Shown here: in pieces, positions 1 to 64,000 of the stretch
How positions within the stretch are numbered: the stretch's first letter is position 1
Layout: each line of letters opens with the position of its first letter
Source: Spirochaetaceae bacterium
GTDB taxonomy: Bacteria; Spirochaetota; Spirochaetia; Treponematales; Breznakiellaceae
DNA: 64,000 nucleotides
Direction: 5' to 3'
Assembly (NCBI GenBank): GCA_031279015.1
Contig: JAITJI010000102.1
Span: 1-64,000 of the forward strand
Notes under the pieces: model-generated
Told to the model about the DNA's origin: nothing
What the model saw: the letters and a program-made list of their open reading frames with translations, nothing else
Database searches by the model: none
Position numbers and translations under genes: made by a program

Positions 1-13
1 AAATTATTTAACT

Positions 14-106
14 GTGGGGTCTACTACCATTTTTCGTGAGTATTTACTAATTCTAACCGCCCCAAGGCTCCCCCGCGTAAGCGGGTTCTTGGGTATTAGA
101 CCCCAC
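14..106. repeat. Nested inverted-repeat / structured-RNA-like element
   Basis: GTGGGGTCTA (14-23) pairs with TAGACCCCAC (97-106). CCCAAG (61-66) pairs with CTTGGG (88-93). Innermost is CCCGC-GTAA-GCGGG (72-85), a GNRA-type tetraloop hairpin. Confidence 0.5.
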
Positions 107-589
107 TGCGAATAAAAAAACAAGCATAACGCCATGACTGCCCGTTGGTGCGGGTTTGGTTTGGTATGGAACATTCATACCGCAACGATTTATATTCGTC
201 CCCAAAGGTACACCTGTGAGTTTGTGCAGGATAACGACTATTTTTCTCTTTGCTTTTTTAGTGAAGAGTATCGAAAAGCCTTAAATTTCTTCGGAGCAGA
301 AACAAGGTGAGATCATGACAAAGCAAAAGAAACAGGACTGACCCCGAATTTTGATATGAATGCCCCTTACTACGAAGAGGCCGACATGGTATTTATCCGC
401 AAGAAAATATATTGTCAAGATATTGCGAGAACTTCGTTTGTTACCGGCGATGATAACTCTTTGATAAAGAGGAATAACCCTGAAAATGATTTTAACCGTA
501 TGTACGTTGGATAAATTGAAACGGTACTCACATTGCGTCACGAAAGCTCGTGAAAGGAGGAAACAGGTAAAACCTTTCAACATGACCTC

Positions 590-850
590 ATGAGACCACA
601 GGGAAACCTGTGCACCTCATCCGAAAAGGCGTAGCGAACCACCGGAAGCGAGTGCGAACCAAGGTTCGATGCATGGGCCTTGGCGACAAGGTTTGTGAAG
701 CGGCGGACCGGAGGTCCGAAGACAGCACGTACAAAAGCCGCGGGAATGAGCCACGAAAGAAGTAATAATGCAGGAGGCTTTCGCTGTTACGAGAGCGGGG
801 TAAATGTACAGCAGGTCATACGGGAACGTTGGGGCTGTAAAAGAAGTACA
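590..850 (+). mobile_element. Group II intron-like fragment (domain I region), no RT ORF
   Basis: The string GCGAACCACCGGAAGCGAGTGCGAACC...GATGCATGGGCC..GCGACAAGGTTTGTGAAGC...GTCCGAAGACAGCACGTAC...GGGAACGTTGGGGC resembles domain I of bacterial group II introns as remembered. Boundaries are approximate. Confidence 0.45.
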
Positions 851-1076
851 AAAATGACTGTTTTTTGAGGGTTCCGGCGGACAGCTTTCCTCTTTTTACG
901 GTTCGTTTCCGCAGCTGTCCCTCCGCTCCCCCTCCCGGTCCGCTGTTTTGCCCTGCCTGTTCTACGGCGCGGACAGAACTATCCCCCAATCCAGAACGGA
1001 GCCTCTTGTCAGGCTTCTCTCAGGATGCTTTTTCTTTTAATGGGTGCAGCGATTTACCGCACCGCCCCACAGGTAT

Positions 1077-1220
1077 ATGTCCACTTTACAAAGACTGGTC
1101 GCTACAGGCGGCGCCGATGCGGCGAAGATATTTATCGCCATGATTCCCATTTTCATCGTATATCCTTTTGCCCAGAAGCATTTTGTCAAAGGCATTGTGC
1201 TGGGCAGTGTGAAGGGTTGA
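1077..1220 (+). pseudogene. C-terminal remnant of LplC/YtcP-like ABC sugar permease
   Basis: The frame reads [47 protein letters not shown], the typical end of aldouronate-type permeases. The rest of the gene is missing. Confidence 0.65.
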
Positions 1221-1313
1221 GGGGGGATTTTTTATGCGCTGGCCATGAGGCGCGTACGCAGCATCTGGCGGCGTATTACCGGGAACTGAAGGAAGGCATT
1301 GAAGGCGGATGGT

Positions 1314-2490
1314 TTACGGCTCCTGGGGATAACCGCACCTCTCCATGACATTCTCCCGGAGGGCGCTGTCGATCAGATCCCCCAGGGCAAGGCTTTCATA
1401 AAGCCGTCCCGCCTCAGCGGGATCCCCCCGTAAAACCGGGTGCGGCGGGCTGAAGAGGACGCAGCAGTCCTCGTAGGGGAGGATCGAAGTCCTGTAGGTG
1501 CCAATGGCCTCTCCCAGATGGATGATCCGGTCCTTGTCCATGCCGATGAGGGGCCGTAAAACCGGCAGGACTGTGCGGCTTTGAATGCAGCTGATATTTT
1601 CAATGGTCTGGCTTGCTACCTGGGAGAGACTCTCCCCGGTGATGAGACATCTGTCGTGCCTTTTTTTCGCCAGTTTTTCTGCGCATTCCATCATAGCCAT
1701 CCGGAGAAGTATCGTGGTCCATGCTTCCGGGGCCCCATCCCGGATCCGCAGTTGGACCGGAGTAAAACCTACCGTGTAGAGCCGCATCCCCAGGGTATAG
1801 CGGCCGAGGATCCGCGCCAGATCCAGCACTTTCCGCCGGGCCTCGTCGGAGGTGTAGGGATAGGCATGGAAGTACACCCCGTCGATGTGCATCCCCCGGG
1901 AGGCCATGAGGTAACCCGCCACCGGGGAATCGATACCCCCGGAGAGGAGGAGCATCCCCCGTCCGGCGGTCCCCACAGGCAATCCCCGGAGCCCCTTTTT
2001 CTCCATGCCGTAGACGTAGGCCCTTTCCCGGATTTCTACCTCGATGATCCCCCGGGGTGTGTGTACATCCACGGCAAGTTCCGGAAGAGCCTCCAGGATG
2101 GCCTTCCCTCCCTGGCAGCGGATACCGTAGGAGTCCAGGGGAAAACTCTTGTCGGTTCTCCGGGCTTCAATCTTGAAGGTCCGTAATCCCCTGTCCCGGA
2201 ATTCCCGGCCAATTTCCACACAGGTTTCCAAAACAACCCGGGGTTCTTTTTCACAGATCCGGGTTCTGGCCCAGCCCGCAATTCCCAGGAGGTGATCCAG
2301 GGCATCTTCAACATGGTCAAGGGCGGTGTTTTCCGGACAGTGAAGATAGAAACGCCCCCGGGCGATTTCTATCCGGGCGCCGGTATCTCCAAGCAGGGCG
2401 TTAAGGTTACGCTTTAGAATCCGTTCAAAGGCCGCACGGTTGCCTCCCTTGAGGACAAGTTCTCCCGGTTTTATGAGGTAGCTTACCATG
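1314..2490 (-). CDS. thiI: tRNA 4-thiouridine / thiamine sulfurtransferase ThiI
   Basis: MVSYLIKPGELVLKGGNR... with THUMP-type N-terminus and PP-loop SGGIDSPVAGYLMASRG. Start trimmed to the ATG at 2490 next to the nifS stop. Confidence 0.9.
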
Positions 2491-3636
2491 CTAGAGAACC
2501 CGCAGTATTTCCCCGATCTCCCGGACAAGGGCCTCAATGTCCGCTGTGGTGGTTGACCAGCCCTGGGATATCCGGATCCCCTCAAAGGCCCGTTCTCCCT
2601 CAACGCCCATGGCGGTAAGGACGGGCCTGCTTTTTGAGGAGGAGGAACAGGCGGAACCGGTGGAGACCGCAAAACCGGCGTCATCAAGGGTACGGACCAT
2701 CACCTCCCCGGGAATGCCCTGGAAAGCGGCCTGGAGGATGTAGGGAGAAAACCGGGGATCCCTATCCTCCCGGTCCCGGGGCAGGATGGTACAGCGATTC
2801 AGGGTTTTCAGGGCCCTGATGAGGAAGGCCATGCGTTCCGTGGCCTCGGCATGGGCGGCGTTCACAAGTTCGGGACGGGCATGACGTTCCAGACATTCCG
2901 CCAGGGCCAGTGCCCCGGCGGTATTCTCTGTTCCCGGCCGGATTCCCCCTTCCTGTCCGCCTCCCCGGTAAACCGGATCCGGAGCCTTCCGCAGGTAGAG
3001 AAGCCCGATACCCCGGGGCCCCCCCAGCTTATGGGCGCTGAAGGATGCGGAATCCAGGTCCCAGCCCGGGATATCCACCGGAATCTTACCTGCCGCCTGG
3101 ACCATGTCGCTGTGAACATGAATCCGGGGACCCGTTTGAGACCGGAGCAACCTCGTCAGGACCCCCAGGTCGGACAGGGAACCGGTTTCGTTGTTCACCG
3201 CCATGAACGCCGCCATGAGGGGCCGGGGCCGCTTTTCCAGAGCCCGTTCCAGGGCCCGGGGGCTTACCCGGCCATCCGGTTCTACTCCAACCGGAACGGC
3301 CGGTATACCCAACTGTTCCAGGGGTGCGGTGTTTTCCCGGATTGAGGGATGTTCCACCGTGGAGTAGAGCAGGCCGCTCATCCCGGTTCGATTCTTCCGC
3401 ATGAGCAGGGAGAAAAGTACCAGGGCGTTTGATTCGGTCCCCCCGGAGGTAAAATAGAGCCGGGATGGCTCCAGTCCCAGGACTGTAGCGCAACGTTTCC
3501 GGGCATCCTCCAGGGATTGCCGGGCCAGACGACCTTCCTCGTACTTGGAAGAGGGATTCCCAAAGGGCGCATCCACCCTGATTCCCGCATCGGGGATAGC
3601 TGTGGCGGCCCAGTCAAAGTAATGCCGGTTGTTCAT
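2491..3636 (-). CDS. nifS: Cysteine desulfurase (NifS/IscS family)
   Basis: YFDWAATAIPD, SGGTESNALVLF, HSDMVQAAGKIPVD, FSAHKLGGPRGIGLLY, STGSACSSSSK. Confidence 0.9.
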   Translation of the reverse strand: MNNRHYFDWAATAIPDAGIRVDAPFGNPSSKYEEGRLARQSLEDARKRCATVLGLEPSRLYFTSGGTESNALVLFSLLMRKNRTGMSGLLYSTVEHPSIRENTAPLEQLGIPAVPVGVEPDGRVSPRALERALEKRPRPLMAAFMAVNNETGSLSDLGVLTRLLRSQTGPRIHVHSDMVQAAGKIPVDIPGWDLDSASFSAHKLGGPRGIGLLYLRKAPDPVYRGGGQEGGIRPGTENTAGALALAECLERHARPELVNAAHAEATERMAFLIRALKTLNRCTILPRDREDRDPRFSPYILQAAFQGIPGEVMVRTLDDAGFAVSTGSACSSSSKSRPVLTAMGVEGERAFEGIRISQGWSTTTADIEALVREIGEILRVL

Positions 3637-4721
3637 AGGGAAGATACGTTGGGCAAAGATTCCGTATCGGGTAGGTTACGGCTCATTACATGCCGGTTTG
3701 CATAGTGGATCGCCGTAAAAAACAGGATACCGATCAGGTAGGCTCCGCAGAGGACCAGGAGGGAGGGAATCCCCTGGAGCCGTGTCGATACAAAGACCAA
3801 GAAGCTGATCCCGATCTGCAATCCGTAGATCATCCCGTCAACCCCCCGGGAGCTGAAGCCCAGATTCATCAATTTATGGTGTATGTGGGATCTGTCGGGG
3901 CTAGCGATGCGTCTGCCCTCCCGGATTCGGCGCCAGACTGCGGCGGTGGTATCAAGTATGGGGATGAGCAGCAGGGCGGCGGCGTAGGAGAGGGGGAGAG
4001 CCGACGGGTCCTGATGGACCAGGGGCAACAGGGCGAGGACAAATCCGAGAAACTGGCTTCCCCCATCGCCCATAAATATCTTTGCCCGGGGAAGGGGCAT
4101 GTTGAAAACCAGGAAGCCCCCAATCGAAAGGGCAAGGCATACGCAGAGGATGATAACCACCCCGGCAGCGTCAAAGGATGCGAAGATAAGGGCATAACTC
4201 AGGGCGATCAGCACCGAAACGCCCCCTGCAAGTCCGTCATTCCCGTCAATAAAATTGAGGGCATTGGGAAGCCCCACCAGCCAGAACAGGGAAATGAGAT
4301 ACCAGAACCAGTTCATGCCGGCCAGGAATCCGATGTCAAAGTAGAAAAGCCGGTTAAAGATATAACCGGGGAGCATAATGCAGAGGGCGGAAACAATTTG
4401 GAGCAGCAGTTTATACCGCGGTACCAACGGACGAAAATCATCAAAAATACCGTACACCAGGGTAAGTATCATGGCGATGAACACCGGAACAAACCGCGGA
4501 TCAAAATGAGTCTCGGGGATAAAGAAGATAATAAAGGATGCGCTTATGATAAAAGATAGGGCAAAACCAATCCCCCCCAGGCGGGGAACGGCGCCGGTAT
4601 GGATTTTACGTTCATCAATCTGGTCATACCAGGATTTTTTATGGGATATACGAAGCACTAATCCTACAATCATCACTGAAAGTAAAAAAGAAGACAAAAC
4701 TACAATAACAATACCGATCAT
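3633..4721 (-). CDS. Glycosyltransferase family 4 (WecA/TagO-like undecaprenyl-phosphate sugar-1-P transferase)
   Basis: KIHTGAVPRLGGIGF, NALNFIDGNDGLAGG, MGDGGSQFLGF, DRSHIHHKLMNLGFS; many TM helices. Confidence 0.9.
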   Translation of the reverse strand: MIGIVIVVLSSFLLSVMIVGLVLRISHKKSWYDQIDERKIHTGAVPRLGGIGFALSFIISASFIIFFIPETHFDPRFVPVFIAMILTLVYGIFDDFRPLVPRYKLLLQIVSALCIMLPGYIFNRLFYFDIGFLAGMNWFWYLISLFWLVGLPNALNFIDGNDGLAGGVSVLIALSYALIFASFDAAGVVIILCVCLALSIGGFLVFNMPLPRAKIFMGDGGSQFLGFVLALLPLVHQDPSALPLSYAAALLLIPILDTTAAVWRRIREGRRIASPDRSHIHHKLMNLGFSSRGVDGMIYGLQIGISFLVFVSTRLQGIPSLLVLCGAYLIGILFFTAIHYANRHVMSRNLPDTESLPNVSSL

Positions 4722-5053
4722 CTATGATTCTCCACGATCAGACGTAAAAATCTATAATTCCGAGCTGGTTCCAAAATTGTTATTGGAGATCAATTTCTGT
4801 TTTAGTCCAAACACCTGCCCTTCAAACAGACTATCGTATAGATCTCCACTTGTATAGTTCTTTGAGACTCTTAACCTTACGAAACAGCAATTTTCAGGAT
4901 TACCGGACAGGCTTTACGAGTCTCCCAAAAATCTATTGCATTTGAAACTTATTTCATTATAGCATGTTTTATACGAAAAAACTATTAGGTTAGTAATGTT
5001 TCTCCGTTTTTTGTGGTATTGCTAAAGGGACTAAAAAATCGTATGACTAGAAC

Positions 5054-7537
5054 ATGCTGATTCTCAAATTTGGCGGCACATCGGTGGGCTCCCCCGATGC
5101 TCTGAGCCGGCTTATTACTATTGTGCATGACGGGGAACACCGGGAAAAGGCGCGGGTTGTGGTAGTATCCGCCCTGAGCGGGGTTACTGACGAATTGATC
5201 AACCTTGCCCGGACAGCTTCCCGGGGAGAAGGCGGCCCTGCCGGCAGCCTTGCCGGTGGGGTTTGCGCCATAGAGGAGCGGCATCTGGCCTTAAGCGCCT
5301 CCTTCTTAACGGGGGAATTCCGGCAGGCCGCGGACGCCTATATCCGGGCGGCCTGTGCGGAATTACGGCGGACTCTGGACGGGGTCGCCATCCTGGAAGA
5401 ACTCTCCCTCCGGATTCTCGATCACATCATGAGTTTTGGGGAACGGCTCTCCGCCTTTCTCATCGCCCGGGTGTTCATCGCCCGGGGAACCCCTGCGGAG
5501 TACCTTGACTCAAGGCTCCTGGTAAAAACCGACGACCATTATGGCGCCGCCCACTATCTGCCCCGGGAAACCTACGGGTATATCCGGTCTTATATGAAGG
5601 GGCATCCCTCCCTTCAGATCGCCGCAGGTTTCATCGGCAGCACGATGGAGGGGCATACCAGCACCCTGGGCCGGGGCGGTTCGGACCTTTCGGCGGCCAT
5701 CTTCGGGGCTGCCCTGGAGGCGGAGACCGTAGAGATCTGGACCGATGTGGACGGGATCCTCACGGCGGATCCCCGGCTGGTAAAAGACGCCTTCCGGATC
5801 GATACGATTTCCTACGAGGAGGCCATGGAGCTTTCCCATTTTGGCGCCAAGGTGCTCCACCCCCCCACGGTGAAACCCGCCCTGGAAAAGGGGATTCCCA
5901 TCCTAATCCGTAATACCTTTAACCCGTCAGGAGGGGGGACCTGGATAACCAACGCCCCGGCGGAGAGCCCCTACCCGATCCGGGGGATCAGTTCCATGGG
6001 GAACGTCACCCTGATCCGTCTGCAGGGTTCCGGCATGGTGGGGGTTGCAGGATTCTCCGCCCGGCTTTTCGGTTCCCTGGCCCGCAGGAAGATCAGTATC
6101 ATCCTCATAACCCAGAGTTCCAGCGAGTATTCCATCTGTTTTGCCGTGGAACCCCGGGACGGACCCTCTGCAGAGGCCGCCATCAGTGAGGAATTTGACC
6201 GGGAGATCAAGGCAGGGTCCATAGACCCTCCGGTGGCGGAACCGGAACTGGCGATTATCGCCGTGGTCGGCTCCCGGATGAAGTCAACCTCCGGTATTTC
6301 GGGGAAGGTTTTTCACGCCCTCGGCAGGAACGGGATCAATATCATCGCCATTGCTCAGGGATCTTCGGAACTCAACATCTCCGCCGTCATTGCCCGGCAG
6401 GACGAGGCCAAGGCTCTGAACGCCGTCCACGAGGCATTTTTCCTCTCCGGCGTCCGGTCGGTAAACCTCTTCCTCATCGGGACCGGCCTCATTGGGGGGA
6501 CCCTGCTGGACCAGATCGCCGGCCACCGGGAGATTCTGGCGGATGAACACAAGATCCGCATCAACCTGGCGGGGGTCGCCAATTCCCGGAGGATGACCTT
6601 CAACCCCGGGGGGCTCGATCCGAAGGCGGTAAAATCCCTATTGCAAGAATCCGGGAAAGACGGGAAGCTCATCCCCTTTGATCTGACGGATTTTCTTGAC
6701 CGGATGAAGACCTATAACCTCCCCAACACGGCCTTCTGCGACTGTAGCTCCGGGAGCGATGTGGCGGAGCGGTATGCGGATATACTCAGGGCATCTATCC
6801 CCATCGTGACTCCCAACAAAAAGGCCAATTCCGGTTCCCTTGAGTACTACCATACCCTGACCTCCTATTCCCGGGACCGGGGGATCCCCTACCTCTACGA
6901 GACCACCGTGGGGGCGGGCCTCCCGGTAATCTCCACTCTCCGGGACCTGGCCTTATCCGGGGACAGGGTCAGACGAATTGAGGCGGTGCTCTCGGGGACC
7001 TTAAGTTTTATCTTCAACAACTTTGACGGCACAAAACCCTTTTCCGAACTGGTCCTGGAGGCCAAGGCCAAGGGCTATACCGAACCGGATCCCCGGGAGG
7101 ATCTCAACGCCATGGACGCCGCCCGGAAGGCGCTGATCCTGGCCCGGGAGTGTGATATGTCCCTGGAATTTGAGGCTGTGGCGGTGGAACCCATCCTCCC
7201 TGCCGCCTGTTTCGAGGCCCCCGGGGTGGAGGCCTTTTTTCAGGAGCTGAAAAAGTCGGATGATGACTTTGAAAAACGCCGGGCCGCGGCGGCGGAAGAG
7301 GGTAAGGTCCTCCGCTATGTTGCGATCATCGAAGAGGGTTCCGCCCGGCTCTCCCTGCGGGCGGAGAGTCCCGGCAGCCCCTTCCGTTCCCTGGTGGACT
7401 CCGACAACATCGTGGTGATCACCAGTGACCGGTATTCCGGCCTTCCCATGGTGATAAAGGGCCCCGGCGCAGGCGCCCAGGTAACCGCCGGCGGCGTCTT
7501 TGCCGATATCGTTCGGATAGCCAGAACCCTGGTCTAG
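5054..7537 (+). CDS. thrA: Bifunctional aspartate kinase / homoserine dehydrogenase
   Basis: N-terminal LKFGGTSVGSPDAL kinase with ACT domains, C-terminal homoserine dehydrogenase (LFLIGTGLIGG, ETTVGAGLPVISTLRDL). Confidence 0.95.
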   Translation: MLILKFGGTSVGSPDALSRLITIVHDGEHREKARVVVVSALSGVTDELINLARTASRGEGGPAGSLAGGVCAIEERHLALSASFLTGEFRQAADAYIRAACAELRRTLDGVAILEELSLRILDHIMSFGERLSAFLIARVFIARGTPAEYLDSRLLVKTDDHYGAAHYLPRETYGYIRSYMKGHPSLQIAAGFIGSTMEGHTSTLGRGGSDLSAAIFGAALEAETVEIWTDVDGILTADPRLVKDAFRIDTISYEEAMELSHFGAKVLHPPTVKPALEKGIPILIRNTFNPSGGGTWITNAPAESPYPIRGISSMGNVTLIRLQGSGMVGVAGFSARLFGSLARRKISIILITQSSSEYSICFAVEPRDGPSAEAAISEEFDREIKAGSIDPPVAEPELAIIAVVGSRMKSTSGISGKVFHALGRNGINIIAIAQGSSELNISAVIARQDEAKALNAVHEAFFLSGVRSVNLFLIGTGLIGGTLLDQIAGHREILADEHKIRINLAGVANSRRMTFNPGGLDPKAVKSLLQESGKDGKLIPFDLTDFLDRMKTYNLPNTAFCDCSSGSDVAERYADILRASIPIVTPNKKANSGSLEYYHTLTSYSRDRGIPYLYETTVGAGLPVISTLRDLALSGDRVRRIEAVLSGTLSFIFNNFDGTKPFSELVLEAKAKGYTEPDPREDLNAMDAARKALILARECDMSLEFEAVAVEPILPAACFEAPGVEAFFQELKKSDDDFEKRRAAAAEEGKVLRYVAIIEEGSARLSLRAESPGSPFRSLVDSDNIVVITSDRYSGLPMVIKGPGAGAQVTAGGVFADIVRIARTLV

Positions 7538-8991
7538 GGTTGTTCCTGCCGCAGATAGAGGGGGGATTCCTCAAGTTTCGCCAGCACCGTCTCAAAAATC
7601 CCCAGGTCCCAGGCCAGATCCAGGACGGTATAACGGTTGCGGATCATCTGGGCCCGCCGGGCTGCGGCGATCACATCGGTCCGGCTGAGGTTGATCACGC
7701 CGGGGGATAGGGGGCAGCCTCCCGGCCTGAAAAGCTCCACCAGTTTTTTGTAGGGGAGGAGCCGTTCCAGTACCGCTTCCCGGAGGGTCTTCCAGGTATC
7801 CCGGAGCCCTTCGGCCAGTTTTTCCGCGGCCCCCTGGTCGGTTAATTTTTCCAGAGCCGTTTTTATCACCGCCCTTTGGAGGGGACTCTCTCCGGAACCG
7901 TTTTCTGTTAACGGGATGTATCCAAAGGCCAAGCGAACCTCAGTTTCCCGTTCCGCAGGGCTGGGACGGCGCCAGCACGGGGCGGGGCGGGGCGGTTCGG
8001 CGCTGGCAAAGACCAGTTCCGTAAAGGCCGTGGCGGCCAGGGTTCCCATGGCGACCTTGTGACCGTGGGTTACCGGAACCCCTCCCACGGACAGATCCTC
8101 CATCTCCCAGACATGACTCCAGAGATGTTCGCACCCCGACACGGGGCGGGAACTCCGGAGATGCTGCATGGCGAAACCGGTCAGCGAAAGGGCGGTAAAG
8201 AGGGTGTTTATCCCGTCCCCGTCTCCCCGCACCGCATCAACGGAACGGCGGAGGGTTTCTTGAAGACCGGTTTGGGTCATAGACCAGGCCAGGGAGTCAA
8301 TAGGTTCGGTACCCGGCGCCCCCAGGGAACCTGCCCTTTCGGCAATGATCCAGTCCGTACCGGCGATGAGTTTCCCCGCCAGGTCCCCAAAACCCGAAGA
8401 TGAGAGGTACGCCGGAGCCTTCTGGAGGATCTCTGTATCCGCCGCCACTACCCGGGGGGCGCTGCAGGGGAAAGTCTGCTTGTACCCCTCTGCCAGGAGG
8501 GCCGCGCCGTAGGAAGTGTACCCGTCCACCGAGGCGGCTGTGGGAACGCAGAGGTAGGGAAGTTCAAGCTCCGAGGCAGCCCGTTTGACGAGGTCGTTTA
8601 TGGTTCCTCCCCCTATGGCAACGGGCAGGATATGCCGGAAATCGCGGAGCACCCGTATATGGCCGGTAATGGTACCGATATGCCGGTAGTCCGCATGGAG
8701 CCGGGGATTCCCGGGAAATAAAATGGGGGGAACCATCCGTATACCCCCCTCCAACAGGACTTCCATGACCTTTTTGCCCGCTGCCTCATCGGTGTTTTCG
8801 TCGGCGATCAGACAGAGGGCGCCGGGATCGTAATAACGGCTTAGCAGATCCGGTATATCGGCCAGGGCATCATTTTTCAGGATCAGTTCCCGCGTATCGG
8901 TGGCGGCTTTAAGGCATTCGGCAAGGGCCGGGACCGGGGAATCCCCAGGGGTTCCGGACCGAAAGTCTGTTTTGTTATTGTAACATTCCAT
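7534..8991 (-). CDS. sn-glycerol-1-phosphate dehydrogenase family (AraM/EgsA-like)
   Basis: VAIGGGTINDLVKRAA, PYLCVPTAASVDGYTS; Fe-ADH/GlyDH-like fold, long C-terminal part. Confidence 0.8.
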   Translation of the reverse strand: MECYNNKTDFRSGTPGDSPVPALAECLKAATDTRELILKNDALADIPDLLSRYYDPGALCLIADENTDEAAGKKVMEVLLEGGIRMVPPILFPGNPRLHADYRHIGTITGHIRVLRDFRHILPVAIGGGTINDLVKRAASELELPYLCVPTAASVDGYTSYGAALLAEGYKQTFPCSAPRVVAADTEILQKAPAYLSSSGFGDLAGKLIAGTDWIIAERAGSLGAPGTEPIDSLAWSMTQTGLQETLRRSVDAVRGDGDGINTLFTALSLTGFAMQHLRSSRPVSGCEHLWSHVWEMEDLSVGGVPVTHGHKVAMGTLAATAFTELVFASAEPPRPAPCWRRPSPAERETEVRLAFGYIPLTENGSGESPLQRAVIKTALEKLTDQGAAEKLAEGLRDTWKTLREAVLERLLPYKKLVELFRPGGCPLSPGVINLSRTDVIAAARRAQMIRNRYTVLDLAWDLGIFETVLAKLEESPLYLRQEQP

Positions 8992-9038
8992 GATTTACTG
9001 TACCATAAGAACCACAGATACATCAAAGGGGGGAGCTT

Positions 9039-10268
9039 ATGGCCATAGCCCGGGCGATACGGGAAGCTCTTGGATCATCATCCATGATACGGAAGATGTT
9101 TGAGGAGGGGAATCAGCTAAAAAAACAGTTTGGCGCCGATAAGGTCTTTGATTTTTCCATCGGTAATCCCGATTTGGACCCCCCTCCGGCCTTTCACCGG
9201 GTCTTCTTGCGTTTGGCGGAGGAGGATGCAAAGGGGTCCCACGGTTATATGCCCAATGCGGGTTTCCCCGGTGTGCGGGAGGCCCTGGCAAAAAAGGCTT
9301 CCCGGGAGCAGGGGGTACAACTCGACGCTTCCCACATCATCATGGCGGCCGGTGCAGCCGGCGGCCTCAATGTTGTCCTGAAAAGCATCCTCAACCCCGG
9401 GGACGAGCTTATCGTTCCCCAGCCCTATTTCATGGAGTACCGGGCTTATGCGGCCAACCATGGGGGCCGTTTGATCGGGGTCGATACCCTCCCGGATTTT
9501 AACCTGGATATCGCCGCCATGGGGGCCGCCCTTTCGGAGAGGACCGCCGCGGTGCTTATCAATTCCCCCCACAACCCCACCGGGAGAGTATACCCTGCCG
9601 GCGCCATCACGGCCCTGGCGGATCTGTTGCGGGATCACGGAAAAAAGACCGGCCGTTTCCCCTGCCTGGTCGCCGATGAGCCCTACCGGGAGATCGTTTA
9701 CGCCGGCGCCGCGGTGCCGCCGATCCTCTCCGCCTACGAGGAATCCATCACCGTAACATCCTACTCCAAGAGCCTCTCCCTGCCGGGAGAGCGGATCGGT
9801 TACATCGCGGTGAATCCCGCAATCAGGGACCGGGACGAGGTCCTTTCGGCCCTCATCTACGCCACCAGGGTGCTGGGTTACGTAAACGCCCCGGCCCTGA
9901 TGCAGCGTATCGTGGCGGAATTAACCGAAGAGCGGGTGGATGTAGCCACCTATGCCCGGCGCCGGGATGCCTTTAAGGAGATCCTGGACAAAGCGGGGAT
10001 CCCCTACGCCGACCCTGAAGGGGCCTTCTACCTCTTCTGTCAGGTTCCGGGGGACGATAGGGCCTTTGTGGAGCACCTGAAACAGTACCGCATCCTGGGG
10101 GTGCCCGGCAGCAGCTTTGGAAAAGCCGGCTGGGTCCGTTTTGCCTACTGTGTGGATGAAGGGGTGATCCGGAATTCCGGGGATGCCTTCAAAAAGGCTA
10201 TGGAAACCTGGAAGGATGGCAGCACGGCGCCCCAGGTTTCCGGGGCTGGTTATGGGTTCGTTCCCTGA
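9039..10268 (+). CDS. Pyridoxal-phosphate-dependent aminotransferase (class I/II)
   Basis: SIGNPDLDPPPAF, INSPHNPTGRVYP, VTSYSKSLSLPGERIGYIA. Confidence 0.9.
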   Translation: MAIARAIREALGSSSMIRKMFEEGNQLKKQFGADKVFDFSIGNPDLDPPPAFHRVFLRLAEEDAKGSHGYMPNAGFPGVREALAKKASREQGVQLDASHIIMAAGAAGGLNVVLKSILNPGDELIVPQPYFMEYRAYAANHGGRLIGVDTLPDFNLDIAAMGAALSERTAAVLINSPHNPTGRVYPAGAITALADLLRDHGKKTGRFPCLVADEPYREIVYAGAAVPPILSAYEESITVTSYSKSLSLPGERIGYIAVNPAIRDRDEVLSALIYATRVLGYVNAPALMQRIVAELTEERVDVATYARRRDAFKEILDKAGIPYADPEGAFYLFCQVPGDDRAFVEHLKQYRILGVPGSSFGKAGWVRFAYCVDEGVIRNSGDAFKKAMETWKDGSTAPQVSGAGYGFVP

Positions 10269-11545
10269 ATAATACCGATCAGCTTTTCCAGGGAAAGGGC
10301 CTCAAAATCCCGCCGTTCCGCTATTTCACGGAGGGTCAGGGGATCCGTCAGGGGCTTTTCTCCGGGAATGATCACCCAGGGGATGCCTTTTTTCTCCGCC
10401 ATGACGAATTGCCGGACAAGCTTTTTGGCTTCCGGGAATACTTCACAGGGGATCCCCTGCTTCCGGATCTCTCCCGCCAGGGCCTGGTAGGATCCTCCCC
10501 GGGCCTCGTTGACGCAGGCGACGGCCGCCAGGGCGTAGGAATCCTGGCCCCGCAGCCTGCCCAGGGATTCCATGGCCGCGATTAGCCGGTCCAGACCGAT
10601 GGAAGAACCAACACCGGAGAGTTTTTCCCGGGAGTAGAGACCCGCCAGATCATCGTATCTGCCGCCGGAACACACCGAACCGATCTCCGGTATCTCGTTG
10701 AGGAAGCTTTCATAGACAACCCCGGTGTAGTAATCGAGACCCCGGGTGATGGAGGGATCCAGAACGAAGCGATCCCCGCAGCCCGCATCTATCATAAAAC
10801 GGCGAATCGAGGCAAGCCGTTCCGATTCGGGACAGGCGCCGCCGGCGGCCTCGGTTATCCTATCGAGGGTGTCCTCAAAACTCCCCCGGACTTCGATGTA
10901 GTCCAGGAGCCGTTCCGCAGCGTCCCTCCCCGCCAGGTCCGAAAGGGATTGCAGGGTCGCCTCCCGGCCCGTCTTTGCAAGCTTGTCCACAATACGGAGG
11001 ATATCCACGGAGCTTTCCCGGCAGTGTATCTGCTCCAGGAACCGGTTAAACAAACCCCGGTGGTTTAGCCGTATGGTCACATTCCCTGCGCCGATAGCCT
11101 CCAGAGTATTGCGTATCAGGAGGAGGATCTCAAAATCTGCAGCGGGGCTGTCGCTGCCGACTATATCGAAATCACACTGGGTAAATTCCCGGTACCTTCC
11201 CCGCTGGGTGTTTTCTCCCCGCCATACCTTGGCGATATGGTAACGTTTGAAGGGCAGGGGCAGTTCCGGACCGTGTTCCGCCAGGAACCGGGCAAAGGGG
11301 ACGGTCAGGTCAAAACGGAGGGCCACATCCCTGCCGCCGTGATCCGTAAAGCGGTATATCTGCTTCTCCGTTTCCCCTCCCCCCTTCCCCAGCAGGATTT
11401 CGGCGTATTCCAGGACCGGCGTATCAATAGGAACAAAGCCAAAGGAACGGAAGGAAGCTTCAATTTTTCCAACCAGGGCACGGCGCTCCATTTCCGCGGC
11501 GGGAAGAAAATCCCGAAACCCCTTTAGAATTTTTGGTTCTATCAG
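10250..11545 (-). CDS. hisS: Histidyl-tRNA synthetase, probable CTG start
   Basis: FDLTVPFARFLAEH, FKRYHIAKVWRGENTQRGRYREFTQCDFDIVG. Homology extends upstream of the first ATG as (L)IEPKILKGFRDFLPAAE; GGAGG precedes a CTG at 11545-11543. Confidence 0.9.
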   Translation of the reverse strand: MIEPKILKGFRDFLPAAEMERRALVGKIEASFRSFGFVPIDTPVLEYAEILLGKGGGETEKQIYRFTDHGGRDVALRFDLTVPFARFLAEHGPELPLPFKRYHIAKVWRGENTQRGRYREFTQCDFDIVGSDSPAADFEILLLIRNTLEAIGAGNVTIRLNHRGLFNRFLEQIHCRESSVDILRIVDKLAKTGREATLQSLSDLAGRDAAERLLDYIEVRGSFEDTLDRITEAAGGACPESERLASIRRFMIDAGCGDRFVLDPSITRGLDYYTGVVYESFLNEIPEIGSVCSGGRYDDLAGLYSREKLSGVGSSIGLDRLIAAMESLGRLRGQDSYALAAVACVNEARGGSYQALAGEIRKQGIPCEVFPEAKKLVRQFVMAEKKGIPWVIIPGEKPLTDPLTLREIAERRDFEALSLEKLIGIIQGTNP

Positions 11546-11558
11546 AACGATCCTCCTG

Positions 11559-12371
11559 TTATTGCACCGTCTTAAGGGACGGCATCGCCCTGATAGTAAA
11601 CCAGTAATCGTCGATAATTTCTACCAGTTCCGGACTGAAGGGAATACTGGCCACGGTCCTTACTATGCCCTGGGGCAGTTTTGACGTAGACATGATGGTT
11701 CCGGCGGTAGAAACCCGGTATTTCTTGAAAAAAAGCTGGTAGGCTACCATGGTCCCGGGGAACCGCTCCGGGGAACCGCTTGCCTCCAGGTGTTCGATAA
11801 TCTTGGTACTCAGGTTGAAGATCTGTATCCGTTTTGGCTGGGCATTCGGTTCCGTAATAGTGGCGTACATGTTATACCCCAGGATTTTGGATGTCTGGGG
11901 GGTCATCCGGATCATTGATCTGCCATAATCCTCGTACAGACCCTGTATCCGTTCCTGATTCTCCAGGAAAGAACCCAGCATGTTTATCAAATCACTCGGA
12001 GTAGCCTTGTAATCCACCACAAAAAGGCCGACATTTTCCCGTCCCTTCATCTGGCCGACGGTAGTTAAATTACAGCGGATAAAGAATTTGATCGGTTCCT
12101 GACGCTGGGGTGTAAAGGTGATGGAGAGTCCCACGATTCCGTTGATGTACCGCTGAAAAAAGGTTAACTCCTGTATGGAAAGGGAGGCCAGAAAGAGGGA
12201 ACGCTTGAAACCGAACTGAAAAGGCACGCAGAGGATAACATATTCGTCCAGCTTGAGGAAACAATGGGCCCGGTCTACCCCCAGTTTTGCCAGAGCATAT
12301 TGATTACATGCGATACTCTGTCCACCGAATTTTACCAAATACTGGGCCGGACCGGACGGCGCATGAGCCAT
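11559..12371 (-). CDS. Conserved hypothetical protein (possibly treponemal PilZN-type)
   Basis: 270-aa intact ORF with compositionally normal protein immediately upstream of hisS. Family assignment is weak. Confidence 0.55.
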   Translation of the reverse strand: MAHAPSGPAQYLVKFGGQSIACNQYALAKLGVDRAHCFLKLDEYVILCVPFQFGFKRSLFLASLSIQELTFFQRYINGIVGLSITFTPQRQEPIKFFIRCNLTTVGQMKGRENVGLFVVDYKATPSDLINMLGSFLENQERIQGLYEDYGRSMIRMTPQTSKILGYNMYATITEPNAQPKRIQIFNLSTKIIEHLEASGSPERFPGTMVAYQLFFKKYRVSTAGTIMSTSKLPQGIVRTVASIPFSPELVEIIDDYWFTIRAMPSLKTVQ

Positions 12372-12600
12372 ATTTCGAGTACCCCTTAAACAAACTGCAT
12401 CACGCCTTTATCAAAAGCATAAAACAGGACTGGTAAGACAACTACCCGGATTGTCGAACAAGCCCATATCTCAACATATATAATATATACAACTCACAAT
12501 TTTTTCAATAGAATTGCGGATTTCGTCGGCAATTACCCGGTACAATCTGAAATTCAGACGCATCAGGCCGTTGTTGACAAATAATTTTTCAGAGCTTGCT

Positions 12601-12624
12601 GTTCCAAAACCGAAATTTTGGAAC
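12601..12624. repeat. Perfect 9-bp inverted repeat GTTCCAAAA-N6-TTTTGGAAC
   Basis: Seen directly; lies in an intergenic region of about 560 bp. Confidence 0.8.
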
Positions 12625-12933
12625 AACTTTAATTGTAATATTTTTTTCCCTGATCAAAGCAAAACCCAAAATCCGATCCGTATAAAAGATATACGGAATT
12701 CGGGATCATGCATGTTTACTGCCGGTGGTATGCAGTCAAACACAGCAGTCCAAAACCATCGTTGTCATTTTATTGAAGACGACGTATATTCTTAATCGAA
12801 CCAAAGCTTTGCGTATGCCGGGCAATCGGGATTTTTGCGGCAGGGGCGGCGTAAAGTGTCCGCAGGCGCGACAGGCTGCCGGACCGCCGATCCGCACCGG
12901 CCGGGCCTGGGTTGGGTTCAGGGAGATCTGATT

Positions 12934-13551
12934 ATGGGAGACGGGATCGTAGAGGCGTATAAACCACCCCGGGGAACAACCCCCGAAGAAGTCTGGGATG
13001 TAATCCGGGAAACGGAACGGCTAATCAGGGAGCTGGCCGAAGATACCGGCCGGAAAATGCGGGAGACCGACCGGAAGATGAAAGAGACCGACCGGAAGAT
13101 GCGGGAGACCGACCGGAGGATTGGAAAGCTGGGCAGCCGCCTGGGTGAAGTGATAGAACATATCATGACACCCAAACTCTATAAGAAATTTGAGGGCCTG
13201 GGTTACTTTTTTAACCACGGGTCCCGCAATCATGAACTTCTTGACCGGAATGAAAAGGCGCTGGCCGAAGTAGACGTACTCCTGGAAAACGGTGAGTATG
13301 TCATGGCGGTGGAGGTAAAAACCCATCTGATGACGGAGGATGTACAGGGGCATGTAAAACGGATGAATATTCTGCGCCGGGTGGCGGATGAGCACAACGA
13401 CAGGCGGCGTTATCTTGGCGCCGTTGCCGGGGCGGTTGTTGACAAAAGAGTCCTGGAATATGCCCTGAAAAAGGGGTTCTATGTTATTATTCCCTCCGGA
13501 GAGACGGTGGATATCGAAGCTCCGGAAGGCTTCAAGCCCCGGATCTGGTAG
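12934..13551 (+). CDS. DUF3782-like / PD-(D/E)XK nuclease-like protein with coiled-coil heptads
   Basis: RKMRETDRKMKETDRKMRETDRRI heptads, then E..D.LLENGEYVMAVEVKTHL resembling D-x(n)-ExK. ATG at 12934. Confidence 0.65.
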   Translation: MGDGIVEAYKPPRGTTPEEVWDVIRETERLIRELAEDTGRKMRETDRKMKETDRKMRETDRRIGKLGSRLGEVIEHIMTPKLYKKFEGLGYFFNHGSRNHELLDRNEKALAEVDVLLENGEYVMAVEVKTHLMTEDVQGHVKRMNILRRVADEHNDRRRYLGAVAGAVVDKRVLEYALKKGFYVIIPSGETVDIEAPEGFKPRIW

Positions 13552-13558
13552 GTACATT

Positions 13559-14644
13559 GTGCGATTTATTCTGACGGCGGATTTGCACATTTCAACGGCG
13601 GAAAAGGATTATTCCCTTGCCGTTTTGAACGAGATCGTCGGTGTGTGTGCCAGGGAAAGATGCGAGGCCCTGTTTTTGGCGGGGGACGTGTTCGATTCCC
13701 GGGCCGATGTTGAAGCCCTGCGGGGAGCCTTCCGGGCGGGTATCGAAAACCTGCCCCCTGATTGCGCCGTTTTCTTCCTGCCCGGGAACCATGAAGAACT
13801 CCGGGCCGGTCCCGGCGGCGCGGAGTCCCTTGACCGGTTCGATTTTGGCCGGGCCCGGCTGCTCACCGAAAAGCCCTTTTCCTTTGGTAGTCCGGATCCC
13901 CAAACAGAACTCCTGGCCATTCCCTTTCAGCGGGATTACTCCGGTTACCGTGCCTGGAAGGCGCCGCCGAAGCGGAAACCCCTGAGGATCGTGCTGGCCC
14001 ACGGTACGGTACCGGGTCTCGCCTATACCGGACCGGATGAGGAGGAACCAGGCGGTATTCTTGATGCCGACCTCTTTACGTGGCTTAAGGCCGATCTGGC
14101 CGCCCTGGGGCATCTGCACGGCGGGTTCAGCGTCAGGCAGGGGGATACCCTCATCGCCTATCCCGGTTCGGCCCGGGTTTGGCGGGAGGGGGAAAAGGGA
14201 AAACGGCGGGTGCTCCTGGGGGTAACGGAAGCTTCCTCCGTTACGCTTAGGGAGATTCCCCTGGAACGGGCGGGGGAGTACCGGGTAGTGCCCGTCTATG
14301 CCGCCCCCGACGGCTCTCTGAGGGTTCCCCGGGAAACCGCCGGATTCTCTCCGGCGGATTGGCTTTCCCTGGAGGTGTCCGGACTCGTTGAGGATGAGCG
14401 GGTCGCCGTCCAGGCCCTGGAGCGGTTGCAGGGGGATTTGAAGGAAAAGTACCGGAAGGTGACGGTCCGTACCGAGGGGTTCTCCGTCCTGGGAGGAGTG
14501 TCAACCCATCCCCTGGCCCTGCGGTTTATCAAAAAATGGGAAGAAGGGGCGGCTTCCCTTGGCGCCGAAGATCCGGAGGCCTACAACCTTGCCCGGCTCC
14601 GGGGCCTTGGGGTTATTAAGGAAATTCTGGAGAGTCGCAGGTGA
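13559..14644 (+). CDS. SbcD/Mre11/YhaO-like metallophosphoesterase (GTG start)
   Basis: VRFILTADLHIS, LAGDVFDSR, FLPGNHEE, LAHGTVPG, ALGHLHGG: calcineurin-like phosphoesterase motifs. Confidence 0.85.
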   Translation: MRFILTADLHISTAEKDYSLAVLNEIVGVCARERCEALFLAGDVFDSRADVEALRGAFRAGIENLPPDCAVFFLPGNHEELRAGPGGAESLDRFDFGRARLLTEKPFSFGSPDPQTELLAIPFQRDYSGYRAWKAPPKRKPLRIVLAHGTVPGLAYTGPDEEEPGGILDADLFTWLKADLAALGHLHGGFSVRQGDTLIAYPGSARVWREGEKGKRRVLLGVTEASSVTLREIPLERAGEYRVVPVYAAPDGSLRVPRETAGFSPADWLSLEVSGLVEDERVAVQALERLQGDLKEKYRKVTVRTEGFSVLGGVSTHPLALRFIKKWEEGAASLGAEDPEAYNLARLRGLGVIKEILESRR

Positions 14645-16920
14645 TAAGAACCCTCCGTCTGGACCGGTTCGGCAAATTTCAGGACCGGTCATTTGATTTT
14701 GCACCGGTTACCCTGTTTCTGGGGGAAAATGAGGGGGGAAAAACCACCCTGTTTGACGCCATCTTCGATGCCCTCTGCAGCCCCGGAGGGGAGTACGGCA
14801 AGAAGCTCAAGTCCCGGTACGGGGCGGAGCGGCGGGCGAAGATTGAATTTGATGGGGAAACGCTGAAATTTCAGGCGGCGGATTTCCTGAATCTCCTGGC
14901 GGTCCGCTCCGGTTCCGTTACCCTGGACATCGAAAAGAATTCCGAATGGATGAACCGGGTAAAGGCGGAACTCTTTTCCGGGGGGATCGATCCCCGGACC
15001 GCGGCGGCCCGGCTGGAAGAGATCGTCCGCAGCAAGGCCAGGGGTACCCTTAACCATGAAGCCGCCGGGATTGGGGCGGAACTGGCGGAACTGCGGGAGA
15101 AACTTGCCGGGGCCCGGGCTCTGCGGGAGGAGTGTCTTGCTGCGGAGGAGCGGATCGCCCTGCTGGATCGGCAGATGGCGGAAAAAGCCCGGGAATCCGG
15201 CGCCCTGGAGGAGGAGATCCGCGGTCTTGAGCGATCCCTGGGACAGCAGAGCCTCCTGCGGGAGGAGAGGACCCTCCGGGATCTGCTCTTTGAAATTACC
15301 GAAGGCCGCCGTAAAAAGGAAGCCCTGGATGCCTGCGCCCGGTACGTCCGGGAACGGCTTGACGAGTTCCGGCGGCGGGAAGAGGAACTGCAACGGCTTA
15401 AAACGGAACGGGAGATCGCCGAAGCCGCCGAAGAAGAGCTTGTCCGCAGTTACCGTTGCGCCCTGGCCGCCGGGGAGAGCGGTGAAGCCCGGATGCGCCG
15501 GGCGGAAAGCCTCCGCCTGCTTGCGGACATGCTCCGGGACACCCTGGTTCCCCGGGAGAAACTGGTGGACCAGAAGACCCGTCTTGTCTGGCGGAAGCTT
15601 CCCCTGATCCTTGCGGCATCGATGCTCTTCTTGGGGGCGGCGGGCTTTGTCTTGGCGGGATTCTTTCCGTTTTTGATACCATTCATGCCCCCGTACCGGT
15701 TTATAATCCCCGCCGCCATCCTTGTGCTGGGCTTCTCTTTCCTCTTTGCCGCTGCAGGGCGCCGAATCTGGGAGGATACGGAGCGGCTGGAGGGGGCCCT
15801 TCGGGCGGCCAGGGAAAGGTGGCGGGCGGAAACCGGGGAGGAGCTGCAGGGCGGATACGGGGAGGTGCTGGCGGAGCTGAACCGGGTATCCGAGCGGGCC
15901 CGTTTTGCCGTGGAGGACCATGAGCGGCTCCGCCGGGAGGCAGGTTCCCTGGGGGAGGAACTTGACGCCGCCGCAATCCGGAAAAGGGAGGCGGAGAAGG
16001 TCCATTCCGCCGCCCTCCGGGACCTCAGGACCCTCTTTGATGCCGCGGGAGTATCGGGGATTGAAGATTACGCAGCCAGGCTTGAAAAAAAGAAGCACCT
16101 TGAGGTTCTCCTCAAGGAGACGGAGGGGAAGCTTCGGGAGGGTATGCAGGCCTGGAATGTTTCCACGGTCACGGAACTTGAAGATCTCCTCACCGCCCGG
16201 CTTCGGGACATAGGGGACCGGATCACCGAAAAGGAACTGGCCCCGGAGGATCTGCGGATCCTGGAGAACCGGCTCCGGGACGGGAAGGACAGGCTGACCC
16301 GGATCCGCCGGGAAGAGAAGGAAGGATTCGGCGATCTCAGCCTCCGGCTGGGGGAAGTCCGGGAACGTTTCCGGGGCATCCCCGGGGAGATTGCGGAGTG
16401 TGAAAAAAAGATAAGCCGGGGGGAATCCCGGCTTGGGGAGATAAAAAGGGAGCTCCGGGCTGCCGCCATCGCCGGGGAACTCTTCAATGCCCTCTCCTCT
16501 GAGGCGGATACCATGCTCCGGGATCTGTCGGGTGAAATCGGGGCCGCTTTTTCCACCCTTACCGCGGGGAACCGGAGTATCGAACTCCGGAACTACTCCG
16601 CGGATTCCGCCGCCATCACCGATGCCGGCGGCGGGATACGGGATGTAGTACAGCTCTCCGCGGGAACCCGGGATGCCTTCCTGCTGGCCGCCCGTCTTGT
16701 CCTTGCCCGTAAGTCCCAGGCCCGCAGGGCCCTCATCGTGCTTGACGAGCCCTTTATCGCCCTGGACCGGCCAAGAACCGGCCGGGCCCTCGGGGTGCTG
16801 GGGGAATTTCGGGAAAGCTCAGGCTGGCAGCTGGTACTCTTTACCAAAGATGAGGTCACCGCAGGACAAGCCCGGGAGATTTTTGGGGACATTCTCCTGA
16901 TCCACCGCCTGACGCCCTGA
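14641..16920 (+). CDS. SbcC/Rad50/YhaN-like SMC-family ATPase
   Basis: Walker A LGENEGGKTTLFDAIFDAL, long coiled coil, signature LSAGTRDAFLLAARL, Walker B ALIVLDEPFIALD. GTG start overlaps the previous stop. Confidence 0.85.
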   Translation: MIRTLRLDRFGKFQDRSFDFAPVTLFLGENEGGKTTLFDAIFDALCSPGGEYGKKLKSRYGAERRAKIEFDGETLKFQAADFLNLLAVRSGSVTLDIEKNSEWMNRVKAELFSGGIDPRTAAARLEEIVRSKARGTLNHEAAGIGAELAELREKLAGARALREECLAAEERIALLDRQMAEKARESGALEEEIRGLERSLGQQSLLREERTLRDLLFEITEGRRKKEALDACARYVRERLDEFRRREEELQRLKTEREIAEAAEEELVRSYRCALAAGESGEARMRRAESLRLLADMLRDTLVPREKLVDQKTRLVWRKLPLILAASMLFLGAAGFVLAGFFPFLIPFMPPYRFIIPAAILVLGFSFLFAAAGRRIWEDTERLEGALRAARERWRAETGEELQGGYGEVLAELNRVSERARFAVEDHERLRREAGSLGEELDAAAIRKREAEKVHSAALRDLRTLFDAAGVSGIEDYAARLEKKKHLEVLLKETEGKLREGMQAWNVSTVTELEDLLTARLRDIGDRITEKELAPEDLRILENRLRDGKDRLTRIRREEKEGFGDLSLRLGEVRERFRGIPGEIAECEKKISRGESRLGEIKRELRAAAIAGELFNALSSEADTMLRDLSGEIGAAFSTLTAGNRSIELRNYSADSAAITDAGGGIRDVVQLSAGTRDAFLLAARLVLARKSQARRALIVLDEPFIALDRPRTGRALGVLGEFRESSGWQLVLFTKDEVTAGQAREIFGDILLIHRLTP

Positions 16921-16946
16921 TGCCGGCCGGCAATTCCCTGATGCAC

Positions 16947-16975
16947 TTGCTTATACACTTTTAGCTAGTTATACT
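16947..16975 (+). promoter_or_regulatory. Putative sigma-70 promoter
   Basis: TTGCTT-17 bp-TATACT, 36 bp upstream of the mutase ATG. Confidence 0.55.
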
Positions 16976-17011
16976 TAGGACATGTTAAAAAAAAGTCAGG
17001 AAGGAGGGGTA

Positions 17012-18844
17012 ATGGACAGAGTTACCATCGTTGCCAGGGTAAAGGATTATATTGCCAAAGAGCAGAACGATGTGTTCCGGGGAGAAGCGGAAGCGCTCTT
17101 GCAAGAGGAAAACTGGAAGGAACTGGAAGATCGGTTTTACCGGAATCTGGAATTTGGTACCGGGGGGCTCCGGGGGATCATTGGCGGCGGTTACAACCGG
17201 ATGAATACCCTGGTGGTCAAAAGCGCCACCCAGGGCTTGGCTATCTATCTCCGGAAGATCTTTCCTGAAAAAGCGGAGGCGGGGGATCGGCAGCCCGGAA
17301 AGGGCCTTTCCGGGGTGATCGCCTATGACAGCCGCCATTATTCTTCGGAATTTGCCGAAGCCGCAGCCCTGATCTTCGCCGCCAATGGTATTAAGACCTA
17401 CCTGTTTTCATCCCTCAGGCCCACCCCGGAGTTGTCCTTTGCCATCCGGAAGCTGGGCTGTGATACGGGAATCGTGGTTACCGCAAGTCACAATCCTCCC
17501 CAGTACAACGGATATAAGGCCTACTGGAACGACGGCTCCCAGGTCATTGCCCCCCATGACGGGGGGATCATCGAAGCGGTGAATGCCGTCAGGGAGATCC
17601 GGGAGATCTCCCGGGCCGAGGCCCTTTCCCGGGGGCTTCTGCAGATAATCGACAGGGAAATTGATGAACCCTACCAGGCTATGATACGGAGCCGTCTCTT
17701 CCGTCCGGATCTCATCAAGGCCAGGGCCGGGGAGGTCAGGATTGTGTATACCCCTCTCCATGGCACGGGGGCCAAACATGTGGAGGCGGTGTTGGGCGGT
17801 CTTGGTTTGGAGGTGATCACCGTACCGGAACAACGGGAGGGGAACGGGGATTTTCCCACCGTGTTGTTCCCCAACCCGGAGGAGGCCGCGGCCCTGGAAC
17901 TGGCGATACGGCTGGGAAAGAAAGAGGGCGCCGATGTGGTCATGGCCACCGATCCCGATGCGGATCGTCTCGGTATAGCGGTCCCCGGAAAAGGGTCCCC
18001 GGTTGGATCGGCAGCCGGGACCGCATCGCCGGATTTTGTCCTCATCACGGGGAATCAGCTGGGGACCCTTCTGGCGGATTACATCTTCCTGTCCCTGAAG
18101 GAAACCGGCAAGCTCCCCCAAAAACCGGTGATGGTCAACTCCATCGTTACCACGGGGATGCAGAAACGGGTCGCCGCCTCCTACGGGGCCGAATGTTTTG
18201 AATGCCTTACGGGTTTTAAGTGGATAGCCGATATATGGCGGAAGAGTGAAAGCGATGGCCGGGGGTACACCGTGGTGTACGGTACCGAGGAGAGTTACGG
18301 ATACCTGGTAGAGCCGGAGGTTCGGGACAAGGACGGGGTTTCTGCCGCAGCCATGACCGCGGAGATGACTCTGTACTGGCGGAGCAAGGGGAAGAGTCTC
18401 CTTGACCGGTTGGATGAACTCTATAAAACCTGTGGGTACTGGCAGGAACTGGGGATCTCCAAGTATTTTCAAGGTCCCGAAGGTCCTGCTATAATGAAGG
18501 GAATCATGGATGAATACCGGAAGAATCCTCCCAAAACCCTGGGGGGCATTCCGGTATTGAAGGTGCGGGATGTGCTGGAATCGGTATGGAAATACCCCAA
18601 CGCCGGCGGGGAGAGGGGAGGCCCGGTTTCTGTGGATCTTCCAAAAAGCGACGTTTTGCAGTTTTATCTTAAAGACGGAACCGTGGTGAGCGCCCGGCCC
18701 AGCGGAACCGAGCCGAAGATCAAGTTTTACGCTTCCTGTTGCGCCGATTTGGGAAGCGGCGGTCTTGGGGCGGCCAAAGCTGAAGTTGTCAGGAAGCTGG
18801 AGGCGATCAAAGGGGATATCCGTGCCGTGATTGAGGAGGGATGA
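17012..18844 (+). CDS. Phosphoglucomutase/phosphomannomutase (alpha-D-phosphohexomutase)
   Basis: FGTGGLRGIIGGG, VVTASHNPPQYNGYKAY, TDPDADRLGIAV, RPSGTEPKIKFY. Confidence 0.95.
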   Translation: MDRVTIVARVKDYIAKEQNDVFRGEAEALLQEENWKELEDRFYRNLEFGTGGLRGIIGGGYNRMNTLVVKSATQGLAIYLRKIFPEKAEAGDRQPGKGLSGVIAYDSRHYSSEFAEAAALIFAANGIKTYLFSSLRPTPELSFAIRKLGCDTGIVVTASHNPPQYNGYKAYWNDGSQVIAPHDGGIIEAVNAVREIREISRAEALSRGLLQIIDREIDEPYQAMIRSRLFRPDLIKARAGEVRIVYTPLHGTGAKHVEAVLGGLGLEVITVPEQREGNGDFPTVLFPNPEEAAALELAIRLGKKEGADVVMATDPDADRLGIAVPGKGSPVGSAAGTASPDFVLITGNQLGTLLADYIFLSLKETGKLPQKPVMVNSIVTTGMQKRVAASYGAECFECLTGFKWIADIWRKSESDGRGYTVVYGTEESYGYLVEPEVRDKDGVSAAAMTAEMTLYWRSKGKSLLDRLDELYKTCGYWQELGISKYFQGPEGPAIMKGIMDEYRKNPPKTLGGIPVLKVRDVLESVWKYPNAGGERGGPVSVDLPKSDVLQFYLKDGTVVSARPSGTEPKIKFYASCCADLGSGGLGAAKAEVVRKLEAIKGDIRAVIEEG

Positions 18845-19803
18845 TGAAAAACAGGGGTCTTTTCCCACTGGTTTGTCTTTGTTGCCTTTCGGCAGTAATG
18901 CCGGGCTGTTCTATAAACCGTATGGCGGTAAAGGCTGTTTCCAATGCCCTTACCGGTGAAGGGAGCAGTGTTGTTTTTACCGGTGATAATGATCCGGAAC
19001 TGGTGGGGGACGCCCTGCCCTTTGCAATTAAGTTATACGAATCCCTGCTCTCCATGCAGCCGGATCATCAGGGCCTCATGCTCACCACCGGGTCCCTCTT
19101 TGTGATGTATGCCAACGCTTTTGTACAGGGCCCTGCGGAAATGCTGCCTACCGGGCGGTATCAGGAGAGGAAACAGGCCCTGGAACGGGCCAAAAAGCTC
19201 TACCTCCGGGGCGCTGCCATACTTTACGGTGGTCTGGATAAAAAATATCCCGGCTTCAGCGGCGCCTGGGATGCGGGAGAGATGGACGCCTTTTTGGGAA
19301 AAATGAAAAAGGCCGATGTCCCCTCCCTCTACTGGACTGTAGCGGCCCTGCTTTCGGCCTATTCGCTGGATGTTTTTGATTTTGAATTGGGCGCCAGGAT
19401 ACCCGAACTCACCGTCCTTATCCGCCGGGCCTATGAACTGGACCCGGATTTTAACAACGGCGCCCTGGATGAGTTTTACCTCCTCTTTTATGCCTCCCTT
19501 CCCGAAAGCATAGGGGGGAACAAGGCCCTGGCGGAAACCCATTTTGCCCGGGCTCTGGAAAAATCCGGCGGGCTCACCGCAGGTCCCTATGTTTCCTATG
19601 CCCAGTCGATCTGCGTACCTGCCCAGGATTATGACACCTTTAGAGTCTATCTGGAAAAGGCTCTGGCCGTTGATCCGGAGGCTGATCCTGCCAACCGTTT
19701 GGTGAATACCCTGGCCCAACGGAAGGCTCGTTATCTCCTGGATTCGACGCTCAGCCTTTTCCCCGATCTGCCATCCGATGATGAATGGGATGAAACATAC
19801 TAA
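18841..19803 (+). CDS. tatT: TRAP-transporter-associated lipoprotein, TatT family
   Basis: Lipobox-like VMPGC, NRMAVKAVSNALTG, and position directly before a DctP-type gene. Confidence 0.8.
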   Translation: MMKNRGLFPLVCLCCLSAVMPGCSINRMAVKAVSNALTGEGSSVVFTGDNDPELVGDALPFAIKLYESLLSMQPDHQGLMLTTGSLFVMYANAFVQGPAEMLPTGRYQERKQALERAKKLYLRGAAILYGGLDKKYPGFSGAWDAGEMDAFLGKMKKADVPSLYWTVAALLSAYSLDVFDFELGARIPELTVLIRRAYELDPDFNNGALDEFYLLFYASLPESIGGNKALAETHFARALEKSGGLTAGPYVSYAQSICVPAQDYDTFRVYLEKALAVDPEADPANRLVNTLAQRKARYLLDSTLSLFPDLPSDDEWDETY

Positions 19804-19812
19804 GGAGTACCG

Positions 19813-20826
19813 GTGATGAAGAAATCAGGCCCCCTTTTGCTTGTTGTTATGCTCTGTTCTCTGGTGAGCCCCCTGGCGGTTTCTGCCCAGCGGCGGCTCA
19901 CCATAAAACTCGCCTCCCTGGTCCCCGAACGATCCGTCTGGGGGGAAAAGCTGATACAGATAGCCGCTGAATGGAACAGGATAACCAATGGTGAGGTTGA
20001 GATGATCATCTCCCATAACGGTGTCGCAGGTTCCGAGGAGACGGTACTGAAAAAACTCAACGCCAACCAGATACAGGCTGCGGTGTTTACCTCCTTCGGG
20101 CTCAACCAGATCAGCCCGGAAATAATGACCCTGAGTTGTCCCTTCTTCATCCGTAACGATGAAGAATTGGAGCGGGTGCTGGAGGGGTTAAAGCCGGAAC
20201 TGGAGGCGAAGATTAACGAAAAAAACTATGTCATGCTGGCCTGGTCAAAGGCCGGCTGGGTTAATTTATTTTCCCGGAATCCGGTTTTTGTTCCCGCCGA
20301 CTTAAAACGGCAAAAATTGGGAACCCCTCCAAGCGAACCCAAGCTGACCCAGGCCTTTAATTCCATGGGATTCCGTCTGGTTGCGATGGATATGCAGGAT
20401 GTGCAGGTCAAGCTTGCCAGCGGCATGATCGATGCGGTGTACCAGAGTCCTGCGGCGGTGGCGGCTTATCAGATCTTCGGGGTGGCAAAGAACATGGCCT
20501 CCATAAAGATTGCGCCCTTCATGGGGGGCATTGTGATAAACCAGCCCGCCTGGCGGAGAATCCCCGAGCGGTACAAACCGGAATTGATACAGGTTACCCG
20601 GCAGATCGCCAGGGAACTGGACGTATCCATACTGGATCTTGAAGAGCGGGCTATTTCTACCATGGTTAAAAATGGTCTCATAATTAACCGCTTGAACCCT
20701 GAGCAGGAACAGCTCTGGTATAACGAAACAGAGCGGGCCATGCCCGGTCTCCTGGGAACCACCTTTGACCGGGATATCTATCAGAAAGTTGATGTTATAT
20801 TGAAGAATCACCGGAACGGGCGGTAG
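19813..20826 (+). CDS. TRAP transporter substrate-binding protein (DctP/TatP)
   Basis: Signal peptide, LTIKLASLVPERSVWGEKL..., GMIDAVYQSP. Confidence 0.85.
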   Translation: MMKKSGPLLLVVMLCSLVSPLAVSAQRRLTIKLASLVPERSVWGEKLIQIAAEWNRITNGEVEMIISHNGVAGSEETVLKKLNANQIQAAVFTSFGLNQISPEIMTLSCPFFIRNDEELERVLEGLKPELEAKINEKNYVMLAWSKAGWVNLFSRNPVFVPADLKRQKLGTPPSEPKLTQAFNSMGFRLVAMDMQDVQVKLASGMIDAVYQSPAAVAAYQIFGVAKNMASIKIAPFMGGIVINQPAWRRIPERYKPELIQVTRQIARELDVSILDLEERAISTMVKNGLIINRLNPEQEQLWYNETERAMPGLLGTTFDRDIYQKVDVILKNHRNGR

Positions 20827-20830
20827 TTCC

Positions 20831-22699
20831 ATGGGGAACAGACGATTCTCCCCGGAAACCATCGGAGGGGTCCTTGAGCGGGGCATCTGTTATCTGTCCC
20901 TTCTCCTCCTCGCCCTGGTACCCGTGGCGGAGGTATTTGCCCGGCAGTTTAAGACCGGTATCCCTTCGGCCTCCCCAATCATGACCCATCTGCTCCTGGT
21001 GGCAGGTTTCCTGGCGGCAATGATCGCCACCAAAGAGGGGGAGCATCTCTCCGTTGCCATTGTGCAGTACATCCCCGGGGAACGGGTGAAAAGAAACCTG
21101 GCGGCTGTTACCAGTCTTGTTTCGGTGTTCGTTTCCGTCATCCTTGTCTGGAGTTCCCTCTCCTTTATCAGGATATGTCTTTCCGGCCAGTTGATCGGCT
21201 TTATCCCGGACCGGATCTTTGCCCTGGTGATGCCCGTCGGTTTTGCGGTAATGACCTTCCGCTTTGTCCGGCTTTCCCCTCTGCGGGGTCCCGCCCGGCT
21301 CCTTCTGGCGGCGTCGATCCTCCTGGGGACCCTCTGTTCTCTTCCTGCCATCGCCAAGCTCATCTGGGAGTTTGATTCCCCCGATCCAATCTTCAATGCC
21401 ATCCTTGTTCTTGGCGACATTGCCGCCTTTATTAAAATTCCGGGGATCATCCTCCTCTGCCTCTCCGCCCTGGCAGGTTCCCCGATATTTACGATCATCA
21501 GCGGGATCGCCTTCCTCATCATCCAGTCCTCCGGGGGGGAGCCTGAAGCGGTTACTATTGAAATTTACACCGCCCTGACGGAATCGGATATCATCGCCAT
21601 CCCCCTGTTTACCCTGACGGGATTCTTCCTCTCCGAAAGCAAGGCCGGGGAGCGGCTGGTCCATACCTTCCGGAGCCTTTTCAACTGGATCCCCGGGGGT
21701 ATGATCATTGCCACGATGATACTCTGCGCCTTCTTTACCTCCTTCACCGGCGCCTCGGGGGTAACCATCCTGGCCCTGGGGGGCATCCTCTATACCATCC
21801 TGAAGGACAAGTTAAAATATCCGGAGGGGTTTACCGTGGGCCTATTGACCTCCGCCGGGGGCATCGGCCTCCTCTTTCCCCCCAGTCTGCCTATTATCCT
21901 GGTGGGGGCCGCCACCTACACCAATATCATCCATGTTTTTCTGGGGGCTATCATTCCCGGCAGCATCCTGGTCCTTGCCATGATCGTTTTTGGGATCATC
22001 GCATCGGTTAAGACCAGGATACCCCTGGAACCCTTCAGTATCAGGCGGGCCGGTTCAGGCCTCAGGGGATCCGCCTTTGAGATACTGTTGCCCTTTCTGC
22101 TTATCGGGGGTTACTTTTCCGGTGTCCTCTCCCTGGTGGAGATAGGCGCCGTGGCGGTGGTGTATGTGTTTGTGGTGGAGGTGTTGATCCACCGGGATAT
22201 TCCCCTGCGGGATCTACCCCGGGTGTTTTCCAAGGCTGTCCCCATAATTGGCGGAGTCCTGGCCATCCTCGCTATGGCTAAGGCCCTCTCTTACGCCATT
22301 GTGGACACTCAGCTTCCGGATAATCTTGCCCGCTGGCTCCAGAGCGCGGTGCAGTCCAAGTACGTTTTCCTCCTGCTCCTCAACCTGATTCTGCTGGTGG
22401 TGGGCTGTCTCATGGATATCTTTTCCGCAATCCTGGTGGTGCTTCCCCTGATAAGCCCCCTGGGACAAGCCTACGGCATCGATCCCGTCCATCTGGGCAT
22501 CATCTTCATCATCAATCTGGAAGTGGGATTCCTCACACCCCCGGTGGGGTTGAATCTCTTCCTCGCCAGCTACCGGTTTAAGAAGCCCTTTATAGAGATA
22601 TGCCGTTACGTCTGGCCCTTCCTCCTGATCCAGTTCACGGTGGTACTCCTGGTTACCTACGTCCCCTGGTTTTCCACCTTCCTGGTCCGGTTTTTTTAG
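20831..22699 (+). CDS. TRAP transporter permease, fused DctQ-DctM type
   Basis: N-terminal small-permease-like TM region followed by DctM motifs (FTLTGFFLSESKAGERLV, FTGASGVTILALGGIL, TPPVGLNLFLAS). Confidence 0.85.
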   Translation: MGNRRFSPETIGGVLERGICYLSLLLLALVPVAEVFARQFKTGIPSASPIMTHLLLVAGFLAAMIATKEGEHLSVAIVQYIPGERVKRNLAAVTSLVSVFVSVILVWSSLSFIRICLSGQLIGFIPDRIFALVMPVGFAVMTFRFVRLSPLRGPARLLLAASILLGTLCSLPAIAKLIWEFDSPDPIFNAILVLGDIAAFIKIPGIILLCLSALAGSPIFTIISGIAFLIIQSSGGEPEAVTIEIYTALTESDIIAIPLFTLTGFFLSESKAGERLVHTFRSLFNWIPGGMIIATMILCAFFTSFTGASGVTILALGGILYTILKDKLKYPEGFTVGLLTSAGGIGLLFPPSLPIILVGAATYTNIIHVFLGAIIPGSILVLAMIVFGIIASVKTRIPLEPFSIRRAGSGLRGSAFEILLPFLLIGGYFSGVLSLVEIGAVAVVYVFVVEVLIHRDIPLRDLPRVFSKAVPIIGGVLAILAMAKALSYAIVDTQLPDNLARWLQSAVQSKYVFLLLLNLILLVVGCLMDIFSAILVVLPLISPLGQAYGIDPVHLGIIFIINLEVGFLTPPVGLNLFLASYRFKKPFIEICRYVWPFLLIQFTVVLLVTYVPWFSTFLVRFF

Positions 22700-22748
22700 C
22701 GGGCCGGGTCTATCCCGGGATCATGAAAGCCCGCCTGCTGCCGGCAAC

Positions 22749-23822
22749 CTAGGGATTCTCCTTGAGCTCATGGAGTTCCTTGAGGTTCCGCAGCTTAAAG
22801 GTAGCCTTTTCCTGGATCTGCCGCACCCGCTCCCGGGTTATGCCCAAGAGCTTTCCCGTTTCCTCCAGGGTCAGGGGGCCTTCACCGGCAAGGCCGAAGC
22901 GCAGCTGGATGATCTTCATCTCCCGTTCGGAGAGGTGGGAGAGGATGTCCTCCATGGTTTCCTGGAGGGTCATGGAAAAGACCATCTCAAAAGGCTCCTC
23001 CATATTGTCATCCTTGATGAGATCCGCCAGGCGGGTCAGGTTCCCATCGTCCACAATGGTATCCAGACTGGTGGTTTCCTGGGAGAGCTTGACGATCTCC
23101 TTAACCTTTGCCAGAGGGATTCCCAGATAATCGGACAACTCCTCGTCACAGGGGTCCCGGCCCAGATCCTGGGTTAGCTGTTTTGCCACAAAGTAACATT
23201 TTTTTATGGTGTTCAGCATATGAATGGGGATACGGATAACCCGTCCCTTATCAGCAATGCTCTTGATAATAGCCTGGCGGATCCACCAGGTACCGTAGGT
23301 GGAAAACCGGCAGCCCCGGGTATAATCAAACCGTTCAACCGCCTCAATGAGGCCAATGTTACCTTCATCGATCAGATCCAGGAGGGACAGCCCCCGGTGC
23401 TGGTAGTTTTTAGCGATGGAGACCACGAGTCTGAGGTTGGAGTTGATCATCTTGTTTTTTTGATAGAGCAACAGGGAATCCAGAGTCTGCCGCTGTTTTT
23501 TATAGGCATCCTGATCCTCATATTCCGGATACACCTCATCAAGTTCCCTGATCTGTGCCCGGATGGTGACGATCTTTTCCCCTATAAGCTGTTCCTCCTG
23601 AACCGTAAGGAGGGGGAATTTTGAAATTTGTTTGAAGTACAAGGCCAGAGGGTCCGTCTCTCTGATAGCTTTTGACCTTTTGGGAGTTTTGGGGGCATGA
23701 GCATTTTGTACCCGTTTGTTTATTCGGCGTTTCTCCGATTCCTGCCCATTCATACGATGTACTGCCCCTTTCTTATTGCCAACACTCATCAATGTATCAT
23801 TATTAACTGTTGTTTTTGACAT
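22749..23822 (-). CDS. RNA polymerase sigma-70 family factor (RpoD/RpoS-like)
   Basis: DPLALYFKQISKFPLLT, NLRLVVSIAKNYQHRGLSLLDLIDEGNIGLIEAVERFDYTRGCRFSTYGTWWIRQAI, LTLEETGKLLGITRERVRQIQ. Confidence 0.95.
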   Translation of the reverse strand: MSKTTVNNDTLMSVGNKKGAVHRMNGQESEKRRINKRVQNAHAPKTPKRSKAIRETDPLALYFKQISKFPLLTVQEEQLIGEKIVTIRAQIRELDEVYPEYEDQDAYKKQRQTLDSLLLYQKNKMINSNLRLVVSIAKNYQHRGLSLLDLIDEGNIGLIEAVERFDYTRGCRFSTYGTWWIRQAIIKSIADKGRVIRIPIHMLNTIKKCYFVAKQLTQDLGRDPCDEELSDYLGIPLAKVKEIVKLSQETTSLDTIVDDGNLTRLADLIKDDNMEEPFEMVFSMTLQETMEDILSHLSEREMKIIQLRFGLAGEGPLTLEETGKLLGITRERVRQIQEKATFKLRNLKELHELKENP

Positions 23823-23884
23823 AATATCACCTTTTCTATTTTTTTTCTATTTTTTTTGAGAAAATCAAAATCCCTTCAACAAAA

Positions 23885-24859
23885 TCAGGCCCTGGGAGCC
23901 TTTGCGGGATCTATCGGAGCATTGCTGCGGTATACCAGAAAGAAGAGTTGCGGTTTTACAGAAACCGCATCGATTCCCAGCTTTCCCACTTCGGTACCCG
24001 GAACAACCCGATCTCCCTCTTTTACCGACAGACTTTCACATCCACCGTATACGTATAGATAACCTCCTGTCATCTGAACTATAGCGACCTTGCCGAATCC
24101 GCGGTAAGGTCCGGCCGATACAACGGTTCCCTGGGTAAGGCTCTTGACGGATTCTCTTTGTTCGCCCAGCAGAACCACTCCATACAGTTTACCCGTCATA
24201 TACATGACTTCTTTTGCGCTTATGGGCCATCGAATCGAAGGGTCCACCTTTCCCGTCACGGTAAACCGCGGGGCTGCCGGGGCAGGGCCGCCGGTTTTTT
24301 CATCCCTTGTTCCGGCAGTTTCGGTCCCCAGAGTTTCGGTCCCGGGATTCGCCGCCGGAACGATCTTTGCAGGACCTGTCTCCGGAACGTTTGCCCCGGC
24401 TTCCGCCGATCTTCCCTCCGTCCCTGCGCCCTTTCCGGGGTCGGTCTTTGGGACGCTTCCTGAAGCAATCCCCGCCGGGGGGATCTTGAGGAGATCCCCT
24501 TCCTTAAGGACATAGGTATCCGCAAAGTTATTCACCTGGCGGATACTATCTACCGTGGTCCCGTAGCGCCGGGCTATTCCGTAGAGAGTTTCCCCCTTGG
24601 AGACCTGGTATTCGGCAAAATCCCCGCCGGTCCTTACGCCGGTCTCCTGAAGGGGGATCCGGAGCCGTTGTCCCGTCTGTATACGGCGCGGGTCCCTGAT
24701 GCCGTTCAGGCTGAGAATATCCTGCTGCTTAACGCCGTAGGAACGGGCTATGGAATAGATCGTTTCCCCCTTCTGTATAATATGAGTCACATCCTGAGCT
24801 GCAATAGACATTACGCCCATGAACAACAGGAAACATAAAAAACAATATCGGACATTCAT
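23885..24859 (-). CDS. Double-LysM protein with degenerate M23/LytM C-terminal domain
   Basis: THIIQKGETIYSIARSYGV and YQVSKGETLYGIARRYGT are LysM repeats; C-terminal VVSAGPYRGFGKVAIVQMTGGYLYVYGG...PQLFFLVYR is M23-like. Confidence 0.8.
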   Translation of the reverse strand: MNVRYCFLCFLLFMGVMSIAAQDVTHIIQKGETIYSIARSYGVKQQDILSLNGIRDPRRIQTGQRLRIPLQETGVRTGGDFAEYQVSKGETLYGIARRYGTTVDSIRQVNNFADTYVLKEGDLLKIPPAGIASGSVPKTDPGKGAGTEGRSAEAGANVPETGPAKIVPAANPGTETLGTETAGTRDEKTGGPAPAAPRFTVTGKVDPSIRWPISAKEVMYMTGKLYGVVLLGEQRESVKSLTQGTVVSAGPYRGFGKVAIVQMTGGYLYVYGGCESLSVKEGDRVVPGTEVGKLGIDAVSVKPQLFFLVYRSNAPIDPAKAPRA

Positions 24860-25038
24860 ATTGATACATTATCGGTATTTTTACCTGTTTTATGATTATA
24901 TCCACGGTCTCAATTAGAAAATTTATAGCCTATTTTCCCATACTATACAAGCCGTCGGCGCTGTTTTTATCCGTCTTCTCTAAATCGTATAAAAATAGTA
25001 CAAAAATTGTAATTAAAATACATTTTTTGGGGGTATCC

Positions 25039-25617
25039 ATGGGTTTTGAGATTGAAATAAAGGCTTGGGCGGACGATCCCGAAGGAATCGGGAGGCTGGT
25101 TTCCCGGTTTGCCAATTACGAAGGGGAATTCCTCAGGGAAGATGCGTACTGGTTCAGGGGGGAATCTGCCGCCGCCAAGACCGCCGGAATCCCGGTAACA
25201 GACATACGGATCCGGAACGAATGTTGTACCGATCCCCAGGGAAGGCTTCGCCGGACCGTATGGGTAACCTGTAAGACAAAGGAAGTCCGGGAAAGAGTGG
25301 AGGTAAACGATGAGCGGGAATTCGAGGTTTCCGACGGAGATGTATTTGCGGAATTCCTGGCCCGCCTGGGTTTTGAGCGGGGGCAGACGAAAACCAAACA
25401 GGGCCGGGTGTGGACATGGGAGGGTATTACGGCGGAGCTCACAGAGGTAAGGGATCTGGGCTGGTTTGTGGAACTGGAGATCATGGCAGATAACGACCGG
25501 CCGGAGACGGTGGCCGCCGCCCGGAGCAGGTTGTTGAATCTGCTGGGTAAACTGGGCATAGGGGAAGAAAAAATTGAAAGCCGATACTACAGGGAACTCT
25601 TGAATTTAAAGGGATAA
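25039..25617 (+). CDS. CYTH-domain protein (class IV adenylate cyclase CyaB-like / triphosphatase)
   Basis: FEIEIKAWADDPEG, DIRIRNECCTDPQGRLRRTVWVTCKTKE, ELTEVRDLGWFVELEIM. Confidence 0.8.
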   Translation: MGFEIEIKAWADDPEGIGRLVSRFANYEGEFLREDAYWFRGESAAAKTAGIPVTDIRIRNECCTDPQGRLRRTVWVTCKTKEVRERVEVNDEREFEVSDGDVFAEFLARLGFERGQTKTKQGRVWTWEGITAELTEVRDLGWFVELEIMADNDRPETVAAARSRLLNLLGKLGIGEEKIESRYYRELLNLKG

Positions 25618-25692
25618 ATTGGGTATGCTTTGTGTATATAGTAATTTGTTGATTTCCGTGAAGGGGAGTTAGCTGAAAAACCGGGAGGTTCT

Positions 25693-25953
25693 ATGACCAT
25701 AATTGAAATGTTGGAGCAAAGTGGGGCGCTTACCCTGCTCGGCATGGGAGTTGTGTTTAGTTTTCTGATTATTATGATTGTTTGTGTCAGCCTGGTCGGT
25801 AAGTTGATCCATGCAATGGGTTTGGACAAGGATGTTGGAGCCCCGGTAAATGCCGGCGTTCTCCCCGCCGGATCCGTAAACAAGGCCGATAATGGCGCCG
25901 TAACGGCGGCAATAACGGCGGCGGTTAACGAATACCGCAAAACGAATTCTTAA
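25693..25953 (+). CDS. oadG: Oxaloacetate decarboxylase gamma subunit
   Basis: Short one-TM protein (GALTLLGMGVVFSFLIIMIVCVSLVGKLI) directly upstream of oadA. Confidence 0.85.
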   Translation: MTIIEMLEQSGALTLLGMGVVFSFLIIMIVCVSLVGKLIHAMGLDKDVGAPVNAGVLPAGSVNKADNGAVTAAITAAVNEYRKTNS

Positions 25954-25972
25954 AAGACAGGAGCTTCTTTGT

Positions 25973-28045
25973 ATGGCTAAAGTAAAACTGACGGACCTTG
26001 TATTACGGGATGCCCATCAATCCCTCTTTGCTACTCGTATGGTTACTTCTGACATGCTTCCGGTTTGTGATAAGCTGGACAAGGTTGGATTTTTTGCCCT
26101 GGTAGCCTGGGGTGGGGCTACCTTCGATTCCTGTATCCGCTTTTTGAACGAAGACCCTTGGGAGCGGCTCAAAAAACTCAAGGCCGCCCTTCCCAACACG
26201 AAGATCATGATGCTGCTGCGGGGTCAGAACCTGCTGGGTTACCGGCACTACGCCGATGATGTGGTGGCGAAATTTGTGGAATACGCCGCCAAAGACGGGG
26301 TGGATATTTTCCGTATCTTTGATGCGGTGAACGATCCCCGGAACTTCGAGGCCGCTACTGCGGCGGCAAAGAAAACCGGCAAGCATATTCAGGCCGCTAT
26401 TTCCTATGCGGTGACTCCCTTCCATACTATTGAAAAATACGCGGAACTGGCCAGGCAGTACGCCGGCATCGGCGCTGATTCCATCGCCATCAAGGACATG
26501 TCGGGGCTTCTCAAGCCCTATGTGGCCTACGATTTGGTAAAGGCGATTAAGAAGGTGACGGACCTTCCCATTGAGATTCACTCCCACGCTACCACCGGCA
26601 TGTCCGTGGCGACCCTCACCAAGGCCGCGGAGGCGGGGGCGGAGATCCTGGACACGGTGATCTCCTCCCTGGCCATGGGTACCAGCCACAGTCCCACGGA
26701 AACCATGGTGGAGATCTTTAAGGGCACCGAATACGACACGGGCCTGGATACCAAGCTGCTGCTGGAAATTGCCGCCTACTTTCGGGAGGTCCGGAAAAAC
26801 TATAAGAAATTCGAGTCCAGCTTTCTGGGGGCCGACACCCGGATCCTGGTATCCCAGGTACCCGGAGGGATGCTCTCCAACCTGGAAAGCCAGCTCAAGG
26901 AGCAGGGGGCTTCCGATAAAATCGACGAGGTCTTGAAAGAGATCGCCGTGGTGCAGAAAGACGCGGGGTATCCGCCTCTGGTAACCCCCACCAGCCAGAT
27001 TGTGGGCACCCAGGCGGTGTTTAACGTCCTCTTTGGCCGCTACAACCGGCTTTCCGGGGAATTCCAGGATCTGATGGCGGGTAAATACGGCGCCTGTCCG
27101 GCCCCCAAAAACGCCGAGGTGGTGAAAAAGGCCCTGGAGGGCCTCAAGATGGAACAGGAGATCACCCACCGGCCGGCGGATGATATTCCTCCTGAATACG
27201 ATAAGCTGGAAGGGGAAGCGAAAAAACTCCTGGGAACCGAAACGGTCAGCGTGGAAGACGTGCTGACCCTGGCCATGTTCCCCAAGGTGGCTCCGGGCTT
27301 CTTCAAAAAGCGGGCCGAAGGGCCGGTGGTCTTCAAACCCGAGGCCGAGGCTCCAGCCTCCCCGGCGGGGGGTTCTGCCCCGGCGGGGGGCGGCGCGGCT
27401 TCCGGGCAGGCGGCCCGGTACACGGTGAACGTCAACGGGGCCAACTACAACGTGGTGGTGGCCCCTGCGGGGATGGTGGCGATAACCGCAGCCCCCGGCG
27501 GGAGCGGCGCCTCCCCCGCTGCCTCCTCCGGCAGCGTGGCGATTCCCGCGCCGGTGGCGGGGACCATCCTCCGCTACGCGGTGGATGAGGGCGCGGAGGT
27601 TGCGGCGGGCCAGACGGTGATCATCATCGAGTCCATGAAAATGGAACTGGAGATCAAGGCTACCGCCGGGGGGAAAATTCACTTTTTGGTTCCCCCGGGA
27701 ACCCAGGTGGCAGCCCAGCAGCCCGTGGCGGAATTGAGCGGTGTGGCCGGCGCGGCCCCGGCTCCTGTTCCGGCGGCGGAAGCCTCCCCTGTGCAAGCGG
27801 GTTCTTCCCCGGCTCCTTCGGCGTCCGGTACGGGCGGCACGGTGGTTCCCGCGCCGGTGGCGGGGACTATTCTCCGTTATGCGGTGAATGAGGGGGCCCG
27901 GGCGGCCGCCGGGGACACCATCATCATCATCGAGTCCATGAAAATGGAACTGGAAATCAAGGCCACCGCCGCGGGAGCGGTTCACTTCCTGGTTCCCCCC
28001 GGAACCCAGGTGGCCTCCCAGCAGCCCATCGCGGAGATCGGGTAA
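25973..28045 (+). CDS. oadA: Oxaloacetate decarboxylase alpha subunit with two tandem biotinyl domains
   Basis: LTDLVLRDAHQSLFATRMVTSDMLP carboxyltransferase domain; two copies of IIIESMKMELEIKAT. Confidence 0.95.
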   Translation: MAKVKLTDLVLRDAHQSLFATRMVTSDMLPVCDKLDKVGFFALVAWGGATFDSCIRFLNEDPWERLKKLKAALPNTKIMMLLRGQNLLGYRHYADDVVAKFVEYAAKDGVDIFRIFDAVNDPRNFEAATAAAKKTGKHIQAAISYAVTPFHTIEKYAELARQYAGIGADSIAIKDMSGLLKPYVAYDLVKAIKKVTDLPIEIHSHATTGMSVATLTKAAEAGAEILDTVISSLAMGTSHSPTETMVEIFKGTEYDTGLDTKLLLEIAAYFREVRKNYKKFESSFLGADTRILVSQVPGGMLSNLESQLKEQGASDKIDEVLKEIAVVQKDAGYPPLVTPTSQIVGTQAVFNVLFGRYNRLSGEFQDLMAGKYGACPAPKNAEVVKKALEGLKMEQEITHRPADDIPPEYDKLEGEAKKLLGTETVSVEDVLTLAMFPKVAPGFFKKRAEGPVVFKPEAEAPASPAGGSAPAGGGAASGQAARYTVNVNGANYNVVVAPAGMVAITAAPGGSGASPAASSGSVAIPAPVAGTILRYAVDEGAEVAAGQTVIIIESMKMELEIKATAGGKIHFLVPPGTQVAAQQPVAELSGVAGAAPAPVPAAEASPVQAGSSPAPSASGTGGTVVPAPVAGTILRYAVNEGARAAAGDTIIIIESMKMELEIKATAAGAVHFLVPPGTQVASQQPIAEIG

Positions 28046-28072
28046 TTAGCCCGCAGGAAAAAGGATACCATT

Positions 28073-29671
28073 ATGTCAGATATGAAAAAGAACCCGGCGC
28101 TGGTTACCAAAATATGTTTGTTGCTGGTGATAGGCGCCTTTGTGTTTTCCTTCATGCCCCGGGTTCTGGCCCAGTCTTCGGAAGCTGCCGGGCCCCGGAA
28201 CGCGGAGGGGGGGGGACGGATTCCCGGTACGATGCTGGTTGCCCCCGCCGCGGGAACCATGCTCAGGTACGCGGTGGAGGAGGGGAGCGGCGTAAGCACG
28301 GGGACGGTGGTGGCCTATATCAGCGTCAACAATGTGGAGCAGCCCCTGACGGCCACATCCAAAGGGACGGTCCGTTTTTACGCGGCCCCCGGCGCGGCCT
28401 TTGCGGAAAAAGACCGGCTGGCGGAGATCGAAATTGTCCCCATCTCCTTTCGCAGTTTTGCCCGGAATATCGCCGAAACCACGGGCCTCTACGCCTTTAT
28501 CAAGGGTTCCGGTGAGAAGGGAACTCCCAAAACCGCCGTAACCCCCGCGGGGGAAACCATCAGGGTCTTCGGCTGGATGGAACTGCTCATGGTGGCGGTG
28601 GGTTTCCTCATCGTGTACCTTGGGGCGGTCAAGGGCTTTGAGCCCCTGCTTCTCATCCCCATCGGTTTCGGCACCATTTTTGCCAACGCCCCCTTTGCCG
28701 GTATGGGAAACCCCCCGCACGGGTTCCTCCATATCATCTACGAAAGCGGGGTGGGGAACGAATTTTTCCCCCTGATCATCTTCATGGGGATCGGGGCCAT
28801 GACCGATTTCGGCCCCCTGATTGCCAATCCCAAGACCGCGCTCTTGGGGGCCGCGGCCCAGTTCGGCGTATTCGGCACCCTTTTCGGTATTTCCCTGACC
28901 AACTCCCTGGCCGACAAACTGCCGGGCGTTTTGTTTAACCTCAAGGAAGCCTGTTCGGTGGCCATCATCGGCGGCGCCGACGGCCCCACCACAATCTACA
29001 TCTCGGCGAAGCTGGCTCCCCATCTTCTGGCCACCGTGGCGGTGGCGGCCTATTCCTACATGGCCCTGGTGCCCATCATCCAGCCGCCCATCATGAAGCT
29101 CCTCACCACCAAAAAAGAACGGCTCATCAGGATGAAGCAGCTCCGGCCCGTGGCTAAAGTGGAAAAGATTCTCTTCCCCCTGGTGGTCTTTGTCCTGTCC
29201 ATCCTCCTTATCCCCTCCGCGGCGCCCCTCATCGGCTGCCTTATGTTCGGGAACTTTATCCGGGAATGCGGGGCGGTGGAGCGGCTGTCCAAAACCCTCC
29301 AGAATGAGCTGATCAACATCGTGTCGATCTTCCTGTCCCTGGGGGTGGGAAGCCAGATGACCCCCGACCGCTTCCTGAATTCCAAGTCCCTGATTATCGT
29401 GGTCATGGGCCTCTTGGCCTTTTCCATCGCCACCGCCACGGGGATTCTGGTGGCTAAATTCATGAACCTGTTCCTCAAAGAGAAGATCAACCCCCTCATC
29501 GGTTCCGCCGGGGTTTCCGCGGTGCCTATGGCCGCCCGGGTTTCCAACAAGGTGGGTCTGGAGGCCGATCCGGGGAACTTCCTCCTGATGCACGCCATGG
29601 GCCCCAACGTTGCCGGGGTGATCGGAACCGCCATAGCGGCCGGGGTCATGATAGCCGTGTACGGGGGCTGA
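28073..29671 (+). CDS. oadB: Oxaloacetate decarboxylase beta subunit with N-terminal biotinyl-like extension
   Basis: [40 protein letters not shown] (OadB core), preceded by [27 protein letters not shown]. Confidence 0.95.
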
Positions 29672-29750
29672 GAAGCAAAGGCCGCGGTTCCGCCGGAACC
29701 GCCATAGCTGATCTATTGTCAGGACGGCTCCGGTAGTTCATTATAGATGT

Positions 29751-31052
29751 ATGTTGCTTCATGGATTCAGGTTTCGGGTGGCGGTGTTTTTTTTTCTGTT
29801 AGCCGGCGGTTTTCTTTTTGCGCAGAATATGGCCAGGGAAGGCGGATTGGGCCGGGGGGACTACCTGACCCTGAAGATCGCCGTTATGGGGCCCGGGGAC
29901 GAACTTTACTTTTGGTGGGGGCACATTGCCCTGGTTATTGAGGATCGGGTTACCGGGGAAAGCCGGTTTTATGATTACGGGATCTTCTCCTTCGACACGG
30001 AAAATTTTTTTGTTAATTTTGCCTTTGGCCGGCTTCTCTATCACTGCGGGGCATCCCGGACGGAATCGAATTATAACGCCTATCAAAGGACCAACCGGGA
30101 CATTACGGTCTATACCCTGGACCTTCCGGCGGCGAAAAAAGAGGAGGTCCGGGCCTTTGCGGAATGGAATGTCCTCCCGGAAAACCGGGATTACTACTAC
30201 CATCACTTTAAGGATAACTGCGCCACCCGGATTCGGGATATTATCGATCTTGCCACAGACGGACAATTTAAGGAAGCCTTTGGAGAAGCCCCGGGCCGTT
30301 ATACCCTGCGGCAGCACGTCCGCCGGCATACCTGGTTTTCCCCCTTCTTCGACTGGCTTCTCAATTTTTTCATGGGTCAGGATATTGATACTCCCATCAC
30401 AGTATGGGAGGAGATGTTTCTGCCGCAGGAGATCGGGAATCGTATCGAAGATTTTTCCTTGCAGGATTCTGCCGGGGGGGAGCGGAAACTGGTGCGTTCT
30501 GTGGAGATCCTGAATCTGGCGCTGAACCGTCCGGTGGTGCTGGATGTTCCCCGCCGGCAATGGCCCCGGGAACTGGTCTTGGGCCTGGCGATTGCGGCGG
30601 TCCTGGCGTTCCTCTTCCACATGGAGCAGAAAAGGCCGGAGGCGGGGCGGATTTTCCTGGGGATAGTGCAAAGCCTCATCGGTTTTTTTTTCGGTATGGC
30701 GGGGTCGATCCTCTTTTTTATGATCTTTTTCACCAATCACGATTACACCTACCATAACAGCAATATCCTCTATATCAATCCCCTTCTTCTGGCGGCGGTG
30801 CCTTTGGGGATCCTTCTGGCGGGTTCAAAAAACAGCCGGAGGCGGCGGCGGGCCAGGATGCTCCTGCGCTGCCTCTGGACCTATGTATTTTTTGGGGGCA
30901 TCCTCACCATGGCGATCAAGGCGCTCCCCGGTTTTTATCAGCAAAACCAGGTTACCCAGGCCCTGGTCCTGCCCTTTGCCCTGGTTTTGAGCTTTGCGCC
31001 GGGCTGGATAACGGGTCTGTGTCGAAGTTTTCTGGGGAAAAGACGGGGTTAA
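29751..31052 (+). CDS. DUF4105-type membrane protein
   Basis: MGPGDELYFWWGHIALVIED...FYDYGIFSFDTENFFVNFAFGRLLYHC, HHFKDNCATRIRDIID; C-terminal TM helices. Confidence 0.75.
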   Translation: MLLHGFRFRVAVFFFLLAGGFLFAQNMAREGGLGRGDYLTLKIAVMGPGDELYFWWGHIALVIEDRVTGESRFYDYGIFSFDTENFFVNFAFGRLLYHCGASRTESNYNAYQRTNRDITVYTLDLPAAKKEEVRAFAEWNVLPENRDYYYHHFKDNCATRIRDIIDLATDGQFKEAFGEAPGRYTLRQHVRRHTWFSPFFDWLLNFFMGQDIDTPITVWEEMFLPQEIGNRIEDFSLQDSAGGERKLVRSVEILNLALNRPVVLDVPRRQWPRELVLGLAIAAVLAFLFHMEQKRPEAGRIFLGIVQSLIGFFFGMAGSILFFMIFFTNHDYTYHNSNILYINPLLLAAVPLGILLAGSKNSRRRRRARMLLRCLWTYVFFGGILTMAIKALPGFYQQNQVTQALVLPFALVLSFAPGWITGLCRSFLGKRRG

Positions 31053-31067
31053 TCCCGGGGCGGAAGC

Positions 31068-32036
31068 ATGAAAGACGCTAATCCTTCCGGTATGGTTAAT
31101 GGCATGAAGGTTCCGTCCCCCCGTATGGAAGGGCTTGTTACGCCGGTCCTCCCGAAGCCCGGGTGGATTCGGGTCCGGATGCCATCGGGAGACACCTGGA
31201 AGCAGGTGAGTCTCATCCTTGAGAGATACCGGCTCCATACCGTCTGTGATGAGGCCCGGTGTCCCAACAAGGGTGAATGCTGGGGGGCGGGGACGGCAAC
31301 CTTTATGCTTATGGGGGATATCTGCACCCGTTCCTGCCGGTTTTGTGCGGTGGCGACAGGCCGGGAGGGACATCCCCTGGAACAGGGGGAAGGGGAGGGG
31401 ATCGCCCGGGCGGCGGAGGAACTGGGTCTTAGGTACGTGGTCCTTACGTCGGTTGACCGGGATGATCTTCATGACCGGGGGGCGGGCCATTTTGCTTCCT
31501 GCGTCGGGGCCATTAAGGACCGCCTCCCCGGCGTCAAGGTAGAGGTTCTTATTCCCGATTATACTGAAGCCGAATTATCCTCCCTTCTGCGGGCCGCCCC
31601 GGATGTAATCGCCTGCAATGTGGAAACCGTCCGTTCCCTCCAATGGATACGGGACCGGCGGGCATCCTTTGATAAGACCCTTGCCTGTCTCCGGGCCGCC
31701 AAATCGGGGGGCGCTCCGGTAACCAAGTCCAGTCTCATCCTGGGCTTTGGGGAAAAACAGGACGAGGTTCTCTCTGCCATGGATGAACTCCGGGCTGCGG
31801 GGGTGGATATCCTCGTCATGGGGCAGTATCTTAGACCCACCGCAAAACAGCTTCCCGTGGCCGAATACCTCAGCCCGGAACAGTTTGAAGACTATGCCGA
31901 AGAGGGGCGGCGCCGGGGCTTCTCCGCGGTGGTTTCTTCCCCCCTTGCCCGGACCAGTTACCATGCCCTTGACACCGCCAACATTGCCTTTGCTCCCGGT
32001 GGCGGAACTTCCGGTACCGGTGGTAATAGCGCATGA
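31068..32036 (+). CDS. lipA: Lipoyl synthase
   Basis: CDEARCPNKGECWGAGTATFMLMGDICTRSCRFCAVATG (both FeS cluster motifs). Confidence 0.95.
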   Translation: MKDANPSGMVNGMKVPSPRMEGLVTPVLPKPGWIRVRMPSGDTWKQVSLILERYRLHTVCDEARCPNKGECWGAGTATFMLMGDICTRSCRFCAVATGREGHPLEQGEGEGIARAAEELGLRYVVLTSVDRDDLHDRGAGHFASCVGAIKDRLPGVKVEVLIPDYTEAELSSLLRAAPDVIACNVETVRSLQWIRDRRASFDKTLACLRAAKSGGAPVTKSSLILGFGEKQDEVLSAMDELRAAGVDILVMGQYLRPTAKQLPVAEYLSPEQFEDYAEEGRRRGFSAVVSSPLARTSYHALDTANIAFAPGGGTSGTGGNSA

Positions 32037-32338
32037 TACGGATAGAAGGGGTGGGAAAACCGCCGGATTGTAAACTCATCCGGGTGTATGCGGAACTGGA
32101 GGGGAATAGCATCAGGACCATCCGCATCCGGGGAGATTTTTTTGCCAGCCCTGAGGAAGCCTTTGACCGGGTAGGGGAGGGGCTTTCCGGGGTTTCCCTG
32201 ACGGATCTGGCCGGAACCTTTGACGCGCTGCTGCGGGAGGGGGCAATCGAGGCCTTTGGCATCAACGGCGCGGGAGTAGCCGCGGTGTTGGCCGCCGCCC
32301 TGCCGGCGGCAGGGCCGGAGGGAGGGCCGGTATGGTGA
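32033..32338 (+). CDS. Lipoate ligase C-terminal-domain protein (LplB-like)
   Basis: LIRVYAELEGNSIRTIRIRGDFFASPEEAFDRVGEGL resembles the LplA C-terminal domain; located between lipA and the ligase catalytic gene. Confidence 0.65.
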   Translation: MIRIEGVGKPPDCKLIRVYAELEGNSIRTIRIRGDFFASPEEAFDRVGEGLSGVSLTDLAGTFDALLREGAIEAFGINGAGVAAVLAAALPAAGPEGGPVW

Positions 32339-33159
32339 GAAAAAGTATGGAAGCCGATTCCGGCCTGTCTCTTCCCCTTCCATTCAGGCTCCTCAGGACC
32401 GGTTATCATAATTGTTTCTACAACATGGCCCTGGATGAGGCCCTCCTGGAATCGGTTTCCCGGGGCAGGTCTCTTCCCGTGCTGCGGTTCTACGGCTGGG
32501 AGCCCTGGGCGGTATCGGTAGGCTATTTTCAGGGACTGGAGGATGAGGTGAACCTGGAGGCCTGTAAAGCCCGGGGGATCGATGTGATCCGCCGTATCAC
32601 CGGCGGTGGAGCGGTCTTTCATCATGCCGAACTCACCTACAGTATCATCATGCCTGATTCCCATCCTCTGGCGGGGGAGTCTATCCGGGAATCCTACCGG
32701 AGCCTCTGCGCCGGTATCATCCGGGGCCTTGCTCTCCTGGGGCTTGAGTCCCAATTTGAGCCGATTAATGATATCCTCTGCGGGGGCCGTAAAATATCCG
32801 GAAACGCCCAAACCCGCAGGGCAGGGACCATCCTCCAGCATGGCACGATTCTGCTGGATATTGATGTGGACCTTATGTTTGAACTGCTCAACATTCCGGA
32901 AGAAAAAAACAGGGGGCGGCTCATCCGGGATGTAAAAGAACGGGTCACCAGCCTCCGGAACATGGGGGTCTCCTCCGGTTTTGGGGAGGCGGTTCAGTGT
33001 TTTACCGAAGGGTTCCGTCAGGCCCTGTCCCTGGAGTTTTCGGAAGAGGATGCACTGTCCCCGGTCTACCCCGGAGGCCCCGGGGCGGCTGAAGAAGGGC
33101 GGGCGCTGGAATTGGCCGCCGGAAAATTTGCCTCCCCTGAATGGCTCTACAAGCGCTAA
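32332..33159 (+). CDS. lplA: Lipoate-protein ligase A catalytic domain
   Basis: NMALDEALLESVSRGRSLPVLRFYGWEPWAVSVGYFQ, DVIRRITGGGAVFHHAELTYSI, GRKISGNAQTRRAGTILQHGTILLD. Confidence 0.9.
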   Translation: MVRKSMEADSGLSLPLPFRLLRTGYHNCFYNMALDEALLESVSRGRSLPVLRFYGWEPWAVSVGYFQGLEDEVNLEACKARGIDVIRRITGGGAVFHHAELTYSIIMPDSHPLAGESIRESYRSLCAGIIRGLALLGLESQFEPINDILCGGRKISGNAQTRRAGTILQHGTILLDIDVDLMFELLNIPEEKNRGRLIRDVKERVTSLRNMGVSSGFGEAVQCFTEGFRQALSLEFSEEDALSPVYPGGPGAAEEGRALELAAGKFASPEWLYKR

Positions 33160-33390
33160 TCTCCCTGGCGGACAGTACGCCCGGTACGGACAAGGGCCCT
33201 GAAATGCCTTGACCACCGGCATACCGCCGGACATTTGGGTATACCAAAACGGCGGATCGGTGTACCTGACTATTGAACAATTCTTGTTTTTTCTGGAGTC
33301 AAGTTCAGGACATACCCCCGCGGTTACAAAAATTCCATACGCATCCCGGCAGACTACCCACAGGTAGTTCCTAACCGTTATACTTATGGC

Positions 33391-34506
33391 ATGGTTCGTT
33401 CCGTCTTTTTTTTGTGCATGTTGTTTCTTCTGGCCCTTCCCCCGGTAACGGAAGCGGAAGAAGCGGCGGATCGGGATGTTCCTGCCGCCGGGTCCGGAGC
33501 ACAGTTGCAGGAGGCGGCGCCGGATGCTGCCGGTGAACCGCCCTTCATCCCCATAAGCCGTCTGGTTGAGGCCCTCCATTCCGGGTTCCCGTCCTGGCGG
33601 CCGGACTGGCCCTTTTCAATGCCCGCCGATGCCTTTCTCGTTTCCGGAGACTGGTCCGCCGTCAGCCTTTCCGGGCCCTTCGGGGAGTTGACCCTGAGGC
33701 GGAATGGAGACGGATCCCTCTCCGCCTTTCCCTTTTTTTACGGGGGGATTTTTTTCCCCGTCGATGTCAGCTATGACGACCGGGGGATCCTGGCGGGTTT
33801 TACCGTCGGTTCCGGCATCCCCCTCAGGATCGATTTTCTTGAATCCGGGGACCCCCTCCCGGTCCTGATCCGGATTATGCGGGAAGACGCCGTGTACTTT
33901 GTCCTTATCCGTTATACCGATGCCCTGGTCATGGAAACCTGGTACGATGAGGCCGGCGGGGCATTGGGGGTTTACTCCTGCCGCTATGATTCAATCGCCG
34001 GGGAACGCCGGCCCGTCTCGGCTGTTTTCAGGAGCGACGGAGGCGAAATAGCCGAGGAATACGCCTATGACAGCCTGGGAAATATCACCGCCATAGCATC
34101 CCCGGCAGGGCTTTTTTCCGCCCTCTATACCGGCGGGCCCTGTCCCCGGTACTGGAGAATCCGGGCCGCTTTGCCCGGGCCGCCGGAAACGGGGACGGAG
34201 GATTCGGCTCCCGAAGCACCGCAGCCGGAAGGGGATTCTCCCGCCTTCAGCGCCGCCTTTATCACCCTGCAGTGGGATGAGGATGGCTCCCTTGTCCGCC
34301 TGAGCGGTGAACCCGGAACGGACACCCCGGAGGCATCATCCCTTGACGGGGAGGAGCGATTCGACAGAGGATATGCATATTCCCGGGACGGGCAGGGTAA
34401 CTGGACGGAACGGCGGGAAATTGTCCTGGTCCGCCGATTCGGGTATCTTGTGCCGGAGGGGGAATTTGTCCTGCGGCGCCGGATAGAGTACCGGGCAGGA
34501 GAGTAG
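33391..34506 (+). CDS. Secreted hypothetical protein with YD/RHS-like segments
   Basis: Signal peptide MVRSVFFLCMLFLLALPPVTEA; EEYAYDSLGNITAIA, YAYSRDGQGNWTERREI. Confidence 0.6.
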   Translation: MVRSVFFLCMLFLLALPPVTEAEEAADRDVPAAGSGAQLQEAAPDAAGEPPFIPISRLVEALHSGFPSWRPDWPFSMPADAFLVSGDWSAVSLSGPFGELTLRRNGDGSLSAFPFFYGGIFFPVDVSYDDRGILAGFTVGSGIPLRIDFLESGDPLPVLIRIMREDAVYFVLIRYTDALVMETWYDEAGGALGVYSCRYDSIAGERRPVSAVFRSDGGEIAEEYAYDSLGNITAIASPAGLFSALYTGGPCPRYWRIRAALPGPPETGTEDSAPEAPQPEGDSPAFSAAFITLQWDEDGSLVRLSGEPGTDTPEASSLDGEERFDRGYAYSRDGQGNWTERREIVLVRRFGYLVPEGEFVLRRRIEYRAGE

Positions 34507-34507
34507 T

Positions 34508-34759
34508 GTGTCATCGGTCGATTGGAGGGATATCAAATACAAGGAGACCCTTGAAGAGGAAGTTCAGGGCCTTATGCGCCGCAGGAAAGCAGACCCGCAG
34601 TGCCGGGTGGAGGATCTGGAGGGGGTGCTGCGTCACCTCTACCTTATGGATGGCGCCGATTGGGGGGGCCGGGGGGAATTACAGGGTATTATCCTGGCTG
34701 CCACAATAGCCGCCTATGAGCACATCATCGCGGAGTGGAAGGCGGAGAAGGAAAATTGA
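34508..34759 (+). CDS. Small conserved hypothetical protein (GTG start)
   Basis: 83-aa ORF starting just after the preceding stop, protein-like composition. Confidence 0.5.
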   Translation: MSSVDWRDIKYKETLEEEVQGLMRRRKADPQCRVEDLEGVLRHLYLMDGADWGGRGELQGIILAATIAAYEHIIAEWKAEKEN

Positions 34760-34852
34760 TAAAAAAAGTGTTACCATATACCGGGGAAGTTGTTATAATT
34801 GTGTAAGCAGATGGATAATTGAACTGTTTTCTATTCCTCCTTCCCCTTTTCT

Positions 34853-34886
34853 GCCCCGGGGTTACTCCTTTCCCCGGGGCTTTTTT
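34853..34886 (+). terminator. Rho-independent terminator
   Basis: GCCCCGGGG-TTACTCCTTT-CCCCGGGGC followed by TTTTTT. Confidence 0.8.
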
Positions 34887-35174
34887 GTATATGAGGATTC
34901 CGCTGTTGATCGATATTCTATTCATATCGAATAGAATGATATATAGTAGGGTTGTTTGGAAACTTCAGTTGCCGAACAAATTTTGTTAAAAGATGCAGGT
35001 TCGTCGAATTAAAAATTTGCCGACCCTTTGGTGTGCAGGCTTTAGCCTGGAAGTTACAGGACGGGTGTTGTATGAAAGTCCAAGACAAGCAGCCGGTTTG
35101 TCGAACAAGTCTATTGACTTACAAAGAAAATTGTCTTGAAAAACAGCGTCCGCAGTAATGGGCAGGAGGTATCT

Positions 35175-35453
35175 ATGGAATGGCGAGCGAGTCATATTCT
35201 GGTTAAAGACCGATCTAAGGCGGAAGATATCCTACGGCGTATCAAACAGGGGGCTTCCTTTGAGGCCCTGGCCAGGGAATTTTCAACCTGTCCCTCAAAA
35301 TCATCCGGGGGGGATCTGGGCTGGTTTGGGCCGGGGAAGATGGTCGCCCCCTTCGAATCGGCGGTTAAAAGGATTTCCCCCGGTTCGGTAGGGGATGTGG
35401 TACAGACCCAATTCGGGTATCATATTATCAAGTGTACCGGCAGGAAGGATTAG
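35175..35453 (+). CDS. Parvulin-type peptidyl-prolyl cis-trans isomerase
   Basis: ASHILVKDRSKAEDILRRIKQGASFEALAREFSTCPSKSSGGDLGWFGPGKMVAPFE...FGYHIIK. Confidence 0.9.
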   Translation: MEWRASHILVKDRSKAEDILRRIKQGASFEALAREFSTCPSKSSGGDLGWFGPGKMVAPFESAVKRISPGSVGDVVQTQFGYHIIKCTGRKD

Positions 35454-35474
35454 TATTGCCTTGGGAATTAGTGA

Positions 35475-36734
35475 ATGTCTGATATAGATCCTGATTTTAA
35501 GTCTATTCTGGAGATCGATTCGGAGCTGAACAGGATACAGGATTTTGATCTTCTCCTCGAACATATCCTTCTGGAAGCCCGTAAGGTGGTCCGGGCCGAT
35601 GCGGGTTCAATCTATATACGGGAAAATGTAAAAGAGAAGGGGAGGGTAACCGAGCGGCTGGTTATTAAGTACGCTCAGAATGATACCATTCAGAAAAATT
35701 TGCCCCTGGGCCAGAAGATGATCTATTCGGTTTTTCCGGTGGAGATAAACGATAAAACCGTCTCCGGTTACTGCGCCCTGACAAAAAAACTGGTAAACGT
35801 TCCGGATGCCTATAGCATACCCGACAATGTTCCCTATTCCTTCGGTATTGCCTATGACCAGTTGTCGGGGTATAAAACCACATCAATTCTTACGGTTCCC
35901 CTTGTTGTCGCCGACGGGAAGCTGCTTGGGGTAATACAGATGATCAATTCCAAGGACATCGAAGGCAATACGGTTCCTTTTTCTACTAATGATGAATTCA
36001 TCATTACCCACTTTGCCGTCAATGCGACTATAGCCCTCCAGCGCAGTTATGCAACCCGGGCAATAATCCTCAGGATGATCAGGATGTCCGAATTGCGGGA
36101 TCCTAAAGAAACCGGTACCCATGTAAACCGGGTGGCAGGTTATGCGGTGGAGATATATGACCGCTGGGCTAATAACCACGGCATTCCCGGCGATGAACGG
36201 GAGCGGTTCCGGGATACCTTCCGGATTGCCGCCATGCTTCACGATGTGGGTAAGGTGGCGATCTCTGATATAATCCTCAAAAAACCGGCCCGTTTTACCC
36301 CGGAGGAGTACCGGATTATGCAACATCATACCATTTACGGGGCGCTCCTCTTTGATGATCCCCAGTCTTCAATCGATATCGTTGCCCGGGACATAGCCCT
36401 GACCCACCACGAAAACTGGGATGGGACCGGTTATCCCGGCTGGGTGGATCCCTTAACGGAACAGCCAATCAAGACGGACAGCGCAGGAAATCCCCTGGGA
36501 TTAAAGGAAGAGGAAATTCCCCTTACCGGGCGTATAGTCGCCATTGCCGATGTTTTTGACGCCCTCTGCTCAAGACGGGTGTACAAGGAACCCTGGACCG
36601 AAGAACAGGTGTTAGAGGAGATTCGCCATCTATCGGGAACCAAATTTGATCCCGAACTGGTGGATATCTTTTTTCAAATTCTGCCCAGCATAAAACAGAT
36701 CCGAAATCTCTACCCCGAACAGGAGTCCGGTTAA
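35475..36734 (+). CDS. GAF + HD-GYP domain protein (putative c-di-GMP phosphodiesterase)
   Basis: MLHDVGKVAISDIIL...HHENWDGTGYPGW, IADVFDALCSRRVYKEPW; N-terminal GAF-like region. Confidence 0.9.
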   Translation: MSDIDPDFKSILEIDSELNRIQDFDLLLEHILLEARKVVRADAGSIYIRENVKEKGRVTERLVIKYAQNDTIQKNLPLGQKMIYSVFPVEINDKTVSGYCALTKKLVNVPDAYSIPDNVPYSFGIAYDQLSGYKTTSILTVPLVVADGKLLGVIQMINSKDIEGNTVPFSTNDEFIITHFAVNATIALQRSYATRAIILRMIRMSELRDPKETGTHVNRVAGYAVEIYDRWANNHGIPGDERERFRDTFRIAAMLHDVGKVAISDIILKKPARFTPEEYRIMQHHTIYGALLFDDPQSSIDIVARDIALTHHENWDGTGYPGWVDPLTEQPIKTDSAGNPLGLKEEEIPLTGRIVAIADVFDALCSRRVYKEPWTEEQVLEEIRHLSGTKFDPELVDIFFQILPSIKQIRNLYPEQESG

Positions 36735-36759
36735 TACTCCGGATACGGAAAGCCGTCTT

Positions 36760-37242
36760 TCAATCAGGTTCCCGGTTTTGGTCCCGGGGCTTTTCCCTCA
36801 TCAACCGGACCAGAATCCGGTCAAGGCTGTCCGCAAATGCCTTTAAGGTCCGCTTCCCATAGGTCGCGGTCCGTTCTGTCCCCAGCCCGTTTTCCGCAAG
36901 GGCCACCATAAAATCCCGCAGGGAAAGCCGCTCGCGGATGTTCTCCCGGGTATAAACCTGGCCCCGGTCATCCATTACCAGTACCGAAGCCTCCACCAGC
37001 CGGGATGCCAGGGGAATATCCCGGGTGAGCACCAGATCTCCCGGCTGCGCCAATTCCACAATGTGGTTATCTGCGGAGTCCTTTCCCGGGGGACAAAGTT
37101 TCATCACCACTCCCGTACCGGTGATTCCCGGTATTGGCCGGTTTGCCGCAAATATCGCCGGAATGCCCCGTCTGACGGCGGACCGAAGTACCAGTTCCCG
37201 GGCCGGTCCCGGGCAGGAATCGGCGTCAACGAGGATCTTCAC
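36760..37242 (-). CDS. YaiI/YqxD family (DUF188) protein
   Basis: KILVDADSCPGPARELVLRSAVRRGIPAIFAANRPI, DLVLTRDIPLASRLVEASVLVMDDRGQVYT. Confidence 0.85.
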   Translation of the reverse strand: MKILVDADSCPGPARELVLRSAVRRGIPAIFAANRPIPGITGTGVVMKLCPPGKDSADNHIVELAQPGDLVLTRDIPLASRLVEASVLVMDDRGQVYTRENIRERLSLRDFMVALAENGLGTERTATYGKRTLKAFADSLDRILVRLMREKPRDQNREPD

Positions 37243-38849
37243 GGAGAAAAACCGGTTTCCGGACCAGGGCCGGCGGCATAGAGGGTAAATTCCCCCATAA
37301 GAGACAAGTCCTCCGCCGGCGCTTCCGGGACGGCGGAACCTGCGGCAAGGAAGGCGCTTTCCCCCGGTAAAAGGGTCAGGGTTTCCACACCCTTATTGCA
37401 GGAAAGTTGAGCCTTTCCCCGGGTGACGATAAAAATATGGGGTCCCTTCCGGGAAAAGAGCATGCTTTTCCCCGTTCCCCGGATTACCGAAAGGGAAAAT
37501 TCCCGGCAATCCGCCGGATAGGTGTACAGGGATACCGCCGGCGTTTCTCCGGGAGCCGCCTCCCGGGGGGGCCTTATAATTGCCGGACAAAAAGGACGGA
37601 ATTCCAGAATCCTTGCCAGTTCCCCTGCATCTACATGTTTTTTGGTGAGCCCCCCCCGCAGCACGTTGTCGGAGTTGGCCATTAATTCTACTCCGAAACC
37701 TTTAATGTAAGCGTGGAGTATCCCCGCCGGAAGGAATATGGCTTCCCCCGGCGCCAGATCGAGGAGGTTGAGGTAGAGGGGGGCAATGACTGCGGGATCC
37801 CCCGGATACAGGGCCGCAAAGTCTGCGGCGGTTTTCCACTCCTCTGCATAGCCGGGATGCCTTTCAACCAGACGATCCCCCTCGCCCAGGGTATAGCTGC
37901 TCAGGGCCTGCCGGTCTGCCGGGGAAAGGGCGAACAGCGTCCCAAGAAAATCCCGCAGTCCCGATGCGGCATCCTCCTGTTCCAGAGCCCTGCGGAGCTG
38001 CCCAAGGCCGGCATCCAGGGAATGAGGCGCCTTTTCGGAAAAAATCTCCAGCCGCTTCAGGATCTCCGGAATATCCCGGAAACCACACATTGCCCGGAAA
38101 CGACTCAGGGCGCAGAGTATTTCAGGCTTGTGGTTGGCATCCCGGTAATTACGATTGGGGTCGCCGGGTGAAAATCCGGCCCGGTTCTCCCTGTCCCAGC
38201 CGGCCAGGGCCTGTTTCCGGTTGGGATGGGCCTGAATGGAGAGGGGCTTCTCTGCGGCCAGGAGTTTGTACAGAAAGGGGAGGGCGCCGAATTCCCGGTT
38301 TACCGCCTCTCCCAGATAAAACAAGGGGTCCCGGCGGATCAGATCCGCCAAACCGATCCGTTCAGCCCCGGCCTCCGCAACCGAGGGCGCTGCCGGATGG
38401 ACTCCCATCCACATCTCAGCCCAGGGTTCACTGCCGTCATTTTTTCTGCCCAGCAGGGCGGGTATCCATTCGGAGGATCCCCAATCGTAATTTTTTACCG
38501 TATTTTCCAGTTTATAAAGCCGGGGCAGAACCCGAACAGGGCTGTTAAACCGCTTGTCCAGAACTTCGTCGATTCGGGTAATCATATCCAGGGTAAGCCG
38601 CTCTGCTTCCCGGGTATCCGTATCCCCCTGGATGCCCTTCTCTTTTTGTAATTTCTGAATTTCATCACAGAGCAGATAACCGGTGATTATGGCGATTTTC
38701 AGAGGATCCTTTAGGCCGGTGATCTTCCGGGTATTTTCAATGCAGATTCTATACCGGTTTAAAAGACTTTCAAGACAAACAGGATCTTCATCAACGGTAA
38801 TAGTAAAAGATGTGCCTAATATATCTATACGGAGACTACTTTTTGGCAC
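37239..38849 (-). CDS. manA: ZapA domain fused to mannose-6-phosphate isomerase class I
   Basis: Residues ~1-95 are ZapA-like (LRIDILGTSFTITVDEDPVCLESLLNRY..LKIAIITGYLLCDEIQKLQKE); the rest is ManA (LYKLENTVKNYDWGS, KPLSIQAHPNRKQA, NHKPEILCAL, GILHAYIKGFGVELMANSDNVLRGGLTKKH). Confidence 0.85.
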   Translation of the reverse strand: MPKSSLRIDILGTSFTITVDEDPVCLESLLNRYRICIENTRKITGLKDPLKIAIITGYLLCDEIQKLQKEKGIQGDTDTREAERLTLDMITRIDEVLDKRFNSPVRVLPRLYKLENTVKNYDWGSSEWIPALLGRKNDGSEPWAEMWMGVHPAAPSVAEAGAERIGLADLIRRDPLFYLGEAVNREFGALPFLYKLLAAEKPLSIQAHPNRKQALAGWDRENRAGFSPGDPNRNYRDANHKPEILCALSRFRAMCGFRDIPEILKRLEIFSEKAPHSLDAGLGQLRRALEQEDAASGLRDFLGTLFALSPADRQALSSYTLGEGDRLVERHPGYAEEWKTAADFAALYPGDPAVIAPLYLNLLDLAPGEAIFLPAGILHAYIKGFGVELMANSDNVLRGGLTKKHVDAGELARILEFRPFCPAIIRPPREAAPGETPAVSLYTYPADCREFSLSVIRGTGKSMLFSRKGPHIFIVTRGKAQLSCNKGVETLTLLPGESAFLAAGSAVPEAPAEDLSLMGEFTLYAAGPGPETGFSP

Positions 38850-38893
38850 CGCGGCTCCTTAAAGGGTATGAAACAACGATTCTCAGAGCTACC

Positions 38894-39400
38894 CTAAAAT
38901 ATATCCAATTCCACGGATTCCGCAGGAACAACGGGAGGAACCGATTCCCCAGCCTCAGGCCCCGCCCTTTCACCTTCACCGCCGGCGGCAAAGAGGATCT
39001 CTTCGTCGGATTCCTCACCCTCGTCCTCCACAAAAAGCTTCCCCGGGAATGCCTCCGGCTCACTCTGGCTTATAACGGGTTCGGGCTCCTGATCCGGTTC
39101 GGCGCCGGACTCTCCGGCTTCGGCTTCGGCGGCGCTCTCCGCCGTCTTCTCCGGGAAAATACTCCGTTCCATGGCCGCTTCAAACTGACTGAGCCTGTCG
39201 AGGGCGGAGAGAATCCCGTCCTCAATACGGCCCTGATCGTTCTTAAAACTCTGGATCAAAACCTCAAGCTCATCGATTCGTTTTTGATAATCGTCCAGTT
39301 TTCCCTTAAGAAAGGTATTTTCCTCGGTTATCCGGTTAACAAAGTCAATTGTTTTTGCAACCTTTGTTTCCAGCAGCTTTACCTGCTCAAGGGTTACCAT
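38894..39400 (-). CDS. Coiled-coil protein, ZapB-like position
   Basis: MVTLEQVKLLETKVAKTIDFVNRITEENTFLKGKLDDYQKRIDELE coiled coil with acidic tail, located between rplT and zapA-manA. Confidence 0.6.
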   Translation of the reverse strand: MVTLEQVKLLETKVAKTIDFVNRITEENTFLKGKLDDYQKRIDELEVLIQSFKNDQGRIEDGILSALDRLSQFEAAMERSIFPEKTAESAAEAEAGESGAEPDQEPEPVISQSEPEAFPGKLFVEDEGEESDEEILFAAGGEGERAGPEAGESVPPVVPAESVELDIF

Positions 39401-39403
39401 AAT

Positions 39404-39763
39404 CTACGCTCCTAACGCAGTTTTCGCCCGGGCTGCTATAACCTTAAAGGCTTCGATATCTTCGATGGCCAGATACGCCAGGGCCTTACGGTTTATAGTT
39501 ACTCCGGCCCTGATAAGCCCCGCGATAAGCCGGGAATAGGTGATCCCCTCCGCCCGGCAGGCTGCGTTGATCCGGATGATCCACAGGCGGCGGAAATCCG
39601 CCTTTCTGTCCTTCCGGTCCCGGTAGGCGTAGAACAGACTCTTGGCAACTGCGTCCTTGGCGGTCTTGTAATTTGAATGACGGCGGCCCCAGTAGCCCTT
39701 GGCCTGTTTCAGTATCTTCTTGCGATGGTTCTTTCTTTTGGAACCGTCTACTGCTCTTGACAT
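39404..39763 (-). CDS. rplT: 50S ribosomal protein L20
   Basis: [39 protein letters not shown]. Confidence 0.95.
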
Positions 39764-39836
39764 GGCAGACTCCTCTTCTCCCTGCTCTTATACATGCCGC
39801 ACAAGCGGCGTAGCCCCCGGCGCAGAACCGGAAGAC

Positions 39837-40037
39837 TCATCCGTAGGGTAATAACCGTTTTTTGATGAGCGGTACATTATCAGCGGAAAGAACTCCGGCA
39901 TGACGGAGATTTCGCTTCCGTTTACTGGACTTCTTGGTAAGGATATGGCGAAGGTTCTGCTTCTTGTACTTTACCTTCCCCGATCCGGTGAAAGAATAGC
40001 GTTTGGCAGCGCTTTTTTTCGTTTTCATTTTAGGCAT
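39837..40037 (-). CDS. rpmI: 50S ribosomal protein L35
   Basis: [45 protein letters not shown]. Confidence 0.95.
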
Positions 40038-40091
40038 AGACAACCTCTGCTGTTTTCCGGTTTCCAAAAAATTTCCGGTTTCCAAGAAACC

Positions 40092-40607
40092 TTATTTTCT
40101 GGGTTTGGGGCTTAAAACCATGGACATAAACCGGCCTTCCATGGCCGGAGCTTTATCCAGGAGATACTCCCCCTCAATACGGGACAGGACATCCTTAAGG
40201 ACATCCAGTCCAAGTTCGGTATGGGCAAGTTCCCGGCCCCTGAAACGAACCGTTACCTTAACCTTATTGCCCTCGCCAAGGAATTCCCGAACATGCTTGG
40301 ATTTGAAATCAAGATCATGTTCATCGATCTTTGGCTGCATCCGGATCTCCTTTAACTTTAACAATTTCTGTTTTTTCTTTGAGTCCCGGACTTTTTTTTC
40401 ATTTTCGAATTTATACTTACCGTAGTCCATGATCTTGACCACCGGCGGAACCGCCTGTGGGGCAACTTCCACCAGATCAAAACCCTGTTCCCGGGCCATT
40501 TCGAGCGCCGTAGTGGTGGAAACAACCTGCTGTTCCCCCCCTTCCTGAATAAGACGGACCTCCCGCACCCGAATCTGTTCATTAATCCGTAAATCTTTAT
40601 CCGCCAA
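40092..40607 (-). CDS. infC: Translation initiation factor IF-3 (apparent TTG start)
   Basis: [50 protein letters not shown]. Confidence 0.95.
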
Positions 40608-40874
40608 CTGACCTCCTCACTTTTTCCCGGCAGGGAACCACAGCTTCCGGTACAAAAAATATAAACCGGTTACTGATACAATACTATACACAATAGGGCA
40701 GCTTATGTCCAGTCAAAGAAACGGTAAATATGGGGGAGACGGCAAAAGCATTTACCGGTACGCCCTTCCCGGAAAACCATGACGGAACCCGCTCATGGCC
40801 GAAAGCAAGCCCGGATTACAACCCGCCGCGTCTGTCTATTGAGTTCTTCCCCTTCGCTATGGTAACCTATTCTC

Positions 40875-41495
40875 ATGGGCCTCTTCTGTCTTCTCTGGCT
40901 GCCCCTTTTTTATCTTTTCTGGGTATCCGTTTCCCCGGCAGGTTCCGGTTCCGGTATAATTTGGGCCCTGCTCCCGGGGAGCATCGGGGCGGTGCTGCAA
41001 ACGGTTCTGGGCTCCCCCATTGAACCCCATGGATTTGGTTTTTCCCGGTGGGCGGCCGTGCTGGTTGATATCGCGATCCTTCCGGCGGTGCTGCCCCTTG
41101 TTGTATGCGCTCTTTTTGCGCTGCTCCGGATCATCCCGAACAATTCTGATTTGACCGGTTTCGCCCTGCTCTGGCTTATCCCCGGCGCCCTTATCCGGGC
41201 GGTCAGCCGGAGCGCCCTGCAGAATCCCTGGCTCCTCATCCTTACGCTCCTCATCTGGACCGCCATCGCCGTGGGGATCCCTTTCTTTCTGAGGATAATT
41301 GCGGAGAGATATCCCAGCCGCCTCATGTTCATCCCGGTTCTGTTCATCCCGGCCCTGCCCCTTTTGGCAGCCACCAGTTATTGGGCCTTTTTCTCCCATC
41401 GGCGGACAACCGGGGCCTTGGTCCTCACCGCCCTCTGTATTCCCATGGGGATACGGGTGATTCAGTCCTTCCGGGCAGCCAACAAGAGGCGCTGA
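40875..41495 (+). CDS. Hypothetical multi-TM membrane protein
   Basis: 206-aa ORF dominated by hydrophobic helices. Confidence 0.5.
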   Translation: MGLFCLLWLPLFYLFWVSVSPAGSGSGIIWALLPGSIGAVLQTVLGSPIEPHGFGFSRWAAVLVDIAILPAVLPLVVCALFALLRIIPNNSDLTGFALLWLIPGALIRAVSRSALQNPWLLILTLLIWTAIAVGIPFFLRIIAERYPSRLMFIPVLFIPALPLLAATSYWAFFSHRRTTGALVLTALCIPMGIRVIQSFRAANKRR

Positions 41496-41612
41496 TCCCC
41501 CGGTTTCCGCTGGCTGTTGCGCTATTATCCGGCGTACCTTCGGGGTGTGCAGGGTTAAACATCGCCTTATCGGCGATGTTTGGGGCGTTTACCCGTAAGG
41601 CGCAACCGGCTT

Positions 41613-42611
41613 CTAGGCCTGTCCGGCGGAACCCAGGACGTTTTTGTTTTTGTGGGCGTACATCTTTTTAAGTTCGTCCCGGGCGGGCCCCAGGTATTTG
41701 CGGGGATCGAATTCTTCAGGCTTTTCCGCAAAGATCTTCCGGATCAGGGCGGTCATGGCAAGGCGGCCGTCGGAATCGATATTGATCTTACAGACCGCAC
41801 TTTTCGCCGCCCTTCTGAGCTGATCCTCGGGGATGCCCACGGAATCCTTTAGTTTCCCGCCGTACTGTTCGATCATCTTTACGTATTCAATAGGCACCGA
41901 TGAGGAGCCGTGAAGGACAATGGGGAAACCGGGGATCCGTTTTTCAATTTCTTCAAGGATGTCAAAACGCAGGGGCGGGGGAAGGAGGATACCGTTGGCG
42001 TCCCGGGTGCACTGTTCGGGTTTGAATTTGGCCCGGCCATGGCTGGTGCCGATGGAGATGGCCAGGGAATCGACCCCGGTTTTTTTAACAAAATCCTCAA
42101 CTTCCGCGGGCTGGGTATAGTGGCTGTGTTCTGCGGAGACATCGTCTTCTACCCCCGCCAGAACGCCCAGTTCTCCCTCAACCGTAACATAGTCCTTCCG
42201 GGAATGGGCAAATTCGCAGACCTTTTTGGTGAGCGCCACGTTTTCATCGTAGGGCAGATGGGAACCATCGATCATCACCGAGGAAAAACCCGTTTCGATA
42301 CAATCCTTGCAGAGTTCAAAACTGTCCCCGTGGTCCAGATGCAAAACGATGGGGATGTCATAGCCTAGTTCGTGGGCATATTCCACCGCACCCCTGGCCA
42401 TGTTTTTTAAGAGATTCTGATTGGCATATTTCCGGGCGCCGGAAGACACCTGAAGGATCACCGGAGATTTGGTCTCCACACAGGCCTGGATAATGGCCTG
42501 TAGCTGTTCCATATTATTGAAATTATACGCCGGCAGCGCATAGCCGCCGCTTACCGCCTTCTTGAACAGTTCCACGGTGTTCACCAGGCCTAATTCTGTA
42601 TAACTGGTCAT
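41613..42611 (-). CDS. fba: Fructose-bisphosphate aldolase class II
   Basis: GYALPAYNFNNMEQLQAII, VILQVSSGARKYA, VLHLDHGDSFELCKDCIETGFSSVMIDGSHLPYDEN, LAISIGTSHGRAKF, PIVLHGSSSVP. Confidence 0.95.
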   Translation of the reverse strand: MTSYTELGLVNTVELFKKAVSGGYALPAYNFNNMEQLQAIIQACVETKSPVILQVSSGARKYANQNLLKNMARGAVEYAHELGYDIPIVLHLDHGDSFELCKDCIETGFSSVMIDGSHLPYDENVALTKKVCEFAHSRKDYVTVEGELGVLAGVEDDVSAEHSHYTQPAEVEDFVKKTGVDSLAISIGTSHGRAKFKPEQCTRDANGILLPPPLRFDILEEIEKRIPGFPIVLHGSSSVPIEYVKMIEQYGGKLKDSVGIPEDQLRRAAKSAVCKINIDSDGRLAMTALIRKIFAEKPEEFDPRKYLGPARDELKKMYAHKNKNVLGSAGQA

Positions 42612-42753
42612 GTAACACTCCTTAAAATCGATTCTTGCGTTTGGATTAGGATTCCGGAATTATCAGGGACCCTATAATACAGTTCCAATACTATAACATG
42701 GTTTGATCATGGTCAAGAAACATAGACAATACACCGGCGGGTACATACAATAA

Positions 42754-43737
42754 ATGGGTATGGGGGATGAAGCTTTTTTTACCGGAGCGGATTCTGCCGG
42801 GCCATCCCGGAGAAACCGCCGCAGCCTTGTGGCAAAAATTACGGGATTGGCTTTTTTAGTCCTGATCCTGGGCCTGGGGGGTGTTTTTTTTCTCCGTTCG
42901 CCGGTGCTTCTGGTGACGGATAATTCCTTTGGGCGGATCTATGGCGGGATGCGGGGGATGATGGTCAGGGTGGAAGCCGCCCTGAAGCTGTTCCGGCCGG
43001 TGAAACAGGTATGGATTGCCGGCGGGTCAGGTCCGGACATGGTAGTTTTTGCCGTGGAAGGGATTTCGGAAAAACCGTTTTGCGTACTGTTCCCCTACCG
43101 GTACCAGGAGGGGGCCAGGCGCTATGCGGAGAGGCATCCCGGGACGCCGGCGGCGGTTTTAACCGGCCGGGCCCGGGTGTCCGGCGGGGATGATATACCC
43201 TATATCATGACCAATACCCGGGTCGATCTGTACCGGGCAGGTCGTTCCGCTGCGGTCTTTGCCGGGGGAGAGGGGGAGGTTCTCCTCTTTCAGGATGAAT
43301 CCCTGGGCGCTTCGGAGCGGGAAGCCTTTGAACTGGGTCTGCAGGATGGGGGTTTTGAAAGATCCCCCCGGTATCTGAGGGGGAATACCGAATCGGCCAT
43401 TCCCGGGAATACATCTGTGGTGGTCATCATAGGGCCTGCGGATCATTACCTCCGGCAGAACTATGATATCCCGGTGATCCTCTTCTCCTGGATAGATCCC
43501 GAACTGACCCGCAGAAGCATCAAGGTATTTTTTGATGATTCCCCCCTTGCCCTGGCCGCCGAAGCGGCGGCCGCCGCTTCAACCGTTCCCGGGGAGATGA
43601 CGGAGATTCCCTCAAGGGTGGAGCTTATGGGGCAAAGAATTTCAGAAAAGAAGATTCTTTTGGCTTTAAAAAAAGTAGTAAAGGCCGATAATGTGATGAG
43701 GGATCTTTTTGGAGGCAATACGACGCAGCTTCCATAG
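42754..43737 (+). CDS. Membrane-anchored periplasmic hypothetical protein
   Basis: Single N-terminal TM (ITGLAFLVLILGLGGVFFL) and a Rossmann/periplasmic-binding-like remainder. Confidence 0.5.
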   Translation: MGMGDEAFFTGADSAGPSRRNRRSLVAKITGLAFLVLILGLGGVFFLRSPVLLVTDNSFGRIYGGMRGMMVRVEAALKLFRPVKQVWIAGGSGPDMVVFAVEGISEKPFCVLFPYRYQEGARRYAERHPGTPAAVLTGRARVSGGDDIPYIMTNTRVDLYRAGRSAAVFAGGEGEVLLFQDESLGASEREAFELGLQDGGFERSPRYLRGNTESAIPGNTSVVVIIGPADHYLRQNYDIPVILFSWIDPELTRRSIKVFFDDSPLALAAEAAAAASTVPGEMTEIPSRVELMGQRISEKKILLALKKVVKADNVMRDLFGGNTTQLP

Positions 43738-43776
43738 ATATTGATACAAAATCTCTATGAAAGTCTCCAAAGAGAT

Positions 43777-43805
43777 TTGACAAAGACTGTACAAAGAAAT
43801 ATAAT
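43777..43805 (+). promoter_or_regulatory. Consensus sigma-70 promoter upstream of FlaA-like genes
   Basis: TTGACA-17 bp-TATAAT exact consensus. Confidence 0.85.
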
Positions 43806-43849
43806 CAATGAAGACCTTCCTTCCTAGGTTTAATTAAGAGGAGTATGGG

Positions 43850-44596
43850 ATGAAACATGGTAGTTTCAGGGTTGTATGCCTTATAATTATGGCATCCATA
43901 ACAGCGGCAGCATTCTGTGATGAAAACACCGAAAGTCTTGAAGCGCGCGTTCTGGAGACCTTTGATGGCGATTCAGGGTACGAATGGAAAACGGTTGCCA
44001 GCAAATTCGCTACCAATGACGATGACGGACAGTTTCCCGTGTTGAGTTATATTGAAACCTGGCCGTCAGCGCTTTTTGGTAACAACAGGCAAGGGCTCAC
44101 TTTAAAAAGTCTGGGTATATGGGGCAGATTCGATCGCCGGGGCTATAACTGGATAGATATATATCCGGTGAGCAGTGAAGGCGGCGATGATGCGGGACCA
44201 GCGGAAATTCCGATTCCCGGCAGGTTGAAATACATAGATCTGTGGGTATGGGGTTCAAACCTGAACTACTATATAGAGGTGTTTGTGAGGGATCATCTGG
44301 GGGTGGTTCACGCGCTCAACCTGGGGAATATCGCGTATGAGGGCTGGAAAAACCTCCGCGTCAGGGTACCGGACAACATACCCCAGGTTAAACGGATCCT
44401 TCCCCGGCTTGCGTCCCTGAGCTTTGTAAAATTCCGTATCTGGACTCAGCCGGTAGAACAGGTTGCCAACTTTTATATCTATTTTGATCAGTTTAAAGTG
44501 ATCACCGATACCTTTGAATCCATCTACGATGGTGATGAATTGGCAAATCCGGAACGGATACAGGAGCTCTGGAATGCCGCTTCCGATAATGGTTGA
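43850..44596 (+). CDS. Flagellar filament outer-layer protein FlaA family
   Basis: Signal peptide; ARVLETFDGDSGYEWKTVASKFAT, KSLGIWGRFDRRGYNWIDIYPV, IDLWVWGSNLNYYIEVFVRD. Confidence 0.85.
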   Translation: MKHGSFRVVCLIIMASITAAAFCDENTESLEARVLETFDGDSGYEWKTVASKFATNDDDGQFPVLSYIETWPSALFGNNRQGLTLKSLGIWGRFDRRGYNWIDIYPVSSEGGDDAGPAEIPIPGRLKYIDLWVWGSNLNYYIEVFVRDHLGVVHALNLGNIAYEGWKNLRVRVPDNIPQVKRILPRLASLSFVKFRIWTQPVEQVANFYIYFDQFKVITDTFESIYDGDELANPERIQELWNAASDNG

Positions 44597-44608
44597 GGAG
44601 GCCGTTAC

Positions 44609-45331
44609 ATGAAACGATATATTTTTGTTTTGGTTATATTCGGTTTAGTTGGTTTCCTGGCTGCCCAGCAGACTGAGATTGGTTCTACTGACGCTGAACG
44701 TATTGGCGTTGATGCTGCTCAGCAGAAATTAAAGGAAATTTCTATAGAAAAATTTGAACATGAAGGGTATTGGCGTTCTTCCATATCCTCCGACACGGGG
44801 TATACCACGACCAGGCTTTTTGCCGGCGGCCCTGCGGGAAAGGAGCCGGTGGAGGATGAGCAGGACCTCAACATTCCCGATCAGTACGTGCTGGGCACCC
44901 GGGTTGATTTTCTTCGCCGGGGACATACCAGCGTTACCCTGTATCCGAACCGTCCGATTCCTATAGAGGGAATCACAAAAACCGTTTCCATGTGGGTGGC
45001 GGGCCGCAATTTTAACCATGTGCTTAGCCTCTTGATACAGGATTATTTTGACCGGACCTATGAATTGTATGTCGGCAAACTGAACTTCCAGGGCTGGAAA
45101 CAGATGACCGTTTCCATACCTCCCCAGGCAGATGATGGGGTACACGGTATTGTCCAGAGAAATTACCACTACAACAACCTGATGGGGATTAAAATTGTCG
45201 GGTTGCGGATCGACTGCGATCCCATGGAGGCCATGGGGAGTTACTATGTTTACTTTGACGATCTGCGGGCGGTTACCGATCTTTTTGCGGAAGACAACCG
45301 GGACCCCGACGACATGCTCGACAGTTGGTAA
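44609..45331 (+). CDS. Flagellar filament outer-layer protein FlaA family (second paralogue)
   Basis: Signal peptide; KTVSMWVAGRNFNHVLSLLIQDYFDRTYELYVGKLNFQGWKQMTVSIP, YYVYFDDLRAVTDLF. Confidence 0.85.
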   Translation: MKRYIFVLVIFGLVGFLAAQQTEIGSTDAERIGVDAAQQKLKEISIEKFEHEGYWRSSISSDTGYTTTRLFAGGPAGKEPVEDEQDLNIPDQYVLGTRVDFLRRGHTSVTLYPNRPIPIEGITKTVSMWVAGRNFNHVLSLLIQDYFDRTYELYVGKLNFQGWKQMTVSIPPQADDGVHGIVQRNYHYNNLMGIKIVGLRIDCDPMEAMGSYYVYFDDLRAVTDLFAEDNRDPDDMLDSW

Positions 45332-45389
45332 CCGTTTTTACAGACCGGACAAGGGCGGTACAGCCGCCATTTGTATAGATCCCCTCAGA

Positions 45390-45423
45390 AATAACATGAC
45401 CCATTGGTCATGTTATTTTTTTT
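45390..45423 (+). terminator. Rho-independent terminator
   Basis: AATAACATGACC-CATT-GGTCATGTTATT followed by TTTTTT. Confidence 0.85.
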
Positions 45424-46103
45424 ATATAACGGAAGGCGTTTCCCTCCTTGCCGATGCGTTCGGTTACCCCCAGTTTTGTCAATACGTAGAGGGCCTTCCG
45501 GGCAATGGCGGGGCTTATCCGGGCCCTGTCCCCCAGGAGCTTAACCGTGAATTCCTCATGTTTTGAGAAGGGGATAAAACAGCCGTAGTCCTGGATGCTG
45601 TACAGGGGAACGGACCCGCGGCAGGCGGTCAATTCCCGGTCAACAATGCTGATCCCCCGGCGCCGCCAGGAACCCCGTCCGTCCCGGATTCGCCGTTCCC
45701 GGACATCCACCAGGACCAGTTCGATCCGTATGTTGGGGTTGAGGGGGAGTTCCGGGGCGTAGAGGAGGGCCTTGAAGAGGTCCCAGATCGTACCCTTCCG
45801 TGGGCTTTTACGGCGGCTTAAGAGGGCTCCGTCCCCGTTGTAGAGTTCAATTTGGTTAGTGACGATAATGGGGTGGACGATCCTGACCATGCCCAGGGCG
45901 CTTAACTCCCGGACCTTCTGTTTCAAAGGGCCAAAACTGCCGGTCTGGATTTCAAATATCTCTCCGGATTCGCTGATACCGTCACAGACATACCCCCCCA
46001 GAGATGCCTCGGTCCGGGCCGTCGTGCCGGCGTATTGGAATTTCAAGGTCCGGTGCAGGCTGCTTTCCCGCTCTGTTCCTATCCGGCTTTGAGGTTTTGC
46101 CAT
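45408..46103 (-). CDS. Hypothetical protein, possible PD-(D/E)XK fold plus winged helix
   Basis: LHRTLKFQYAG...EASLGGYVCDGISESGEIFEIQTGSFGPLKQKV; C-terminal helix-rich ARKALYVLTKLGVTERIG. Confidence 0.6.
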   Translation of the reverse strand: MAKPQSRIGTERESSLHRTLKFQYAGTTARTEASLGGYVCDGISESGEIFEIQTGSFGPLKQKVRELSALGMVRIVHPIIVTNQIELYNGDGALLSRRKSPRKGTIWDLFKALLYAPELPLNPNIRIELVLVDVRERRIRDGRGSWRRRGISIVDRELTACRGSVPLYSIQDYGCFIPFSKHEEFTVKLLGDRARISPAIARKALYVLTKLGVTERIGKEGNAFRYIKKIT

Positions 46104-46104
46104 G

Positions 46105-46350
46105 CTAGGTTCCCGTGAAGGGCAGGAGTTCTTCCGCGCTCAATAGTTCTAAAAAATGAAAGGTCTCATTACTCCCCTTGTTTTCCTGTACCGTGATTTT
46201 GGAGATCCTGAATGCGATCATCCGGTTAGTTGGAAGGGGCGGCGTTAAGATCCGGCCGTTTATATCCACCAGCCCGTTTAAGGGGAGCCGTCCGGGGATC
46301 TCCTGGATATCCCCTTCAGGAAAGACGATGAAGTGCTCATTCATAAACAT
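46105..46350 (-). CDS. Small hypothetical protein
   Basis: 81-aa ORF immediately upstream of the 45408-46103 gene. Confidence 0.4.
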   Translation of the reverse strand: MFMNEHFIVFPEGDIQEIPGRLPLNGLVDINGRILTPPLPTNRMIAFRISKITVQENKGSNETFHFLELLSAEELLPFTGT

Positions 46351-46515
46351 GGTTTCAGCATATCAACAGGCCCGGGACCTTACAAGGATTCTCCATAGAA
46401 TCGCCCGGCCCCATCCCTAAACAGGTGTATAGGATCAATGAAGATTTCTTTTACTATTCATAATTTTTTCCGTATTTTACATTGACGGTTTTTTATATTT
46501 ATAAAATACTTAAAA

Positions 46516-46565
46516 AGTGGAGTAAAGTGGTTTGTATTGGGTTGAATTGGATCAAATTGGATAAA
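46516..46565 (+). promoter_or_regulatory. Putative MraZ operator: five 10-bp-spaced TGG repeats
   Basis: AAGTGGAGTA/AAGTGGTTTG/TATTGGGTTG/AATTGGATCA/AATTGGATAA; TGG at 46518, 46528, 46538, 46548, 46558. Confidence 0.75.
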
Positions 46566-46587
46566 AAATAGTCGGGGTGCAGAAAAA

Positions 46588-47064
46588 GTGGATTCGTTGA
46601 CCGGCAAATTTAGAATAACCCTTGATGATAAAGGCCGGATCAATTTGCCGTCCCGTTTGCGTAATGCCCTGACCGGTACCACCCTCATCCTTACCCAGGG
46701 GGCGGATGACTGTGTGTGGATATATCCCCCGGAGGAATGGGAGCGGGTCCGCAGGAGCATCATGGAGATGACCTCGCCCTTTTCCTCTAAATCCCGCAGT
46801 GTGCGGCGGCGCATCATCGGCCCCGCCCAGGATATGGAGTTGGACAAGGCCGGCCGGCTGCCAATTCCCCAGAGTCTGCGGGAATTTGCGGGTCTGACAA
46901 AGGAATGTCTGGTTATCGGGCTCTATGACTATATAGAGGTCTGGAATTGTGACCGGTATCAGGCTTATTTAAATGCCACCGAAGAGGATTTTAATGCGGG
47001 TTCCGAAGAACTGGCGATGATGCTCCGGGAAAAGAGAGACTTTTTGAATAAGGACGGGTTTTAG
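46588..47064 (+). CDS. mraZ: Transcriptional regulator MraZ (GTG start)
   Basis: GKFRITLDDKGRINLPSRLRNAL, MELDKAGRLPIPQSLREFAGL. Confidence 0.95.
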   Translation: MDSLTGKFRITLDDKGRINLPSRLRNALTGTTLILTQGADDCVWIYPPEEWERVRRSIMEMTSPFSSKSRSVRRRIIGPAQDMELDKAGRLPIPQSLREFAGLTKECLVIGLYDYIEVWNCDRYQAYLNATEEDFNAGSEELAMMLREKRDFLNKDGF

Positions 47065-48014
47065 TGGAAATTGTCCATATACCGGTACTACAGGAGGAGA
47101 CAATAGGGTATCTCGCACCCCGGGGAAGGGGGGAACTGATGGTAGATGCCACCCTTGGAGAGGGAGGGCACGCTTATACCTTCTTGTCACGGTTTCCGGA
47201 ATTGCGAATTATCGGTGTGGATGTTGACCGGGATATACAGGAGATAGCCCGGGAACGGCTTAAAGAATTTGGAGACCGGATCCACTTCTACCTGGGGTGG
47301 TCCCAGGAATTTTTTGCCGAATTTCCCCGGGACATCAAACGGCCGGATACCATCCTCATCGACCTGGGGGTGAGCGCCTATCATTATGAACGGGGAGGAC
47401 GGGGTTTCAGTTTCAGAAAGGATGAGTTTCTTGATATGCGAATCGATAGGGACCGGGGGCCGCCGGCCGCGGAATTACTTAAAAAACTGCGGGAAGAGGA
47501 ACTGGCGGATCTTATCTACCGGAACGCCGGGGAACGGTACTCCCGGCGTATTGCCAGGGCCATCGCCGCGGCCCGCGTTTCAGGGCCCATTACCAGTTCT
47601 GCAGTCCTGGCGGAACTGGTGGAAGGGGCGGTGCCGTCCTATTACCGGCATGGTCCTGTACACCCGGCGACAAGGACCTTCCAGGCCCTGCGGATTGCGG
47701 TAAACGGGGAACTGTCCCGGCTGCCCGCTCTTCTGGAGGGAGCCTTCGATGTGCTGGAACCCGGAGGCCGCCTGGGAGTGATCGCTTTTCACTCCCTGGA
47801 AGACAGGATTGTTAAAAATTTTTTTCGGGAGAAAAACAAGAGCTGTACCTGTTCTCCTGAAGAGCCGATATGTAGATGTGAGGGACGCCGGATCCTTACC
47901 CCGTTGACCCGGAAACCGGTAGTTCCTACGAATGATGAGATACGGAATAATTCGGCTTCCCGCAGCGCGAAGCTTCGGGTGGTGGAAAAAATTCTTGACG
48001 AGGAAGGTTTGTGA
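47064..48014 (+). CDS. rsmH: 16S rRNA m4C1402 methyltransferase
   Basis: HIPVLQEETIGYLAPRGRGELMVDATLGEGGHAYTFL, ILIDLGVSAYHYERGGRGFSFRKDEFLDMRID, AFHSLEDRIVKNFF. Confidence 0.95.
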   Translation: MEIVHIPVLQEETIGYLAPRGRGELMVDATLGEGGHAYTFLSRFPELRIIGVDVDRDIQEIARERLKEFGDRIHFYLGWSQEFFAEFPRDIKRPDTILIDLGVSAYHYERGGRGFSFRKDEFLDMRIDRDRGPPAAELLKKLREEELADLIYRNAGERYSRRIARAIAAARVSGPITSSAVLAELVEGAVPSYYRHGPVHPATRTFQALRIAVNGELSRLPALLEGAFDVLEPGGRLGVIAFHSLEDRIVKNFFREKNKSCTCSPEEPICRCEGRRILTPLTRKPVVPTNDEIRNNSASRSAKLRVVEKILDEEGL

Positions 48015-48304
48015 TGAAGGGGCGTCTCCTGTTCTATGTGCTCATTGTATCCATACCGCTGTTTCCGGGACTCGTGGTCCGGCAGTCTATCCGGTTTACC
48101 AGATTGACGGAAGAGGTAAAACGGATAGAGAGCGTCCAGGAGGAATGGGTGGAGAGTAATAAACGGCTTATAGCGGGGATTACCGCCCTTTCATCTCCTG
48201 AACGGATAGAGGCGATATCCAGGAACGAATTGGGGCTGGTGAAAAAAGCGCCGGAGCATGTGCTGCAGATCCGGATTGAAGGGGGGCCGGGACCTGATGG
48301 ATAG
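48011..48304 (+). CDS. ftsL: FtsL-like septum-formation protein
   Basis: Short bitopic protein with a coiled-coil stretch in the ftsL position of dcw. Confidence 0.65.
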   Translation: MMKGRLLFYVLIVSIPLFPGLVVRQSIRFTRLTEEVKRIESVQEEWVESNKRLIAGITALSSPERIEAISRNELGLVKKAPEHVLQIRIEGGPGPDG

Positions 48305-49826
48305 AGCCCTTCTCATGACCTTCACCGAACTCTCCAAAACCCTGGGCGGGCAGCTTGTTTCATTCGGCGGGGAAAGGGGATGGACTGCGGGTTTCAGTTC
48401 GGTGAGCATCGATTCCCGGCTGGTTAAGCCGGGGGCCCTCTTTGTAGCCCTGGGGGGCAGCGTTCAGGACGGGCACCGCTATGTGGAGGCGGCCTTTAAG
48501 GCCGGTGCGGCGGGGGCCATGATCGCCAGGTCCAGGATGGAAGATGGCGCCTTTGCCCTTGGAGAAACCGCCCGGAAGGCCCGGTGTCCCCTCATCGTCG
48601 TGGAGGATACCCTCCGGGGCCTGCAGGAAGCTGCCCGGGTGTATCTTGACAGATTCCCCCGGCTTATCCGGGTAGGCATTACCGGTTCTTCCGGGAAGAC
48701 CACCACCACGGAGATCGCTGCCGCCATGATAGGCCGGGAGAGGACTACCGTGGTTAATCCGGGGAACTTCAATTCCGAAACAGGGCTTCCTCTTTCGATC
48801 TTTGAGGTTTCTTCCCGCCACGAAGTGGGGATCTTTGAGATGGGGATGAATCGCCGGGGAGAAATAGCTGAATTGGCAGGGATACTGAAACCGCATATTG
48901 CCCTGATAACAAACATAGGCTCTGCCCATATCGGAATTTTCGGCAGCAAGGAGGAAATTGCAAAGGAGAAAAAAAATATTTTTGCTGAATTTACCGGGAC
49001 TGAGACGGCCCTGATCCCGGAGGAAGACGATTTCAGAGAATTTCTGGCCGGCGGTGTTCGGGGCCGGGTGCTTTTTTACGGCCCCCGGAGTTTTACCGGG
49101 TTGGGGGAATTGCAGTATTCCGGATTGGATGGTACCGACATAACCTGGGAGGGGATCCCGGTACATTTTCGTCTTCCGGGAAGGCATAACCTCGCCAACG
49201 CCCTGGCGGCTGCTGCCGTCGCCAGGGTGATCCCCGTGGGTCCTGAGGCAATCCGCGGGGGACTCGCCACGGTAAAACCCCTCTTTGGCCGGAGTGAGAT
49301 TATCCGGGGGAAACTTCGCCGGAAAAAAGAGGGGAAACTCCGGGACGGAGAGATCACGGTGCTCCGGGACTGTTACAACAGTAACAGCGAATCCGCCGCC
49401 GCGGCCATTACCTTTTGCGATGCCCTGGACTGGCCGGGCCGTCGGGTGTATGTCATTGGTTCCATGCTTGAATTGGGGGCCAGGACCCGGGAAGCCCACG
49501 AGGAACTGGGCCGGCTCCTGGCTGCTTCCCGGGCGGACCGGGTGTTCCTCTACGGTGCTGAAACGGAGGTTACGGCCTTAGCAATGGAAAAGGCCCTGAC
49601 AACGGGGGAAGATCGGGAGGGGAATCCGGCGGAGGGCCAAAGGATTCGTCCCTTCCATACCGATACTATGGATAGACTGGTCCGGGCTCTGGAAGATTAT
49701 GTCCTGCCGGGGGATATGGTGCTGCTGAAGGGTTCCCGGGGCTGCGCTTTGGAACGGCTGAGTGTTGCGCTGATCGAATCTGAGCCGTCCCCGTTGGGGA
49801 CAGCCCTTGGGGGTCCCTCCGGTTGA
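48297..49826 (+). CDS. murF: UDP-N-acetylmuramoyl-tripeptide--D-alanyl-D-alanine ligase
   Basis: VGITGSSGKTTTTEIAAAMI, NFNSETGLPLSIFE, EMGMNRRGEIAELAGILKPHIALITNIGSAHIG, DCYNSNSESAAAAI. Confidence 0.95.
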   Translation: MDRALLMTFTELSKTLGGQLVSFGGERGWTAGFSSVSIDSRLVKPGALFVALGGSVQDGHRYVEAAFKAGAAGAMIARSRMEDGAFALGETARKARCPLIVVEDTLRGLQEAARVYLDRFPRLIRVGITGSSGKTTTTEIAAAMIGRERTTVVNPGNFNSETGLPLSIFEVSSRHEVGIFEMGMNRRGEIAELAGILKPHIALITNIGSAHIGIFGSKEEIAKEKKNIFAEFTGTETALIPEEDDFREFLAGGVRGRVLFYGPRSFTGLGELQYSGLDGTDITWEGIPVHFRLPGRHNLANALAAAAVARVIPVGPEAIRGGLATVKPLFGRSEIIRGKLRRKKEGKLRDGEITVLRDCYNSNSESAAAAITFCDALDWPGRRVYVIGSMLELGARTREAHEELGRLLAASRADRVFLYGAETEVTALAMEKALTTGEDREGNPAEGQRIRPFHTDTMDRLVRALEDYVLPGDMVLLKGSRGCALERLSVALIESEPSPLGTALGGPSG

Positions 49827-49857
49827 AACGGAGAATCAGAGGGAGGAAGTTTTATAA

Positions 49858-50937
49858 ATGTTTTTAGAATATGTATATCCGCTGGTAAAATTTTTTACTC
49901 CTCTGAACATGTTGCAGTACCTGACCTTCCGGGGCTCATACGCGGCTTTGACTACCTTGCTTATCTGTTTCATCTTTGGGCCCCGGATTATCGAAGCCCT
50001 ACAGAGACTTGAGGTCCGGCAGTCTATCCGAAACGAAGGCCCGGCGACCCATCTGAAGAAGGGGGGTACCCCGACCATGGGAGGGGTGTTCATCATCTTT
50101 TCTGTTTTTGTGGCGGTGCTGCTCTGGCAAGACTGGGATAATGACAAGGTATGGCTTACCCTGGGGTCGTTTCTGGCCTTTGGCCTTATCGGTTTTATCG
50201 ACGACTACCTTAAGGTCGTCCGGCATAATTCCCTTGGACTCCCAGCCTGGGCCAAGCTGGTTTTTCAGTTTGCCATTGCCCTGGGAATAACCCTGATCCT
50301 CTATTTCAGGGGGGGGGAAGAGGTTACCTTTTTGTACCTTCCCTTCTTTAAGTATCCCGTGGTAGATATGGGGATGCTCTGGATACCCTTTGCGGTTTTG
50401 CTCCTGGTGGGGGAGTCAAACGCGGTGAATCTCTCCGACGGTCTTGACGGACTTGCGGCGGGCCTCCTCATCCTTGTGTTTATTACCCTGGCAATTCTGA
50501 CCTACCTTTCGGGCCGGGCGGATTATTCCTCCTATCTGGGGATTCCTTATATAACCGGAGCGGGGGAACTAACGGTTTTCTGCCTGGCTGTAGTGGGGGC
50601 CTGCGTGGGGTTCTTATGGTTTAACACCCATCCTGCGGACATCTTCATGGGAGATGTGGGGAGTCTTTCCCTGGGAGGGGTTATCGCTACGGTTTCTCTC
50701 ATCATCAAGAAGGAGATCCTTGTCTTGATCATCGGCGGAGTTTTTGTGTTGGAGGTTGCTTCGGTAATCATTCAGGTAGTGATGTTCAAACTGCGGAAAC
50801 GCCGGGTTTTTAATATGGCACCCCTGCACCACCACTTTGAGATGGCAGGATGGGCCGAGACAAAAGTGGTAATCCGTTTCTGGATTCTCGGAGGTCTCTT
50901 CGCCATAATTGCCCTTTCAACCCTGAAGATTCAGTAG
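49858..50937 (+). CDS. mraY: Phospho-N-acetylmuramoyl-pentapeptide-transferase
   Basis: THLKKGGTPTMGGVFII, GFIDDYLKV, NLSDGLDGLAAG, FMGDVGSLSLGG, MAPLHHHFEMAGWAE. Confidence 0.97.
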   Translation: MFLEYVYPLVKFFTPLNMLQYLTFRGSYAALTTLLICFIFGPRIIEALQRLEVRQSIRNEGPATHLKKGGTPTMGGVFIIFSVFVAVLLWQDWDNDKVWLTLGSFLAFGLIGFIDDYLKVVRHNSLGLPAWAKLVFQFAIALGITLILYFRGGEEVTFLYLPFFKYPVVDMGMLWIPFAVLLLVGESNAVNLSDGLDGLAAGLLILVFITLAILTYLSGRADYSSYLGIPYITGAGELTVFCLAVVGACVGFLWFNTHPADIFMGDVGSLSLGGVIATVSLIIKKEILVLIIGGVFVLEVASVIIQVVMFKLRKRRVFNMAPLHHHFEMAGWAETKVVIRFWILGGLFAIIALSTLKIQ

Positions 50938-50949
50938 GGAGGAGTATAT

Positions 50950-52176
50950 ATGAGGAAAGGCAGGTCATATCAGGTAAATATGGAAATGACAACACGAAAA
51001 CTGCACTTTGACCATGTACTCATTGCCAGTGTTTTTCTCCTCACCGGCATTGGACTGGTGACTCTGTACTCCGCCTCCTATGCATTCGGGAACCGGTTTT
51101 TTGGCAACGGGATGTACTTTATCTCCCGGCAGATCCTCTACTGCGCCCTGGGGACAATCCTGTTTCTGATTGCCTCCTGGTTTCCCCTTGATCTGCTGCG
51201 GCGGTTGATCCCTTCCTTTGTGCTGGGGACGATTCTGCTCTGTCTCCTCACCTTTGTTCCCGGCCTGGGGGTTATGAAAAATGGAGCGGTCCGGTGGATC
51301 CGTCTGGGATCATACACCTACCAGCCGTCGGAACTGGTTAAGCTGGTACTGCCCCTTTACCTGGCCCATATCTTTGACAAGAAGCAGGAACGGATCGAAG
51401 CCCTTGCGTCGGGAGCCTTGCCGCCGGTCCTGGTTACGGGGCTCTTCTTTATGCTTATTTATATGCAGAATAATTTTTCAACTGCCCTTTTTATCGCCCT
51501 TAACGGCCTCTTCCTGTTTTATCTGGTGGGCATCAGGATCCGGTATTTTATCGGCGCCACATGTATCCTCCTGCCCTTTTCCGGGCTCCTGATCCTGTCG
51601 GAGGCATACCGCTTACAACGGCTCCTCAGTTTTATCTGGCCCGAGTGGGAACCCCAGGGCGCAGGGTATCAGGTCCGTTCCTCCCTCCTGACCATCGGTT
51701 CCGGGGGATTCTGGGGGAAGGGTATAGGACAGGGGACCCGGAAGATCGCCAGTGTGCCGGAGATACACTCGGATTTTATTTTTTCTTCGTATGCCGAAGA
51801 ATTCGGCTATCTGGGGATCCTCCTCTTCTTTCTGCTCTTCTCGATTTTTACGATCCGGGGATACCGGGCAGCCCTGCGGGCGGGAGACGGATTCCGGCGG
51901 CTGCTGGCGGCAGGCCTGATCACCATGATCAGCTCCCAGGCGCTGATCAACATCGCAGTGGTTTCGGGAATTCTTCCCGCCACGGGGATCCCCCTGCCGT
52001 TCTTTTCCGCCGGCGGGTCCTCCCTGGCAACAACGCTGCTTGCCGCCGGGTTGATCGCCAATGTTTCCCGAAGCGCCGCCGGGCCGGCGCTTGGCCGTAT
52101 GAAAGACTCCGGACTATACTCGCCGGATCTATCTGCCTTTTCACAATTTTCAGCGGAGGGTCCCCATGTCTTCTGA
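50950..52176 (+). CDS. ftsW: SEDS glycosyltransferase FtsW
   Basis: GLVTLYSASYAFG, NGAVRWIRLGSYTYQPSELVKL, FSSYAEEFGYLG, PFFSAGGSSLATTLLAAG. Confidence 0.95.
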   Translation: MRKGRSYQVNMEMTTRKLHFDHVLIASVFLLTGIGLVTLYSASYAFGNRFFGNGMYFISRQILYCALGTILFLIASWFPLDLLRRLIPSFVLGTILLCLLTFVPGLGVMKNGAVRWIRLGSYTYQPSELVKLVLPLYLAHIFDKKQERIEALASGALPPVLVTGLFFMLIYMQNNFSTALFIALNGLFLFYLVGIRIRYFIGATCILLPFSGLLILSEAYRLQRLLSFIWPEWEPQGAGYQVRSSLLTIGSGGFWGKGIGQGTRKIASVPEIHSDFIFSSYAEEFGYLGILLFFLLFSIFTIRGYRAALRAGDGFRRLLAAGLITMISSQALINIAVVSGILPATGIPLPFFSAGGSSLATTLLAAGLIANVSRSAAGPALGRMKDSGLYSPDLSAFSQFSAEGPHVF

Positions 52177-53011
52177 TACCATACCTTCCGATACCCTGTT
52201 TTCAGATGAACCGATTGCCGAGCCTGCCCGGGGGAACGGTAAAATAGACAGATGGCTGAAGATCCTCTTTGTGGTTGTCGTGATCCTTCTTGCGGCGGAA
52301 TTTATCTGGCTCTTTGCGGTTAAAATATCCATGCCCCTTGCCACCGTGGAGGTCCGGGGCATCCCCGATCTGGACAAGGCCGCCGTGTTGGCCCAGGGGG
52401 GAATAGACTACCGGTCTTCCTTTATGACGGTTAAGCCCCGGATGGTGGAGAAGGCTCTGGCGGAGATGTATCAGGTGGAGTCCGCCCGGGTGATCAAGCA
52501 CTACCCGGATGGTCTGGAGATCATCCTGAATCCCCGCAAGGCCGTGGCGGTATCCCTCTTCTGCATTGACCAGCGGGTTTTTCCGGTATACATCGATAAA
52601 CAGGGGATGATTATAAAGATAGGAAATGTAGGAGAGACGGACACACCGAGTCCGGGACTTCCCCTGGTATCCGGCCTCTTTACGGAACTGCCCGGCTTGG
52701 GTTCCCGGCTTCCGCCTCGCCTTGAACCCCTTTTTTTCCGGCTGGAACAGCTTAAGGTATCCGCTCCGGAACTTTTGGCGGCGATATCCGAGATCCGGAT
52801 CAATGAAAAAGCCTACGATGGCTTTGATTTGGTTGTGTATCCAATGTATAATCCTATCCGGTTTCGTTTTGAAGCTGAATTGAATGAGGATATGCTTCGA
52901 TATATGCTATTAATGATCGATGTATTAGTTTCCAGAGGCGTCACGGTTGATGAAGTGGATCTGCGAACCGGCACGGCGTCTTATGTGGTAAAGGAGGCCT
53001 CTTCTGGCTAA
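52166..53011 (+). CDS. ftsQ: FtsQ/DivIB-like cell division protein
   Basis: Single TM then POTRA-like VEVRGIPDLDKAAVLAQGGI; between ftsW and ftsA. Confidence 0.8.
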   Translation: MSSDTIPSDTLFSDEPIAEPARGNGKIDRWLKILFVVVVILLAAEFIWLFAVKISMPLATVEVRGIPDLDKAAVLAQGGIDYRSSFMTVKPRMVEKALAEMYQVESARVIKHYPDGLEIILNPRKAVAVSLFCIDQRVFPVYIDKQGMIIKIGNVGETDTPSPGLPLVSGLFTELPGLGSRLPPRLEPLFFRLEQLKVSAPELLAAISEIRINEKAYDGFDLVVYPMYNPIRFRFEAELNEDMLRYMLLMIDVLVSRGVTVDEVDLRTGTASYVVKEASSG

Positions 53012-54260
53012 CGACGGTTTAGTTGTCGGCCTTGATATCGGCACGACCAAGGTATGCGCCGTCATCGGCGAACGTAATGAGCATGGAACCCTCGAAATAA
53101 CCGGTGTGGGAACAAGTCCGTCTACAGGCCTGCGGAAAGGGATCGTTGTAAACATCGAAGCCACCCTCCGTTCGGTGGCGGCGGCCATAGAAGCGGCGGA
53201 AATGATGAGCGGCCAGGAAGTGCATTCTGTGTGGACCGGAATAGGCGGCAGTCACATCGATGGAATCAATTCCCGGGGGGTAGTGGCGGTTACGGGGAAG
53301 AACAAGGAAACCCGGGAGATAGATGAAGAGGACCTCCGCCGGGTGCTGGAAGCCGCCCGGGCGGTGGTCATTCCCATGGATCGTCAGGTATTGGAGGTGA
53401 TCCCCCAGTCCTATATAGTGGACGATCACAAGGGTATTCCGGATCCCCTGAACATGATTGGGGTACGCTTGGAAGCGGAGGTCCATATCATCACCTGTTC
53501 CGTTACCAGCGCCCAGAATCTGATCAAATGTGTTAACCGGGCCGGATTCAGGGTTAACGATCTTGTCCTCCACTCCCTGGCGGCAGGCCGCGCTTCGGTT
53601 ACCCCGGAGGAAAAGGCCATGGGGGTAGCCCTTATCGATCTGGGAGGGGGGACCACGGAGGTAATGGTCTATTCCCAGGGCGCTCCCTATTCAACCACCA
53701 CGATCCCCGCAGGAGGTTCCCAGGTTACCAGCGACATATCGATCCTCAAAAATATCGCCTTTGAAACGGCGGAAAAAATAAAACTGGAGGCGGGGTGCTG
53801 CTGGGGGGATCTCCTGGAGGGGGATGATGATATCATTGTTCCCGGAGTCGGCGGCCGTCCGCCCCTGCCCATACCGCGTTCCGAAATTCTCCGGATCACC
53901 AGGCCCCGAATGGAGGAGATCTTCACCATGGTGAAGGAAAAACTGGACAAGTTATCCCTCTCCCGGCCCCTGGGGGGTGGGATTGTGTTGACCGGCGGCG
54001 GGGCCCAGCTTTTGGGGGCCGTGGAGTTGGCCTCCCACATCTTTAAACTGCCCGTGCGGATAGGGAATCCCCTGGCCGTGGGAGGGCTCGTGGATGAGTA
54101 CCGCAGTCCGGCCTATGCCACCGCAGTGGGGCTGGTCCTGGAAGGAAACGACCGGGAAGGGAACCGGGGTTCCGAATGGAGTGGTGAGCATCTCCGGGAC
54201 AAGGGAAAGGGATCCATTCTTAAGCGGTTAAAATCATGGCTGCAAAATGAATTCTTTTAA
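53004..54260 (+). CDS. ftsA: Cell division protein FtsA, probable CTG start
   Basis: ANDGLVVGLDIGTTKVCAVIGE (upstream of the first ATG/GTG), DLGGGTTEVMVYSQG, IVLTGGGAQLLG. AAGGAGG precedes the CTG at 53004. Confidence 0.92.
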   Translation: MANDGLVVGLDIGTTKVCAVIGERNEHGTLEITGVGTSPSTGLRKGIVVNIEATLRSVAAAIEAAEMMSGQEVHSVWTGIGGSHIDGINSRGVVAVTGKNKETREIDEEDLRRVLEAARAVVIPMDRQVLEVIPQSYIVDDHKGIPDPLNMIGVRLEAEVHIITCSVTSAQNLIKCVNRAGFRVNDLVLHSLAAGRASVTPEEKAMGVALIDLGGGTTEVMVYSQGAPYSTTTIPAGGSQVTSDISILKNIAFETAEKIKLEAGCCWGDLLEGDDDIIVPGVGGRPPLPIPRSEILRITRPRMEEIFTMVKEKLDKLSLSRPLGGGIVLTGGGAQLLGAVELASHIFKLPVRIGNPLAVGGLVDEYRSPAYATAVGLVLEGNDREGNRGSEWSGEHLRDKGKGSILKRLKSWLQNEFF

Positions 54261-54335
54261 GTTAAAGATGGTAATTAAGGCGTTTGTTATGCCTTGAAAA
54301 AATATTAGAAGACCAAGTGATTTGGGAGGGGGAGT

Positions 54336-55547
54336 ATGAAAATTCTCGAAATTAATGACAAGGCATCTGAACCGGTACCGACTATTATCAAGGTAATCGG
54401 TGTGGGCGGCGGCGGATCCAATGCGGTCAACCGGATGATCGACTGTGGAGTAAGGGATGTGCAGTTTATCGGAGCCAATACGGACGTGCAGGCTTTAAAC
54501 CGCTGCAGGGCGCCGGTAAAACTGCCCCTGGGTTCAAAATTAACTCAGGGGTTGGGGGCTGGGGGCAAACCGGAAGTGGGCGAGCAGGCCGCCAGGGAAG
54601 ATCAGGAGATGATCGCCAATGCCCTCCGGGGGGCTCACATGGTTTTTGTCACCGCCGGCATGGGGGGGGGTACCGGAACCGGCGCCGCTCCCGTGATTGC
54701 CCAGATTGCCCGGGAGTGCGGCGCCTTGACCGTTGGAGTTGTGACCAAACCCTTTGGATTTGAGGGACGTTACAAGATGCGCCTTGCGGAAGAGGGAATC
54801 CTGAAACTGCGACAGTCCGTGGATACCCTTATCGTCATTCCCAATGAGCATCTCTTCAAGATCGTAGAGAAGAGCACCCCTATTAAAGAGGCCTTCCTCA
54901 AGGCTGACGATGTGCTTCGTCAGGGCGTGCAGGGAATTTCGGACCTTATCACCACCCACGGAGACGTGAATGTTGATTTTTCGGATGTCCAAACTACGAT
55001 GAAGGGTCAGGGAGATGCCCTGATGGGTATCGGCATTGGTACGGGAGAAAACCGCGCCCAGGAAGCCGCCTCCAGGGCGGTGGAGAATCCCTTACTGGAT
55101 GACTGCACCATTGAAGGGGCCCAGCATATCCTGGTCAATGTTTCCGGCGGGGAGAATGTCTCCCTGGTGGAATATCAGGAAGTGATGGAGTATATTAACC
55201 GGATCGTCGATCCCGATGTACATACCATCATAGGATGCGCGGTGGATCCGAGCCTGGGGGATAAACTTCAGGTGACGGTAATTGCCACGGGTTTCCTGAA
55301 TGAGATCTCGGAAATGGCGTCCCATAACTCCCGGAAGATTGAGCTGGTAAAATCCGCAAAGGGTGACTATATTAAAACTGAAGATTTTGATACTATCACC
55401 AACCGATCCGGTGTGACGGCCCCCTACCTTTCTCCACGGAATTTCCGGGAGGATGATCTGGATGTGCCCACCCTTATCCGGGGTGCAAAATATGCCGGTT
55501 CCGCAGAAAGGGATCTCAAGACCGGTTCGGAATCCAAGGACGCGTAG
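54336..55547 (+). CDS. ftsZ: Cell division protein FtsZ
   Basis: [34 protein letters not shown] tubulin signature. Confidence 0.97.
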
Positions 55548-55552
55548 CCGGT

Positions 55553-56464
55553 ATGGACGGACAGGCTCTGCTGAAACGGTACCGGTCCCGGCTGCTCCTC
55601 ATGGAACGGCGTTCGCCCTTGACCGCGGAAACCTATGGCCTGGAGATTCGCCACTTTCTGGATTGGCTTGTGAAGGAGGGGCTGGAGGTCGCAGGGGTGG
55701 ACAGTTCCGCCCTTGCGCAGTACCTGGATCTGCGCCGGGAACGGGACGGCATAGATTCCCGTTCGGCGGCCAAGGCGATCTCCGCCCTTCGATCCTTCTA
55801 TAGGTATATGATCGATACGGGTTTGTGCCAGGAGAATCCGGCGGCGGTTCTTGAGCGGCCCCGGCGGAACATCCGGTTACCGGGGGTACATTCCCGGGAG
55901 CAGGTTGAGGAGATGCTGAATACCGTGGATACCGGTACCCCCTGGGGGCTGCGGGATAGAGCCCTCTTTGAACTCTTCTATTCGGCAGGGCTGCGGGTTT
56001 CCGAAGCGGTTAGCCTGAACGTGGAGGATATCTTTTTTTCTAAAGGCATTGCCCGGGTCCGGGGGAAGGGGAACAAGGAGCGGCTTGTGGTTTTTGGACC
56101 CCAGGCGGGGGTCTGGCTGAAGCGGTACCTCACCGAGGCCCGGCCGGCATTGGCAGGACCCCGGCGGAGTTCAGCCCTGTTTATCGGCAGGACGGGGAAG
56201 CGGCTTTCCCGCAAGGGAATCTGGAAAAACTACGCCACCCTGACATCCCAATTGAAGATAAGTTCCCGGCTGCATAGCCTGCGGCACAGTTTTGCCACGG
56301 AGCTGCTGGCGGGAGGTGCGGATCTCCGATCCGTACAGGAACTGCTGGGACATGCGGATCTGTCCACCACCCAGATCTATACCCATGTGGATGTTTCCAT
56401 GCTCCGGGAGAATTACCGCCGTTATATGCCCACGCTCAAGCAGGCCGGAAGGCGCAGGGGATAA
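55553..56464 (+). CDS. Tyrosine recombinase XerC/XerD family
   Basis: YSAGLRVSEAVSL, HSLRHSFATELL, LGHADLSTTQIYTHV. Confidence 0.9.
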   Translation: MDGQALLKRYRSRLLLMERRSPLTAETYGLEIRHFLDWLVKEGLEVAGVDSSALAQYLDLRRERDGIDSRSAAKAISALRSFYRYMIDTGLCQENPAAVLERPRRNIRLPGVHSREQVEEMLNTVDTGTPWGLRDRALFELFYSAGLRVSEAVSLNVEDIFFSKGIARVRGKGNKERLVVFGPQAGVWLKRYLTEARPALAGPRRSSALFIGRTGKRLSRKGIWKNYATLTSQLKISSRLHSLRHSFATELLAGGADLRSVQELLGHADLSTTQIYTHVDVSMLRENYRRYMPTLKQAGRRRG

Positions 56465-56466
56465 CT

Positions 56467-57228
56467 ATGAAAATTAAAAAGGAAGTTTTTAGCGGACTCA
56501 TCGCGGTGATCATCGTTGCCGCCGCCATTGGGGGGTTTTATGCCTATCAGAAGTACAGAGCCAGGACCAGCCTGGCGGCGCGGATAGCCGATATAAGCAG
56601 TAAAGGGGTCCCCGCCACTATCGATGAACTCCGGAACGCCATTGCCCTTTACGAGGCCCGGATAGAGGAGCATATACGGGACGCAGCCCAAACCGGGACT
56701 TATTGGAAGATCCTGGCTACCCGTTTTCAGGATCGGGGTCTGCACAACGAAGCCCTGGCTGCGCTGGAACGGGGGGTTTACTACTTTCCGGAGGATCCGA
56801 CCCTGCAGTACCTTACGGGAGTTTCCGCCGCCATGGTGGCAAAATCCTGGCTCGATTTTTCCCCGGGAAGCGCCCCGGGATCTTCCGGCGGTCCGGTTAA
56901 CCGGTACTTTGCCCTGGCGGAACAGGCCTACCTTAACGCCATCAAAATGGATGATCAGTATACCCGGGCCATGTACGCCCTGGGGGTTCTCTATGTATTT
57001 GAACTGGAACGGCCGGAGGATGCCATTCCCTGTATGATCCGCCACAACGAGATCCGGACTCAGGATGTGGACGGGATGTTCGTCCTTGCCCGGGCCTATT
57101 TTATGACCGGTGAATATGGACCGGCGATTGATCTCTATAACCGTATTATCTCGATTGCCAAGGATAAGAACAAACGGAATGAAGCGGAACGGAACAAACA
57201 GTACATAATGGATATATACTATGGATGA
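56467..57228 (+). CDS. TPR-containing membrane-anchored protein
   Basis: N-terminal TM (VFSGLIAVIIVAAAIGGFYAY) and TPR-like helices. Confidence 0.65.
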   Translation: MKIKKEVFSGLIAVIIVAAAIGGFYAYQKYRARTSLAARIADISSKGVPATIDELRNAIALYEARIEEHIRDAAQTGTYWKILATRFQDRGLHNEALAALERGVYYFPEDPTLQYLTGVSAAMVAKSWLDFSPGSAPGSSGGPVNRYFALAEQAYLNAIKMDDQYTRAMYALGVLYVFELERPEDAIPCMIRHNEIRTQDVDGMFVLARAYFMTGEYGPAIDLYNRIISIAKDKNKRNEAERNKQYIMDIYYG

Positions 57229-58180
57229 TCGCGGTTTGTTGGATCTTATCATCGGACGTTTCCCCGGCATTTCTCCGGTTGACCGGATCCGTTTATGCAC
57301 ATCCTTTGACCGGGAGGCGGATTTTACCCTCCTTTCCCGGAGGGATATTGAGGAGGTGCTGAAAAAGCGGTTGGATGCAGGATTCGGTACCATGGCGGAA
57401 TTGCAGGCCCGGGCGGCAGCGGATGCGGCAGCGGCGCGGCTCCGGGGTATAGCCTATGTTTCCTATGTCCAAAGTGGTTATCCGCCCCTGCTCCGGGAGA
57501 TCTACGATCCGCCGGTACTGCTCTTCTACCGGGGGGCCATGCCGGACCCCGGAGGGCCTCTGGCTGCGGTTGTGGGAACCCGTAAACCCTCGGGGGCCGC
57601 CGCTGCCCAGGCCTACGATCTGTGCCGGGATCTGGGCCGGAAGGGCATCCCGGTGGTCTCCGGCCTTGCTCTGGGGATCGATGCCCTGGCCCACCGGGGT
57701 AATCTGGATGGGGGCGGGGCTACCGTGGCCGTCCTGGGTTCCGGTCTTGACCAGGTTTACCCCGCATCAAACCGGATGCTGGCCCGGCGAATACTGGAGG
57801 ACGGCGGGGTTCTCCTTTCGGAGTATCCGCCGGGGACGGAACCCCGGAAGTGGCATTTTCCCGCCCGGAACCGGATTATTGCAGGGCTTGCCCGGGGTAC
57901 CCTGCTGGTGGAAGCCCCGGCGGTTTCGGGGGCCCTCATTACCGCCCGCTTTGCCCTGGAACAGGGCCGGGATCTCTGGGTGGCTTCCGCCGGCGCAGCC
58001 CCGGGGAGCGTAACCGGAGAAGGAACCAGGAGGCTGGTTGAGGAGGGGGCAAAGGTAGTTTCCTCCGCCAATTCCATCCTGGCCGAATGGGGAATCGTTC
58101 CGGAGGGGAGAACCGGGGAAACGCCCCCCCGGGATGGCTTGGCAATGGCCTTGGCGCGGCAGCTCAATATTAATTTGTGA
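57221..58180 (+). CDS. dprA: DNA-processing protein DprA/Smf
   Basis: AVVGTRKPSGAAAAQAYDLCRDLGRKGIPVVSGLALGIDALAHRGNL, GLARGTLLVEAPAVSGALITARFALEQGRDLW. Confidence 0.93.
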   Translation: MDDRGLLDLIIGRFPGISPVDRIRLCTSFDREADFTLLSRRDIEEVLKKRLDAGFGTMAELQARAAADAAAARLRGIAYVSYVQSGYPPLLREIYDPPVLLFYRGAMPDPGGPLAAVVGTRKPSGAAAAQAYDLCRDLGRKGIPVVSGLALGIDALAHRGNLDGGGATVAVLGSGLDQVYPASNRMLARRILEDGGVLLSEYPPGTEPRKWHFPARNRIIAGLARGTLLVEAPAVSGALITARFALEQGRDLWVASAGAAPGSVTGEGTRRLVEEGAKVVSSANSILAEWGIVPEGRTGETPPRDGLAMALARQLNINL

Positions 58181-58188
58181 GGACAGGT

Positions 58189-60486
58189 ATGGCGGTTATA
58201 GCCGAAGAAACAGTACCGGGAACAGAGGCGGGGAAAAAATCCCGGAATACAAAAACCGCCGGGAAGCGGAAACCCGCAAAGACCCGCAAGACCGCAAAGG
58301 AGCAGGACTCCGTGAAGGAACAAAAACCCACGAAGACCCGCAAGGCCGCAAAGGAACAGGACTCCGTAAAGGAACAAAAACCCGCAAAGGATCGCAGGAC
58401 CCTCGTTATTGTAGAATCCCCCGCCAAGGCAAAAACCATTGAAAAGTACCTTGGCCCCGCCTATATGGTTAAAGCCTCCATGGGGCATCTCATCGATCTG
58501 CCAAAGTCACGGCTGGCCATCGATGTGTCCCGTGATTTTGAGCCCGAATACATCACCGTCAGGGGACGGGCAAAACTGTTAAAGGAACTCCAGGGAGATG
58601 CCAAAAAAGCGGATACCGTACTTCTGGCGAGTGATAACGACCGGGAGGGGGAGGCCATTGCCTGGCATCTGCGGAACGCCATTATCGCCAAAACCAAAAA
58701 GGTCCCCATACACCGGATAGCCTTCAACGAAATCACCCCCATGGCCATACAGAAGGCGGTAACCAATCCGTCCGCCATCGATGAGGCAAAGGTGAACGCC
58801 CAGAAGGCCCGGCGGGTACTGGATCGGCTGGTGGGCTATAACCTATCCCCCCTGCTCTGGAAGAAGGTTAAGAATGGCCTATCCGCAGGACGGGTTCAGT
58901 CCGTGGCCCTGCGGCTTATCTGTGAACGGGAAAAGGATGTGGAGTCCTTTATTCCTGAAGAATACTGGACTCTGGAGGTGGATTTTAAGGTAGGGAAATC
59001 CCTTTTTACCGCCCAGCTCATATCCTGGCAGGGTGTTAAGCCCGAACTGAAAAACGAAAAGGCCGTTACCCTTATCAGGGACCAGGTTGCCGGGGCGGAC
59101 TGTTTTGTTGCGGATATCCGGGAAATCGAAAAGACCGTAAGGCCCAAGCCGCCTTTTACCACCTCCCAGCTTCAACAGACCGCGGCCAACCGGCTGGGTT
59201 TTACCAGCAAGAAAACCATGCAGATTGCCCAGCAGCTCTACGAAGGGGTGAATATAGGTAATTCCCGGGTGGGGCTTATAACCTATATGCGTACCGATTC
59301 GATCCGGATATCCCAGGTTGCCCTTGAGGAAGTCCGGGACTGGCTGGGGAAGGAGTTCCCCGGAGAGCTTCCGGAAAAAGCGATAGAATACACCGTGGGG
59401 AAGAAGGCCCAGGATGCCCACGAGGCGATTCGGCCTACCTATGTCACCTATACTCCCGAAGATCTCAAGGAGTCCCTTTCCCGGGATCATCTGCGCCTTT
59501 ACACGATTATTTGGGAACGTTTTGTGTCAAGCCAGATGAAACCCGCTAAAACTAAAACCGTCAGTGTTGATATACAGGCCGGTGAGGGGATCTTCCGGAT
59601 CGCCGGTACAAAGATCGTTGAAAAGGGGTTTTACAGGGTTATAAAACTCCTTGCCTCCCGGGAGGAAAAGGGGAATCCCTATCCCCCCCTCAAGATCGGT
59701 GACCGGGTGAAGGCAGAGAGCTTCTACCCTGAACAGCACTTTACCCAGGGACCGCCCCGGTTCACCGATGCGTCCATCGTTAAAACCCTGGAGGAAAGGG
59801 GCATCGGCCGTCCTTCAACCTACGCTCCTATCATATCGGTGCTTTTGGACCGGTATTATGTAACCCGTTCAAACAAGCAGCTTATCCCTACCGTTTTGGG
59901 CAGGATGATCTGTGATATGCTGGTTGAATACTTCCCCCGGGTGGTGGATACCGCCTTTACCGCCTCTATGGAAACCAAACTTGATGAGGTGGAAGAAAAC
60001 CATATCCGCTGGCCCGACATGATCCGGGAATTCTGGGATCCCTTTAAAGAGCAGGTGGATGAGGTGGGGAAAACCCTGGAATCCTTTAAGGGATCCCTGG
60101 ACGAGCCCACGGATCATATCTGTGAAAAATGCGGCAAACCCATGGTGAAGAAACTGGGTCGTTTTGGATTTTTCCTGGCCTGTTCCGGTTTCCCCGAATG
60201 CCACAACACCCGTTCCATTCCCCTGGCTAAGTGTCCCCGCTGCGGCGGCGATATTGTAGCCCGTAAGACCCGGGGGCGGGGCAAGGAATTCTACGGCTGT
60301 ACCAATTATCCGGAATGTGACTTCATCAGCCACTTTAAGCCCATCGATCAGAACTGTCCAAAATGCGGGCAGTTTCTGGTGGAAAAGTACGACAAAAGAA
60401 ATGGTTTCCACAAGGCCTGTATCAATGAGAACTGTGACTATCTGCACTCCGATGATGATGAGGAATCGTTCCATGGCAAAGAGTAA
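58189..60486 (+). CDS. topA: DNA topoisomerase I
   Basis: LVIVESPAKAKTIEKYLG, ASDNDREGEAIAWHL, LITYMRTDSIRIS, C-terminal zinc-finger Cys motifs. Confidence 0.95.
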   Translation: MAVIAEETVPGTEAGKKSRNTKTAGKRKPAKTRKTAKEQDSVKEQKPTKTRKAAKEQDSVKEQKPAKDRRTLVIVESPAKAKTIEKYLGPAYMVKASMGHLIDLPKSRLAIDVSRDFEPEYITVRGRAKLLKELQGDAKKADTVLLASDNDREGEAIAWHLRNAIIAKTKKVPIHRIAFNEITPMAIQKAVTNPSAIDEAKVNAQKARRVLDRLVGYNLSPLLWKKVKNGLSAGRVQSVALRLICEREKDVESFIPEEYWTLEVDFKVGKSLFTAQLISWQGVKPELKNEKAVTLIRDQVAGADCFVADIREIEKTVRPKPPFTTSQLQQTAANRLGFTSKKTMQIAQQLYEGVNIGNSRVGLITYMRTDSIRISQVALEEVRDWLGKEFPGELPEKAIEYTVGKKAQDAHEAIRPTYVTYTPEDLKESLSRDHLRLYTIIWERFVSSQMKPAKTKTVSVDIQAGEGIFRIAGTKIVEKGFYRVIKLLASREEKGNPYPPLKIGDRVKAESFYPEQHFTQGPPRFTDASIVKTLEERGIGRPSTYAPIISVLLDRYYVTRSNKQLIPTVLGRMICDMLVEYFPRVVDTAFTASMETKLDEVEENHIRWPDMIREFWDPFKEQVDEVGKTLESFKGSLDEPTDHICEKCGKPMVKKLGRFGFFLACSGFPECHNTRSIPLAKCPRCGGDIVARKTRGRGKEFYGCTNYPECDFISHFKPIDQNCPKCGQFLVEKYDKRNGFHKACINENCDYLHSDDDEESFHGKE
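58279..58386 (+). repeat. Two 54-bp in-frame tandem repeats in the topA N-terminus
   Basis: Encodes KTRKTAKEQDSVKEQKPT / KTRKAAKEQDSVKEQKPA. Confidence 0.9.
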
Positions 60487-61393
60487 AACAGACGCCGATA
60501 TGATAGAAGACTACTGTACCTATCTCCGTGCAGTACGGCGTATCTCCGCACGGACCCTCCTGGCCTACGGGAAGGATCTGGACAACTTTTCCCGTTACGG
60601 CGGGGAGCGGGGCACGAAACTCCTGTCGGTGGAATCCGCCGACATTCAGAGTTTTATCACGGAACTTGGAGAGCGGGGTATGGCGTCGGTCAGCGTTAAC
60701 CGGGTTCTCTCCTCCATCCGGGGGTTTTACCGCTGGCTTCTGCGATACGGCCTGCTGAACAGGGATCCTACGGAATCCCTCAGAAACCTTAAGACCCCCA
60801 AAACCTTGCCGGTGTTTCTCTGGGAAGGGGAGATGGCGGACTTCGCCGAGCTTCCCGATACCGCCAAGATCCTCTGGCCCTGCCGGGATAAGGCGATTAT
60901 CCTGGTGATGTATTCTGCGGGACTGCGAATATCCGAGACCGCCGGCCTGACCCTGGAGGCCCTGGAGGGGGATCTCAGCGGGGCCAGGGTTATTGGCAAG
61001 GGGAACAGGGAACGGTATGTTTTTTTTTCCGGGGAAGCCCAGGAGGCCCTGAAGCTTTGGCTGCCCGTCCGGAACATGCGGGTTAAGGCTGTCGAGTCCG
61101 GCGGCAAAGCTCCCACGAACAGGCTTTTTATAAACCGGAAGGGAGGGGCCATTTCCATCCCCGGCCTGCGGTGGATCATCACTAAATACGCCGAAAAATC
61201 GGGATTACAGAAAAATGTACATCCCCATGCATTGCGGCACAGTTTTGCTACCCATCTGGTTAATTCCGGTTGTGATGTCCGGGTGGTACAGGAACTGTTG
61301 GGTCATGCGAGTCTCTCCACAACCCAGCGGTATACCCACGTGGATATTGAGGGCTTAAAGCGGGTTCATTCCGAGGCGCATCCCCACGGATAG
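60473..61393 (+). CDS. Tyrosine recombinase XerC/XerD family (second)
   Basis: [40 protein letters not shown]. Confidence 0.9.
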
Positions 61394-61430
61394 CGGTTCC
61401 GCTGTATATAAAAGGCAAGGAGTAAGGCCG

Positions 61431-62042
61431 ATGAGAAAGTCGATTGATGATAAAAAAAGATACCGGTTTGGGAATTCTCCTTCCCCGGAAAAGCGGATTC
61501 GTTCCACCACGGTTCTTGCGGTTAGGCGGGATGGAAAGGTGGCTATGGCCGGGGACGGGCAGGTAACCTTTGGGGAAACGGTGATGAAAAACAACGCCCG
61601 CAAGGTCCGGCGGCTTTTAGACGGCAAGGTTCTCTGCGGGTTTGCGGGGGCTACGGCGGATGCCTTTACCCTCTTTGACCGGTTTGAGGAGAAGCTGAAG
61701 GAATATTCCGGGGATCTTACCCGGGCGGCGGTGGAGCTTGCCACCGACTGGCGTACCGACCGATCCCTCAGGCGGCTGGAGGCCATGCTCCTTGTGGCGG
61801 ATATTAATAAGACCCTCCTCATCTCCGGTACGGGGGATGTGGTGGAACCGGCCACCAGCGCCCTTGCCATTGGCTCCGGTGGCAACTTTGCCTATGCCGC
61901 CGCCCTGGCCTTTCTTGAGGGGAGCTCCTTTTCCGCAGCGGAGATTGCCGAACGCAGTTTGCGAATAGCCGGGGAGATCTGTATCTATACGAACGGACAT
62001 ATTACACTGGAAGAACTTGTTCCTTCAGAGGAACCCAAATGA
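61431..62042 (+). CDS. hslV: ATP-dependent protease subunit HslV
   Basis: [38 protein letters not shown]. Confidence 0.95.
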
Positions 62043-62070
62043 CAGGCAGGATGAGAAGGGGCGAACAAAT

Positions 62071-63648
62071 ATGAATGATAAAAATCTTGACCGGCTGACT
62101 CCCCGGGAGATTGTGGCGGAATTGGATAAGTACATTGTAGGCCAGAAGAAGGCTAAACGGGCCGTGGCGGTGGCCCTGCGCAACCGGATCCGCCGGCTCA
62201 AACTGGACCCGGAGCTGCGGGAGGATATTGCTCCCAAGAACATCCTGATGATCGGCCCCACCGGGGTGGGCAAGACCGAGATTGCCCGGCGGCTGGCCAA
62301 ACTGGCGGGTTCTCCCTTTATCAAGGTGGAGGCCACCAAATACACCGAGGTAGGCTATGTGGGCCGGGATGTAGAATCCATGATCCGGGATCTCATGGCT
62401 GCGGGAGTCCAGATGGTAAAACAGGAGATGCAGGAGTCCGTCACCGCCGATGCGAAAAAACGGGCCGAAGAGGCGCTGCTGGATCTGCTCCTCCCGGGGA
62501 CCGGCAAAAAAAACCGGGAAAACCGGCAGCCGTCAGGGCCGGTGGTACGGCCCATGGGCGCCTTTTCCATCAACCCAAATAATTCGGGGGCTTCCGGGCC
62601 GTCCCTTATGGGCGCCGCCATTCAGGTGGGGATTCCCTCCGTGATGAACCGGAAGTCCGGAACCCCGGACAGGGAAGAGGAAGACCCCGCCGACGGAGAG
62701 GAGGCGGCGGACAGCAGACCCATAGAACCGAACATCGCCGAAGACAGGGCCGGGAAAACCGGCGCCGCGGCATCTACCCGGGAAAAGTTTCGGGCCATGC
62801 TCCGGGAGGGAAAACTGGAAGACCGGATGGTGGAGATTACCGTAAGCCAGAATCCCCAGTTTCCCGCAATAGAGATGATGGGGGGTGGCCTGGAGGAACT
62901 GGAATCGAGCCTTTCGGGGCTTGCCGGATTTTTTGGGGGAAACAAAAAAAAGAAACTCGTTTCCGTCAGCCGCGCCCGGGAGATCCTCATCGCCGAGGAA
63001 TCGGAAAAACTCATTGACCGGGATCGGGTAAGCGACGAAGCCCGGCAGCGGGTGGAGGAAACGGGGATCGTTTTCATCGACGAGATCGACAAGATAGCCG
63101 TCCGGGGTGACCGGGGGGGCGGACCGGATGTGTCCCGGGAGGGGGTGCAGCGGGATATTCTTCCCATCGTGGAGGGAGCCACGGTAAACACCAAATGGGG
63201 CCCGGTGAATACGGATCACATCCTCTTTGTGGCCGCGGGGGCCTTTAATGTCAGCAAGCCCTCGGATCTGATCCCCGAACTCCAGGGCCGTTTTCCCCTG
63301 CGGGTGGAACTGGAATCCCTGGGCAAGGCGGAATTTCTGCGGATCCTGACGGAGCCTAAGAACGCCCTGACCAGGCAGTACATTGACCTTTTGGCGACGG
63401 AAAATGTGGACATTGAATTTACCCCGGAAGCGGTGGAACGGCTTGCCGCCCTGGCGGCGGATGTCAATTCCCGGTTGGAGAATATCGGCGCCCGGCGGCT
63501 CCACACGATCATGGAGACCCTGCTGGAGAATCTTTCCTTTGAGGCGCCGGACATAGCTCCCGCCAGGATCCCCATAACTGAAACCTACGTTAACGAGCGG
63601 CTTGCCAGCATCGTGACCGATCAGGATCTGGGGAGGTATATACTATGA
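62071..63648 (+). CDS. hslU: ATP-dependent protease ATPase subunit HslU
   Basis: [80 protein letters not shown]. Confidence 0.95.
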
Positions 63649-63688
63649 TGATTGGGCTTAGTTTCTTAAACTGTCCCCTACTAATTCC

Positions 63689-63716
63689 TAATGCCCCCTA
63701 CCGGTACTGCCGATGT
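63689..63716 (+). promoter_or_regulatory. Possible sigma-28 (FliA)-like promoter before flgB
   Basis: TAAT-N16-GCCGATGT, near the TAAA-N15-GCCGATAA consensus. Confidence 0.4.
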
Positions 63717-63749
63717 TAAGATAGAGCGTTTTTTTTGGAGAGGATTTTT

Positions 63750-64000
63750 ATGGTAAATAATTTTACAAAAACGGTGGATCTCCTGCATCGGGCCATGGAC
63801 GCCAGTCTTATCAGGCGAAGCGTTATCGCCAATAACCTGGCAAACGCGGAAGTTCCCAATTTTAAGCGTTCAGAAGTGAATTTTGAAAGCGAGCTGAAGA
63901 AAGCCCTGGAGACGGAAAAACAACGTCCTGCCCTGGAGTTGACCTTGACGGATTCCAAACACATTCCCAATTGGCGGGAACGGGATTACCGGGAGGTACA
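63750..64000 (+). CDS. flgB: Flagellar basal-body rod protein FlgB (5' part, runs off the window)
   Basis: MVNNFTKTVDLLHRAMDASLIRRSVIANNLANAEVPNFKRSEVNFE. Confidence 0.9.
   Translation, partial: MVNNFTKTVDLLHRAMDASLIRRSVIANNLANAEVPNFKRSEVNFESELKKALETEKQRPALELTLTDSKHIPNWRERDYREV

Follow-up and report, generated by a model that had tools for sequence, protein, structure and literature searches.

Is a factor of the division ring made as one protein with an enzyme of sugar metabolism at this locus, and if so, how did the two come together and what would the joined protein do? The locus lies in a 64,000-nucleotide stretch of DNA from a Spirochaetaceae bacterium (the window), in which an uninterrupted minus-strand frame of 536 codons with a GTG start occupies positions 37239..38849. 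The frame encodes, in this order and all on the minus strand, a ZapA domain (residues 3-97, 38559..38843), a short hinge (residues 98-109, 38523..38558) and the whole of a class I mannose-6-phosphate isomerase, ManA (residues 110-528, 37266..38522). This agrees with the original prediction of one frame holding both proteins in full, and the corresponding models, PF05164 for ZapA and TIGR00218 for ManA, both score above their cutoffs. Translation of the frame has a clear entry point, as a Shine-Dalgarno sequence, AAGGAG (38855..38860, minus strand), lies 5 nt upstream of the GTG with a calculated energy of -7.4 kcal/mol, and the start of the ZapA domain is the only place in the frame with a strong match of this kind. 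The sole in-frame ATG near the junction is codon 89 (38583..38585, minus strand), which falls within the conserved last helix of the ZapA domain and is the nearest in-frame start upstream of the junction; its Shine-Dalgarno match is weak (-2.3 kcal/mol versus -7.4 kcal/mol at the GTG). The hinge contains no start codon, and no ATG, GTG or TTG is present from codon 90 to codon 121 of the fusion in any of the three frames scanned. Thus, no separate start for ManA can be seen, and the claim that the junction lacks a restart holds, with ATG89 and its weak match as the closest approach to one.

The ZapA domain passes the PF05164 model marginally (aa 7-84, 25.5 bits against a cutoff of 23.8), and five fused relatives score 25.3-49.8 bits with the same model. 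A family-specific ZapA profile, of whose input the window sequence is itself a part, gives the window domain 130 bits. Most of the core columns of ZapA are kept in the fused copies, whose median score is 115 bits as compared to 124 bits for separate copies (p 3e-4, with rows that are not independent). The modelled domain has the element order E-E-H-H-H, that is, beta-beta-alpha-alpha followed by a long C-terminal helix (residues 79-102), although confidence in the model is low (pLDDT about 45-67 overall, about 48-67 in the best model and 45 when the domain is folded alone as a single sequence). Confidence also falls below 50 at residues 102-104 of the hinge. The genome, a 2.69-Mb assembly, contains no ZapA besides the fused one, and genes for FtsZ and ZapB are present.

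The ManA part scores 223 bits with TIGR00218 (cutoff 116) over model positions 4-343 of 359, and it matches PMI_typeI_cat at aa 111-259 with an E value of 6e-31. When it is compared with Salmonella class I ManA (TIGR00218; 3h1m, 2wfp), the two are 33% identical, and the metal ligands (Q206, H208, E243 and H379 in the window protein) and the catalytic arginine (R398) are common to both. The modelled ManA part has a pLDDT mostly above 90 and a TM score of 0.90 to 3h1m; where the two proteins differ is in the N-terminal ZapA domain that the window protein adds. In the family alignment, the columns of the Gln, His, Glu and His ligands and the catalytic Arg are invariant, both in fused ManAs (24/24) and in separate ones (92/92). 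The fused ManA is the only one in the genome above the cutoff, the other ManA-like match being partial and scoring 25 bits. Two other ManA frames of unusual form were observed. In HGW-Spirochaetae-7 (L041:955-3600, plus strand), an open frame of 882 aa has a ManA domain at residues 478-880; its N-terminal part contains no Pfam domain and may be no more than open frame. The separate manA frame of genome G030 (L200 / L012) is only 337 aa long, with a gap separating the two stretches that match, and may encode a ManA that is degraded or divergent.

Placement of the gene after rplT, at the slot of zapB and zapA, had also been predicted, and this placement proved to be syntenic across the family Breznakiellaceae: the order rplT–zapB–zapA–manA–yaiI is held in nearly all family loci long enough to show it. 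In the window, the upstream neighbour is zapB (38894..39400, minus strand; PF06005, 36.6 bits), which is on the same strand as the fusion and syntenic in relatives. In the window ZapB, the N-terminal half is a coiled coil and the C-terminus is extended by a long acidic stretch; zapB frames of relatives differ in length. Downstream, yaiI/yqxD (DUF188; 36760..37242, minus strand) shares 4 nt with the end of manA. The contig also carries an ftsA-like ORF and ftsZ (53106-55547, plus strand), about 15 kb away from the fusion; the FtsZ begins MKILEIND and has no Phe2 hook of the type described for Gram-negative FtsZ (PMC12216130).

To relatives, the original prediction had proposed extending the search for the same architecture. 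Our family sample comprised 200 genomes, 175 of which contain ZapA, and 131 ZapA loci were examined. ZapA and ManA share one frame in 26 of these, 24 of them full and two (L133, L180) cut by contig ends. One of the fused copies is in a closed, single-contig genome of 3,855,671 bp (G029), which we take to be that of the cultured Leadbettera (Treponema) azotonutricia ZAS-9 and which carries one ZapA and one ManA. A further genome (G065) has two different fused copies, L107 on contig C307 and L131 on C20, reflecting either duplication or a strain mixture. At 93 loci, zapA and manA are separate neighbours, on the same strand in every case, and the distance between stop and start is mostly -23 to about +30 nt, typically -4, -8, -11 or -17. 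In the ten or so genomes compared from outside the family, the two genes are far apart or on different contigs, and the zapA-manA neighbourhood therefore looks like a family trait. The main text of a description of the Breznakiellaceae (PMC13067680) does not mention ManA or ZapA. Separate genes in relatives, combined with signs of a sequencing error, had been named as grounds for abandoning the fusion; the separate genes are indeed found, whereas the error is not borne out, given that the fusion recurs, including in a closed genome. Since the one-frame architecture recurs in this way, chance and misassembly are both excluded as its source, and the conserved ZapA-ManA fusion frame is supported as real.

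The fusion appears to have arisen repeatedly. On a tree built from the ZapA and ManA domains with the linker left out (125 rows), the fused or separate state changes 8 times, and at least 6 changes are retained when only well-supported branches are kept. A single clade of all fused copies is rejected (p-AU 1.6e-6). In this tree the window copy is placed beside L182, a relative with separate genes; however, the data do not reject a clade that unites the window copy with six further fused ones (p 0.75), so the window fusion may be shared with those six relatives. Likewise, joint grouping of the two large fused clades is not rejected (p 0.77). Because the quick tree is under-searched and these two split groupings are not rejected, we give the count as at least about six: zapA and manA would have been joined independently at least about six times in the family, and the true number of changes could be somewhat lower than 6 if the supported branches mislead. 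Most of the changes are probably fusions rather than splits, as the early branches and most members of the family have separate genes.

Between close fused pairs, dN/dS is 0.06-0.17 for ZapA and 0.17-0.24 for ManA, with similar values in separate pairs, and 0.43-1.08 for the linker, the last estimated from few codons. By these ratios, purifying selection is maintaining both domains in the fused lineages while the linker drifts. Linkers in the fused family members span about 7-60 aa, and the long ones are rich in Pro, Ala, Gly and charged residues. Neighbouring gene pairs provide controls for how readily close genes become joined. The manA and yaiI genes overlap or abut in 54/105 loci, by 4 nt in 43 of these, and no manA–yaiI fusion is found among the 105 loci compared; zapB and zapA lie no more than 20 nt apart in 104/118 loci, and no zapB–zapA fusion is found among the 118 compared. 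That manA and yaiI often overlap but never fuse favours a special tolerance of, or benefit from, zapA–manA joining beyond mutational ease, as does the count of at least about six independent changes. The comparison covers two control pairs, and N-termini differ in how readily they tolerate an extension. At four loci within one genus (L088, L098, L164 and L169, in G079, G180, G170 and G186), manA is missing from the slot and zapA is followed directly by yaiI. In two of these genomes, G079 and G170 (92-94% complete), no ManA match is found anywhere in the genome, so division in this family does not everywhere depend on ManA.

The reading that we consider probable is that the gene encodes one bifunctional protein, in which a crosslinker of the Z ring bears an active isomerase as cargo at its C-terminus, and that the fusion came from coupled neighbouring genes. 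The N-terminal ZapA part would form the usual dimer and tetramer through its C-terminal helix and would crosslink FtsZ together with the ZapB of the adjoining gene. Such an assembly would follow the known dumbbell tetramer of ZapA, which is held together by four C-terminal helices and whose heads hold the N-terminal tail of FtsZ (PMC12216130). The ManA part would act as a metal-dependent mannose-6-phosphate isomerase on the end of the ZapA helix. The presumed starting point is a same-strand zapA and manA with overlapping or abutting stop and start, an arrangement suited to translational coupling, from which small indels or stop losses would repeatedly have produced one frame whose product keeps both functions. 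By default, this would yield the two activities in a 1:1 ratio and would place ManA at the division site with no dedicated signal. From the sequence we infer co-transcription, FtsZ binding, tetramerisation, isomerase activity and a full-length main product, and the most likely arrangement is an active ZapA to which an active enzyme is passively tethered.

The original prediction had named both a link from hexose-phosphate status to FtsZ-ring assembly and simple localisation of the enzyme, and the fused frame is compatible with either. Could the enzyme instead report on metabolism? Occupancy of ManA by mannose-6-phosphate or fructose-6-phosphate might alter crosslinking of FtsZ by ZapA, in the manner of UgtP, and so couple hexose-phosphate supply to Z-ring assembly. 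It is exactly zapA and manA that fuse recurrently, and never the overlapping manA and yaiI, which suits this idea, as does the fact that in E. coli and Klebsiella the C-terminal tail of ZapA covers the site of the FtsZ tail and must shift for FtsZ to bind (PMC12216130), a step at which C-terminal cargo could act. Moreover, loss of manA in B. subtilis desynchronises elongation, division and segregation (PMC2940726; PMC8270655), but that effect has been traced to wall sugars and not to FtsZ. Tight allostery is disfavoured by a linker that varies from about 7 to 60 aa under relaxed selection, and metabolic signalling is not required, since most relatives keep zapA and manA separate and several lack manA entirely. 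We therefore regard a sensor as unlikely, and we give slightly less credence still to its strongest form, in which flux through mannose-6-phosphate and fructose-6-phosphate tunes FtsZ crosslinking and selection, not mutational ease, has repeatedly wired the isomerase into the Z ring.

The frame might also give two products, the full-length fusion and a shorter ManA made by internal initiation, as in translationally coupled ancestors. Initiation at ATG89, or cleavage at the hinge, is possible, and one fused relative (L097) has a potential ATG start with a good SD-like match right at the start of ManA. Against this stand the weak match at ATG89, the lack of a start at the ManA boundary in the window, and six fused copies (L082, L085, L112, L119, L131 and L133) with no in-frame ATG, GTG or TTG in the junction region scanned, and we judge two products improbable. 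Far more improbable is a sequencing or assembly artefact that merged two genes. The assembly consists of 138 contigs and is about 90% complete, and in separate relatives the genes overlap in other frames, where one indel would suffice to join them; however, as there is no alternative ATG, GTG or TTG for ManA near the window boundary in any frame, manA would have no start at that point even after a single indel, and the 24 full-length family loci show the same architecture. For the family as a whole, recurrence rules out an artefact. A single bifunctional protein with its isomerase passively tethered thus remains our preferred reading.

The bearers of this recurrent fusion are termite spirochaetes. 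Independent, repeated joining of one gene pair would amount to a natural replicate experiment on the physical coupling of metabolism to the Z ring; the link between sugar metabolism and division is directly testable, and a fused cultured relative would allow the work to be done in an isolate. The literature searched, including that on ZapA in Treponema, yielded no description of a fusion between ZapA and a metabolic enzyme, so the combination is apparently undescribed, its novelty being the joining of two known families, ZapA and class I ManA. As an FtsZ-ring crosslinker of the PF05164 type, the window ZapA resembles others in its profile match, its conserved core columns, its slot beside zapB and the presence of FtsZ in the genome, and it differs in that the enzyme continues the same chain, whereas separate ZapA frames of the family are about 100-130 aa long and end after the C-terminal helix. 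In B. subtilis, ManA contributes to cell-wall integrity, and the same enzyme activity is thereby tied to a division and segregation phenotype, but it acts through the carbohydrate composition of the wall and not through fusion to a division protein. UgtP of B. subtilis is a sugar-metabolism enzyme that acts on FtsZ as an inhibitor, and the likeness is that of a metabolic enzyme physically connected to the Z ring. The two differ in that UgtP inhibits FtsZ as a protein of its own, unattached to any division protein, whereas the enzyme at this locus is, as read from the sequence, covalently joined to an FtsZ crosslinker.
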